In this document: positions 1 to 64,000 of the stretch, in pieces
Position numbering within the stretch: position 1 is the first letter of the stretch
How the letters are laid out: every line of letters begins with the position of its first letter
Assembly (NCBI RefSeq): GCF_052324685.1
Contig: NC_135211.1
Coordinates: 13,022,913-13,086,912 of the forward strand
Origin: Brachyhypopomus gauderio
Lineage: Eukaryota > Chordata > Actinopteri > Gymnotiformes > Hypopomidae
Direction: 5' to 3'
DNA length: 64,000 bases
Notes under the pieces: model-generated
Database searches by the model: none
What the model was told of the DNA's origin: nothing
What the model saw: the letters and a program-made list of their open reading frames with translations, nothing else
Translations under genes and position numbers: made by a program

Positions 1-14
1 TGCATTACCTGTAA

Positions 15-611
15 CTAGTACCTGTCGAACCATGTGGTAAAGTCCAACAGCTCTTGCTCCTCTGAACTCAGATGCTCATAACTGCCCTCGTCAGATGAAT
101 ATGTAGAATGAGGTGACTCCGGACCCGCGGAATACGTATGTGAGACAGCCGGCGACGGGACGCCGCACTGAAACGCGGCAGACACCGCGTCGTGTTCGTC
201 CAGGAGCTGCTGGAGCGCTCGGATGTACTCCACCGCGGACCGCAACGTCTCCACTTTGCTCATCTTCTTGTTGGCCGCACCGTTGGGCACGTGCTGACGA
301 AGCGTCTGGAAGCCCATGTTGACCTGCTTTACCCTGTTCCTCTCCCGCTCGTTGCGCCTTGCCACGGCGACCGGCTGCTGCTGAGGGATAGAATATCCGA
401 GGCCGTTGAAAGTGAGTCTGCGCTTGCACCTCAGGCGCTCGGGGCTCGTGGAGCGCTGTCTCTTCAGCACCCTGGACCTGCCGTCCTTTGGGTCTGCGTG
501 TGGCGAGCTGCGCTCCTTGGGAAGCTTCTGCAGAGGCACAAAACTCTCCGACAGTTGCAGGCGGTACGGACCGTGAGTGAAATGCGCGGCTGTAATGACG
601 GTGGTCTCCAT
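15..611 (-). CDS. ascl1b: Achaete-scute family bHLH transcription factor, ascl1 type (probably ascl1b), single exon
   Basis: The product is a 198-residue proneural transcription factor. Members of this family bind E-boxes as dimers with E proteins and switch on neuronal differentiation in the nucleus. The bHLH domain spans about residues 85-137: basic region [14 protein letters not shown], the loop with [15 protein letters not shown], and helix 2 [10 protein letters not shown]. It is followed by the ASCL1 signature [11 protein letters not shown] and ends in [14 protein letters not shown]. The residues match ASCL1 and not ASCL2, which has a different loop. The start at 611 (METTV) is chosen by family similarity; in-frame ATGs upstream at 626 and 734 lie in what should be 5' UTR. 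The frame is intact with no intron, as is usual for ASCL1 coding sequence. The 'b' paralogue label is from memory of zebrafish and was not tested here. Confidence 0.93.
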
Positions 612-1127
612 TTGCGTAAAATACATGAAATATAACCGAGGGGTGCAAAAAGTAAGATGCGAAGTCGTTGCACGACAAACGACCAATAGGAACGGCAGCG
701 CACCGCTCTCGTGCCTTTCGCGTGGCTCGCGCAACCGGAACGCAAGAGGAATTTGTTAGATGTTGGTGGCACCTGTTCAACAACCGATTTGAAAGTGATG
801 TGTGACACGCGGTCCTTTTCAACACGCGCGCCACATTCCCCACCCCCCTTTGGAGTTGCACGCTCCCCGAGAAGACCCCGCCCCGATGAATGATTCCTCG
901 GCTCTGCCTTCACGAGTCGGGCGCGTGGCTTTGAGGATTTGAAAGAAACCATTCTGCGCCTACACTGCGCCACGCGCATAAGCCGGACACATTTACATTT
1001 GGCTGTGGTCATCTCATCGCAGCTTATTAACCAGTTAGATTTCATTGAAATTACATACATGCGCGCTGTCAGTTTAACGAATTTCATGTTTGTTTGTTTT
1101 AAATCAGGTAATTTATGTTATTATATT
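612..1127 (-). promoter_or_regulatory. ascl1 upstream region (5' UTR and likely promoter)
   Basis: This is the segment immediately 5' of the minus-strand ascl1 start. It is GC-rich up to about 960. It contains an E-box CACCTG near 769-774, which could allow bHLH self-regulation, and a CCAAT motif near 690 (ATTGG on the gene strand). The transcription start cannot be placed from sequence alone. The regulatory role is inferred from position. Confidence 0.4.
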
Positions 1128-1135
1128 ATAACATA

Positions 1136-1475
1136 CACGGACGTAGTTTTGGGGGGGGACGGGGGGGACATGTCCCCCCCACTTTTTCAAAAGCCGGTTT
1201 TGGTCCCCCCCAGTTTTTACAGTTAAAACCAAATATTTAAGTAGCGACGAAGTCATGTCCCCCCCACTTTTTAACGGTTAAAAAAACAATATCCAAATAG
1301 CGACAAATCTAGCACTAGGATCATGCAGCTCCGAGCTCCCCCCCCCCCCCCCTCAACAATTTTTGTTCACAGCGCTCAACAATTTTCATTCAACCCCCCC
1401 CCCCCCCCCCCCGCTCAACAGTTCGCCACCCCAGGTTGTGTCCCCCCCACTTATGAAATCAAAACTACGTCCATG
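1136..1475. mobile_element. hAT-type MITE, 340 bp, with TIRs and 8-bp target duplication
   Basis: The left end reads CACGGACGTAGTTTTG. The right end, read on the minus strand, is CATGGACGTAGTTTTG, giving a 16-bp terminal inverted repeat with one mismatch. It is flanked by perfect 8-bp direct repeats ATAACATA (1128-1135 and 1476-1483). Eight-bp duplications are the hallmark of hAT transposition. The interior has no coding capacity. It is made of C-rich tracts (about 1340-1353 and 1396-1412) and repeated tcccccccactttt motifs. It sits about 0.5 kb upstream of the ascl1 start. Confidence 0.8.
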
Positions 1476-1483
1476 ATAACATA

Positions 1484-2632
1484 TATTTATAGTATATAAT
1501 ATCATACTATTTTTTTTATCAATAAGACGTTTCTTCGAATGATTTAGCAGTCTTTAAATAGGTGCTTAGGCCCAGTTTGTTCAGGTTTGTTATACTAACT
1601 TAACATACAAATGTATTGGTGATATATACATTTGCAAAGTAAAAACAAACAAACAGACAAACAAACAAACAAAATCGCTGGAGCAAAAGAGTCGTATCTG
1701 AAATCAAACCCCTACGTGTGAAAAGCATTTAAGGAATCGTGTAGTTTACACATATTTCACATGGTAATTAAAATAGTACTGTGAATCAAACGTATCTCTC
1801 TATGCCATTTAATTCCTCTACATTAAACAAATATAGGCAGACATAGTCATAGCCAAGGCAAAGACTCCACAAGAGATATTATTAGTGCTTTTAATAGTTC
1901 TGATAGACTGACTTAACAAAAAAACACCCTCTAGTGGCAGGAATATTGTCGTGATCAAGGATGGAGTGATCAAGTCATACGTTTTCCCTCCAGCAAAATC
2001 CTAAGAAAGAAAGAATAACAGATATTTTCCATAAACACAATATTCACTAATGATTTAATTTAATGGCTAAACCACACTAAAACCACACTACTTTATTTCC
2101 TTAATAAAAATTTATCGTATCACAGGAATTAGAAAACTGTTTAAAAGTGTTTGTTTCATATGCAGGAACATGCAATACAAGTTATTTAGACTTGTAATTT
2201 TCAAAAAATTGCAGGCATAGAAAAGCCCACATCTACAATACAGTAAAGGAGCATCCTTTCATTTATTATCACTTCTAATAACATTTCCATCCATAAATTG
2301 CCTTACATTTCACATTTTTCAGATCCAGAAGAATCTAACCAGGCTTTCCAGTCTGTCCACTCAAAGCAAAATAATTCTGTAGGTGTGATATTATTTGCAG
2401 ATCTGAATTTGAATATTTTTTATAGTCTTTCAGCGCATGGTATACATATAGTTGTATGTGCAACCAAAACCTAATACCATCACTGTTCTTGCCTTCTCAA
2501 GGAAGTGATCACAGTCTTGGAGCAGAACATGCATTTTACTGTTGGACAGAAGACAATGATCCTTCACGATCCAGTTGGTGGGGTAAGAGGAGGATGTGCT
2601 CATTACAAACCAGTGAAAAAGGTAAAAACAAC
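1484..2632. other. AT-rich intergenic DNA with no recognisable gene
   Basis: I see no exon, RNA gene or complete repeat here, only an (AAAC)n-like stretch near 1644-1672. Confidence 0.5.
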
Positions 2633-3327
2633 ATACTCACTTTCTCTCTTAGATCACAATGGTGCAACCTTCTCTAAGGCTGCACAGAGAGAAGTTGGTA
2701 AATATGGGCGCATACACAAATTCTTTAAATTTTAAAAGGACTTTTACTTGACGTTTTACTTTCCGTTTACTTTCCGTAGACAGCATTTTTGTGAAGGACC
2801 GATGACGTGCATTCTCAAAATATGTCATAGAGAAGAATGACTGCATGTTGACGCATATCTAAACTTTTCTATGCTTCTATATATGTGTGTGTCTGTCTAT
2901 AGAAAGATACAGAGATACAGGAATAGGATGTTTCAGAGGGAAACAGAAGTGCATCATCTCTGCAAGCAAATAAGAAGCACTTCCTCTTTCGGTGGAACTT
3001 GTGAATTTGTGTAGTTCACTGCAATTTTGCTTATCTTTACATAATCACTTGGAATTTTCTTTGTATACGTCTATTCTAATATGTCAATATATGGATTGTT
3101 TTAAGATGACAGGTATGACAATTTTGCTATATGGAGGACATGCTTATATTCAATATTCCATGATTCTGTATATATTTCTAATTTAGAATTTCGCCATTTA
3201 CATTCCAGCATTCGCACAGCTCGTTTGAGACTATGTGTGTGGCCATTGTACCAAGGAGACATTCTTTACTCACTTTCTCTCTTAGATCACAATGGCGCAA
3301 CCTTGTCTAAGGCTGCACAGAGAGAAT
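2633..3327. repeat. Dispersed 60-bp direct repeat pair (2633-2692 and 3268-3327)
   Basis: Both copies begin tactcactttctctcttag and end ggctgcacagagagaa. They differ at only about two positions (ggtgcaaccttc versus ggcgcaaccttg). They are separated by about 575 bp of unrelated sequence. They may be two fragments of one unrecognised transposon or a local duplication. Confidence 0.6.
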
Positions 3328-3587
3328 TCTCGACATGCTCCGTAATAACAGTGGTGTCCCACAGGCCACTGATGCCAAAGGAGAATGATGACTCCATCCA
3401 GTGGTACAGAGCAATCGCTGCACCACAGTGGAGCAGTTAACCTCTGTAACAAACACAGGAGAAACGAGGTATCAGGGAACACCATATACATCTGGGCATA
3501 TGAAGCAGACATATGTTTAATGTGTCACATTTAAGCTGTTGATGTTAACTATATAGTTCATCATCAGCATCATCTCTGGTTTGCCAC

Positions 3588-3845
3588 TAGGTATTGGTAC
3601 CTATCAACTGGAAAATGCCCAAACTAACCATGCAAATGTGGTGCACGATTGGTTTCAGGAGCATGACTGTGATGTTGGTGTCTTTCTTTGGCCTCCTGAC
3701 TCACTTGCTCTCAGTACAGTGGAGCACATCTGAGAACAGCTGGATCGCCAGTTTCACCGTGCTGACCCACAATAATCTGAGGGGCCTCGGTGCTTTGCTG
3801 CACCTGAAATGGGCACGAGTGTCTCCAAATACCTTCCATTCGGTT
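3588..3845 (+). mobile_element. Dead Tc1/mariner-like transposase fragment (C-terminal part)
   Basis: Read in the frame of 3606 onward, the segment gives a Tc1-like catalytic-domain tail including HANVVHDWFQEHDCDVGVF and STVEHI followed by EQLDRQFHRADP. The expected LDNA aspartate codon reads as glutamate (LENA), and the Trp codon after VEHI is a stop (TGA), so the copy is not functional. No inverted terminal repeats are preserved. The assignment rests on similarity to Tc1-like transposases that are very abundant in fish. Confidence 0.65.
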
Positions 3846-4224
3846 TAGTTGGTTTAGGGAGTCTCACTTTGCAGTGTTGCTTTGTGCTGAGTGAAAACCA
3901 CTTCCTTGTTCTGTTTCAAAGCTCAGGTGCATCATGATGAGGTCATAAGCCAAACAATGAAACCTTTTCCTATTATTTCAGCTGTAAAATACTTTTTATA
4001 GTATCACACTAATTAATTTTTTTTTGAGACCATACAGTGTCACTTTCATTTACTCTAAGCTATCTGTTTCAGTTTCACATAAGAGATGTTTTTGTTCAGT
4101 TATTTTGTCTACTGAAAAATCAATGGGTGGCTTTTGTGTTGTCACATTACCCATATCTTGAAGTGTTGATGCGAGTGCTTCCATCATGTGGCCATAATAA
4201 GCAACTGCATTAAATAGAACGCAT

Positions 4225-4225
<1 letters not shown>

Positions 4226-4296
<71 letters not shown>
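4226..4296. repeat. (CA)n microsatellite
   Basis: This is an uninterrupted CA dinucleotide run of 71 bp. Confidence 0.98.
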
Positions 4297-4298
<2 letters not shown>

Positions 4299-5059
4299 AG
4301 AGAAGCAGCACGATTTGGACAGGGAAGTCCAAGAATGTGATACTAGTTCATGTTTGAAACAGAGCATATTTTGAAGAGTATAAATGAGTTATTTCTTTGA
4401 GAACCAAAACTAATTTTAAATGGCACATATTAGGCTCTGTGGGACATTCAAAATCCAGCATTGTCAACAACAGAGAATGGCTGGTCATCCATGGCAATGA
4501 ATTATCTTTTTGTTACAGCATCCTTTGTGCCTTAACACTGCATGAGTTTATTTGTCTCCTCAAAGTGTTTCTACAGATGACTCCAGTACACTAGCAGAGA
4601 CCTTCCTTCATTCTTCTGTGATTCTGCTGCATTCGGTGCACTGAGTGGGAAGATGTTCAGATCAAACCTGCAGTGGAGAAATACTTGGGTGTCCTACCTA
4701 CACCTCAAACGATATAATATACCAGCAACATTGAAAACACTTTCACTCTTGCTGCTCAGTCTGTTTGAACACCCCCACACTGACCATAGGAGAGCACAGG
4801 AAGCAAATGGATGTCTTTTTTGTACTTTTTTCTTTATTTATTTTGACTTGCTTCTCTTATTTTTGAGTATTTAATATGTTGCTTCCTGTAGCATCTTCAG
4901 CACTAAAACAGGTTGATTTCAGATGGCATCTGGGCACAGGCTGTTAAATAAACAAATAACAAAAACATTAAGGAAAGCTGAAATTGCTCAACACAATTAT
5001 GTACAATGTAAATAAATAGTTCTCTTTTTTAAAACATTCAAGAATAAATGAAAGTTATG

Positions 5060-5499
5060 GAGAGAGCATGTAACCTGGACTGCCTGAACTGAACTGGCAT
5101 GTCTCTGGTTCTGAGGGGCCTGACCCTCGCACTTCTGTGTGTGCAGTGAGGTATTGAGAACTGCTGCCTCATACCGGAAAGTCTGAGGCAAGAAGCAAAC
5201 GATCTCCTCCTCAGCCAGGAGGTCTGTTATTTCAACCGCGTCTATCTCACTTTCCTCTCTCGAGACACCATTGTTGGTAAGACCGGTACATTCCTCACAG
5301 AACCAGTCCTCAAATGGCATGGCACTTAAAGGTAGGCAAAGGCATCCTATGTAGAACCTTTCAAGATCAAAACAAACATTATCATGAATGCCATATTTAA
5401 CCCCGATTATGCATTACATTGTGTGTTTGAGGTTGTCTCACCTTGAGTCACAGACAAAGCTGAAGAGCGTCAGGTGTCTCCGGTCAATCCTCTCTCACT

Positions 5500-5500
<1 letters not shown>
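5060..5500 (-). pseudogene. Relic of a phrf1-like PHD-finger region (two decayed exons)
   Basis: Exon b (about 5357 down to 5060) reads FYIGC, then LPLSAMPFEDWFCEEC, then ESEIDAVEITDLLAEEE. This resembles the second half of the PHRF1 PHD finger and the acidic segment after it. The zinc-ligand His before the first Cys is replaced by Tyr. Further on, traces of the family's Arg-rich NRNR block are still visible but scrambled (TQKCEGQAPQNQR). Exon a (about 5500 down to 5442, followed by a GTGAGA donor) reads ERIDRRHL...FVCDSR. This resembles the first half of the finger with a Cys lost and a stop just upstream. The intron between them is about 84 bp. In human, PHRF1 lies next to RASSF7, and rassf7 is the next gene here. 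I found no RING exon, large central exon or C-terminal domain. A strongly divergent expressed exon is less likely but not excluded. Confidence 0.55.

Positions 5501-5562
<62 letters not shown>
5501..5562. repeat. (CA)n microsatellite
   Basis: This is a 62-bp CA run directly abutting the first exon of the phrf1-like relic. Confidence 0.98.
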
Positions 5563-5564
<2 letters not shown>

Positions 5565-6017
5565 AGCATCTTCTTCCTTTAATCCACGATGCTGAGGGAG
5601 CTCCACTTTAACCTCAAATCCACAAACATTAATGTGTTGTACATATAAATACGTATCTACATAAAAACCATAAAGCACACATACATAAAAAATCAATAAT
5701 CAAGGGTAATAACTTGGCCTTACAATTTTTTAAATATTGCCTCCAACACAACTCTTATATAGGACATTAAATTCTAGTCGATCCACAGGACAAGAATTTG
5801 TTGTCTAGAAAGAAAACGGTCCGTTACAAACGTAAACACTCTCCAAACTGGTTCACTTTAAAATCATCAAAGCCAATTCATCCATACAATACAATTACTG
5901 TTATTACTGTGTATTATGCAGTATTCTCTTACCTTGGCCCATTCAGTAATGCAGGCAAAACAGTAGAGATGTTTACAGTGTTGCGGCGTGGTCACGGACT
6001 GCCCACTGAAGGGTTAC

Positions 6018-6092
6018 GGTTTGGAGAGGGTCAGGGTCAGGGTAAGGTCAGGGTCAGGGTCACGGTAAGGATCAGGGTTAGGGTTAAAGTCA
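6018..6092. repeat. Degenerate telomere-like GGGTCA/GGGTTA tract
   Basis: About 70 bp consists of imperfect hexamers (GGGTCA, GGGTAA, GGGTTA), including two adjacent GGGTTA units near 6076-6087. This resembles a short interstitial telomeric-type sequence or a degenerate minisatellite. Confidence 0.6.
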
Positions 6093-8074
6093 GTGTTGTT
6101 AGCTGGTTAAGCTATGTAGCAATAACGCTGTTTTGTTGTTATTATTCTTTGTTTGTTTGTTATCTCCACCTAGGTAATATAAGTAGCAGCATACTGTCAG
6201 GGTAATTTGAGAAGCCTTTCCCAAAAAGCATTCAAGGTTTTTAAATGGGAAACTTTACACCATTTACCGTTAGCTAGCTAGGATATATAGTTAAGCTAGT
6301 CACATACGGCTTAACAGCTGGATAAATACAGTTTAATATTGCCAGCTCTTGCTAAAGCAACATAAGTTAACTAATTCAGACAGAAACACAAAGAATGTAT
6401 TTGATTCTTAGGTCATGTAGCTAGTATTAGTATGCCTGGAGGTTATATATTGCTAATTTACAGCAGTCTACATAAACAATTTATGTTTATCCTTACCTGA
6501 AAATCTGAAAGGAATTTGATTGCAGTTCTTCTTCTTCATATTAAGAAATAACTGTTGGATTGACAGCTAGAAGCCTGGATGTTTCAGATTCTGTTCTAAA
6601 TGTACTGTAAATATGGTGTCCTCCATTTAAGCGACTTGCTCTATCAAGCATATTTGACTGTCTATCTTATGAGCTGCATTTTATAGAAAAAAATAATTGA
6701 AACCATAAAAATGGAAATCACTTCCACAAATTTAGTTTCCTAAGTTTTGATTGTAAACATTATTTATTGCTCCCTTAAATGTCTACCATTGGTAACCTAC
6801 TGCTGCTACTACTACTAGTAGTAAATAATAATAATAATAATAAATCATCATCAACTTGGAGAACAACACTAGAAGCCAACCTGAAGATAACTGCCAAGGA
6901 CACCATAAAGTGTAGTGTGTATATATCAAGGAAATATCACGGTATATATCATTAACTGTTCCAGCTGCTATTTTACATAAGCAGATTAAGAGTGGGTAAG
7001 GTTACAGATTCAGGAGCAGAATTACCATCAGCCAGGTCAAGCGGTACACCAAGATGGAACGTGACATTGACTGAATGATCCACCCAACTAGGATCTACAG
7101 CAAAGATATTGGATTGTAATTCAGGACGGAGAAGTGTGGTCAGCTGATAGTAAAAAGACGCAACGTGGTCACAGCAGATATCCGAACTTCCTCGAGGCTG
7201 TGGAGCAGACCTGAAGGACAGGGGATCCTCCAATCACACGGAGAACTGAGAAAGAAGAAACCTCCATAGGTCCTTGGATGAGTGAGTTGAATAGGAGAAA
7301 TAAAATCTAAACCATGAACCAATGCAGACACAGTATACTGGCCATGACATGAACCAAAGCCACTGATCTCAAAACTAGAAATCTCACAATACACGGGAGA
7401 CTACATGCCAGATCCAATATCCAAATGCTGTATGTTAGCAGGAAAGAGGCTGGAAGAGGCTTTGGTGGGTCTGTTTTCGTGCTGTTACCCTGCTACACTT
7501 TGGACTTGTCGATCTGCAGATTTTGGTACAGAAGAGATGGTACAGATGTTGGTGCAGATGACCTAGTTGTTTTGGTGTTGGGTTTTGAAGCATCCATAGT
7601 TCCCACTTCCTCTATAACTTCTCTCACTTAGGTTGCATGTGCACGTAACTTACAAAAAGGTTGCAGTATAGGTTAATGCTTCCATGCATAATGGCATATG
7701 TAACATACCATGTGATCATAAATATATACACAAATCATAAATATATAGTTTCATATAACAATGGCCTTTGGGTTATATACAAAACACATCCGGGCATGTT
7801 TTACTGTTTAATTATGCATGTTTACAGATGTATTTAGAAATAATGTAAGAAAAAAAACAAAGGTTTATAAAATACATTCAACAGCTCAATCTCTTCAATA
7901 ATTAAAAAAAGATAACAATATTTACATATATGTATTTATGCTTGCACATGACATTTTCACAAACTGATTTCAGGAATGACGCACAAAAATAAAAATCCTG
8001 AATTAGAAAACAAAACTGTGTAGACAGGATATAAAGTGAACAGTGAACAGATCCCCAGGCTTGTAATCCAAGCT
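6093..8074. other. Intergenic sequence with no recognisable gene
   Basis: AT-rich DNA containing an (AAT)n run near 6826-6842. Open frames on the minus strand at 6973-7394 show no family I recognise. The rassf7 3' UTR must lie in the right part of this stretch. Confidence 0.4.
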
Positions 8075-11000
8075 TTACCGCCATGACACTTCTCTTGATG
8101 ACACGACTGCAAGACACAAAAGTGGTTTGAGCTTTCCAGTGCGATGAGGAATGAAAATGATAATATCTAATGTTCATTTAAAGACTTGAAATTCATTTAA
8201 TCACTTGAAATTTAGTTTTCCTAAGAAATATTGTGTTATGTGTTTATCTATTCTTTTCTCAGTCAGATTAGTGCTGTCTTACAACCTACAAATCCCCAAA
8301 GGAGCACACACAGACCCGAAGAGCCAACAGAGAAGAAGGGAGGAGCCAAAGCGAAGGAGAGGGCGCAGCCTGGAAAAGTAGGAAGAGGAAGGCTTGGAAG
8401 AGCGCTACAGACAGGACGCTAGGGGGCGCCAGAGTACTGACTGTCAGATACTGGCTGGTTCGGTTTCACACATACACACCCTCTGGATGGAGACTGGAGA
8501 CCAGTGGGTTTTGAAGGCTGCGAGGGTTACCCAGGATCTGCTTGGCAGTGGTGCGAGGGTTGAACTCCAACACTGAATGATTCGAGTCTGTTTAAGCAGA
8601 GCAGGAGACGTAGAGCGTTTACGGCTATGTCCTTGAGCACGAATTGCACAATAGAGCTCAAGTCATACTGTGTACTTACTTCATACTTTTTACTTTATTC
8701 TTTACATAACCCTAAAGTTTGCTCGGACCATGCAGGAGATAAGCTGTGGCAATTTTGACAGTGTTTACATTGTCAAGCTCACATGGGTTCACACTAAAGC
8801 CGCAAAAGTAACGCAGTAGCCTACATTGCGAGCTGCCACAGACTGTATCATATTATTTTTATTTATTTAATTTTTTGTCTAGTTTAAGTTTTTTGTGAAG
8901 GTAACTTTTATACCCATTACCTTCATCGCTTTGTCCGTCGGGCATGAGGTGGGCCAGATCCGAGTCATCTGGGTGCAGGCTGGGGTGGCTTGGAGGAACT
9001 CCCGCCTGCCGTATGAACTGCTGCAGGTTACACTGCCGAAGTTCCTTATTCAGCTCGTTCACTTCGTTGCTTTTAGCCTTTAAAAAAGAGCAAAAATGAT
9101 CAGCAAGCTAAGCCACCGTGCTAAATTGCAGTTAGCTGCGAGCATGATATTACGGATAAATAAAGACAGCTTGTCGCATTTGATGTAAATTAAGGCCTAA
9201 TCTAAGAACCAGAACCAGAGGCATTATTTAGATAATAGTGATGCAGTGCATATAAGTGATTATAACAGCAGGTCCTGCTGAAGACATCATAGTTGGTTCT
9301 GAAAGAAGATCTAGATTAATTGTACTTTCTGTGCTGTAAAATTGAGTGGGAAGTGTCCATATATATGAGTCACTAGAATACACCACTTTCCAACCTGGAC
9401 AGAGATGTACTATGAATTTACTGATGTATTTATTTCTTACCCAAGCATTAGTTAACATCTGTCAAATCTAAATCTGTTTTCATCTGTTTGGTAGGTCATT
9501 TGTTTGTTAGTTTTTTGGATGTGGCATTTTAAGCTTCGTGAGATTCACTACTAAAATGATATTTTACTGTTTGTACATGACTGCCACCCAGATTGACTGA
9601 GGAATGGTGGAATAGATGTTTAGCATGTCAGGGTAAACATACCATGCAGTGTTTATTGAAGTGTATCTGACTGTTTACTCAGTGATGCATGCTTGTTAAC
9701 AAAAACAATGGCAGAATTGAAGTGGACGTGTGTTTGATTTAAAATAATTGAAGATTGTGGTGATGAGGCTGATCAATTATAGTGATGATCCTGATCAATT
9801 CTTCACATAAACTATGATAAATGGTAAATGCAGCAAAATGCTTTAATGAAAAGCATTGTACTTATATCCATTACAATAATGTTTCCTGACTGTAAAGTCA
9901 AAAATAACTAAGGTCAATATCTCTTAATTGCATAGAAAACAATTAAGAAAATGCATTCCCCTAGTCTTTAGAAAGAAAGAGGGCAAGCAGAAAGGTTTCC
10001 TGGACATGGACTAAATTACTAAATTACACTACCAGTATTAAAGTTATTTTTAATCTGTGTGTGTGCTTATGGATCTGGAAACCGGCCCAAAGAGCTTTAT
10101 GTAGGAACGATTCAGCTTTGAACTGCCTTTTGGGAAATCTACAGTTTTACTGGCTTTAAAGCACGTTGCTTAAGGGCACATCAGAAATGGTCATTGAAAG
10201 CACACTGGAACCGGTAGCCTGCCAGAACAAGACCTGCATTTGAGATATTTATGCAGGTAATGAGTAAAGGAAATGCATTGTGTCCTGCTTCACAGAGATT
10301 CCTGCCGGGACATCAAGACTAATTCCATGAACCTGTTTCTTTTTTAAAGGACAACATCTCCAGGTAAGTTAGAGCCATCAGAATAAAGAAGGGGTGAAAA
10401 TGCATAACTGCAGAGTACTTATGTATAATTATGTAGTTTGAAAAAAGTGCTATTGTGCGAAACGGTTGGATACTACTGACTGCCTTTAGATGTCTTCCAG
10501 ACTTGTAATGTATTCTGCAAAGTTTATATTATTGCATACCTGTAGCAGGTCTTCTGCCACGTGGAGAGCTTTTTCTGTCTCCTCAAGGGAAAAGCCCAGC
10601 TCAGAACCCTGATGCTGGGCGTTATCTAGCTGTCCCCTCATCTGCTCCAGAGACTCCTCCATGCTCGCCCGCGCGTAACGCAGACCATTCTTCCTGGTCT
10701 CCACCTGGAGCCGGAGGTCTCGCTCAAATCTCTCGGACTGGTCTCCCGTCTCGTGGATCTGGCGAGTGTGCTCATCCAGAGCGGCGTGGAGCTCCCTGAG
10801 CTGTCTCAACATGCTTTGCTCCCTCTGCACCTCCACGTGGTACTCCGACTCCCAGTACTCGACGTGGGCCAGTTCTGCCTCGTTGCACCTGTACGCCTCT
10901 CCCAGGTTGCTCATTTCCTCCAGCAGGTCTGGAGACAGTCCAGGAGGGCAGGGCTGCTCCAAGACCTGCACCTGCTGCTCCAGAGCCTCCAGATGGGCCT

Positions 11001-11719
11001 GGAGGGCCTGCAGCTTCCCCTGCTGCTGAAGGACCTGCCGGAATACGTCCTCTTTGGACTGGCCAACTTGGGCAGAGGACGAGGGTGCCCTCAGGTCTGA
11101 GGGGTCCTTGGTCACCTTCCTCGGCTGTTTGGTGTGCGTCTGTATTGAGGTAGTGGGGCCCAGGTTGAAGCTGAGAGCTTTCTTGGGCTCTCTCCTCTTC
11201 GGGGCCTCAGGTTCCAGGAACTTGGGGATTGCGGGCAGCTGGTCCAGGTCTGAGCCCTCGCTGCTGGTGGGGCCAGTGCGGCGAAGGATAAACTGCACCT
11301 CACTGCTCAGCTGGCCCAGTTTAGCCAGCGATTCCAGGGGCCGCTCATTCGCTACCAGCTGTCGCTCGGTGTCCCTCAGCTTCTGGATGAGGACATAACG
11401 GCCTGTTTGCCCTAGAGGACAAATAAATAAGAATATGAGATGTAAGTGTTGGTATTCAATGAATATATATGAACATTCAATGAATATTTATTATATTTGA
11501 GCTAAACATCTGTGGTAAATACTCTGTATGAAGTAAATATCAAGTAAATGAAATTGGTCAGGCAAAAGAAATCAGAGCTATCAGTTTTTTTTTCTTGCAG
11601 GCACATCAACACATACCTATAGCCTGAGCCAGGGCAATGACCACATCCTGACAGGACGTCTCCTCAGATAAGCCACAGACAACGCGCTGCACCCCATCCA
11701 CCCACACCTTTAGCTCCAT
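8075..11719 (-). CDS. rassf7: Ras association domain-containing protein 7, four coding exons
   Basis: Coding exons on the minus strand are 11719-11617, 11411-10540, 9077-8921 and 8106-8075, all with GT-AG borders and matching phases (1164 nt, 387 residues; human RASSF7 has 373). The N-terminus MELKVWVDG starts the ubiquitin-like Ras-association domain (about residues 1-85, ending [11 protein letters not shown]). A Pro/Ser linker and a long coiled coil (about 165-340) follow. The conserved [15 protein letters not shown] is in exon 3. The short last exon (VSSREVSWR, stop) is inferred from a good acceptor and phase fit. N-terminal RASSF proteins act as scaffolds in JNK signalling, mitosis and junction control. 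Its neighbours are hras to the right and the phrf1-like relic to the left, matching human 11p15.5. Which teleost paralogue (a or b) is unknown. Confidence 0.9.
8416..8429 (+). promoter_or_regulatory. CTCF-like motif in rassf7 intron 3
   Basis: The sequence acgctagggggcgc fits the vertebrate CTCF core consensus at nearly every position. It stands out from AT-rich surroundings. Binding is inferred only. Confidence 0.4.
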
Positions 11720-13340
11720 CTCTCTTCACCAGCGTCACGCAGCAGGCCCGTTCACATGGCCCTCTCTTCAGTGTCCTGTAGGGCGAGAGAGACCACTTGA
11801 CCTCAGTTAAAAGGAAGAGTCTGTGTGAATTCCAGGTCTTTTAAAGATAGGTCCATTGATGTGACTCACTGAAGACAAACACAAAAACGTGCACGCTGAT
11901 AATGTCAAAATGTGTGAAAGTCCTGACGGAATCTTTCTGTTACTTTTTCTCAGGAACAGTATACAATGTGAATTTGTTTGAAAGCTATTCCAACAGTGTG
12001 ATGTATTCTCTTTTTATAAGAAGAAATTCTGAGAGTCTTAAGCACATAACAGACTCATGAAGGATTGAGTCAAAACCTGGTCAAAAAAACTTTTAAAATG
12101 TAGTAGAATTTCTGTAGTAGGGCAGTTATGAAGAAGGGTAGTTATGAAGCTATCACAGTAACAATGCAGTTCAAAATATTTGTAAAATAATTAAATGTTT
12201 TATTTCTCTGGTTAATTTTCTGAACTGCATCAATAATACCAACACCTTAAACAAGGTTAGTTCCCTTTGAGCCGGTAAATGTCTGAGAATCTGAGATCCT
12301 GGAAGTGCTCAGACTTCGTCTCAAAACAGGAACCTCTGGCCGAGCTTTTTCTACATTTGCTACATCAGCTTTGTCTTCACACACTGTTGATGGCATTCCT
12401 GCGTGACCCAGTGAGGAATGCAGCTTTGCAAGTTGTAGCTAATGAGCAAAACCAGGACATTTGTAACACAGATGAGCTGTGACGCCAAGCAGAAAGTAAT
12501 CCACAATGAACTGATAACTTTTTGTTTTGTACTTGTACTCTTAAGCGGTGGCTATTTTTACTTCTGTTCTATGGTGCATAATGTCCTTTGATGTTCAATA
12601 TGTTACACAAAATGTGATACTGTCAAAAAATGTGAGACCGATTCACAGTTTCACAGTAGGCTGTGTAGTTTTAAAACAAATACCTCAAATAACATGTGTG
12701 TTCTCAGAAAACAGTGCTGTGGTGAAAAGGAAGACTGATCCATTCCCACGGTCCAATCTATCCAAAATGTGTCATAACTATACTGTTTACAGGAGATCTT
12801 CCACTCATACCTGAAATGAAGAAGCTCTAAACTACACAAAGAACAATGTCTCACACTCAGAATACGAAACTACTTAGTTGTAGTAGTAGTAGTAGTAACA
12901 TGCGGTAGTAACATGTGAATAGTTTTCAGGGAACTATTTAGCAGGTCTAGTTTCTGCAGATCTTTCGCATTCCTTTTGGTTGACTCAGTCCAGTCTCTGC
13001 TTAATGAAATAGGACAAAATCAAAAGTGCTGGTTGGACGTGTTTCCTTCTGGGCACTGATCAGGGATCAGCCCTTTCCTGCGATCATCCAGGCCTCCATA
13101 TGCATTTCAGGGTAGAGTGACTCCTCAAGACAACACTTGCACACATGCGGGTGAAGACTTGCATTGTAGACTGAGGCCTTAACTGGCCAGTTATTTCTAC
13201 CAGCTCCTTATGAGGGCAAAGACCAGCAAGTGCAGTCTGGAGGTGGCACCAGTCTCTACCAGCCTTTCACAGTACATGCCTAAGGCAATCATTAACCAGC
13301 ACTCACATTCCTGTACGCCCTGGATCTGAACTGACTCAAA

Positions 13341-13341
<1 letters not shown>

Positions 13342-13380
<39 letters not shown>
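13342..13380. repeat. (CA)n microsatellite
   Basis: This is a pure CA run of 39 bp. Confidence 0.95.
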
Positions 13381-13382
<2 letters not shown>

Positions 13383-16300
13383 TGCGTTGTCAAAGTATCA
13401 CAAAGTACACAGTATCACAAAGTTCTATCTCGGCTTCTTTTTTTTGCATTTTAATCTCCTTTTCAGAGATTGCTTGTTTATTTATTTATTTAGCTCAGGA
13501 CCCAAAACCTAATAATAATAATACAGAGAGTAATAATTAGACAATAATACAGGTATCAAGTACAAAATCACTGATGTTCTACTGAATCCTTGTTCAATTT
13601 ATCAGCATTGGCGTCCTTATTATATAAACATTTACCACCTTACCCTTAACTAGGTATAATAGTAGAAACATAGTGAGAGGCCATGCTGCAGGGTTAGGGG
13701 GTGTAAGTCAACTCTTTTATAATCATTACCGCATTAGCATTCATCTTCAAGGCTTCACTTTAAAGGTTATTAATTATGAGACAGTGTGAGAACTTTAAAA
13801 CCAGCACCTTTTGGTTTACCTTTTTGATTTCCATTTATTGTAAAAGGCCCACACACCAATCCACCTGGAATGACATTTTATTCACCTTTATATAAGAATT
13901 AAAGTCAATTGCCTGATGAAAATGTAATTTAATTAATGAAACATGTGCAAAAGTAATCAAAGTAAAAAATGTAATTATCCAGTGTCTCATGGTTCAGGGA
14001 TTCATTCTATATTCCCCAGTTTTATTAAAGATGAACCTCTTCTCAGTTTGTCTAACTGTTGACAAACTGGTGCTGAACTGTTGTAATGATTTTTCCTCAT
14101 TTGTGATGGTTAAGGTTTTTTTTTTTTGGTTTTTTTTTGGGGGGGGGGGTGTACATTTTTAGTACGAAACGCTTTGCTTTAAAGTACATTAAAATTAGAA
14201 ATGTTATTTTTAATAGGGATATCCACTGTTAACATCTCTAAGTAATATTAACCATAAAAGCACGATCCTTCAACCATAAAAAAATATGCATAATAGTTTG
14301 TATTATATGTCTGTTGTCAATCATCTCTGTGTTAATCGACAGCAAATCTGCTTATGCCCCCCCACCTTATCCAACCAATTACCCTGTTCAGCAGACACCA
14401 AAAGATCCAGTTAAATCTTTGTTAGTAATGCAGTCTCTGTGTGTAATTAGACACCCATCGCCTGACTCAGCACTCAACCTGTAGCAGATTAGGTCGCTGT
14501 GAATGTCTCTGACAAAAGAGGCATCTGTTCTCCCAGCTCTTCTCCTAACCACTCTGATGTGCCATTGGCAGAGGAGGAGCTTGGGGCCAGAGGGAGGAGC
14601 CAAACTGGATACATTCCATGCTTGAAATTTTAGACTCTTCATCTGAGAGCACTATCATGACCGGAGACATCAAAGATTTAGGTGTTCCGCTATACATTGG
14701 GAGTTCAATAAAACCCAAACATGGTGCATGTGTGTGCGTATGTGTGTGAGTGAGTGTGCTATTGGTAGTTATGGGAGTGTTATGTAAAGCAGTTCCAAAT
14801 TAATAGTTAAAATGTTTATTTTGAACTTTAATTCATAGTCTTCATTAAATGTGTGTGTGGGGGGTGTTAGATATGTGGATAGGTGAGTGAGTGTGTTATG
14901 TAAATGCTACTGTATGGTGTAACCAGAGACACTTCCTGAGATAATATACAGTTCTATTTTCCCATGTTTTCCTGTCCACATGGAAATTTGATCAGTCCCA
15001 AGGAGGAAACGTGACAACGTAAACAGTAAGAAATAAAGGGCAAACAGGAGAGGCTGCCTTTGTCCCGCATGATGACGTGTCTAATGAGCTCCTGAGATCT
15101 TTGGACGAAAGATCTCGGCTGAAAAGATCCGAGAAATGCCAGCAAAAAAACGGAAGGGGTTCTTATTGACTTCTCCTTCTGACATAGTGACCACATATGA
15201 TACCTTTAAAAGAAAACCTTCAGAGTGTGAATTCCACAGAGCACGTAAGCCTTGCAGAACCAGGTCCAGTGGCTTCTCACACAGGCATTAGGTTACGCAT
15301 GTCTGGTTAAAGGGGGTGAAACCAGCCTGCTTAACTCTCACAGCATATCTTAGCCTTCCTCTTTGTGTGCAAAGGGAGGAGTGCTCTCTTTCTCCTGCGT
15401 ATATGAGCTCACTAAAGCACGGAAGTAAACAATAATCGCAAGCTGAGCATGATACCATTGGCATGCAGCTATTCAGGTGGGTCGACCTACAGCTTCCTGT
15501 CCGGAGCGCCCAAAGTCCCATTTTGAAAATAAATTATTAATTGAAACTTCCTTCCATGTCATCTATGTCCTTTTAATATATGTATATGTATACATTAGGC
15601 TATGGATACATGCAGAAAGCAGACACAGGAAGTTTGTGAATTGCAACAGATGCAGCTAGATACCTTTGTTTGAATATTCAAATGTGTTTCCATTAGAGGC
15701 ATCTAACACCGGTCTCGAGGAACTGGAGTTTAAAAAAGGCCAGTAGAGTGGATTTAGCGAAAGAAGAAATGACTTTAAGTTTAAAATAATAACTCAGCCA
15801 CCTAAGCTTCCTGTCTCCGTGAATAAAAGTCCTCAAACTTCCCAGTCATTTCTCTCTGACAATGTGGTGTATCAAGTGTTGAAGCCCATGGGTGTGCATT
15901 CTCACTATTGTCTTCACATCAGCTCGCCCAGGTTCCAGGGCTGTGGATAATGTCACATTTATAACGTTATATACCTGCCATTCTGTCATGATATCCGTGA
16001 TTACTTACAGAAAAATCGATCAATTTCCATCAGGAAATAATGGCTGGTCATTTTAATCTTGAATAAGTAAAACCATATATAGAGAAAGAAATGCAATATT
16101 GGACCGTAGACCTGGCTTTGTTACACATGTGCCTGTTACCTGTTCATGTTGGATTGATCAGGTTTTTGTTTGTGAGAAATTAGGGACGTAATTATTAATT
16201 TCTGGCAAGTGAAATTAGTAAAGATGTCTGAACATGTCTGAAACAAAAAAAAATTCTAAATGTTCTTACTGAACTCATTATAACAATCCAGTGGGTAAAA

Positions 16301-17186
16301 ATATATTTAAAAAACGAAAATGCTATTATTTGTAATGGAGACACACATCTCCAATATTAGCCACAAGATGTTACGTGAACGTGTTCTGAGTCTGTATTAG
16401 CATTCCCCATGAGAAACATGACAAAGTCAACAGTTACATATGTATATATCTGTTTGCCATGGACCCATAGTGTCTTCACATATCTATAACTAAATGAGCA
16501 ATGGAACCTAAGATCTAAGAGAAATACATGTTAAAAACCAGCTCAGCAGCTCAAGTTAATTCAAGCTATGACCTCCAATAAGCAAGTGATCCCTGGTTTA
16601 AGGAGATACTTTCATAAAATCCACCCATTCGAATTGGACAAATGTTCAAATGAACCAGGTTGAATCAAATAAGTGTGGAGATCATTTGTCTAAGCTATAA
16701 ATGTACAATTATCACTAAAACAGCAAATTCTAATGATGAATGAACATATAGTCAGGGCATGGTGTCCTTTTGTTTCCCCTCTTGTTTTGTTTTAAATTAA
16801 CCAAGTATATAGCACCATTTCATGCTAATACAAACATTACTTTTCTTTGTCTACAGCAAAAAAAGGCTAGAGCAGACATGAACACCACTGGAAAATCTGG
16901 TAGACCAGACGGACCCCGTCGAAGAACCCGACAAACCTGCTGCTCTGAACTAGGAGGCTATATTTACCTTTGAGTTGAAACCTCTTTCCTGCGTGTCAAA
17001 CTTTCCAGTCATCATGTTGGGCCAGTCCAAAGAAAACTGTACCGGCTTCTGTTAGTGTGTCTCCGAATGTAAATGAAAATTTTTTTAAAAGAAAAAAATT
17101 GGCATTGTGTTTTGATAAAGTCCAACAGGTGGTCAGCCGACTTCTCCTAGCAATGACACAGTCATAAATGCTTAAGTTTCTGAAAG

Positions 17187-17190
<4 letters not shown>

Positions 17191-17226
<36 letters not shown>

Positions 17227-17315
17227 CACTTCTCACTATTATGCTATGCTGGCACATACTGTAGTCTTCTGATGCTCCTCCCCCTTCCACAGGTGATAGC
17301 TACAAAAAAGCACTC

Positions 17316-17356
<41 letters not shown>
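17191..17356. repeat. Two (CT)n microsatellites
   Basis: CT runs at 17191-17224 and about 17320-17356 are separated by about 95 bp of unique sequence. Confidence 0.95.
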
Positions 17357-17359
<3 letters not shown>

Positions 17360-17689
17360 CCTCTCCCTGCATTTGCACTGGAGTTAAAACAGACAACATA
17401 TATGACGCAATTGCTTAAATAAACTGTACAGAAACTAACTAAGAAATTACAAGACCTATTACACATACTGTGTAAACTTCAACACATCGATACAATGAAT
17501 TGTTGTATAGTTTCGTTTCTTTTTGTCAACTTGAAAATTGCCTATAAACCTATAACACTGTTTCATTACATTCAAAATTACATAGACATTTGCATGCATT
17601 TAATTACTAAAGTACTGTACATATAAGCAGATCCCACAACTAATGTTGAATGCAAGCAGGTGATCTTGACAATATGCTATACAAAAAAC

Positions 17690-18134
17690 TGTAACGTAGC
17701 TTGCGCCACGGAGCGAGGAGACGGACACAATCGCTGAGAAGAGCGAGATTTATTAAAGGGAATACCATACTCGTCGTCGGATAGCCAGGCAGGGTCGATA
17801 ACAGGAGGGCAGTCCGTAAAACAGGCAAAGACAGGCATCACAAGACAGGGGGCACGGGAAACAGGAGAAACACGAAAACGGTCAGGCACAGAGAACAGCG
17901 GTGGGAAGGACACGATCACACATAAATTCAAAATACCGGACAAAGGACAAGGGAGACTCAGGGGCTTTTATACACAGAACTAAACTAGGGACAGGTGATG
18001 ACAATGACACAGGGGCGTGGTAACAAACGAGGGATTCATAAAACTAACGAGCAGGGCGGGACAAACGGGCAAGAACACAGACACGAGGGAACCCAGAGTG
18101 ACAGCTAGGAGAGGGGGCGTAGCCGCACGTGACA
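17690..18134 (-). repeat. 3' LTR of the non-autonomous element (445 bp)
   Basis: Read on the minus strand, it has TGT/ACA ends, a TATA box (GTGTATAAAAGCCCC, about 17962-17976), and an AATAAA signal near 17748-17754 within TTTAATAAATC. The R/U5 part matches the 5' LTR closely, while U3 differs by substitutions and indels. Confidence 0.85.
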
Positions 18135-18196
18135 GAACCCCCCCTCAAAGCGTGCCACTCTGGGGCACGCAAGGGCAGACAGGACAGGGAACCAGA

Positions 18197-20317
18197 CTAG
18201 GACAAGACAGGGAACCACGGAACACGGCGAGGGACAGGGACAGCAGACACGGGACGGACCGGAGGAACAGACCAGGGGAAAGCAGGGCACGGAGACCGGG
18301 GCACGGCAGGGACAGGGGGACCAGAGACGGGCCAGGAGCTGGGCTGGGGCATGGCGGTACACGGGACACATGGAGACCGGACAGGGCAAGGAGCAGGGCC
18401 GGACAGTACAGGACCGGGGACAGACACGGGAGTGGGGCCAGGGGACAAGGCGGAGGCAAACACAGAGGCAAAGACACCATGAACAACGGAGACAGGCACA
18501 GGCACAAGGTGGGTGACAACTTGGGGAACAGACATGGGGACAGGGACAGAGACGACACCACAGGAAACAGACACGGGAACAGGAACACAGACCTTGACAG
18601 ACACAACCACGGGGACAGGGACCAAAACAAAACCAGGGATGGGACCAGGGAGCAAGGGGAACACGGGCAACGGAACATAGGAGGCAAAGGGCGGAGCAGG
18701 GGGAACACCAAGTCCATGCCCAACAGGGGGCAGCACAGTCTCTGGGGCGACAGGTGCGGCCGGGCGGCAGGTAGCGGGAACAGGAGCCGGCAGACAGGCA
18801 GCGGGAACCGGAGCCGGCAGACAGGCAGCGGGAACAGGCAGGGTCCGCTGGCGGGCAGCGGGGACAGGCAGGGTCCGCTGGCGGGCAGCGGGGACAGGCA
18901 GGGTCCGCTGGCGGGCAGCGGGGACAGGCAGGGTCCGCTGGCGGGCAGCGGGAACGGGAGCCGGCGTGGACGACCTCTCCAGGGTCGCGGGGACAGGAAC
19001 CGGCGCGGACTGCCGACGGGCAGCGGGGACAGGAACCGGCATGGACGACCCCTCCAGGGTCGCGGGGACAGGAACCGGCGTGGACTGCCGACGGGCAGCG
19101 GGGACAGGAACCGGCGTGGACGACCCCTCCAGGGTCGCGGGGACAGGAACCGGCGTGGACGACCCCTCCAGGGTCGCGGGGACAGGAACCGGCGTGGACG
19201 ACCCCTCCAGGGTCGCGGGGACAGGAACCGGCGTGGATGAGACACCCTCGGGGGGCGGAACCACCGGGCTGACGTCCTCAGGGGGCGGAACCACCGGGCT
19301 GACGTCCTCAGGGGGCGGAACCACCGGGCTGACGTCCTCAGGGGGCGGAACCACCGGGCTGACGTCCTCAGGGGGCGGAACCACCGGGCTGACGTCCTCG
19401 GGGGGCGTGACCGCCATACTGACGTCCTCGGGGGGCGTGACCGCCATACTGACGTCCTCGGGGGGCGTGACCGCCATACTGACGTCCTCGGGGGGCGTGA
19501 CCGCCATACTGACGTCCTCGGGGGGCGTGACCGCCATACTGACGTCCTCGGGGGGCGTGACCGCCATACTGACGTCATCGGGGGGCGTGACCGCCATACT
19601 GACGTCATCGGGGGGCGTGACCGCTATACTGACGTGGCTCGTACTCCCCCCCAAAAAATACTTGGGGGTGCCGCGATGAGTCGCTGGCGGGATCAGCGGC
19701 GGTGGGTCCTTCTCCTCAGGGTCCTGGGTGAGCCTGGCAGAACACACAGACACAGAAGCTCCTCGGTTGCTCTCTCTGCTGCGGCTCCGCCTCCCTTGAG
19801 GCGCCGGGAGCTCGCGGTGGTCAGAGAGAGTCAACCGAGGGTTAAGTGAAAACTTGTCTGTGCGCTCAGACCGTCTGCCCGCTGCTCGCACGACAGGAGG
19901 TTTTTCCCTGTCGTGTTCGCAAAACCGGGCAGACACACAGCGCTCAGATGGAGTCTCGTCGCGAAAGCCAGTAGAAAGAGACTGCGCTTTCTTTGGTCGG
20001 CGACGAGACTTCCTTGTACCCGCAGCGCCAGGGGTATTCCTGTCTCTAGTTTGTTCGCACTGAAAAACCGGAGAGTCGAACCGGATTAAACCAGCCGACA
20101 TCCATTCACAGTGTTTGAACTCACCAGAGTCTCGCTCTCTCGCTGTGTCCTTGGATGGTCCGGTATTATGTAACGTGGCTCGCGCCACGGAGCGAGAGGA
20201 CGGACACAAGTGCTGAGAAGAGCGAGATTTATTAAAGGGAATACCATACTCATCGTCAGAAAGCCAGGCAGGGTCGATCACAGGAGGGCAGTCCGAAAAA
20301 CATGCAAACACGGGCAT
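18197..20317 (-). CDS. Long repeat-rich ORF of the LTR element, function unknown
   Basis: From the ATG at 20317 the frame gives about 706 residues. The first part, MPVFACFSDCPPVIDPAW onward to IPFNKSR, is encoded by LTR sequence. A basic, Arg/Ser-rich segment follows (about residues 75-200). Tandem decapeptides come next: PEDVSMAVTP about eight times, then PEDVSPVVPP about five times. Further blocks are built on TLEGSSTPVPVPA and RQRTLPVPAA. The C-terminal third is Pro/Val-rich and of low complexity. I recognise no domain. It could be a Gag-like structural protein of a non-autonomous element, or largely noncoding repeat DNA that happens to be open. The opposite strand is also open here (18017-19240), so openness alone is weak evidence. 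Confidence 0.4.
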   Translation of the reverse strand: MPVFACFSDCPPVIDPAWLSDDEYGIPFNKSRSSQHLCPSSRSVARATLHNTGPSKDTARERDSGEFKHCEWMSAGLIRFDSPVFQCEQTRDRNTPGAAGTRKSRRRPKKAQSLSTGFRDETPSERCVSARFCEHDREKPPVVRAAGRRSERTDKFSLNPRLTLSDHRELPAPQGRRSRSRESNRGASVSVCSARLTQDPEEKDPPPLIPPATHRGTPKYFLGGSTSHVSIAVTPPDDVSMAVTPPDDVSMAVTPPEDVSMAVTPPEDVSMAVTPPEDVSMAVTPPEDVSMAVTPPEDVSMAVTPPEDVSPVVPPPEDVSPVVPPPEDVSPVVPPPEDVSPVVPPPEDVSPVVPPPEGVSSTPVPVPATLEGSSTPVPVPATLEGSSTPVPVPATLEGSSTPVPVPAARRQSTPVPVPATLEGSSMPVPVPAARRQSAPVPVPATLERSSTPAPVPAARQRTLPVPAARQRTLPVPAARQRTLPVPAARQRTLPVPAACLPAPVPAACLPAPVPATCRPAAPVAPETVLPPVGHGLGVPPAPPFASYVPLPVFPLLPGPIPGFVLVPVPVVVSVKVCVPVPVSVSCGVVSVPVPMSVPQVVTHLVPVPVSVVHGVFASVFASALSPGPTPVSVPGPVLSGPAPCPVRSPCVPCTAMPQPSSWPVSGPPVPAVPRSPCPAFPWSVPPVRPVSAVPVPRRVPWFPVLS
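18782..19640. repeat. Tandem-repeat blocks inside the LTR element
   Basis: From left to right on the plus strand: about four 30-bp units with cagggtccgctggcgggcag (about 18837-18950); a mixed array built on cgtggacgacccctccaggg (about 18963-19235); five 30-bp units with gggcggaaccaccgggctga (19250-19400); and eight 30-bp units with gggcgtgaccgccatactga (19400-19635). All unit lengths are multiples of 3, so the minus-strand frame is kept. Confidence 0.9.
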
Positions 20318-20626
20318 CACAACACAGGGGAACACGAGTAACAGGCGAGGAATCAAAGGACAGGGACACAAAAACGGTCGGGTACAACGCTGAACGAGAA
20401 CAAGTCAAACTAATCAAACAAAATACCAGACAAAGGACAAGGGAGACTCAGGGGCTTAAATACAAGGAATCTAACGAGGGGCAGGTGACGGTAATAACAA
20501 GGGGCGTGGTGACAAACAAGGTAATCACAGAGACGAACGAGCGGGGCGGGGTAAACAGGTACGAAACACAGACACGAGGGAGTTTGGAGTGACAGCTAAC
20601 GGAGGGGGGCATGGTCATACGTGACA
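20169..20626 (-). repeat. 5' LTR of the non-autonomous element (458 bp)
   Basis: It has the same ends and layout as the 3' LTR. The TATA-like site reads TATTTAAGCCCC, and the AATAAA signal lies near 20225-20231. An open frame starts within it (ATG at 20317) and runs out of the LTR into the interior. Confidence 0.85.
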
Positions 20627-20631
20627 AAAAC

Positions 20632-22371
20632 CCAATATCACTTTAACATATATTAATTTATACTACACAGAAAGAGAACAACAAATAAAAATAAATTAGG
20701 CAGCAACCAATAATAGGTTCTAATTCTCAAAACTTCCTTTCTCAGAATTTTTAGTGGGACACCACAACAAAGATGTCGGTAGAATCATTCATTAATTAGC
20801 ATAGAGATAAATGCAAAAAGTCTCATGAGAGATTTGTCAACAGAGTTGTGAACATTACGGGGCGTGAAAGGTTCCAGCTGCTGACGCCATCATTGTGAAC
20901 TTTGAGTCTTTTCACTACAAACAGAATTGCCTTTTATATAAGACCATGGCAACCTCAGATAGGCCAGGAGCCATGACAGAAACAAACCCTGTGAAAAGGT
21001 CTACGTTTCGACCGGCCTGTGTCCTCCCTATCAACACAGCCCAGCTTTTGAGATACCAGAATGTTTCCTACTGATCTTCCAATACAGTGAGAGGGACTAT
21101 TACCAGACCTACTGCCAGTGATATCTGATATCTACAATAGAACATCTTGCAGAGCAATGCTCCACAGTGAAGTGTGTTTGCATGTAACAATTGAGGAAGC
21201 ATAAATAAACCCGAGTCAAATGTTCAAAACACAAACAAACGCATCGCATAAATCTGTAATGGTGAGTGAGTGTGATAAACAAGGCAGGTCTTTCAGGTGG
21301 TCATGGTCCGAGCTGGTCACAAGCCCAGTTCACAAACAATCCCCCTTCACCCCCCCACCCCCCACAACATCTGCAGTTTGGTTTCTAAAATGATCAAATT
21401 ACCCTTCTACTTACAACAAAAATCAAAAAATTATACAAAAAGGTATTAACCTAGCTGGTGTGCATTAACATGCAGTACTGTATTAAGAATCACATCAAAG
21501 GAAAACACATACGCCACTTGTGTGAAAAGCATCAAGGAATAGTTAATGGGGAAAAGGATGTGTCCTTGAGTAAAAACAAAGGCGTTAGGAGAAGCCTCGC
21601 GAATGGACTCACCTCTTCTAAAACCTGATGTCCACGGGGGCAAACAATGAAGAAGCAGACACGAAAGACAGGACAGTGTAAAAAATGGATCAATGTGACT
21701 TAGACAAGGCCTCAGCAGACAAGTGAAGAGGACCTGCTTACTCTCTCCGTTGCCTTGGATACGGATGCTTTTTCAAGCAGATCAGCCAATGAGAACCTCA
21801 AATGGTAGACACACAAAGGACCATGTGACATGCAAGGCTGCTTTTCAGAAGAAAGGGAGACATGGGGAGTGAGGATTATTGACTCAGAGAACGGCAGTAT
21901 AACTGATTTTCTGCCAGTAACCATTGCGGCCTACCGTTATTGCCATAGCTGGATGGAAAAATATGCGTTATCACCAAGAGAATGTTTTTGCATTACAGGA
22001 ATCACAATATTTCTGTATTTAAAATGTTTGAAGACACATGCTGGACTATATAGCTTGGTACCTAAAGCCACAAAAAGGTTTCTTCAATTATGTTGTAGTA
22101 GGCATAAACTTCCATTTACCTGCAGGGCAATAGAACAAGGAGTATGGCAAGTTAACCCATCTGCAGTACTGCAAGTTAACCCATGGGCCAGGGAACATCG
22201 CTGACTATGAGTTTACTGCCCCCCTCCCCCCTAGGACCAGAGTTACTGCAAAACCTGGAGTGTGCTGCACTCTACTGGAAGGTCACATGATGTACAGCTG
22301 GGTAAATTTAAATGTGAAGAAATTTTGACTATGAAATATGAAGTACTTAATTCAAGTACACACACGTTCTG

Positions 22372-22416
<45 letters not shown>

Positions 22417-22800
22417 TACTGGTAAAATATTAAATGCTATCATGTAGCCTATGAGTATTTATAACTCCAGCAATTCCTAATTTTTTGTATGTTATTTGAA
22501 GATGCTAATTCTTAGTATCACACATACTACTAAGAAAAATACTGATTTATTTTCATTCTTTACAACCCACCTTAGATTATGTGAACCTTTGTTCTCGTGC
22601 TGGGCTCACTATGTCTAAACTCTTGGCAAGTGGTGCCCAGGAAATATTTCCTGCTTGCCATGAAAATACATTTACTGCACAAACACAAAAACTAAATTGA
22701 TAAGCTTTCAGATGAGCTCGTGCTAAGCGTATACCACAGTACCTTGTATTTTACCGACCTTTAGATGCTACATTTTAATAAAGTAAAATCAAAGTAATTC
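20632..22800. other. Intergenic sequence between the LTR element and hras
   Basis: No exon is recognised. A short near-tandem duplication (gcaagttaacccat, about 22147-22183) and a C-rich run near 21344-21364 are present. Confidence 0.4.
22373..22414. repeat. (CA)n microsatellite
   Basis: This is a 42-bp CA run. Confidence 0.95.
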
Positions 22801-22849
22801 AAATTTGTGGAATTGGTGCGGATTGGTGGTAGCCTGCGTGGTTAAAGTA

Positions 22850-23193
22850 TGTGGTAAAGGACGGAAGGCAGACGGCGGGCTGGAGCCGAGCTGCTGTGTT
22901 TGGGCGTGGGCTGCGGTAACGGGAGCGCCGTTTCCCCCTCAGTGTCTTCGTTACATTCGGACCTCGCCGGTAGTCCGTCGTGCACGCTCAGCGGAGTCTG
23001 TAGGAGACGTTACTGGCTTGAAACGCCATTTCCAACCGTGTAAAATCTCAGAATCCAGAGGTGGCATGTTCGCATCAACGAGGCTGAGGTTTTTAAGTCC
23101 GTTCAGACAACTGTCGACACGTTATTGACTTGTCTTCGGGGTAACCTACACATCACGACCTGCCCTCGAAGGGAACGCCAACATCGTGTTTTG
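22850..23193 (+). promoter_or_regulatory. Likely hras promoter and noncoding first exon
   Basis: A GC- and CpG-enriched island stands out against AT-rich DNA 1.9-2.2 kb upstream of the hras start codon. It ends in a strong donor (TTTT|GTAAGT, donor near 23190). A matching acceptor (tgtcatttcag) lies at about 25031-25041, just before the coding start. HRAS in other vertebrates has a noncoding first exon, so this arrangement is expected. The exon's left edge is not determined. Confidence 0.5.
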
Positions 23194-24209
23194 TAAGTAG
23201 TCCTGTCGAGTTTATTCACGTTTCTGCACCAGCAGGACATTGTGTTCCATTACGTTTTGCATTTTAAGTAACGCTTCGGGAAGCATTAACACAGCAGGAA
23301 CGAAGCAATTCGCCAAATCACTGCTTCATATGTCTGCTACAGCCGTGTAATAGTTTGTTACAGTTTGGTAGAACATGCAGTAACCTGCAGGTTAAGCACA
23401 ACTATGTTCATTTGAACATTGACTCGGTCCTCTAGGTTACGTACAATGCGGCTTTAATCACTATTTATTTGCAAGTCACAACAATTAGACTCCTGATAAT
23501 AGACAAAAACAATATATATTTAATCCACGTTGATTGCTGTTTTATATATCCATAAATAATCTAATGATTGATGTTTGGTTACGCTTTTTAAAGTCGGCTT
23601 ATAGCTGACAGCCTGCCCATGCTAGTTGATGGTGCTACACATCCACCCTAATGATTGTTTACATAGCCTACCAGGGAAATCAATAAGACTGATGTCATTC
23701 ATTGCGTCCTTACTTTGCGGCCGGGAGCCCTTATACTGCTATGGGCTACGGCAAACAATAATAGAAATTGCATCCCTTCGCTTAGAGGGGAATAAAGTAT
23801 ATTGTTTATGATTTCCTTGCACGGTAAACTTGCACAAAATCCTCTTCAGGCCGCTGCGGTGAGGTAAGCTAGGTGAAGCCGTATACTTATGTGTACTTAC
23901 TGAATGCTGTTGAAGGGTAACGCCCCTGAATGAATAAAGAAATAAATATAGATGTATAGATAAATAAAATATATATAAATAGAAGGAGCGGTGCTCAGGA
24001 TGTTGCGTTTTTATTGCAGGCCATTCTTTCTTTTGTTCTTTCGTTTCTTTCCCTTTTCTCTGACGTATTAGTTAAAACAATACGAAACCAAACGTGTTGA
24101 CTTACACATCACTAGTCCCAACAGAAAGCAATATTACGTTTGAACTCACCTTCAGTTTGACTAACTAATTACCTGGCGACCTTAAATTGGAATGGGGCCC
24201 TCTCTCTCT

Positions 24210-24212
<3 letters not shown>

Positions 24213-24297
<85 letters not shown>

Positions 24298-24418
24298 TAT
24301 TATGTGTATGTAATGTATGTATGTATATACGCATGCATATATGTATTTATGTGTGTGTGTGTAATATATATATATATATATATATGGGGTGGGGTGGGGG
24401 GGGGGGGGGGGGGGGGGG
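24213..24418. repeat. (TA)n, (TG)n and poly-G simple-repeat cluster in hras intron 1
   Basis: An (AT)n run (24213-24289) is followed by mixed TATG/TGTG DNA, a second short (TA)n (about 24363-24385) and a G-rich run (24386-24418). Confidence 0.95.
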
Positions 24419-25016
24419 TCCCATTCCAATTTCTACATACACAACAGTGTTGGAACAATTCCTTTAAAATAATTCTTAAAATGACGAGCAGCGGTCGTCT
24501 TATTGGCGGATGATAAATTGGGCAGGTAGTTTCCACAGAGTAGACGGGGTTTTTCTGGCAGGCGGTGTATCATACCGCATGAGCTACTAATAAATCACCA
24601 GCAGGGTTTTGACAGGGAAAACCCTGTCAGTGACAGCAGGAGAGTTTCGCTTGTCTGCCAAAATGGCTTTCTTTTTTTCCGTCTCACGTACGTCACTACA
24701 AAAAAGGTTGCCTCATTTGTCATGGCAACAAAAGGCTAGATGCTTGGTTGCTATGCACTGTTCAGGGAGAGTTGGTTGCAGGAAAGTCGAGAGCTCTCAC
24801 TTGTTGTGGGGCAGGGGGCAGGGGGCATCCAAATTTGCTGTAATCAGGGATTCTGTCATTATTTCCCAGTGATAGAATCACAACTTGGAAAAACCTCTGA
24901 TTACTGATTAAGTTTATCTTAGATTCTTGACAGCGATTTAGGTGTCCACCGTAATTTTGTGTTAGCCTGAGTAACTTGTTCCTTTAAAGAATTGCGTCAG
25001 GATCTCATTGATTTAG

Positions 25017-26157
<1,141 letters not shown>

Positions 26158-29100
26158 CCAAGCAAGTAATCTCAAATTTTCTGTTTAAACAAAGTCAAAA
26201 AGTTCCATACAGGCCACATTAATCAAATAGTGATTTTTCTTTCTGTTCAATCAGTATAGATTGGTGTAGTTACCCAGAATTGCCAGTTTATTAAGTGCCC
26301 CTATTCCATACAGCTGTACAAATATAGGTTACTGATCTCACCAACCACCAATCTGATGGTAGCTTGTCTTGTTCTTTGGATGAATGTGCCATGTTTCCAG
26401 TGGCCTCTTCCATGAAAGACTTATTTTAGCAAAAAAGGGCAGGTGGTGTTGCATATTTTATTCACAGATATAAATGCATATATATGCTATATATACTGTA
26501 TATCTCGGTATATAATGTATTCACAAGTGCTTGCATAAACAGAATTTACAAGTGTAATTTCTGTATAAATGTATATTAAAATCATCCAGCACCGTAACAC
26601 CTGCCCCCAAACCTAACTTGCCCATGAAAGAGGCCAAAACATTCTGCCACAACATACAAGCGTTTAAAGTTCTGGGACAACCATTCAACTGAGTACAATG
26701 GTGATGCCAGGGGTGCTTACAAGTCACCGTAACATATGCAGTGTATAGTGAAGGTCTTCCAGTAGCTGGTGAGGAGTCTGCATGGTTGCTCATCCACAAT
26801 GTCTCCGTCTCCCAGGTAACCTGTGACAATTGGAAAGGACTTTTGGAAAAATCTGCGCTGCTCCAACACTGCGATGCCTCCCACACGCTATAGGTTGGGA
26901 CTACAGACTGAATCAAAGGAAACTCTTTTAATGTTGGCACTAGTGGATTTAAGAGTCCACACCTGTCTGCTGAGGGACACCTGACTCTGGCCTTTACTGG
27001 AGCCAAAAGAATATTACCTCAAAGACTAGTCTAAACACTGGGTTTGCTTGGGTTGTTTGAAGGACCGCCACACTTATCCACATATGTTATACACATTAAA
27101 ATACTATCTACTCTCATCTGGAAACAGTAGCTGACAAAATAACCTTGCTTTATCACCTCATCAACTGTGGGCTTTTTTCGTCGACAGACCAAATGAGAGT
27201 ATAATTGCTACATTACTTGGATTTGCAAACATGATAATGCTTAGACTAGCAAAATGTAATGATGTGGGGAAAAAAGATCTGATTCTTATTCCTTTTGCTG
27301 GTAGGGCCCTAACTCAACGTCATGTACATATTTACTGACTTCTCTTGCAAAGAGGCTCTTCACTCATATACTTAAAATCTCATTAGCTCCAGTGCAATAG
27401 TTCCCAATGGTGATAATAAGGTACAGTGATAAAAGGAACACGCTTCTAGTATATCATCAATTTGCACATGGCATAGGACTGTGTTTCAAGTGGGGAAGGT
27501 ACATTTTAAGTGATCCTCTTTGTCCTCTCTATCCCTTGGTTTCTAGTTGAATGACAGCAGGAAAAAAGCAGAATTCTAATGACAAAAACATTTTACAAGG
27601 TTTATCTGTGATATGTTGTTTTCTGGAGCATTGAAATGTGGTGCCTGTAGATTATTTGTCAGAGGGCAGACTCTTAACTGAATTGCACATATTGCAACCT
27701 TAAAAGCCTAAAGCACTGTTTCTACTCATCACTGTGCTCAATTTCTGCTCAGGGCATAGGGTTGAAACATTGTAGTTTGGTTTGGAGTCTCTTGTGTTTT
27801 TGTAAATGGTTTTTCTTGAGATTGTCATTTTTTTACTTCCCTATTCCCCATTGTACCAAACTTGTGCCCTACCATTCACAAACAAGGATGATGTGCTCCA
27901 ATGTTAAAAGTTATATGAAAATGGGGTGGTTTGTTATTTTAGGGGTATTTATTCTAATTTTCAAACCTGCACTGGCAAACAAAGCTATTCTAATTTACTC
28001 TTACTGTTAACGAAAAGTTGAAACGATAACTTGGTGATGTGTTTGACTTAACTGATACCACCTTCGGTAACGATGCATTGCCTTTAAATTGCTGTGATAA
28101 AGAGCAGTAACTGCTTTCTCTATCCTGCAAGGTTGATCTTCTTTCTAAATGGCTCACTGGGTGAAAAATACCATAAATTGGCATAAAGACATCCCAGCAG
28201 TGTTCTGCCATGAGCACTTGCTGCAACTGTTAATTTCTTATATTGCATGAAATAAATGGCAACGGTGCTATGGTACCATACACTCTTAAACAGCAAGTTA
28301 CATGTGCCATGATGTATGCTGATAAACTTAAGAGATACTACTGAGATGCCTATTACACCGCATTGGTTGTTTTTCCAATTTGGAGTTTTAGATGGGGCTG
28401 ATGTGACTGATCTGGTAAGGGGGGTTGGGGTCTGAATAAATGAGACTATGACTTTTTAGTGTTTAAAATTGCAATTACCTACTTTTGTTATTTGTGTTTC
28501 TTCACAGAGTCCTTAATGACAAGTTGTTGAATGCAATCTCATGGTCTTTGAATTGGTTTTAAAGGACTGATATTGTAGATAACTTGTGGCATTACGTCAC
28601 TGTGATGTAAAAGCAATTCATCTGATGGATAGCTTATATAGGGTTTGCTTCCATCAGATTCTAAGGACGGTTCTGTCTCAAGACATCAATAACCACATTT
28701 AGATAATGCTTCAAACTTCATCACAATGGCGTTATGAAACAAAGTGATTTGTTGCAACTGCAGTAGATCACATTTGGATAATCCAAATCATTTAAAGGCA
28801 CTGGCCCAGAACTGTTTCATTTTGTTAGGAGGAACATAGTTCTATATGAAATAACATGACTGGCTGCTTATTGAAATGTCATAGTTTTGTATGTCACAAA
28901 GCTTACTGCCTAAAATCAGTTGTTGGTTTCTCTACGAGGGCTGCTGCTAAATTAAAGTGTTTGGTGATATTTTTATTGCAAAATCTCACAACTAGGTCGG
29001 TTCCTGTAAAGCAACATTGAGTTTGCTATTTTAACATACAACCTTCCAACAAAGCTTAGAAATATTCATTTGAAAACAGAAATATGAGTTTTTGAATTTT

Positions 29101-29482
29101 CACTTTTGTCTCTGTATGTGCACTTTAGTTCTTTAAACGATGTCTTACATTGTAAAGTTATGTTGTGAAAGATTGATAAAAGTGTTAAATATTTCAGAAC
29201 CTTCTTTTCTTGAGACACACGTAGGTAATATAAATATATCACGATACACGCTCCTCAACCTAGACAAACCCCAGGGAACTGCTGTAACCACGCCCTATTA
29301 GTCAGCTGACCGGAAATGGTTCATAACTGTGGTTTCCGTGATTTTGTGTGGGAGCCGAGGCACAGATTAGTTGGTGGGTACAGGACTAGAGATGTTATAG
29401 TGTGAGTCTACTCAACCACACAACAAAAAACGCCCAGCTCGTTGGGTGAAAATATATATATTGGGTGAAAATATCAAACAAC
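26158..29482 (+). other. hras 3' UTR, intergenic DNA and tsg101 5' flank
   Basis: No coding exon is seen. AATAAA motifs that could end hras transcripts occur near 28250 and 28434, but neither can be assigned. Just before the tsg101 start codon, the 18-bp unit ttgggtgaaaatat(at) is repeated twice (about 29440-29475). Confidence 0.4.
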
Positions 29483-31807
29483 ATGGCTGCAAATGAGAAC
29501 GCTCTTCGGAAAATGCTGTCTAAGGTAGGTAGCTAGCTGGCTAACTGAGACTAGCCGCGTTTCACGGAGTATTTTGGGTTGTTTGTTAAAACTGAATGTG
29601 TCCGTTACACAGACTTATAAATACAGAGACCTGACCGTGCGGGAAATCACCAACGTGACCGCCCAGTACAAAGACCTGAGGCCCGTGATGGACAGCTATG
29701 GTAAGCGTTAGCTGTAGTTACGACCAAGCAGCGTGTAATTTACCATATCTTGAGGATTATAAAGATAAAGTTTCTCATGAAACATGACTGGTTTCTTAAC
29801 CTTTTTGTCTTCATAGTGTTCAATGACGGCTCCACCAAAGAACTGTTGAGTCTTACGGGGACTGTGCCAGTAACATACCGAGGTATGAACCATCCATCAC
29901 AGGAGTCAATACACTGGTCTAAAGGCACTAGCACAGTACTACCATACGCCGTTATTGCATTCTCTGTGTTTGTGGTCACTCCCCCCTATTTTATTCACTT
30001 TTCTTGTTTATTTTCAGGAAATATTTACAACATTCCCATATGCCTGTGGTTGCTTGACTCCTATCCATACAACCCACCCATCTGCTTTGTCAAGCCCACC
30101 AGTACTATGATGATTAAAACAGGAAAACATATTGATGCCAATGGAAAAATCTACTTGCCATACTTGCATGAATGGAAGCATGTACGTGACATGATTTTCC
30201 AGGCTAGATGATTGTTTTTTTCCCCTGTAATCTTGTTAGAATGTTTTCACCATTTGCTTTTTGAGTTGAAACTGTATAGCGTCAGCAGTTGACCTCAAGT
30301 GTCTACAACTGTCAACAGTAATTTACAAGTGCGCAGAACTCTGTTAATATTGTTCATTTTGAAATTGTTTTTTTGTTTAGCCACAGTCCGACTTGTTTGG
30401 CCTGATCCAGGTGATGATTGTGGTGTTTGGAGATGAACCGCCGGTATTCTCTCGGCCTGCGACACAGACACCGTACTCTGCTTTTCAAACGGCTGGCCCA
30501 CCTAACCGTATGTTAAAACTGTCTGCAGGATAACATTTGTGGTCTTAATGTATTCAGTATAAACTGAAAATACTAATTTCCATAAGAGTATTAAGACACA
30601 TAAAAAGTTCTGGTTGCTGTTTCATGTTTATCTTGTGATGAATAGCACACATGAAGGAACTAACCAGTCATTCTTATGTTATGACTTCCTTTGTATGGAG
30701 TTCAACAACAGTGCTTGTTGCAGTTTGTTGAAATGTTTTGTGACCTTAAACTTCTGTTTTACTTGACACTGGCAAAAGTTTTATTTTATGTGGTTATGAG
30801 TTACCAAATTATTTTTCCTTTCTAGCTTCCTATATGCCAAACCCACCTGGCTCTCCATTTCCACAAAGCCACTCTCCTAACCCAGGGTAAGGTGTTCTTG
30901 GAGAAGACTAATTCATTGCTTTTTTTTTGTCTTAAAATCTACTTTTAATGTCTGAAGTTGGTCAGGATACACATAACAAAAATGTGTTTATTACAGCCCT
31001 TGTTCAGGTTTCTGCCTTCAGTGATATTAGCGGATGTATGATGACAAACTTCAAAGAACCGTGCAGCTCTCATTTCATCTTGTATTTCTCTTAGGGGGTT
31101 TCAAGGTTATCCTTACCCTGCTGCAGGTTCTGGATACCCCACCACATCAGGTGCAACACAGTACCCTCCTGCTACTCCTGGGGGTATGTTAGTATGGACA
31201 GTAATTAATTCGATACCATTGATGACAGACCGCTAGGACTCGGCCTCGGTCCCAGTTTAGCGTATTCCGTTTCCCTGCCACGGTGATCTGGTTGTGCAGG
31301 TTTTCACGAGAACGCATTTTCACGACCCAGGTCCCGGCCGAGACGCCACCATCGGAGAGGACACGATCCGTGCGTCCCTGGTGTCCGCCGTGAGCGACAA
31401 GTTGCGCTGGAGGATGAAGGAGGAGATGGACCGGTCACAGGCCGAGCTGGACGCCCTGAAGAGGACTGAGGAGGACCTGAAAAAGGGACACCAGAAACTG
31501 GAGGAGATGGTCACCAAGCTGGATCAAGAGCTAGTATGATGGTTTCTGCTTTTAAACAGAAAATGGCCCATTCCCCATGACCTGAACATTTTATATGGGT
31601 GGTAAAATGTGAAGGCAGTGAGCTAAATAAGGATGTGCCAAGAGAGCCTAGTGTCTGCAATATTTTAGTCCAACCCTGCTAAGACGTACCTGATTGTTTG
31701 TAATTAATCATGGTTAAGGATGTGTAGCTATTGGTGTAAGAAGTGGTGTTCTGCAGGGCTGGAGCAACTGGGTTAGACTATAATGCAGAAAATTACATTG
31801 CAGTATT

Positions 31808-31856
<49 letters not shown>

Positions 31857-32916
31857 CATAATACTTGTGACCCTGTTAAAGACTTGGTTGCATTTTACAG
31901 ATTTCTAAGGTGATTTTTTTTTTCTTACTTACAGTAGTGAGTAAGAATGGTGAGGTAGGGGGATTTCATCACAGCATGGCATTCAACAACTTTCCATTTC
32001 TTACCAGGCTGATGTGGACAAAAACATTGAGCTTCTGAAGCAAAAAGACGAGGAGCTGACAGCTGCTCTGGACAAAATGGAGAACCGCGCTGAGAACAAC
32101 GACATTGATGACCTCATTGTGCCCACAGCCCCACTCTATCGCCAGATCCTGAGCCTGTATGCTGAGGAGAACGCCATAGAGGACACCATCTTCTACCTGG
32201 GAGAGGCTCTGCGCAGAGATGTCATAGACCTGGACGTCTTCCTCAAGGTCAGTCTCTATATCAGCCCCCTGTTTCTCCCTTTTCTTGTTCATCCCAGCCT
32301 TTTTTTCTCCATCCACTGAAGAGCTCATGTTGTTGGCTGTTGTCAGGGATAATAAATACAAATAATCCATTTTCATGCTCCTTTCAAGAAACTCAAGGAT
32401 GCATTACGAATAGAGGGAACGTGAAGTGTTGTGTAGCAAACCAGACAACACACAGCAACAAAGCTCAGATCTTTTGCGTGTGGAGGGGAGACCAGTCCAT
32501 AAGTGGCTTGCCATGTGACTGAAGGCCCAATAACCAACCGAAGATGGACAAAAGGGGGAGTGACAAGAAGATTAGCAGTGGAGGGATTGGAGGGGGGCGG
32601 GGGTGGGTAAGGTAAGAGAGGAGGTCAGAATGGTGGGAGGGGCCAATCCACTGAGTGAGGATTAGAACGTTGTAGTCTGTACAGCCTTTTAAGGGGAGCC
32701 AGTAAAGTTTCTGAAACAGGACTGATGATGATTAAGGACGGGGGAGGGTGATGGTACAAAACAGAATTTGAAGTGTTATTATTATTATTTATTTTATTTT
32801 TTTTTAAATAACCTGTTATTTGGCAGCATGTGCGGCTTCTCTCACGGAAGCAGTTCCAGTTGCGAGCGCTGATGCAGAAGGCTAGGAAAACCGCCGGCCT
32901 TAGCGACCTCTGCTGA
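29483..32916 (+). CDS. tsg101: Tumor susceptibility gene 101 (ESCRT-I subunit), ten exons, complete
   Basis: Exons are 29483-29524, 29613-29700, 29817-29882, 30018-30181, 30381-30507, 30826-30886, 31095-31183, 31331-31533, 32008-32247 and 32827-32916 (1170 nt, 389 residues; human has 390). All borders are GT-AG with consistent phases. The N-terminal UEV domain (residues 1 to about 145) has YKYRDLTVREI, GNIYNIPICLWLLDSYPY and HEWKH; it lacks the E2 active-site Cys and binds ubiquitin and P(T/S)AP peptides. A Pro/Gly-rich linker follows (about 163-215). The coiled coil is in exon 8 (IRASLVSAVSDKLRWRMKEE). The C-terminal steadiness box includes an internal PTAP (VPTAPLYRQ) and ends SRKQFQLRALMQKARKTAGL. 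The protein sorts ubiquitinated cargo into multivesicular bodies and acts in cytokinesis. Exon 8 uses the acceptor at 31329-31330; a stronger-looking one 31 nt upstream would shift the frame. Confidence 0.96.
31811..31852. repeat. (AT)n microsatellite in tsg101 intron 8
   Basis: This is a 42-bp AT dinucleotide run. Confidence 0.95.
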
Positions 32917-34112
32917 GTCCCGGATCAGGCGGGGCTCCCTGTACACCTCCAGTTGCCATGGGTGCTGTGGCTTTTCCCACAAAACAAGGACCAGGTTTCC
33001 CACAACAATGAAACATCTGCTGAAGGCTTTGAGACTGTCGGCGATTCAGCACGGTACTTTTATGTCATAAATCACTCTCGATTGGGGCAAGTGTCTCTAT
33101 AACCAAAAGAATATTGGAGCTTTGAAAAATGTGACTTTCCTCTTGAGGTTTAGGGGCGTGGACCTCCTGGAATCGTTAATCTTGAATTATGACCCAATAG
33201 TTAAGATTGACTTTCTCTTTGCTATGAATATAAATATGAAGTGACCTTTTCATATGATTTTTACTGTTTTGACAATCCGTCATTTGGTAACAGCACCTTT
33301 AACATGGGATAATTACAAAATATATCAACTACTGTAATGGTTGCAAAATGAAGGATTTAATTGGTGGGGGGGTTTGCTTGTTTTCTTTAAGGTTTTTTTG
33401 TTTGTTTATTTTTGCCTTAATTGCTGTAACATTCATGCATCTTCATGTTCCACCTAAACTTTGCATGCTAGCATGTTTGTTACAACAGAACACCCAGTCT
33501 AATGTAACAGCCAGTCAAAGCACTTAAAGATGAATCAGTCTGCAATAACCTCACATAACGATAGACACGCACATATTATTCTGACAATTTGTATGCGTTG
33601 TTTTTTAGTGCATCCTGGTTAGATATACCCTGAATCATGTAGATGAATATATATTTTATTATTATTATATAAATGATTGCATACCTGTTTGTGACATGTT
33701 CATTGATCAAAAGTGGTCACTAAATAGGAAGAAAGTTATTTTCTGGCTTGAAATAAATTTGAAAGCTTTTGGGGTGGGGGGGTGTGTTCAGTTGTTGATT
33801 AAAAAAAAAATTGCGTGGTAGGCAATTTACTAAATATAACTAAAATCCAAATCAGTGTATGTTGCATAATATTGCTTGTGCTTTAATTGCTTTAACACTA
33901 CAGTTAGTAGTGATGGTAATGTTAATAATAATACTATTGTTATGACATGTACATAATGTTTTTGATTTAATGTTTTTTGATTTTGTTAAATACTTGAAAA
34001 TAACATGAAGACCTATTCTCTAAAGGGTACACAAAATTATTACTGCTTCTTTTTGATCCGTGGAGATATATATTAATAAAAATATCAGCCTTGTATGATC
34101 AATCAAGGCTGA
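32917..34112 (+). terminator. tsg101 3' UTR with candidate polyadenylation signals
   Basis: AATAAA occurs at about 33751-33756 (ttgaaataaatttg) and again at about 34074-34079 (attaataaaaat). The second is followed by a perfect 9-bp hairpin (TCAGCCTTG ... CAAGGCTGA, 34085-34112) and a T run. Which signal is used cannot be decided from sequence. Confidence 0.45.
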
Positions 34113-34192
34113 CAATTTTTATATTATGCCATTAGATGCTTTCACATATGTTCTCTGGTCATTATGTTTTGAGTAAATGAAATATTTGCATC

Positions 34193-34575
34193 TTGCAGAG
34201 AGAACAGCTCATGTAAATATATCCACAGAGAGAGCAGCTCACAAATATATATGCACAGAGAGAACAGCTCACATGCACAGAGAGAACAGCTCACATAAGT
34301 ATGTCCTCAGAGAATGGCTCACAGATATATATGCACAGAGAGAACAGCTCACATGCACAGAGAGAACAGCCGACATAAGTATATCCTCAGAGAATGGCTC
34401 ACAGATATATATGCACAGAGAGAACAGCCGACATAAGTATATCCTCAGAGAATGGCTCACAGATATATATGCACAGAGAGAACAGCTCACATAAGTATAT
34501 CCTCAGAGAATGGCTCACAGATATATATGCACAGAGAGAACAGCTCGCATATATACATCCACAGAGAATAGTTCT
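34193..34575. repeat. 58-bp minisatellite downstream of tsg101
   Basis: Units combine gcacagagagaacagc with acataagtatatcctcagag and aatggctcacagatatatat. Successive copies start at 413, 471 and 529 (plus 34000), a 58-bp period. One earlier unit is 80 bp, with an extra 22-bp cacagagagaacagctcaca-type insertion. Edge units are degenerate. Confidence 0.9.
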
Positions 34576-37302
34576 CAAGTATGCGTCATTACAGAGGACT
34601 GCACTGTCCCTGTTTCTTGAATGCTTCTACTTAAGATCTGAATCTGGTAGCAGCATGCAGTTGCTCTTTAACCTGTGTGGCCTAAAGATCTAAAGCTTTG
34701 TCACTGGCTGAGTGTCATTCCACCAGGCTGGATCAGACGGCTAGGGTGGGATTTCTGATACCACAGGCTTTTCCCTGCTTTGGAGAGATTTCATCTCAGG
34801 GCACATTCAATCAGGATGCTGGAAGGTTCATGAGTTCACCAGCTTGTAATGTGGCCATGAAGCCCTGCCTCGAGGTCCATGCCTCCAAGATGGCATATGC
34901 CACCGCATATGTGACAGGACACCGATTTATAAAGAGCTTATAACATCATCAGATAAATGCCACATAACAGTCTGCCGTGAGCATGGTTATAGGAGTTTGT
35001 CCTGGTGTCAAATATGATATGATTGTCTGATATCTGATTATATACTGAACAGAACACTTTCAGTGAACCTTTGACCTTCAATTTGCCATCTTTCCTGCCC
35101 CAGCACCCCCCCCCCCCCCCCCCTACACCTTCCCCTCTCGATCCGCTCACCCATACATGGGCCCTCCCCACTCAACTGTCCAAAATTTCATTTCACAGAT
35201 GATGGGCTGCAGCCTCTAATCCAGAGCTGGAAAAGGAGGGGAGGATCGGCCAACTGTTTCAACTCTAATCAGCTTTTATTGCGTGCAGGAGAAAGAGAAA
35301 GCCCCCCCCCTGCAACTTTAAATGTGGCAGTCGGGAGATATTACAGTGGCTCCTCAACAGAGCTGCGGCTGCTAATGGGTCAGTCATTGCTGCCACTTTC
35401 CTCCTACACTCTTCAGTGTCCTTATCGGAACATTCAACCTGTTTGCCCGCCCTTTTATCCTTTTTTATCTGTAAACGCGCTATACTGAAATAACGGCCGG
35501 TATACTGGTTTTACACATATAATTATGTGTCCCGTTTTACTATGCAGAGATTGCTGGCCCTGTTTGCTGCCTCGCTTTTTTTTAAACAAGCAAATTAACG
35601 ACCTTTCTGACATTCGGTTGTCTCTTGGGGTATCTACAGAGCAGTGAGGTTTTACTGAGAGTGCCGTGTGTTTGATAGCACCGTAGTACATCAGGCCACT
35701 AAGCGCTCGACAGAAAGCTCATAAAAACAAAACAAGGCCCACAAAGGCATTTATGGGGCTTAATGTGCGGCTGTGGACTTGTCGATTTTCACCACCCCGT
35801 GGGACTGAGGCAGAGAAGCCAGGCAGGTGTGTTTATTGGCTGTCAAGTCACTGTCATTGCCTTCACACTTTCAGCTGGAGTGACGGCTGTATCCCACGGT
35901 GACGGGGTCAGAGCTGTGAGAGTGACGCCCTGTCGGCTGTGGGCTCCACCAGCTAGGTTACCCTCTCTGGCAGCTTATTGACCTCAATCTAAGAAAGCTC
36001 ATTTGGGACAAACACCCAGGGTCTGCGGATTTGACTGAACTGACCAATTTGAGTCCCTGGCGACGACGTGTGTCTGTGTTCCCCTGCCGGGATCACCGCC
36101 TGTGAGGATTCAATTTAACTGCCACCATATATCATCTGTAGCAAAGTGCCTTAGGATCCGAAGTGACTCATGGGAAGGCGAGTCAGAACATGTGGACTGG
36201 TGACAGGTTCCATTATGGCAAGAGGGTCAGGAACGGGTGAGAGAAGTCCAGGGGTCAAGACCTCCAGACGGTGTTTCCTCTTCACCGGGAAATATAATTC
36301 AAAGCGGACCTGTGATGTTCTAGAATGTTCTGTTCATCCTCCTCCAGACAAATGGAAAATTACCAATTAAGGATGACACGGCACTGAGAAACACGCTAAA
36401 AGAAGGATGGAGCTGATGATGACCATCAACAGACCGACATCAAAGCAGCGCTGTTGCTTTCGAGCCGGTCAAAGCCTGGAGAAGATGCACACAGCACCCT
36501 GGCAGGGCTAATTATTGTGCCTGGTTAGTATAATTGCACTTGGAGGGGTTTGAATTGCAGCACAGCATTCTGCCATAGTGACTGTACAATTACTCAGGCA
36601 GCCCAGTCCTAATTACCCACTAGCATTCCAGGCTTTTTTCAATCGCTAACAAGTTGTACCTTACATTGTAATTATTTACCTCATAAACATGCATGTTAAA
36701 TTACAATTAACAAGAACAGTATGTATTCATTTTCCCTATGCCCCACTCTGTAATTTATTCATTCTTTTTATTATTTTTTTTTAGAGAAGAGATTCTTTGT
36801 TTGGATTTTGTGTCTCTTTGCTGGTAAATAGCTCTGGTTGAAATGTTTAAAACACGCAGAATGATTCTTGAGGCACTATGCAAGGGACCAAGCTGGAAGT
36901 GTGACATTGTTGATTACTGGACGTCGGTCTTCTGCTTAGCCATTGAATATCTGAGCAATTCCAGCACTTTCAATTATGCATGAAGTGCTGTGATTATTTC
37001 ATTATGTGACACAAGGTGACGAGACAATGGTGTTTGTCTCCACAAGGCTGAGTAAACACAGCAGTGGATATAGCCTTTATTCAAACTGCCCTTACACAAA
37101 CAGATGTCAGTCCGATTCCAACATCGAACACACACACACACACACACAAATATTTTTGCAGATTGTTTTTTTTTTTGGGGTCATTTTTTTTATCACTAAA
37201 CTGCCAGATCTTGGGAGAGAGAAATGTGTCATGAACAAGGTACTTTATCTGTGGTGTTTACTCTCTCTCTCTCTCTGGGAGTGTGTGTAAGGGGGTGTGC
37301 GT
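34576..37302. other. tsg101-brsk2 intergenic region, possible conserved elements
   Basis: No gene is recognised. A homopolymer C run lies at about 35105-35122. The segments at about 35700-36000 and 36500-36720 are low in simple repeats. The second is rich in TAATTA-type homeodomain-like motifs, as often seen in vertebrate developmental enhancers. Conservation was not tested. Confidence 0.35.
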
Positions 37303-37900
37303 ATACACACTGGTCAGTTATGACATTAAAACCATGACAGGTGAAGTGAATAATATTGATTATCTCATTACAGTGGCACCTGTCAGGGGGTGGGATATAT
37401 TAGGTAGTAAGAGAACAGTTTTTGAAGATGATGTGTTGGGACTTGGGAAAACAAGCAGGGATGAGGATTTGAGTGACTGTGACCCAACAAATTGTGATGA
37501 ATCGACGACTACGTCAGAGCATTTCCAAAATGTCTGATCCTGTGGGGTGTTCCCGGTCACATACACAACACATACAGGGGTGAGTACCAACCCAAAACCC
37601 AAAAATGGCCCATGTTCACTGACGCACGTCAGGAGTGAAGGCAAGCTCGTCTGGTCTGATCCCAGACAACATCTACAGACTGCTGAAGAAGTTCATGCTG
37701 GTTATGATAGAAAGGTGTGAGAACACAGTGCTCTGTTGTTGTTGCAGCACTCAATGGCAACAGTATTCCCTAATGGCAGAGGCCAGTTCCAGCAGGATAA
37801 GGCACCCTGTCACGCTGCAAAAAATTTGTTCAGGAATGGTTTGAGGAACATGACAAAGAGTTCAGTGTGTTGACTTGTCCTCCGTTACTAGACTTTGAGC
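37303..37900 (+). mobile_element. Internally deleted Tc1/mariner-like element
   Basis: The left part opens with tacacactggtcagttatga and continues through the region encoding the transposase N-terminus. The copy then jumps across a large internal deletion near 37735-37745. It resumes with the region resembling FPNGRGQFQQD and KNLFRNGLRNMTKSSVC-type reading, in a frame broken by indels. The sequence matches a Tc1-like family I know from many fish genomes. No intact transposase and no right terminal repeat remain. Confidence 0.7.
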
Positions 37901-38903
37901 AGAACTCCCCAATGTATTTCCAAATGTAAATATTAATGTACCAAAATTGTAATATTTAGCAATAGTCTGGTAGTATGGGATATTGAAAACAATTCTCAAA
38001 AACAAAAACACAATGCTAGTTTTTCCAGGCAGATTTCCAAACCACCAATCTGTAGATCTTAAAGGTTTCACTGGGAGCTGCTTATTGATGGCATATTTTC
38101 ACCTAAGGTTCCACTTCATCTATGCTTGGAATGTTGGCCTATGGAGCTGATTTACATACTTCACATTATTCAGAACACACAATAAAGTGACATTAAGAAC
38201 CATAAAACTGGAAAACCTCTAATTTTCTGAAGATATTATGTCAGAGAGGCATATTTTTTTTTCTCACAATCTGCGCATGTTTGCACTTGTCAAGCAAAAT
38301 TAATGTGCAGAAAATATATTTCAAGACATACGCCAAAGTCATGCAATATATGAGGTTGTTTCCCCCTAATGGGTATGTAAATTGGATGTGCTGGAAGCTT
38401 GAAATGTAGAAACGTAACAGAGGTCACAGGTCTGCGTAGATGTGACGGTGGAGGCACAACAGTCATACTCTGCTAAGCAGCCAATTATTTACATTCATGA
38501 GCTAGGTGCACGTGGAGCGTTAATCCGCACAGTCTTAGTACGTGAGTGTCCTCTGCCCGTGTGGTCCAAAGGAAAATCTCTCGTTTGTGATGTCTTGCGA
38601 ATTGGATCTGGAATGCGAGGAGGAGGTATTTTCAGTTCAGTTAGTAGATTTACATTCAGGTCATCCCCTTTTTATTTGGTATAAATGTCTGATTATTGGT
38701 GATAAACAATTCAAACGTCAACGAGGTATGTTAACAAGAAGAGGATATAACAAACAGCTGTGACACATTTAAGGCCATTGTTTATTCATCATAAATCTCA
38801 GAAGGGACAGGAAAAAAAGTAAACAACTGGTAGAAAATAGTGGTGGGGTGGTGGGCCTTTCATTATTTCATTATTATATTTCTCATTTACAATTCCTTCC
38901 TGA

Positions 38904-39030
38904 ATCCCCCTCCCCCACACATCTCGAGGCATCTCCTCCTGAACTGTATGACCTGCATGCCCCTCCCCCACACATACCTGGGCCCCTCCCCCTGGACTGT
39001 GTGGCCTGCATGCCCCTCCCCTACACCACT
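38904..39030. repeat. Short tandem repeat, about 53-bp units
   Basis: Two full copies and one partial copy share cccctcccccacacat at the start and gacctgcatg or ggcctgcatg at the end. Confidence 0.7.
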
Positions 39031-39324
39031 GTATAATCAAATTGTCCACCCTTATGCCTGATACTGCCTACCACAGGGCAAGTGCTGTAGTGGGTGAGTT
39101 ACTCCAAACATTAAGGCAGTGAAAGTTAAAAAGCACACAGTCTAAAAACCTAGATCTCTCTCTTTCTCTCTCTCTTTCTATGCTATGACCAAACAGACTA
39201 TTGTATGGCATATTGAAGAAAAATGGAGACTCATGGTTAATGGAGAATCCAGCTTGTAAAATCCCTGTCAGGCTACATATACTAATGAAGTGTTTCCCTT
39301 TTGAGAAGCTTTAACATACAGTGG

Positions 39325-39637
<313 letters not shown>

Positions 39638-40539
39638 AAAATTCTAAGGTATAGTCTCTGACACAATTTTTTCCTCTAATATAATAACAATAGTGCTCTC
39701 ACAATAGTACTTTGGGCTACTCCCCTGGCAAAGATGTGCCAGGCAATTATCCATTTTGATAACAGGATCATCTGTCAAGGAAGCAAGTTACACAGATATG
39801 CCCCAAAGTTACACAGATATGCCCAAAATACAGTGAGAACACTTCTTTAGGAAGCACTGCACTTTGGCTAATCATAACCGTCTCACTCCCCCACACACAA
39901 CTACATCTTAATATACAATTGGATATGCCAGTCTGGATTTTTGCCTATAACAATTATACCCATCCACATTAGAGAAGATGAGCTTCTATTAAAATGTGCA
40001 GCTGAAAGAGCCAGGGCGGGTGGGGTGGGTGGAGGTGGTGGGGGTGACATGCTGTGATGGTAGCTGCAGCCTGCGCAGATGTTCCTAGTGACTTCAAAGT
40101 GGCAGAGTGGCACTCAGAAGTAAGTTACTCTGAGATCTGGGTTTGAAATGGGGCCAGGCTGCTCTCGGTGCCATGCCCCTCTCAGAGACAACCATGTGTT
40201 GTGCTCAGAAGCCAAGACATATTCAACATACTGGATTTCTGAATATCCAGCAAACCACCCGAAAGAGAGGATACAAAAACATGCATTTTACACTGAAGTT
40301 TTGTGGTGTTGGTGTGTTTTTAGGATTTTGGAAAGGTGAAATGTGGCAAAAAGTTTGATACGTCACTGAAAAATAAAAAAAAAAAAACCCGTTTTTCACA
40401 CCTAACAATCAAGTTTGTAATAAGAAAAATAGAAATGCAATTATACGGTAACCCATGTAATATTTTCCCCTATTTGGTTCAGAAATGCTGTAAGAAGCAG
40501 TTTCATCTCTGTGTGATAACCACCCTGCCCTCACCGGAG

Positions 40540-40882
40540 CATGCGCGTGCCGCTGTTCGCTCGAGCGTCACGTCCATCACAGCGATTCTTCACGAATTAC
40601 GTATCGCGCATATGCGCTTTGCTCTCTAGCGCCACCGCAGGCGGAATGTGGCAACGCAGCCTACGATGGTGTGAGCTTAGAACACTCCGAAGCACAGAAG
40701 AGGGAGAGATAGAGAGAGAGAGAAAGATAGAGAGCGAGCTCCACCGACCCTCGAGCGACAAAGTGAGGTACCGACTGGAACAAGCTGGGCGGGGAAGTAA
40801 CTGCAGTTCTGGCCTTGAAAAAACACTAAATTGCTGAATTACAGCAATTTAACGTTAACGCGTCCCTTTCGTCCAAAGCAAA
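40540..40882 (+). promoter_or_regulatory. brsk2 promoter and 5' UTR region
   Basis: A CpG-rich island (about 40540-40660) precedes a purine-rich GAGA tract (about 40694-40738) and the brsk2 start codon. A 15-bp motif of the 5' UTR (ccttgaaaaaacact, about 40813-40827) resembles the coding stretch at about 40942-40956. This may be coincidence. No TATA box is evident. Confidence 0.5.
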
Positions 40883-40973
40883 ATGTCATCATCTGGGAAA
40901 GACAACAGCGCTCAACATGCGAATTACGTGGGACCGTATCGCCTTGAAAAAACGCTGGGCAAGGGACAGACAG
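40883..40973 (+). CDS. brsk2: BR serine/threonine kinase 2 (SAD-A), first coding exon only
   Basis: The exon encodes [20 protein letters not shown] followed by [11 protein letters not shown]. It ends in a phase-1 GTTTGT donor in the middle of the glycine-rich ATP loop. This matches the N-terminus of vertebrate BRSK2 closely (family: [24 protein letters not shown]). BRSK2 is a brain-enriched AMPK-related kinase, activated by LKB1, that controls neuronal polarity and synaptic vesicle clustering. No later exon, such as the one that would encode the VAIKIV lysine, is found before 64000. The rest of the window is therefore read as intron 1. That the intron exceeds 23 kb is inference. Confidence 0.9.
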
Positions 40974-43900
40974 GTTTGTCCTTTTGTGTTTTATGGGACT
41001 CGTGATGCTTTATACACACGCAAATAGTAGAGACTGATGTTGACTTCAGTTATGGACTAGATATGCCGGGTGGGTTAAATATGTAATTGTGTATAGGCAG
41101 GGCAATCGTGCAGTTTTTGCAGGTTAGGAGGAGACCCGGTCTACTTTTCTTCTGTCGCAACAACTGAATTGTGTCCCGTGCTTATAGGACATTCAGTTAC
41201 ACATTTGCATATTAAAGGAATTGATGGTATATTCAGTATTTGCCTGGACACATTTTTTTTGTAGGTTTTCTATGACTGGGCAGATATGGTACAAGCTGTC
41301 CTTAAGGAACGCTCTCCTTCATTCTATCTGAATGGCTCCCGCTGCTGGCTACTGGATTTGCTCAAGTCCTAATAGGGATGAAATTTGGTTGCTGAACTTC
41401 AAGATTTCATTAGCATGCAGTAGTGTTCCAACATCTGAACATTTGGGATGGTGTGTGCATCGCTGTGTTTGCATTGCGACCTCACTGTGCTTCTGTGACT
41501 GTGACCTGCTAACTCTAAAACTGTACTCTGCACTTTAAAACCAGAAGGAATGCACACACAATAAATTCAGTAGTTTGTAGTTGCTGATCTGATCTGCTAT
41601 TGTCCCGTTATTAATCCGTTTTTGGCCTGTGTAAAGTGGTATTATTAACAAGCAGTCAGACAAGTCTGTCATAACGAAGTAATGGATAAATTGGTGGTTA
41701 AGTCCAGGAAATCTCCAGTTTAAGAGTGTAAGGTTTTTGCTCTGAAAGCAAAGGTGGTGATTTTTAATTTTTTTGCTGTCGTTGCTGCATTTTACATGAG
41801 AAATGTATTGATCTGATTTCCTATATTTCATTTGGTGGGTGCTCTTTGCGATATGACGCTGGGGATGACCTATAAGCTCCTTGACCAGTGTTGATGGAGT
41901 GCAGTCAGACTTGTACCTGCTAGTCCTGTGTAGGCCAGTATTCAGCAGAGCCAGGATTTGGACTGCATGCAAGCCAGTACCTGCTAAGTCCTCAAATCAA
42001 AGTCAGTTTTTCCTGTGAAGGTACGAGAGGCTACGGCATGGAGGGCACGCTAGGATTAGTGCCAGTGTTTCATGCGGTTAGAATTGACCTGCATGCGTGT
42101 ACATAGCTTACCACTGTGTACATATGCTTATTGATGATATTGATTAAACCCTGGATCAATGTAGGCATTTATTGTGATTGGTAAGGGATAACCTTAAACC
42201 TATGGCATCGGATGTAAGGTAGCTGCCATCCTACAGAAAGCAACAATTAACCACTTTTTGGATTTTTAAATTCCCTTTCAAACTTTATAGTGTATTCAAA
42301 CTTCATTTCAGCCTTTCTATATTGAAAATCCTCACATCTCCAGTGTCAAGGATATGTGAGACACATGCACTTTTACGCTGGCTGTGTTCCTTGTTGCCCA
42401 ACACAAAGACTGAACTCCCGTGGGGCTTTTGTTCATACAGTAATTCACTGATGATCTTCAACTCCTGTCCCCCTCATCCCTAAATGAGTCCTAGCCTGAG
42501 CTCCTAGCCTGAGGCAGGGCCTGCCTCTGCCCGCTAAGTGCTGGGGATTTTAGGGCTTTCTGCTGCCGTTGGCATAGCTGCCGAAAGCAATGCCGCCCAA
42601 TAAACACAGACCGTCTCCGTCGTTGAGGATCGCCCATATGTCACGAGAGAGGTTCCTATGGCGAGAGTGAGGGCTGGGGGAGGGGACAAGATGGATGATG
42701 GGAGAGGGGGTGGGGAGTGGGGTTTTTTTTGGGGGTGGGGGGGAGCACTAAAGGGGGACTCCCCCATGGGACGCCTAAAAAAGGGACGTGCCGGCCGCTG
42801 TTCCTCTGCACAATCTGCAGAAAGGGAGCAGAGGTGAAGATTAGAGGCCCTCGTGCTGCGAGGAAGATTGAGCTATCTGCATGGCCGCTTTGAACAGAGG
42901 CGGCTCGTAACGTTAAGCCGCGGTGTCGTGCGGGGGGCCGCGCACGGTCGTTTCTCGGTCCTCAGCTGCTCCTCATTTGCCCGACACCTCTCCCTTATTT
43001 TCTATCTATTCTTTCTTCTGTGTTCTTGCGCCTCTCTGCGCCTCTTTGTCTCCCTCTTTCTCTCTCTCTTTCTCTCTCTCCTGCTCTACTCACTCAGCCG
43101 AGGCATCCCAAGGGTTCCTCTCTAACGAAGCGGGGAAGTACCCGGGGCACGCAGCCCGTTGGGCCAGGAGACGGAGCGGGAACGCTGGGTCACGGGCTCG
43201 CAGCTTGTAGGCGAGGCTCCACGTGGCGCTCGGTGAAAGCTGCGCGCCTCCAGAAACGCTAACGGACGAGGCGCAGGAGATGATCAAGCCATGTACGGTC
43301 CACTCCTGGGCCAGTGGACGTCTGGCGGCCTGGCAGTGCTGATCAACCACACCTGCGAAGAGGCTACAGGCGGAGGCCCATAGTTTCTGCACCCACCTGA
43401 TCGCCCTTGTCTCCCAAGTCTGATCTCCGTGAGAAGCAAGCAGTCCGGATTCGAAAGTGTTTCTCTTGGCTTCTGCACATCCAAGACGTCGTGGTGCAGC
43501 CATCTGCCATTATAGTGGGCAAATGTCATGGTCCAAAATGTTAAAATAAGCCTGAATTGTCTGCTGAAAATGTATTTTTTTCACTATTGTTGGGGAATTT
43601 GTGAAAATTAAGTTTTCCGAATGGCAACATATAGTTTGTGTTATAGCCTGAAAAGCCCATTTGATGTGTTAGTGGCTGGTTGTCTTGCTGTGATGACTTT
43701 CTGAACAATTTGTCTGTGTGTTTCTGTCTGAGGGGGTTGAAGTCTCTTTTTTTTTTCCCAGACACGTCCCAGCATTCAATTGGCTCTCATTTGTAGAGTG
43801 CTGGATAACAGTGACTGGTTGTCATGGTTGCACCCCCTTCCCACAAGGCTCTTCTCACAATGCCCATGCTTTCCATCTTGGAGATCACAGGCAGACAGCA

Positions 43901-46900
43901 ACAGCCAGGCTTTGAATCCCCCCATGCCCACACTCATTTGTAAGAGTCGCACTGTCTATGTTCAGCTGAATTTGGATTTTTTTGCTTATTGTGCCCAGAA
44001 TGGATTTTAAAATAAATTCAAAATTTATTTTGCAATGTTTTCATTTGAATGATTGACTCATATCCAGGAGTCTGAAATTTACATTTTACCTTTTGGCTTC
44101 ACTGGATACAAAATAAGAATAAAGCGTCTTCGATATGTTGTGCAGCCTGGCAGTTTTCTTAATGCATCATAAATGCCCTGAAATGGACAAGGACATCGGC
44201 ATTAGTGCAGATGAAATCTCATCGCCATTGGTAGAGGATGAAGTTATTTTTATGTTTGAAGCTTTAGAGCGTGAAACGGATGGGAAAGCTTCCAGATTAC
44301 TACTTTTGATTGCTGTAGCCTGTTAATTTGAGTCAGCTTCATACACGGAGATGTTACCCTCAGGGCTGGACAGGTGGACTAGCCACCTGACAAGTCAACA
44401 GTGTAATTATCTCCAGTGTGACTAGTGAATTTAGGCCAGAACTTCGGGTGTTCTCTGTGGTTTCTTGCTGCCTTTATATATTTTGTTAAGCGGTGATTTC
44501 AGGTCGGGGCCGCGCTCCATTTGTGGTTTATTGTTAAGCGGCTGTTCTCCCTGTTTGCCCATCTTGCTGGTGTTTGTATTGTCAGCGTGGTAGTCTGTTG
44601 TGTGTGGTGTGTTGACTCCTCCTACACCCCCCTCCACCACCATGACTGCAGAGCTTCTCTCTGGGGCAGGCTGCTCTCTTGGGGAGTGGGGGTGGGTTAT
44701 CAGAGAAAGCCAGCAGAGTCACACAACTCCTTCCTCTGTCCTGAATCCTTATTCTCTCTATCTCCATCTCTCCATCCCTGTCCTCATGCTGTAACCTTTG
44801 CTACCTTGTCACAGATGCTTTGTGGGATAGCCTTTCTGTAAACAGCCCCCTTGAGGTTACATCACTGGGGTTAAACTCAAACAGCCCATCAGGATGGTTG
44901 TATATTGATTTTTGGCATGTCCCGTGCGAATCCTTTCTCTAAACTCCACGGCAAGTCTTACCGAATATCCAGTATTGTGGTGTCAGACACCATGGTGACA
45001 TATTTCCCCAAAATAGCGTATTAATCATGCAGCTTTAGTTAGAGCATTACTCATCACGAACTCCCTCAAAGCTGAATGCTGCATTTGTGATGGAACCGGA
45101 GCAGCGACTGTGGTCAATAGCTCAACAGATGGGCCTGTTTGGGGTTTAATTAGGAGAAGCACTCAGCCCGGTGAAAGCGCTCTGGTGTCTGTGTGCTGGT
45201 TCTGAGGGTGGTGGGCCAGACTCGGGGTGAAAAGAGTGCAGTCAGGGTTAAGGGACACTGACGGTGCTGAGAGAAAGAGAACGAGAGGCAGGGACACACA
45301 CACACACTCACTCACTCGCCCTTTCTTTGTTCATCAGCGTGTCTCCCTCCATTCAAGTTCGTCTCACTGTTTTCTGACAAGCCACAATACAATAGCCTAG
45401 AGCGTCCCAAGAGCCACTGGAGAAGTAATATTTATTTATTAATTTATTCGTCTGGAGGGTGTCGCTGTTGCCTCGGTACTGTATGAATGGGATGAAGCGG
45501 CGTGTCATTTTGCACGCGCGATTGATTGGTAAAGGAACCAGAGGGGGTATATCCTGTCCAGATGGCTGGGTTGAACTGGGCCATGATGGCTGGTCATTAG
45601 TCAGGTGGTCACCAATGCCTGGCTGTTCAGACTCTATTCATGGAGGGATCATCCTTCTTTACATTGAGTTAGTAGATGAAAATGGAAGAGGGGGTAATAA
45701 GTGAAGGAGGGGGTTACTGACACAGGCACACACAAGGTACTGTGTCAACAGCGAGGTAACGCCTCTATTACTCTTTACATCATACAATCTTTGATCAATT
45801 TATTTTTTGTAACTTTTATCAGTTATAGCTTTGAGGTAACGGTGGAAGAACAGTGTACCAATGGATTACTTTCGTACTTTGGAAAAAAGAAAAAAAAAAG
45901 TATTTGCGTTTGGGCCGTAAAGGTCCGTTGCTTTCCTTCGGCATATCGACGCAATGTAACATCACTTCAGCATTGGCTGGATCGCAATAGCCAACAATAG
46001 AATATCTGCTATATCTCTCGCCCTTAGTCAAAGGCAAGTTGGGGGTTTCTATGGCAACCACCCACTTTTATACATATGTGCAGTGAATGGCTGTGGTACA
46101 GTGCTCTTCAACCTAAGCTGAAGGGCTGGGGCTATTGATTGGCTTCTAGCCTCCACCTGAGCTACTAGAATGTGAATGAGGAACCGCCCCCATCCCTTGG
46201 TTTGGGCTGAATGGTATCCCTATAGGCCAAATTAAAGATAGGACCCATATTGTTGTGCAATATTTGCAGCGAGTTCATAATTTTATATAGATTGATTCAA
46301 TATGTTACGCTAGCTGGTATATCTGCTTCAGGATGACGAGAGGTATTGAATCAAAATCGGGTCCTTTTATTGGCACTCGATTGTCATCTTTACATTCCGG
46401 AAAGCTCCGTGGCATCACGGTAACCTTGAAAAGAGGAAAAAGAGGGTTTGTGGTATTGTTCACGTCTTACCTTTCACCCCAGTGAGTTCCACGGGGGACA
46501 GCGGACACTGGACAGCCATTCCTTTGTCATGTGTTGTGAGAGAATGATTTGATTTATGGTGAAGATGGCAAGGATCTGTCTTCTGTCATATATGTGGTAA
46601 TACTATGAGAAGTTTAAAGTGCAGGTTTTTGAAATGCTTGAGCAAAAAGTGCTTGCTTGGCAAAATTATTCAAGGTGTGTCAACACGAGGTACTGCATTG
46701 GCAGATAATTTATGTATTAATGAGTAAAATGTCGGTTTTTAGTTCAGTTTTTAGATCAACTAAAGGATGCGAATGGTCATTTCAGAAGCTCAGAAACTAA
46801 TGGTTATTTAATCTTTCATATCGGGGGGAAAATGTAATGAATTCTGTTTATTGTGACTCCAGAGAGACATGTGGAGAGAAATGGGCTGTAACTGGGTCTC

Positions 46901-47470
46901 CACTTCTATCTTCTTTTTACACTCGTAGCAAGCCCTCTGTGAACAAAGGCAGGACTGTTATTTTTCACCTTTTCTGCCTTTTTGCTGTGGCACTCCCTCA
47001 TTAATTTTCTGCCCTCCATCAGCAAGGGCTAATATGTCCGTAATGAATGAAGAATTCAGCCACTGAGACAATAGGAACTTTTTAAGGCTTTCATTCTCCA
47101 GAGGGATCAGTCAGACCCTGTCTGCTCTTTAAAACGCCATCGTGTATCACAGAGAGAGCTGTTGGGACTGTCCGCCTAGACTGTTATTATGCAGAGAAGC
47201 TATTTTGAAGAAGCAGACTAGACAAGAACCATGAGAACAGAGCTACAGATGAGATCTAGTTCTAGTCCAGATCTGAACTAAAGCCCTAAAGCATGTGTAT
47301 TTATAGCTGTTGTGTGTAATGTAGGCTACAGCATGGACCAAAGGAAAGTGGATTATGGTTTAATTATTGAGAAGCATCTCATAGAGTTCTCATCAGGTCG
47401 AAGGAGTTAAAGGCAGTTTGTGTTTATCCTGTGGTGAATCAGACACAGAACCATTGCTCTGCTAGACTGT
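40974..47470 (+). other. brsk2 intron 1, left part
   Basis: No exon is recognised. The 42660-43260 segment is GC-rich, with CpG-dense stretches near 42780-42960 and 43130-43270 and a (CT)n-like run near 43050-43080. It could be an internal CpG island or alternative promoter. AT-rich blocks near 46960-47100 look enhancer-like. Confidence 0.4.
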
Positions 47471-47478
47471 GTTGAGTC

Positions 47479-48670
47479 TAGGGTTGCAACGGTATGAGAT
47501 TTTCACGGTATGATAACCGTCTTAGAAAATACCGCGGTATCACGGTTATCACGGTATCACAGTTAGTTTGTATATTATTAAAAGATACACTGACCCTTAA
47601 AGAAATTACAAGTTTTTTTGTTCAATTAAATATTTATTGTAGAAACCTGGAACTATTGTATACAAAATGTCTCCATTAAAAAAAAAAAAAGCTGTAAACA
47701 TGTTTATATAAATACTGCAAAATTAGAGAAACCTAAATCATGGATTTCAGTACAATTATTTAAGTTTAAATTATTTAGTATCTGATAAACTCAGCCTGGG
47801 TCAGTGTCTGATCAACAACTGTTGTAAACGTCCGTTGTACTGCCAAGTTAGAATATAACCAGATACTGCAGAAAGAGAGGATTTATTTCTGACATGACCG
47901 TCACAATAGAGATTTCTATTTTAAGGCGTTCACACCGAGTCTGGTTTTAACGTATGAAAAACAGACACGTTAGAATTTGAAAATGAACGCATGTAAATTA
48001 ATGGCGTCTTTCACATCCAGTGAAAGCAAGGACCATAAAAAGCTAGAATTATACTTTCACTAGTGACCGTAGCGCGCGACTCCGCACAGTTCTCTTGCAT
48101 TACGTTAACAAATACGAGCCTCTTGTAATTCCAGGACGAAAAATGAGAGAACGTGAAGACGTTAAGATTGGGCGTTTTGAAAATAAACAACCATTAAATA
48201 ATGTGATGAAAAAGCTAATCATTTCGAGTATATGTATAAATATTTAACTTAAGTGTTGGGAAATATTGAAACGGACCTTTAAAGTTACGTACAAGTGCTT
48301 TAATTCCACCTTATAAAGGTGTATGAACCCTGCAAACATGACTTTGTTCATTGCGCTTTGGCGCGGCGCGCATAGTGCACGACCTCGCGAGACAGCGCGC
48401 GAGACCCTCGCGCACGGGTGGAGCCAACGTCATTTTCGCCGCTGATTTTAGTTTAGCTTTTTTTTTTTAAAACATTTGTTAAGTCTGATGCACTTTCTGT
48501 CATTTTCACCGCTGTGTGCTTAGTAGCTGAACCGGAGCGGAGTTGCGCATGCGCGGGTCAGTTTCTCCGCTGGCTTGCTTTTTACCGGTAATAAGCAAAC
48601 GCACACGGTATGATAACCGTGCATTTTAATACCGTGGTATACCGTGAAACCGGTTACCGCTGCAACCCTA
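47479..48670. mobile_element. hAT-type non-autonomous element, 1192 bp, with TIRs and 8-bp target duplication
   Basis: It begins TAGGGTTGCAACGGTAT and ends, read on the minus strand, TAGGGTTGCAGCGGTAACC. It is flanked by perfect 8-bp duplications GTTGAGTC (47471-47478 and 48671-48678). The motif cacggtatgataaccgt occurs just inside both ends (about 47504-47520 and 48604-48620), a likely subterminal transposase-binding repeat. No transposase frame is visible. The interior is CpG-rich near 48355-48420. It sits in brsk2 intron 1. Confidence 0.88.
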
Positions 48671-49559
48671 GTTGAGTCACACAGCCCAGACGATGTGCTG
48701 TATGTGAAACACCTTCAGGTAACCTTGAGTAGTTTTCTGCGCCACAAACACAATTTCCCAATTTGTAAGAATTGTTAGGCCATATATGAATGATTTGTTG
48801 GATGGGCTAAACTTGTATCTAGTAGGACAAAGCCAATGAAACTGCTTTTTATATTTTAATCTTTTTAATGAAAACTATAAACACAGATACTTTGTGTTTT
48901 GGTCAATTACATTTATAATGGACTGGAGAGAGATTTAATTGACTTGCAAGGGTTGTAGAGGAAGGCTTTGATAATGACTATTTCTGGATAATGGTCCTGC
49001 TGCAGTATTGACTTTGGCTTTTCCTGAATATACCCTGTATTGCTAATGACATCAGGTGACCAGGGCCTGATTTCCATCTGACCCATATAAATGGAGTGAC
49101 TTAGATTACTAGGCTTTAGATAACTCATTAGCTGCCTTTGTTTGGGGGAACATTTAAAAATAGAATTATAAACTGTACCAGAATGCTGGGCAGTATATGA
49201 TTTAGGCTGGATGAAATAGAAGGGAGACAATCTGAAGGAGTATATACAGGTTTTAAAGAAGCATTATAGCTTTATAGGGCACTTCAGTGCAGATGAGATA
49301 TATTAACTCTGTCGGACTGAACAGTGAACGTGTGCCCCAAACGCAAACTGATGACAATGCGGAAGTATGTGGGGTTCTTCCAGACTTAGTCCTTCACTCA
49401 GAGCGTGAGGTTCTGGTATAAGGTGTGAAGTTTTGCGTTTTGCATGTGTGGCGGAGCTTGTATGCGCGGCGCTACACTGCCTCAGGCTACGTCAGAGCTG
49501 TGATCTTTAGTCAGTCCTCGCACCTCACAGAACACACACAGATGGCCCGCTGACTACTT

Positions 49560-49575
49560 TTGTGTGTGTCTGTGT

Positions 49576-49642
<67 letters not shown>
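49560..49642. repeat. (GT)n microsatellite
   Basis: This is an 83-bp GT run with two interruptions (tgtc) at its left end. Confidence 0.95.
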
Positions 49643-49644
<2 letters not shown>

Positions 49645-49874
49645 AAAAGCATGTGTGATTCTCTGCGGCCGTTAGCCTCGGTCCTAGCATCCAATCGTGT
49701 GGCATAATCAGATTACTGGGGTGCGGAGGGGGATGAAATACCACCATTATTTCCACTTTGGCATCAACAAAAGCAGGTAGCACTCTGGACACTCTGCTGC
49801 AGGGTAGAGGGGGGGGGGGGGAAGCGCATATGTTTAAGCTTGTGGGTGGATGTATATGTGTACATATGCCTGTA

Positions 49875-49877
<3 letters not shown>

Positions 49878-49940
<63 letters not shown>
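49878..49940. repeat. (GT)n microsatellite
   Basis: This is a 63-bp GT run, about 240 bp from the preceding one. Confidence 0.95.
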
Positions 49941-49942
<2 letters not shown>

Positions 49943-51835
49943 CAGAGGAGTTCCTCTAATCTAATAGAGCCCTGTTCCAGAGTGCAGCTAATAGAGTGAG
50001 AGCTGGCCGTGCTGCATTACACCACAGCAACGGTTGCCGGCCACGTATCCGTGGAGACGGCGTGGGGGGCACTTGCTGCGCACATGTGGCCTGGCTGAGC
50101 GCTGCCCGTCTCAGCATGGCAACAGCATCGCCCCACTGAGCAGCGCTGTTGCAGAGACCTGCACACTCGCTAACACACACGCACATCGCTCACTGCAAAA
50201 AAAAGAGAGAAAAACTTTGAAATATTATATTTTTATGTAACCATTTGCGAGGAGGGTAGATTGGTTTATCTCCTTCCATTCTTGTCTGTGTAATTACAAT
50301 GTGAAAAATAACACAGATTAATTGCCTTTTTACCTAATGGCTTATTCCAAGTCTACATGAAGTTTATGCCCATGGTTACTTTATTATGCATATGGTGTAC
50401 ATTATTCTTTACTAATTAATGCATGAATTAAATTTATCATGCAAATGCTTTTCAAGTGCTCTGTTGTTAGGGTATGAGTGGGTTTTTGCCCTGTACTCTT
50501 GTGGGGCTGTGTTGCATTTTTCTTCCTGTTTCAGCCCCTATTCGGCTGCCTCTTTCTCCCGAGTCTGCTTTTGCGTGAGCTATAGAGTGCTTTTTGAAAG
50601 CCATTATGTCCTGCTGCCAGCTATATGTAGAAGAAAAGGGCCTTGATTTCAGTGCATTATTTCTGGCATCTTCCTTCTGCCTCACATTGCTATGGTTACA
50701 GCTGTAAGTGAACACGTGTGTGTGCGCGCGCATGTATAAGTTTACACGAGCGTCTGTGTCATGTGTATTTTAGGGATAGACAACAAAAATATGACGGCTG
50801 AATACACGACCAGAATACTGGGGGAATCTTGTATATGGGAGTATGAGGGAATAGAAGATCTTTTAGCTCGTTGCCATATTGCTGCTGGGTCGCAACTAGC
50901 TTGTTGCTAGCTGAGTTCGGTTCTGCTCCGGTTATGTGTAGCAGCAGCCAGCCCTGACATGAACAGATGGCTGTGTGGCTACGGACCCAGTCATCCCCAC
51001 CACTGCCCGGTGCCGCCGCCTTTGATAAAACGCATGCCGGCACGTGTGCGCATGCCTCGTGGCACACACACGCACGCGCCTGTACACGTGCACGCGCGCA
51101 CGCCGAAAGCGCATTTGCACGTAAATGAAGTGATAAATCAAGTCGCGTCGTGGCATCGTCTCCTTGACTGCGCCGGGGCGGCGACCGCGACCGTAAAAGC
51201 CGCTCGCGCGGGCGTCTCTTGTCTCGTGCTCGCGCGCGCGCGCAGCTGAGAGCCACGCGGCAGGCACGCCAGTCAGGCCTGGGTCACCGCGGCCACTGGC
51301 TCAGGGCCAGACGTGCTGAAGGTCATGGGTCTGCATCGCAGGTACTGCGAGGAGACGCTGCACACAGCTTCCAGAGCTCAGACCCATCCCGGATCACACC
51401 TTCACTGTGCAGATCTTGATTATAGACAATGTATTGTCTGGGGAACGTCATATATCTAAAACATGCATATAAGCACATACTTTATATGTTCATCATCCTG
51501 TTGAAGTATCGGTTACTGATTTTGTAATTGTGGACCTGTAATTGGGCTTTATTCATCCATCGTTTCACAGGGAAACAAGTGAGGCCGATTGTTATTATTC
51601 CATAATTGAGCAGCAGTTCAAGCCTCTTTGATAGCCTCTTTGATAGCTGAATGAATTACTACACATAGATGTCTTTGCCAAACTGCCAGAATAGCCCATG
51701 TGCCTTCTGAAAATAGCTTGACGCACAGAAGTGTCAAAACTAAACTGATTTTGACGAGTATGAATTTAATTATAGTCTCTCTTTCTCCATCACTCTCTCT
51801 CTCTCTCCCTTTCTCTGCCCCCACCCAGAGCATGG

Positions 51836-51965
51836 ATCACACTGCTGTCACTGTATAATTGGCCACATTTCATCCATAATCATACGCTAATGAGGAGCGG
51901 GTAACAATTACAGATTACGTCATTGCGATTTGCCTCCAGGTTTGGATGACGTCCCAGATTTCACA
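51836..51965. promoter_or_regulatory. Candidate conserved noncoding element in brsk2 intron 1
   Basis: The block contains ataattggccacatttcatc, TAAT/ATTA cores, a CRE-like TTACGTCA and TGACGT, with no simple repeats although it lies between CT-rich tracts. This composition is typical of developmental enhancers. No alignment was possible, so this is inference only. Confidence 0.3.
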
Positions 51966-53246
51966 AGACCCGGACTTCGACGCACGCCAGCCTCCTTCTC
52001 TATGCCTCTTGGTCTGTCCATCCCACTCTCTTTCTCTCTCTCTCTCTCTCTGTCTGTCTATCTCTAGCTCACTTCCGCTTTCTGCACACTCTTTTGTGTG
52101 TTCATCTGAGTGTAGTGTAGGCGTGTGTGTGTCGGGCCTGTGACTCATGTTATAGCAGAACTGTATTTTCAGCTTCGACTCCTCTCTGTGCTGCCTCCTC
52201 CAGGGAGGAAGAGAGCCCCATAAAGGCCCTTCCACATCCACGTCCATTATCGAGCATAATTTAGCCCAGTCCTGAGGTGCTGCGGCTCCCCGGCTCAGAT
52301 CGCACGGGCCAGAAGGGACCGGAGGTTAGTGATGCTGTGATATAGATTCAGCCTTTGATCCGGACTAAAAGGCTTTTGTTTTGGTGACGGTTCATCCGTC
52401 TGCTCGGGAGCAGAGTTGCTGAAGATAGAGAGGAGGGCTTAATGGCACAGGAACCTTAACTTTTACCCCTGTCTTTTCACAATGATCTTTTTGAGTAACA
52501 GAAGGAGCTCAGCTCTCTCTTATTCTCTGTCTCTCCCCCTCTCTTATTCTCTGTCTCTCTTTCGCTTATTCTCTCTGTCTTTCTCTTATTCTTTCTGTCT
52601 CTCTCTTATTTATTGTCTGTATCTCTCTCCCCCTCTCCCTCTTCTTTCTCTCTTTCTCTGTCTCTTTCCCTTCCTCTATTGTTCTGCTCAACTCCGGGCC
52701 GGCTCCAAGCCGATTAGCCGGCTCTCTGACGGCAGCCTGTGCCGGGCCCGCCACCCTTCCCCCAGCTCTCTTTGTGCCTCCGCCACGCGCCTCCCGCAAG
52801 CCCCGCGAAAATGCAGTGTAAGGAGGTTTATGGAAAAATGGGCCAAATTTTATGCAAGGATATGCAACAATCAACACAATTTGGTCACTGATGAAGCTTC
52901 TGCTTATGGTGATTGGGAAGTCTTCTCACCTGCTGTAGCTTGACGTCAAATAACGCTTTCAGAAGATTGTGCTGCTACGGCTGGGTTGACATTTATTTTT
53001 GCAGGGCTCTCCTTTGACATTTTAGCATGGATGTGAAATGCCGCAATGTTTGTAAAGTAATATTTTTACTTAATGTCTTTTACCTTTTCTTAAAAAGGTG
53101 TTTTTTTTGTGTGTATCATAATAATAATGGTAAAATAGAATATGGTGGAATAAAATTCTACTCTACTCTACTCTCATGATGATAATAAATAATAGACTGC
53201 AATAGTTTCAGTGTGATCAGCATATGAGTGATTCTGTTGCCATCTT

Positions 53247-53425
53247 ACATTTACGGCATTTGGCAGACGCCCTTATCCAGAACGACTTACATTTTTATCT
53301 CATTTTTTTATACAAGTGAGCAATTTGCTCAGGGGCACCTCAGTCATGGCCTCAGGTCTGGGAATCGAACCCACGACCCTCCGGTCACAAGACCAGTTCC
53401 CTAACCACCAGGCCATGACTGCCCT
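53247..53425 (-). mobile_element. tRNA-derived SINE
   Basis: On the minus strand the head reads like a tRNA gene, with an A-box (TGGCCTGGTGGTTAGGG) and a B-box (GGGTTCGATTCCC). The body ends in the tail taagtcgttctggataaggg then cgtctgccaaatgccgtaaa, which is common to many teleost SINEs. The tail probably lets the SINE borrow a LINE reverse transcriptase. It is too degenerate around the anticodon arm to be a real tRNA gene. Confidence 0.75.
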
Positions 53426-54212
53426 ATCTTCCCAATGCTTGTCATAGTTAGATGATAATAAAAATAGACCACATCTTTGAAAGGGAATTTCAAACAGTGT
53501 GATGGTCTTGTAGTTTGGTGGTGTGATGGTGTGACGGTTTGGTGGTGACCTTTTGGCCACCACGTCTCCGTTGTGGACTGGCAGGCCACGCAGCCATTTG
53601 GGCCCCGGTCCCTGGAGCCCCCATCCCCATCTCCGAGGCTCCCAGCTGCACTGTCTGCTCGATCACCCGAGGAACCACAGCGGGATGCCATCCTGTCTTC
53701 CCGAGTTAGCGTCTCCGCCGCGCAGCACGGAAGCCTGGCGTTCGTGCCGGGACAAGGTGAGGTCTTGTCATAACACGACCGGCACGGCGGGTGAACGGTT
53801 GGGTGAGCTCGCGTCAGGGCGGAGGGGGAGAAGAAAGCCAACCACCGCACGCGATTCTCCACACCTGGCTCTGCTCGTCTGATGATTACCTCCGCAGAAG
53901 AGCTCGCTCCTCTTTGGTTCTGTTCCCGTCTAGCCAGCGTATGGATCAAAGGGGGGGGGGCTAATGACACAGCTCGAGGCCCGGAGTCCGCGAGAGCAAA
54001 GAGCGGGCCGGAGCGAGCGCTCGTCGAGGAATGAGAGCGTTTCCCGCCGCTTCTGTCAGAACCCGTGAAGAATGAAGCCGCTTGGTGGCAAATGTATGTC
54101 TCTGCCCACGATGAAGAGGGGACATTGTCAGGACGCATTGATTTCACTTCACGGGAGTGAAAAGCGTGAACAACGGATCAGTCACTACGTCATTTAGCCC
54201 TGTCCGCTGGTG

Positions 54213-54214
<2 letters not shown>

Positions 54215-54244
<30 letters not shown>
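54215..54244. repeat. (GT)n microsatellite
   Basis: This is a 30-bp GT run. Confidence 0.9.
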
Positions 54245-54250
<6 letters not shown>

Positions 54251-57200
54251 ACGGCGCGAGAGAACCTTCGCTGGGCTCCGAGGAACGCTGTCGCCGGCGC
54301 CCTGTTGACTTGGAGACAGTGCGCAAACGAGCGTAGCTTTGGCCCTGGCTGCGCTGGGGGGAGTCGGAAGCGGCTTCGAGACGTCTGCATTCGTGCGCCG
54401 ACAGACCCGTGTCTGCCAGGAACCTCTATCGGTAGCCTCAGGGCTTGCGGGAAAGATCTCATCGCGCAGCTTATGGTCTTGAAGCAGTCTTGTGTCTGGT
54501 GTCGGGAGATGGGAATACTGTCGGGGAAGACTGGGAGGGCTCTTTGGGAAGACTGGGAATGCGGACTTTGTAGGTGTGATGTTAAGAGCATAAGTTATGA
54601 CTCCTGTGGCTTATGCTGTTGAGGCTTCCTGCGCGCTTGGTATCCATATCTGTGTTACTGTTACCGAGTTTGCCTGGCATGTGTTATAAATGGAAGAGGC
54701 GTTTCAGCCAACTAACGGCTGCTTTGTTATCTAGTCATTGTCATTGTCTTCGTGGCTGTGTGGAATTTGCACATCTTAAAGCGTTGACGTCATGGTGCTA
54801 CCCTGCCTCGCCCGCTCTCGCTTCTTTTGTGTTCTTCATGGCTGGAAGACGACAATGGAAGACTGTCTTGCGTTCTGTCCTGCGTGTCCCTTCTGAAGCG
54901 CATAGCATTGCTCGGAGATGTATAATAGAACTGCTGTTTTCTGTCCACGCGTGATCAGTCTGGTGTTACACGGCACAATATTACACACTAAGGCACGCTG
55001 GACGCCCTTGCTCGATACTACTGAAGCTCCGTATGAACGTATTGTTGATATCTTTTGAGAATGTGTTGGACTTGGACCCGACCGTGTATCACAAAACGGA
55101 TGTAGAGTTCGGCTCCTGCGACCGCTCTTCAGGACGCGTGCAGGACAGGCCAGTCCAAACCATCGCAGGAGACGGAGCCGTTACAGGTGAAACGATCAGG
55201 CTTGTCTAAAGTCATCTCGCCTCGTCCCTCTGGATCTAGAACATGAGGCTACTCTGTTCCACACTACCCTGGAAATGCCAAAGTCATAAAGAGACCCCAG
55301 TGAAATGTCGGGCCAGTCCTGCAAACCTTGTACATCCGTTTGCTCGTACAATTCCCAGTAGGATTATGTTCCCCTTTTTATAAACCACGTGGATGGGAGG
55401 GAAAAAAAAAACAATTTCACACACACTGACCACTGCGTTAACATTTTAGTTTGCAAGCAGAACGAGCCCCCGGGCAAATTCAGGGCTCCTAGCTTTAACG
55501 AACGACCTGCCTTCAGCGTTTAAAGACGAAGTGGCCATCAAACACCATTTAGCCGCCTGAGAGGGTGCTGAAAGTTTGATGAAGCGCTCGCGAGATCACA
55601 CACCCACATCAGCATGTCTCAAGATCCCTGCACACACACACACACACACATCCGTTTCTACACACAAGGTCAACTACAGGCCCGAGCACACACAGGAACT
55701 TGCTGACTGGAGGAGAGGAAGTATTTAACGCCCAGCCACCACACACACCCCCCCCCCCCCCTCCCGCCCCCGCCTGACTTGGTGCACAATCAGAAACGGT
55801 GAAATTACTTTTCTGCTGATGCCTATCTGTCCTTTCCTCCCGATAACTATGCTGAGATTTACTTAATTATTTCTCCTTGATTCCCTCCTCGCTTTTTCCA
55901 CCAACTGCTGGGAGCCATGAAACAATTTTTGGCAGTTTTATATATATATATAAAAAAGAAAACCTCGATACTCATCTATGTACTCTTAGAAATAAAATGA
56001 GAATATTAAAATTTCATTATGTAAGATGAAAGTGGTTATGCCTAATGCATTAAGAGAAATTTTGAGAGATGCTTTAGCTCTCGAATGTAAACGCGACGTC
56101 TCATATAAACGTGGTGGAACGAAAAAGACGCGTGGGTAATGTGGCCCTCTTGGTTGCTCCTTAAACCAGTGATGCGATCCTCTGGTTCAGGAGTCATGTT
56201 CACTCTCCCTTCGTCTCCCTCACTGAAGCAGACCTGTGAATTATATTTATCCACAGTCGTCTCCCCAACAAGAGAAAGCAGAAGGCCTCGTTGTAATTCG
56301 CACAGAGGAGTGTATCTCATCCCAGAAGTGGGAGCCTAGCTTTGAATCTGTAGGTCTCGGTCTTGGCTCTGAGATAGAGACCTTAGGAGATCAAGACCTC
56401 AGGAGCAGCGGTTGTCCAAACTGCTGGAGGTGGGGTGAGGGGTGGCGCGGAGGGTGGGTGGGGGTTTGTTTAGGTTGCTCTGGGTGGGCTGGTGTGTCAG
56501 CCACACAGTGAAGGGGGCGGAGACCCTCTGCTCTTCATAGCCCAGATTGATTTCCTCCAGTGCAGCATGCTTACAGATCTCCAAAACAAACTGTCCCCTC
56601 TTGTGCCGAGTGCTCACAGATCTCCAAACAAAGCGTCCCCTCCAGGCCCTTTGGTCTTTACCCTGACATCACTGACAAATGTGATTTACTTTGAAGTGTG
56701 TTTGTGTTTGCGTATGTGTGTTAGGGGTGTGGGGGAAGGCAGTGGAAAGTTTGTGGATGTGTGTGTGTGTGTGGGTGTGTGAGTGTGTCCATTTGTTTTA
56801 GTACATGTTCAGGACAAAAAACAGAAACAAAACAAAGAAACAAAAACTTTGGGAATAATTATTACCCAGTTAATTAATTTATAGTTATAGTTAGATATAG
56901 TGTTGGTACATATACCAGGGATCCAGATAAAAAAAAATATTCAAGGAAACAGTGGCTACTAAAAGGAAAAAATAAGGTTTATATTACTTTATATTACTAA
57001 TAACTTGTTCTAGGTGCCATAATAATATACAAACGAGTTCATTGTGAGTGGCTGTGATTGGACAGAGATGTAGATTGTGTGAAAAAATATTTTTCGCTTC
57101 CCCATTATTAACAAGCTAACGCTTAGTGCTAAAGTTTCTGCTCGGCTATACTGATTTTGCAAGTCACGTTGTTGATCGAATTCCCACGAGCATGCATGCA

Positions 57201-57497
57201 TTTGTTGATGGGCAGAGACGTCCATGAGAGTGGGAGTTAAAGTGGCCTATCGTTCAACTTTTCAAATACAAACTCAAAAGAAAACGTTGGATATTTTTTA
57301 CAATTACAAAAAATCTTCACGCATCACCTGTTGCCACTGGCGAGTTGAACAATTATTACTGCAATAATTATTACATTAATATTTATGGTCACGATTGCGA
57401 CCATTTTAGTTGCAGTCAGGAGCCCTGTATAAATGATACGTTTATGACGTGTATGACCCCACATCCTTACAATGTATTAAAATAAACATGCTAGTCT

Positions 57498-57501
<4 letters not shown>

Positions 57502-57536
<35 letters not shown>
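57502..57536. repeat. (GT)n microsatellite
   Basis: This is a 35-bp GT run. Confidence 0.9.
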
Positions 57537-57539
<3 letters not shown>

Positions 57540-59390
57540 GACATTAACAATAGTTCTCCTCTGACTTATTCTTAGCTCCTGCAGACATTTCAGAAACATT
57601 CAGCAGTGGTTGAAGGCAAGCTGAACCTCTGACTCTATATTACAAAGTCTTTTTTATTGTGGAGCTACACTAAAGTGCCTCTCCTGATCTCCTTTCAGCT
57701 ACATCACAGTATCTCAACACGGTATCTAAACTAGGGAATGGTCAGAGTTGCCAGATCATGTAAATTGACCAGAGGGCTCTGACTCTAGTGTTCTAGTGCT
57801 AGCACTCTCGCTGAACAAAACTGGATGTTCGGCCATGATGGAATTTTTACTTCATCACTCTGTGGGTTCCTCATTGAAATCGGTCATTGGAACCAGAAAC
57901 CTGCATGTCAGCATATATGAGTGGGTGGAAAAAATTTGCCCTACAGTTTGCTGCTCTATTACTCTCTGCATTCTATATATGCTCACACTCATGGCTGTTC
58001 TTCAGTCTCTTTGAGCCCTCATCTTCTAAGTTTGCCTAAATACTTTGTTAGCTCTTCTTTAAGGCGTTAGTTTTTAAAGTTGTAATCAAGTAAAGATAGC
58101 TTAACTTTGTTTGGATAGTTTCACATTGTAAAGATATCTTAATTTGGTAAGAATGTCTTGACGTCGGTATGTAAATAAATACCATCCTTCTTCCCTTCCT
58201 CACAGCGCATGCCTTCTCTCTCCCCGCACGTGTCCTGCACGTGTCCTGCATGCTGAAACATGCAGAGCATCCCAAATAAAGTTTGTCTGCAATCCGGCTG
58301 GAGGACCACTAGAACCCGACGGAAGACGGGTTCAATATGGTGGACAGATAAACCATTGTGCAGTGACCGGGTTAAAGGCTGTGATCTATTACGTGTAATA
58401 TGGTATTATTAGAGAATGTGACAAAAAAAATGTTATTTTGTCCCTGCGGGTGCAAGCTACACAGGGGCCAGGTGCATAGTGTGTGAACTGCTGCCAGATC
58501 TGTGCAAGAGTCCAGCTGTGGAGCAGAGCTCTATCGCCTGTTGGTGGTCATTGTGTGGGAGACGTCATATCAGCTCTGAGTGCGCCAAAGGGCTCGGTGA
58601 TCCTGTCTTTACACTACTGTGCTCTTGATGCTCTTGGCCAGAGCAACTCCCAGCAGAGCTTTGCTCTTAGGCTGCGTGGCCATGAGACCGGAGATGAGAT
58701 GATGCCAAGAATCACTTGATCCTTAACCCGCTTGATCCCCGGAAGTGAGGCTGCCCAGGAACTCTGTGATGTAGATTGAAATGAATCGACTCTTGATGTG
58801 AATTGGACTCCCTGGTCTTGACCCTTAACCCAACAAGACATGTCCTACAACAGAAGCTAAAAACAACCAGAAAATAGGACCAATGAAAATAAAAAGGTAA
58901 ACTGAGGAATGTCTTTTTTTCCCCCATTACTTTATCAGGGAAGTAATGTAATCTTAATGGACCCATTCTGGATACAGCAGTTTAAGTTTCAATCATGTAA
59001 AGGGTTTTCCTCTGCAGTGATCTGGCAGTTCAATTTAAAACTCAAATAAATGTCTTCCAGTGGAGCATCACCACACGCAGACTGCAGCCATAAATAAATG
59101 ATAAATGGGAGATGAAGTCCGGCATTTTATTTCATCATAGGAGCCCCGTGGCTTGGTGCGATAAGGCTCATATCATTCGCTGGAGGCCGCTTTTGATTTC
59201 TGACCTGTGGTGCTGCTTCATTATTGTTTTAATCTCGGCGTCCCGTAGCGATTAAATGGAAATCCAGTTCCTGCGTGTGCTGGAGTCAAGAGTGGGAGAC
59301 ATGGATACTAGGAAGCGATGCCTGGAAATCTTATAGCTTTTGTCTTCCAACACCTCCACATTTGTCAGGATCTTCAAGGCTTTTAGCCGC

Positions 59391-59438
59391 AGCTAAAACG
59401 TGCAGCTAAAACGTGCAGCTAAAACGTGCAGCTAAAAG
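59391..59438. repeat. 13-bp tandem repeat (cagctaaaacgtg), about four units
   Basis: Three perfect consecutive copies and one partial copy of cagctaaaacgtg are present. Confidence 0.85.
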
Positions 59439-60286
59439 GCTGGGAATTAAAGTCGTTCTTCAGGCACGATTAGTTCCATTTGCCACAGACGTGGCGCTTC
59501 CTATTAGAAGTTCCAACAAACTAAATGGCTGGTGAGAGCGTCTGATGCAGGCGTTTGCGAGGACATTTGTCTCAAGCTTGAGCTTATGTAAACGAGTAAT
59601 TCCTGAGCATGCAGACTTCAGCGTGCAACATTAGCCAATGTTTTACGTTCTGGATTTCTTGCTGTGTTTGTATTGATTTGAAAAGCAGTATAAATATATT
59701 CGTTTTTTTTTTATTGTGTTTTTTTTTTTTGCCTACCCATCAGGCTTCCGTATATTATATATTGAGACATTATTAGAACGCGCCGCTGGGGACAGATCTA
59801 CGGCGGTAATAATCTTCACATCTTTTCCCTCTTTACTTCAAACTTTTTTTGATGATGCGTTATCTGTTGCTTACTGTAGGAGGAAATGCTTATGAAAGTA
59901 AAGATGACATTTGGAATTATCTCCGGGCCGTTGGCAGGCGTCTTCGTTTGGAGATTAGAATGTGCTCAGGAATCGCACCTGGCCCACCCTCCGAACCAAA
60001 TTTTTGGCACAGCTGTCACGGTGGGCCGGCTTTTGTCTGTGGGCCACGTGAGGGGTGTGGATAAGGGTGGATTAAGGCCTCCCTCCCCCATCTCCATCCT
60101 ACCCTCCACCTTCTTTCCTGTTTTCCATATTTTAGCTCCAATAAGTAGAGCGATGGGAGTTTAACCCTCACCCCTCCCCTCTTTGACTGTCTTTGTCTCC
60201 TCCTCTTCCCCTTGACGAAAGCCGTGCTGAAAGGTTCTTCATCTTTAACTTGGAGAGCCGACTCGTCTCCTCCAGTCCCAGTAGAG

Positions 60287-60368
60287 CCCCCCCCCCCCCC
60301 CCCCCCCCCCCCCCAGCCATCCCACTCACCTTTGCTCTCAGTATGGTGCTTACCTTTGGGCTGTCATA

Positions 60369-60403
<35 letters not shown>

Positions 60404-60427
60404 TGGTGGGGGGGGGGGGGGGGGGGG
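60287..60427. repeat. Poly-C, (GT)n and poly-G cluster
   Basis: A 28-bp C run (60287-60314), a GT run (60371-60402) and a run of about 20 G (60408-60427) lie within 141 bp. The C and G runs are complementary to each other. Confidence 0.95.
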
Positions 60428-60765
60428 TTGTGTGCATATAACTCACTGCTGTGTATGTATCATTTGGATTTCTATGAAAATGCTCAACGTTGTTTGGAGA
60501 ACACATACCCACTTATGTATGCAGTACTTGGCAATTTATTTGAAATGGTTTTAGTTCTTATGTTCTTTCCCTACAAATCAAAGTCTTTTTTGCTTATACT
60601 AGGGACGCAGGACTCTGTATGCACTGTAATGCTAAGGGATTCTCTTAGACACTTCTGCAGGCCTAAAAAGGTCTTTTATGTACTTCTAACAACACAGGTC
60701 TGGTGTAATGCTGTAGTGTTGTAGCATTGTGAGCCTGGTCCATGATGTGTAGTGGGACCCAATCC

Positions 60766-60829
60766 TGTGTGTGTGTGTGTGTGTGTGCGTGTGTGTGCGT
60801 GTGTGTGCGTGTGTGTGTGTGTGTGTGTG
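60766..60829. repeat. (GT)n microsatellite with periodic GC interruptions
   Basis: This is a GT run in which tgcg interruptions recur about every 10 bp. Confidence 0.9.
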
Positions 60830-61503
60830 CTTTTATTAACATGATGTCCTTCTATAGTATAAGCTATAGTGAACAAAGTCAGTGTGTAGTGCAGTATGTC
60901 TCTCGTAGCTCCGAGCCCTGTGCAGCTATGTCTGGCTGTCCTGTAGTGTTTCGTGAGCTGCGGTGTGCGCGCGTGAGTGCACCAGTGTGCACTAATGCAT
61001 CTTCCTGGGAGCCCTGGCGGGTGCGCTGAGCGTGGGAAGGAGAGGTCTTCTGAGGAGCCATGCCTGCCCAGAGCAGCCCCTCTGCTTCTTGTTGGCAGCC
61101 TCATAGCTCCTCCCAGCTGGCCAGGACTCCCTCCATCAGGAATCGACTGTGGGCTCTGTGTAGGATCGGCTTAGCTTCAGCCTGGATCAGATGCCCCCGC
61201 CCCCCCTCAGAGTTCATTGTGCAGTTTCCTGGCTGCGCTCCATGCTTCATGCAAAGTCTGAAATATTTCTGGAATGTCCCACTGCTTCAGGAACTTTGCT
61301 GTCATTTTATGGGAAATGAGAGCAGGTTGAGGAGATATTTCTCACCTCTGCAGCCAGTTCACTATAGGAAAAGCACGCACTCTGTAATGGACGCACCATT
61401 TACAAGACCAGAGGCAAATGGGTAAATAACTAGAGTAATCAATGGCAGAGGAACAGGAGAACACTGGTGTCAGCAGCAGACTGAAAAACGCTGGATGAAT
61501 AAT

Positions 61504-61572
61504 TTGTGTGTGCGTGTGTGTGTGAGAGTGCGTGTGTGTGTGAGTGTGCGTGTGTGTGCGTGTGTGTGCGTG

Positions 61573-61620
<48 letters not shown>

Positions 61621-61621
61621 T

Positions 61622-61656
<35 letters not shown>
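61504..61656. repeat. Compound (GT)n microsatellite
   Basis: This is a 150-bp GT-rich array with regular GC and GA interruptions (tgcg, tgag). Confidence 0.93.
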
Positions 61657-61657
<1 letters not shown>

Positions 61658-61781
61658 ATGTACAGACGTGCTGGCTGATTATTGCTGTGATGTTGACAGG
61701 GTGGGTGACTGAAGGGCTTCTTCTACCTTCATTATCTGTCTCTATAGGGGGGGGAGAGAGACTGCAGCACTGGGGCTCTTA

Positions 61782-63379
61782 GGGGCAGAGACTGAGGTAG
61801 GGGCAGAGACTGAGGTAGGGGCAGGGACTGGGGGAGAGGCAGAGACTGAGGTAGGGGCAGAGACTGAGGTAGGGGCAGGGACTGGGGGAGAGGCAGAGAC
61901 TGAGGTAGGGGCAGGGACTGAGGTAGGGGCAGGGACTGGGGTAGGGGCAGGGACTGGGGGAGGGGCAGGGACTGAGGTAGGGGCAGGGACTGGGGGAGAG
62001 GCAGAGACTGAGGTAGGGGCAGAGACTGGGGGAGAGGCAGAGACTGAGGTAGGGGCAGGGACTGAGGTAGGGGCAGGGACTGAGGTAGGGGCAGAGACTG
62101 AGGTAGGGGCAGAGACTGAGGTAGGGGCAGGGACTGGGGGAGAGGCAGAGACTGAGGTAGGGGCAGGGACTGAGGTAGGGGCAGGGACTGAGGTAGGGGC
62201 AGGGACTGGGGGAGAGGCAGAGACTGAGGTAGGGGCAGGGACTGAGGTAGGGGCAGGGACTGGGGGAGAGGCAGGGACTGAGGTAGGGGCAGGGACTGGG
62301 GGAGAGGCAGAGACTGAGGTAGGGGCAGAGACTGAGATAGGGGCAGGGACTGGGGGAGAGGCAGAGACTGAGGTAGGGGCAGGGACTGAGGTAGGGGCAG
62401 GGACTGAGGTAGGGGCAGGGACTGGGGTAGGGGCAGGGACTGAGGTAGGGGCAGAGACTGAGGTAGGGGCAGAGACTGGGGGAGAGGCAGAGATTGAGGT
62501 GGGGCAGAGACTGGGGGAGAGGCAGAGACTGAGGTAGGGGCAGGGACTGGGGTAGGGGCAGGGACTGGGGGAGGGGCAGGGACTGGGGGAGAGGCAGAGA
62601 CTGAGGTAGGGGCAGGGACTGAGGTAGGGGCAGGGATTGGGGGAGAGGCAGAGACTGAGGTAGGGGCAGGGACTGAGGTAGGGGCAGAGACTGAGGTAGG
62701 GGCAGAGACTGAGGTAGGGGCAGGGACTGAGGTAGGGGCAGAGACTGAGGTAGGGGCAGGGACTGGGGGAGAGGCAGAGACTGAGGTAGGGGCAGGGACT
62801 GGGGGAGAGGCAGAGACTGAGGTAGGGGCAGAGACTGAGGTAGGGACAGAGACTGAGATAGGGGCAGGGACTGGGGGAGAGGCAGGGACTGAGGTAGGGG
62901 CAGGGACTGAGGTAGGGGCAGAGACTGGGGTAGGGGCAGGGACTGGGGGAGGGGCAGGGACTGGGGGAGAGGCAGAGACTGAGGTAGGGGCAGGGACTGA
63001 GGTAGGGGCAGGGATTGGGGGAGAGGCAGAGACTGAGGTAGGGGCAGGGACTGGGGGAGAGGCAGAGACTGAGGTAGGGGCAGAGACTGAGGTAGGGGCA
63101 GGGACTGAGGTAGGGGCAGAGACTGAGGTAGGGGCAGGGACTGGGGGAGAGGCAGAGACTGAGGTAGGGGCAGGGACTGGGGGAGAGGCAGAGACTGAGG
63201 TAGGGGCAGAGACTGAGGTAGGGGCAGAGACTGAGATAGGGGCAGGGACTGGGGGAGAGGCAGGGACTGAGGTAGGGGCAGGGACTGAGGTAGGGGCAGG
63301 GACTGGGGTAGGAGCAGAGACTGAGGGAGGGGCAGGGACTGGGGTAGAGGCAGGGACTGGGGTAGAGGCAAGGACTGAG
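61782..63379. repeat. 18-bp minisatellite (VNTR), about 89 units, with higher-order structure
   Basis: The basic unit is ggggcagagactgaggta, with variants agggac/agagac and gaggta/ggggga/ggggta. Spacing stays at 18 bp except for a 1-bp deletion near 62497 (gaggtggggcag). Rare variant marks recur exactly 378 bp (21 units) apart: gactgggg at 62546 and 62924, gggattgg at 62636 and 63014, and actgagat at 62852 and 63230. Two minus-strand frames stay open throughout only because 18 is a multiple of 3; they encode PQSLPL-type hexapeptides and are not considered genes. Confidence 0.95.
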
Positions 63380-63531
63380 CACCTGCAATTTCTCTAAGAC
63401 TACAAGGGAAGCTCAGTTTCCCCTAAAATGTCAAATATGTACATTCCATTGCAATTCCCGTTGCATCAATGCCATAGATTTCAAGAAATTGTTTTCTTAT
63501 ACAGTCTATGATCAATGCATTTGCCCATAGA

Positions 63532-64000
63532 TCAGGGGTGGCCAACCCGCGGCTCGCGAGCCGCATGCGGCTCTTTGCCTGGTTTCATGCGGCTCCCCAG
63601 CCGGTCCGCGGGCTCACCTGCACAAACGGGGCGACACACTGCTACATTTTCGTGGTGCGCGGTTAGTTTACAAGCCTAGCGAGCCGCTAATACTTTTAAA
63701 ACCGGCGTAGAAACACGCATTTGATCAGTCGAAAGGTTGAATCCTGTTTTGATTGATGGCTATTTTGAGATATCCACCTTCACCTAATCATTGGGAGCTC
63801 AGTCCCATCATGGATTTTGCAAGTGAAGTCATAAAACAAACCTCAATACATTTCTTGGTACAGTATTTGTTTGACAAAATTGCTTGACTATTTCCATTGG
63901 TCATTTTGTAAATAAAACACACTCATAGTATCTCCTTGTTTCAGTATAACATAATTTCAACATTTCCTTGTTCGAGCGTAATATTGTTTCGTTAGTTTGT
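63532..64000. mobile_element. End of a hAT-like interspersed repeat, possibly cut off by the window edge
   Basis: The stretch starting caggggtggccaacccgcgg and followed by gagccgcatgcggctctttg matches the terminus typical of hAT/Charlie-type repeats that are abundant in fish. No opposite terminus is found before 64000, so its full length and coding content cannot be judged. Confidence 0.5.

Follow-up and report, generated by a model that had tools for sequence, protein, structure and literature searches.

A compact, recently active LTR element of Brachyhypopomus gauderio with a putative self-priming site and a selected reading frame that starts inside the LTR

The window, a stretch of 64,000 nucleotides of the Brachyhypopomus gauderio genome (NC_135211.1, positions 13,022,913 to 13,086,912), carries on its minus strand, at 17690-20626, an element of 2.9 kb with the features by which an LTR retrotransposon is recognized: two LTRs, TG...CA ends, a PBS, a polypurine tract (PPT) and a target duplication (TSD), GTTTT, on both sides (Table 1). 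Chance identity of random 5-mers within the flanks amounts to 315/200,000. Both LTRs contain AATAAA, and a second TATA box, TATAAAAG, is found at 17972 in the 3′ LTR. A first, sequence-only reading had pointed out the LTRs, TATA box, AATAAA, polypurine tract and 5-bp duplication, as well as a single long frame beginning at an ATG in the LTR; all of these are confirmed, the frame comprising 706 codons. Three features come in addition to that reading: the unequal LTRs of the window copy, the interior tandem arrays (main periods 27, 30, 39/75 and 30) and the complementarity of the PBS to the predicted RNA 5′ end. Host genes lie on both sides of the element, with a rassf7-like gene downstream in the same orientation.

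Table 1. Positions of the element's features in the window
Feature	Position	Strand	Remarks
5′ LTR	20169..20626	-	458 bp; nearest fetched LTRs L022/L026, 85% identical
3′ LTR	17690..18134	-	445 bp; LTR of copy L025 99% identical
TSD GTTTT (element sense), 5′ side	20627..20631	.	
TSD GTTTT (element sense), 3′ side	17685..17689	.	
TATA box TATTTAAG, 5′ LTR	20455..20462	-	
Predicted RNA 5′ end (R start) GTCTGGTATT	20422..20431	-	31 nt below TATA; putative start site
PBS AATACCGGAC	20158..20167	-	1 base past 5′ LTR; inside coding frame
PPT GAGGGGGGG	18138..18146	-	3 bases ahead of 3′ LTR
706-codon frame	18197..20317	-	codons 1-49 within LTR; spans AATAAA, LTR end and PBS
LTR-encoded N-terminus	20169..20317	-	purifying selection between copies
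Second copy of codons 1-49, in 3′ LTR	17838-17692	-	open, same frame
Tandem array, period 30	19246..19635	-	13 copies (VS..V.PPED)
Tandem array, periods 39/75	18942..19237	-	STPVPVPATLEGS and variant
Two tandem arrays, main periods 27 and 30	18768..18952	-	LPVPAARQRT and variants

The family is numerous and recently active. Exact LTR-end/PBS junctions occur 90 times genome-wide and exact PPT/LTR-start junctions 533 times; the LTR peptide has 4122 candidate loci. DNA matches (39 of 3766 candidates scored) comprise 68 pieces; 19 of these, the window copy among them, are full-length. Twenty full-length copies, the best DNA matches, were fetched. All have two LTRs, TG...CA ends, PBS and PPT; the TSD is perfect in 19, and the two LTRs show no difference in 17 and one difference in 3. 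The frame is open over 640-765 codons in all 20. Among 20 distinct copies, the window copy counted in, the interior (1.8-2.2 kb, almost entirely taken up by the one frame) has a length divisible by 3 in 18. From stop to stop, at least 550 codons are open in 41 of 52 copies chosen by the junction and a scored LTR peptide. Both samples lean to intact copies, since they were picked as best DNA matches or by scored LTR peptides.

Between the two LTRs of the window copy, 84 of the 438 aligned sites are different (K2P 0.226), with 15 of the 54 transitions in CpG context, and the 5′ LTR belongs to another subfamily than the 3′ LTR. Post-insertion decay was rejected as the source of this difference: it predicts about 3.4 stops and 19 indels in the frame, which remained stop-free in 31 of 1000 runs of decay simulated at this divergence. 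Within the LTR codons, synonymous changes outnumber the others (9 vs 4; 3-6 of 5000 simulations as extreme), an excess that fits two LTRs having diverged in two living lineages. The window copy is a mosaic with a 5′ LTR from another subfamily, perhaps acquired when plus-strand strong-stop DNA of another element was transferred, or by later gene conversion.

In the window, the PBS and the predicted RNA 5′ end can form 9 Watson-Crick pairs and one G-U pair, the latter being the reason why an exact-match search (at least 7 nt) is blank at 20422..20431; the same PBS is perfectly complementary to GTCCGGTATT of the 3′ LTR (17941-17932). Exact complementarity between PBS and predicted RNA start extends over 10-11 nt in 17 of the 20 fetched copies and over 9 nt in the other 3, always 30-32 nt below the TATA box, and the PBS co-varies with the predicted RNA start in three versions. 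A 10-nt match at that position appeared in 0 of 2000 shuffles. In a folding prediction of the leader, the 5′ end is not paired with the PBS and stability is like that of shuffles (z 0.82). The covariation points to self-priming of the Tf1/sushi type, with a predicted RNA 5′ end and a putative primer cleavage. One set of bases can serve here as self-priming site and as coding frame.

Beyond its LTR part, the frame consists of basic non-repeat codons 51-225, Pro/Val-rich repeats and a Pro/Val-rich C-terminus. No other ATG precedes that of the frame in the predicted 114-nt leader of the window copy, and the same holds for only 12 of the 20 fetched copies; 7 of the 20 have a 13-codon upstream frame ending before the main ATG and one, L024, a 47-codon upstream frame overlapping it. 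Pooled over 20 distinct copies (190 pairs), pN/pS is 0.070 for codons 1-22, 0.208 for codons 1-49 and 0.377 for codons 50-215, constraint being only moderate in codons 23-49 (0.44), and reaches 1.2-27.8 in the wrong frames. Such low values in the frame, with values above 1 in the wrong ones, indicate that the LTR-started protein is under selection. The frame is thus not disrupted across copies as often as the others, and a frame that stays open and selected supports the initial proposal, in which the element is non-autonomous and encodes a protein of its own.

What this protein resembles was sought by several searches. Pfam gave no model at E up to 1 for the 706-codon frame and no match for two further frames; neither a gag nor a pol domain was found, in line with the lack of gag-pol motifs noted earlier, nor a reverse transcriptase or an integrase with chromodomain. 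The same library detects the Gag of a chromovirus from the source genome, so that the earlier label 'Gag-like' is not upheld. PDB, NCBIfam and PHROGs searches brought nothing informative, and codon-position bias of base composition is absent in codons 51-225. IMG/VR and GTDB genomes yielded no relatives, as expected for an element from fish.

Chromoviruses of the same genome are candidate helpers. Of 1184 chromodomain candidates, 150 were scored, many in frames of 1146-1532 aa, and a junction of G-run, CTC and TGTCAGG, a layout like that of the element's PPT and LTR start, is present at 5 of the 6 chromovirus 3′ ends sampled. One chromovirus agrees with the element in its LTR-end motifs (its LTR ends in CGTTACA) and has a similar PPT, a putative 11-nt self-complementary PBS and a Pfam Gag that begins after the PBS, 19 nt past the LTR (one 5′ end read); patterns for TATA and AATAAA found none in this one LTR. 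The autonomous partner with matching LTRs, suggested by the sequence-only reading, did not appear: of the 3385 integrase candidates, 150 cores were scored, none of which lies within 15 kb of the 90 junctions, and blastn of the LTRs against 16 integrase and 6 chromovirus 3′ ends gave only short chance matches. A junction pattern for another Gag-coding type gave no match. Since no autonomous element with the same LTRs was found, mobilization in trans is what we infer.

The frame could instead be the Gag remnant, with expanded repeats, of an internally deleted autonomous element whose Gag started in the LTR. This would account for the selected LTR-coded N-terminus without a new gene, and the candidates scored (150 of 3385 for integrase, 150 of 1184 for chromodomain) leave it some room. 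We nevertheless consider it unlikely: the frame matches no Gag model, Gag starts outside the LTR in the one chromovirus 5′ end read, among 40 sampled 3′ ends that share the PPT/LTR start, 39 have the Pro/Val-rich frame within the preceding 500 nt, and selection acts on the frame in the short form itself.

Alternatively, the frame might be kept open for RNA-level reasons, translation shielding the RNA from decay or aiding its export, rather than for a functional protein. The Pro/Val-rich repeat number, which varies freely (640-765 aa), the weakly constrained C-terminus (pN/pS 0.52, 18 copies) and a single-sequence structure model of the first 225 residues with no confident fold (mean pLDDT 40.7) would all suit this explanation. 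It is however quite improbable in our view, as pN/pS of 0.07 in codons 1-22 and of 0.33-0.38 across codons 50-190 and 50-215 needs selection at the amino-acid level. A host gene, captured or domesticated and selected by the fish, would agree with the position of the window copy between host genes, upstream of the rassf7-like gene in the same orientation, but we reject it as very improbable on the many copies, identical LTR pairs and differing TSDs that show mobility, and on low pN/pS among these mobile copies, LTR codons included. As for a chance open frame in G+C-rich, stop-poor repeats, composition does keep the repeat and C-terminal parts open in several frames, and openness of the C-terminal 568 nt (1062 of 3000 dinucleotide shuffles) proves little, but the idea is refuted for codons 1-215 and has next to no probability left, the N-terminal 225 codons, from ATG to repeats, being stop-free in 4 of 3000 shuffles, pN/pS being frame-specific and the first ~600 nt being free of indels among 20 distinct copies.

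The explanation that we favor, with fair confidence, is a non-autonomous, recently active element of sushi type, presumably moved in trans, with its own accessory protein; its copying machinery is probably borrowed from other retrotransposons of the same genome. RNA polymerase II would initiate about 31 nt below the TATA box, and the first ~10 nt of the RNA would fold onto the PBS and then be cut, priming reverse transcription in a Tf1-like way, with Gag, reverse transcriptase and integrase supplied in trans by sushi-type chromoviruses. The same RNA would yield a protein (640-765 aa in the fetched copies) whose first 22 residues are strongly conserved and which also contains a basic stretch and Pro/Val-rich repeats. 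Selection on a frame that sits in a mobile element implies that the RNA encoding the protein benefits from it, or from its being translated. Our guess is that the N-terminal peptide may bind either a protein of the helper's particles or a host factor for export or assembly, and that the basic part may hold the RNA.

Non-autonomous LTR elements are usually viewed as passive templates. This family is devoid of gag-pol and yet, as its copies multiply, maintains a protein by purifying selection, so that it should gain from this protein in cis; the way in which retrotransposon parasites get their own RNA picked by a helper thereby becomes testable. It is conceivable, and we put it forward tentatively, as somewhat more doubtful than not, that the element represents a long-lived lineage of non-autonomous, self-primed retrotransposons in which gag-pol was replaced by an own, LTR-started gene, the protein acting preferentially on its encoding RNA and capturing particles of chromoviruses whose LTRs are dissimilar. 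It would then be a parasite of retrotransposons, satellite-like, equipped with a protein dedicated to hijacking and with a self-primer site within the frame.

That a coding frame starts inside the LTR has a precedent. The Gag frame of yeast Ty1 does so and continues across the LTR end and PBS, as does the frame described here; yet Ty1, a Copia member, encodes Gag-Pol and is tRNA-primed, whereas the element has no Gag-Pol and is putatively self-primed. With TRIM (short, non-coding), LARD (long, non-coding) and TR-GAG (coding for Gag), all moved in trans, it shares LTRs, PBS and PPT without pol. Under these definitions, however, its 2.9 kb with a selected frame set it apart from TRIM, its interior of nearly one frame, selected where tested, from LARD, and its non-Gag, partly LTR-coded protein, without a Gag domain by Pfam search, from TR-GAG.

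Helenus and Ajax are likewise non-autonomous LTR elements, Helenus occurring in ostariophysan fish and depending on Gypsy in animals, according to PMC10886601, in whose searched text the word ORF is absent. Vertebrate Helenus differs by tRNA-type PBSs and tRNA-like LTR sequence (PMC10886601), the element being apparently self-priming. Closest in cis are Tf1 and sushi-ichi, from which the element is distinguished by the lack of detected gag, reverse transcriptase and integrase and by a selected non-Gag frame starting in R, not after the PBS. Having no match to reverse transcriptase or integrase of the chromovirus clade, it is not classed as a chromovirus, only as chromovirus-like in cis, where it has the PPT/LTR-start layout in common with chromoviruses of its genome. 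Its LTR ends fit the Sushi motif TGTYANR...CNTNACA, and also the rGmr1 motif of fish elements, and its AATAAA is placed close to the 3′ end of the LTR, as in Sushi (PMC3601003). In Tf1, the first 11 RNA bases complement the PBS adjoining the 5′ LTR (PMC7175516), as the predicted RNA start does here. The covariation among copies of this family provides natural data on Tf1/sushi-type self-priming in a vertebrate.

The window element was re-read from its LTRs, its target duplication and its frame, and the earlier coordinates of 17690-20626 proved correct. Its interior contains tandem arrays with main periods of 27, 30, 39/75 and 30, all multiples of 3. The lack of the usual gag-pol motifs also stands, as Pfam gave no match to the frame or its parts at E up to 1, and NCBIfam, PHROGs and PDB searches returned nothing at the cut-offs used. 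The stretch from the ATG to the repeats is open in 4/3000 dinucleotide shuffles and the C-terminal part in 1062/3000, so that openness of a single copy is only partly informative. By reading of matches, the host genes around are ascl1-, rassf7-, hras- and tsg101-like, which points to a teleost, the element sitting between the second and the third.

Features of the window copy and its surroundings
Feature	Position	Strand	Remarks
LTR element	17690-20626	minus	LTRs 458 and 445 bp, TATA boxes, AATAAA, PPT
Target duplication GTTTT	flanks the element		sequence at both ends
706-codon frame	20317 to 18197	minus	frame reading
Splice-donor-like CTG/GTGAGT	20124	sense orientation	element position 503, just inside the interior
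rassf7-like gene	10486-11719	minus	one flank of the element
hras-like gene	about 25046-25823	plus	other flank of the element

A DNA search of the source genome (797 Mb, 840 contigs; 39/3766 candidates scored) yielded at least 68 matching pieces and at least 19 full-length copies including the window one. With the 49-residue LTR peptide, all of the best 150 of 4122 candidates cover 49/49 residues at 90-100% identity, free of stops. Exact junction patterns occur 90 times for LTR end/PBS and 533 times for PPT/LTR start; reversed controls are absent from the genome. We fetched 20 copies, the 18 other full-length DNA matches plus L027 and L028, which share an identical frame. Their LTR pairs show no difference in 17 cases and one in 3, and the target duplication is perfect in all except L020, located in a tandem array. 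Whether the frame stays open across copies had been a point to verify: it measures 640-765 aa in 20/20, a distal shift in L014 and L016 making it terminate in another reading frame. Since these copies are the best DNA matches, a second sample was drawn from the junctions (52 of the 90, those with an LTR peptide among the 150 scored); measured stop to stop, where the window frame counts 735, at least 550 codons are open in 41/52, 200-549 in 9/52 and fewer in 2/52. The frame ATG comes first in the predicted leader of the window copy and 12 fetched copies; a 13-codon upstream frame precedes it in 7 and a 47-codon one overlaps it in L024. Part of the copies would thus depend on re-initiation or leaky scanning. 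At several places, same-strand LTR/PBS junctions are separated by about 2.2-2.4 kb (G000 C3:20150792/20153167; C9:5699252/5701490 and 5716874/5719112; C70:625414/627695), consistent with head-to-tail copies sharing LTRs.

For 3' ends, 500 nt were read upstream of 40 PPT/LTR-start places on contigs C1 and C2 (from 100 listed of the 533; two sequence types with 20 places each, fetched copies left out). At the DNA level 37/40 matched the C-terminal part of the window copy or of L022, and at the protein level 39/40, with 45-97% identity, L075 matching at neither level, which shows a large and diverse non-autonomous lineage; openness there says little, several frames being open by composition. Across these loci (L061-L100) the Pro/Val-rich C-terminal region goes down to about 45% protein identity with the PPT/LTR start kept, suggesting an old, diverse lineage.

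Selection was assessed by pooling pairwise counts over 20 distinct frames (19 fetched plus window, 190 pairs), for codons 1-215 and the C-terminal 175 codons. Pooled pN/pS is 0.208 for codons 1-49 (0.070 for 1-22, 0.437 for 23-49) and 0.377 for codons 50-215, and no indel occurs in the first ~600 nt. Read in the two wrong frames, codons 2-48 give 1.7-2.7 versus 0.214 in frame, codons 2-22 3.0-27.8 versus 0.074, and codons 50-190 1.2-1.8 versus 0.327. These low, frame-specific values indicate that the N-terminal part is translated and under selection, strictest in the first 22, LTR-encoded, residues. The C-terminal 175 codons reach 0.52 (18 copies, L014 and L016 left out).

The window LTR pair differs at 84/438 sites plus 7 indels (K2P 0.226), and unevenly: identity is 75.8% before the ATG and 90.6%, without gaps, after it, the best change point falling 13 columns from the ATG (1/2000 permutations as strong). 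Codon changes in this pair are 9 synonymous versus 4 not, a bias equalled in 3-6/5000 simulations with and without CpG weighting and confined to codons 2-22 (7 to 1; 2 to 3 in codons 23-49). The two LTRs thus most likely diverged in two lineages, both keeping the frame. The 3' LTR shares 99% identity with the LTR of copy L025, whereas the closest relatives of the 5' LTR, in L022/L026, reach 85%. As the target duplication is intact, the 5' LTR was likely exchanged during reverse transcription, through another element's plus-strand strong-stop DNA, or by later gene conversion. In the Tf1/sushi group, passages of PMC10085805 ascribe mosaics between related elements to inter-element recombination.

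After the LTR end and one further base comes a 10-mer; its complement is found 31 nt below the TATA box. Fetched copies keep an exact complement of 10-11 nt in 17/20 and of 9 nt in 3/20, at 30-32 nt below TATA. The pair exists in three versions (AATACCGGAC/GTCCGGTATT, AATACTCGAC/GTCGAGTATT and AACACCAGAC/GTCTGGTGTT), each fully complementary to its own partner only. In the window copy, where the 5' LTR is foreign, there are 9 pairs and one G-U, which is why an exact search found nothing there. Among 2000 shuffles of the 25 nt that follow the LTR, not one had a 10-nt match in this position and 25 had one somewhere in the 3' LTR; a free-energy fold of the leader lacked the 5' end-PBS pairing. 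Tf1 primes with the 11 bases at the start of its RNA, according to PMC7175516, and self-priming is described in PMC10085805 as common to the Tf1/sushi group.

An autonomous partner with matching LTRs, sought as the sequence-only reading had proposed, did not turn up among the minority of candidates scored (150/3385 integrase, 150/1184 chromodomain). None of the best 150 integrase-core matches comes closer than 15 kb to any of the 90 junctions, and 16 sampled integrase 3' ends have no LTR similarity to the element. Many of the best 150 chromodomain matches lie in long pol frames. In 5/6 sampled 3' ends of these chromoviruses a G-run of 8-10, CTC and TGTCAGG follow in succession, probably the PPT/LTR junction, whereas the element has G7-TTC-TGTCACG. 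On one chromovirus 5' side, the LTR end CGTTACA is followed by one base and then 11 nt with complementarity to that chromovirus LTR itself, and a Gag frame begins 19 nt past the LTR end (Retrotrans_gag, E 5.9e-14); pattern searches of this LTR gave no TATA or AATAAA. From PPT/LTR start, LTR end and self-complementary stretch, the cis-signals of the element and the chromoviruses are laid out alike, with different sequences. At the chromovirus loci L122/L123 (G000 C31:179641-189445) the chromodomain recurs three times at 4829-bp spacing, indicating a tandem array, and one sense frame appears to cross the PPT into the LTR.

Recent mobility, a self-priming complementarity with covariation and a selected frame starting in the LTR are what sequence comparison shows. 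Transcription would start about 31 nt below TATA, the primer would be cut from the element RNA, and the element would be mobilised in trans, chromoviruses presumably supplying the machinery. On the idea that selection on a gene of a non-autonomous element requires some gain for the copies carrying it, the protein would favour its own encoding RNA.

A search of the open-access literature returned no description of such an element. By the definitions that we take to apply, it is not a TRIM, a LARD or a TR-GAG. In cis it functions as a Tf1/sushi element does, but its coding content places it outside that group.
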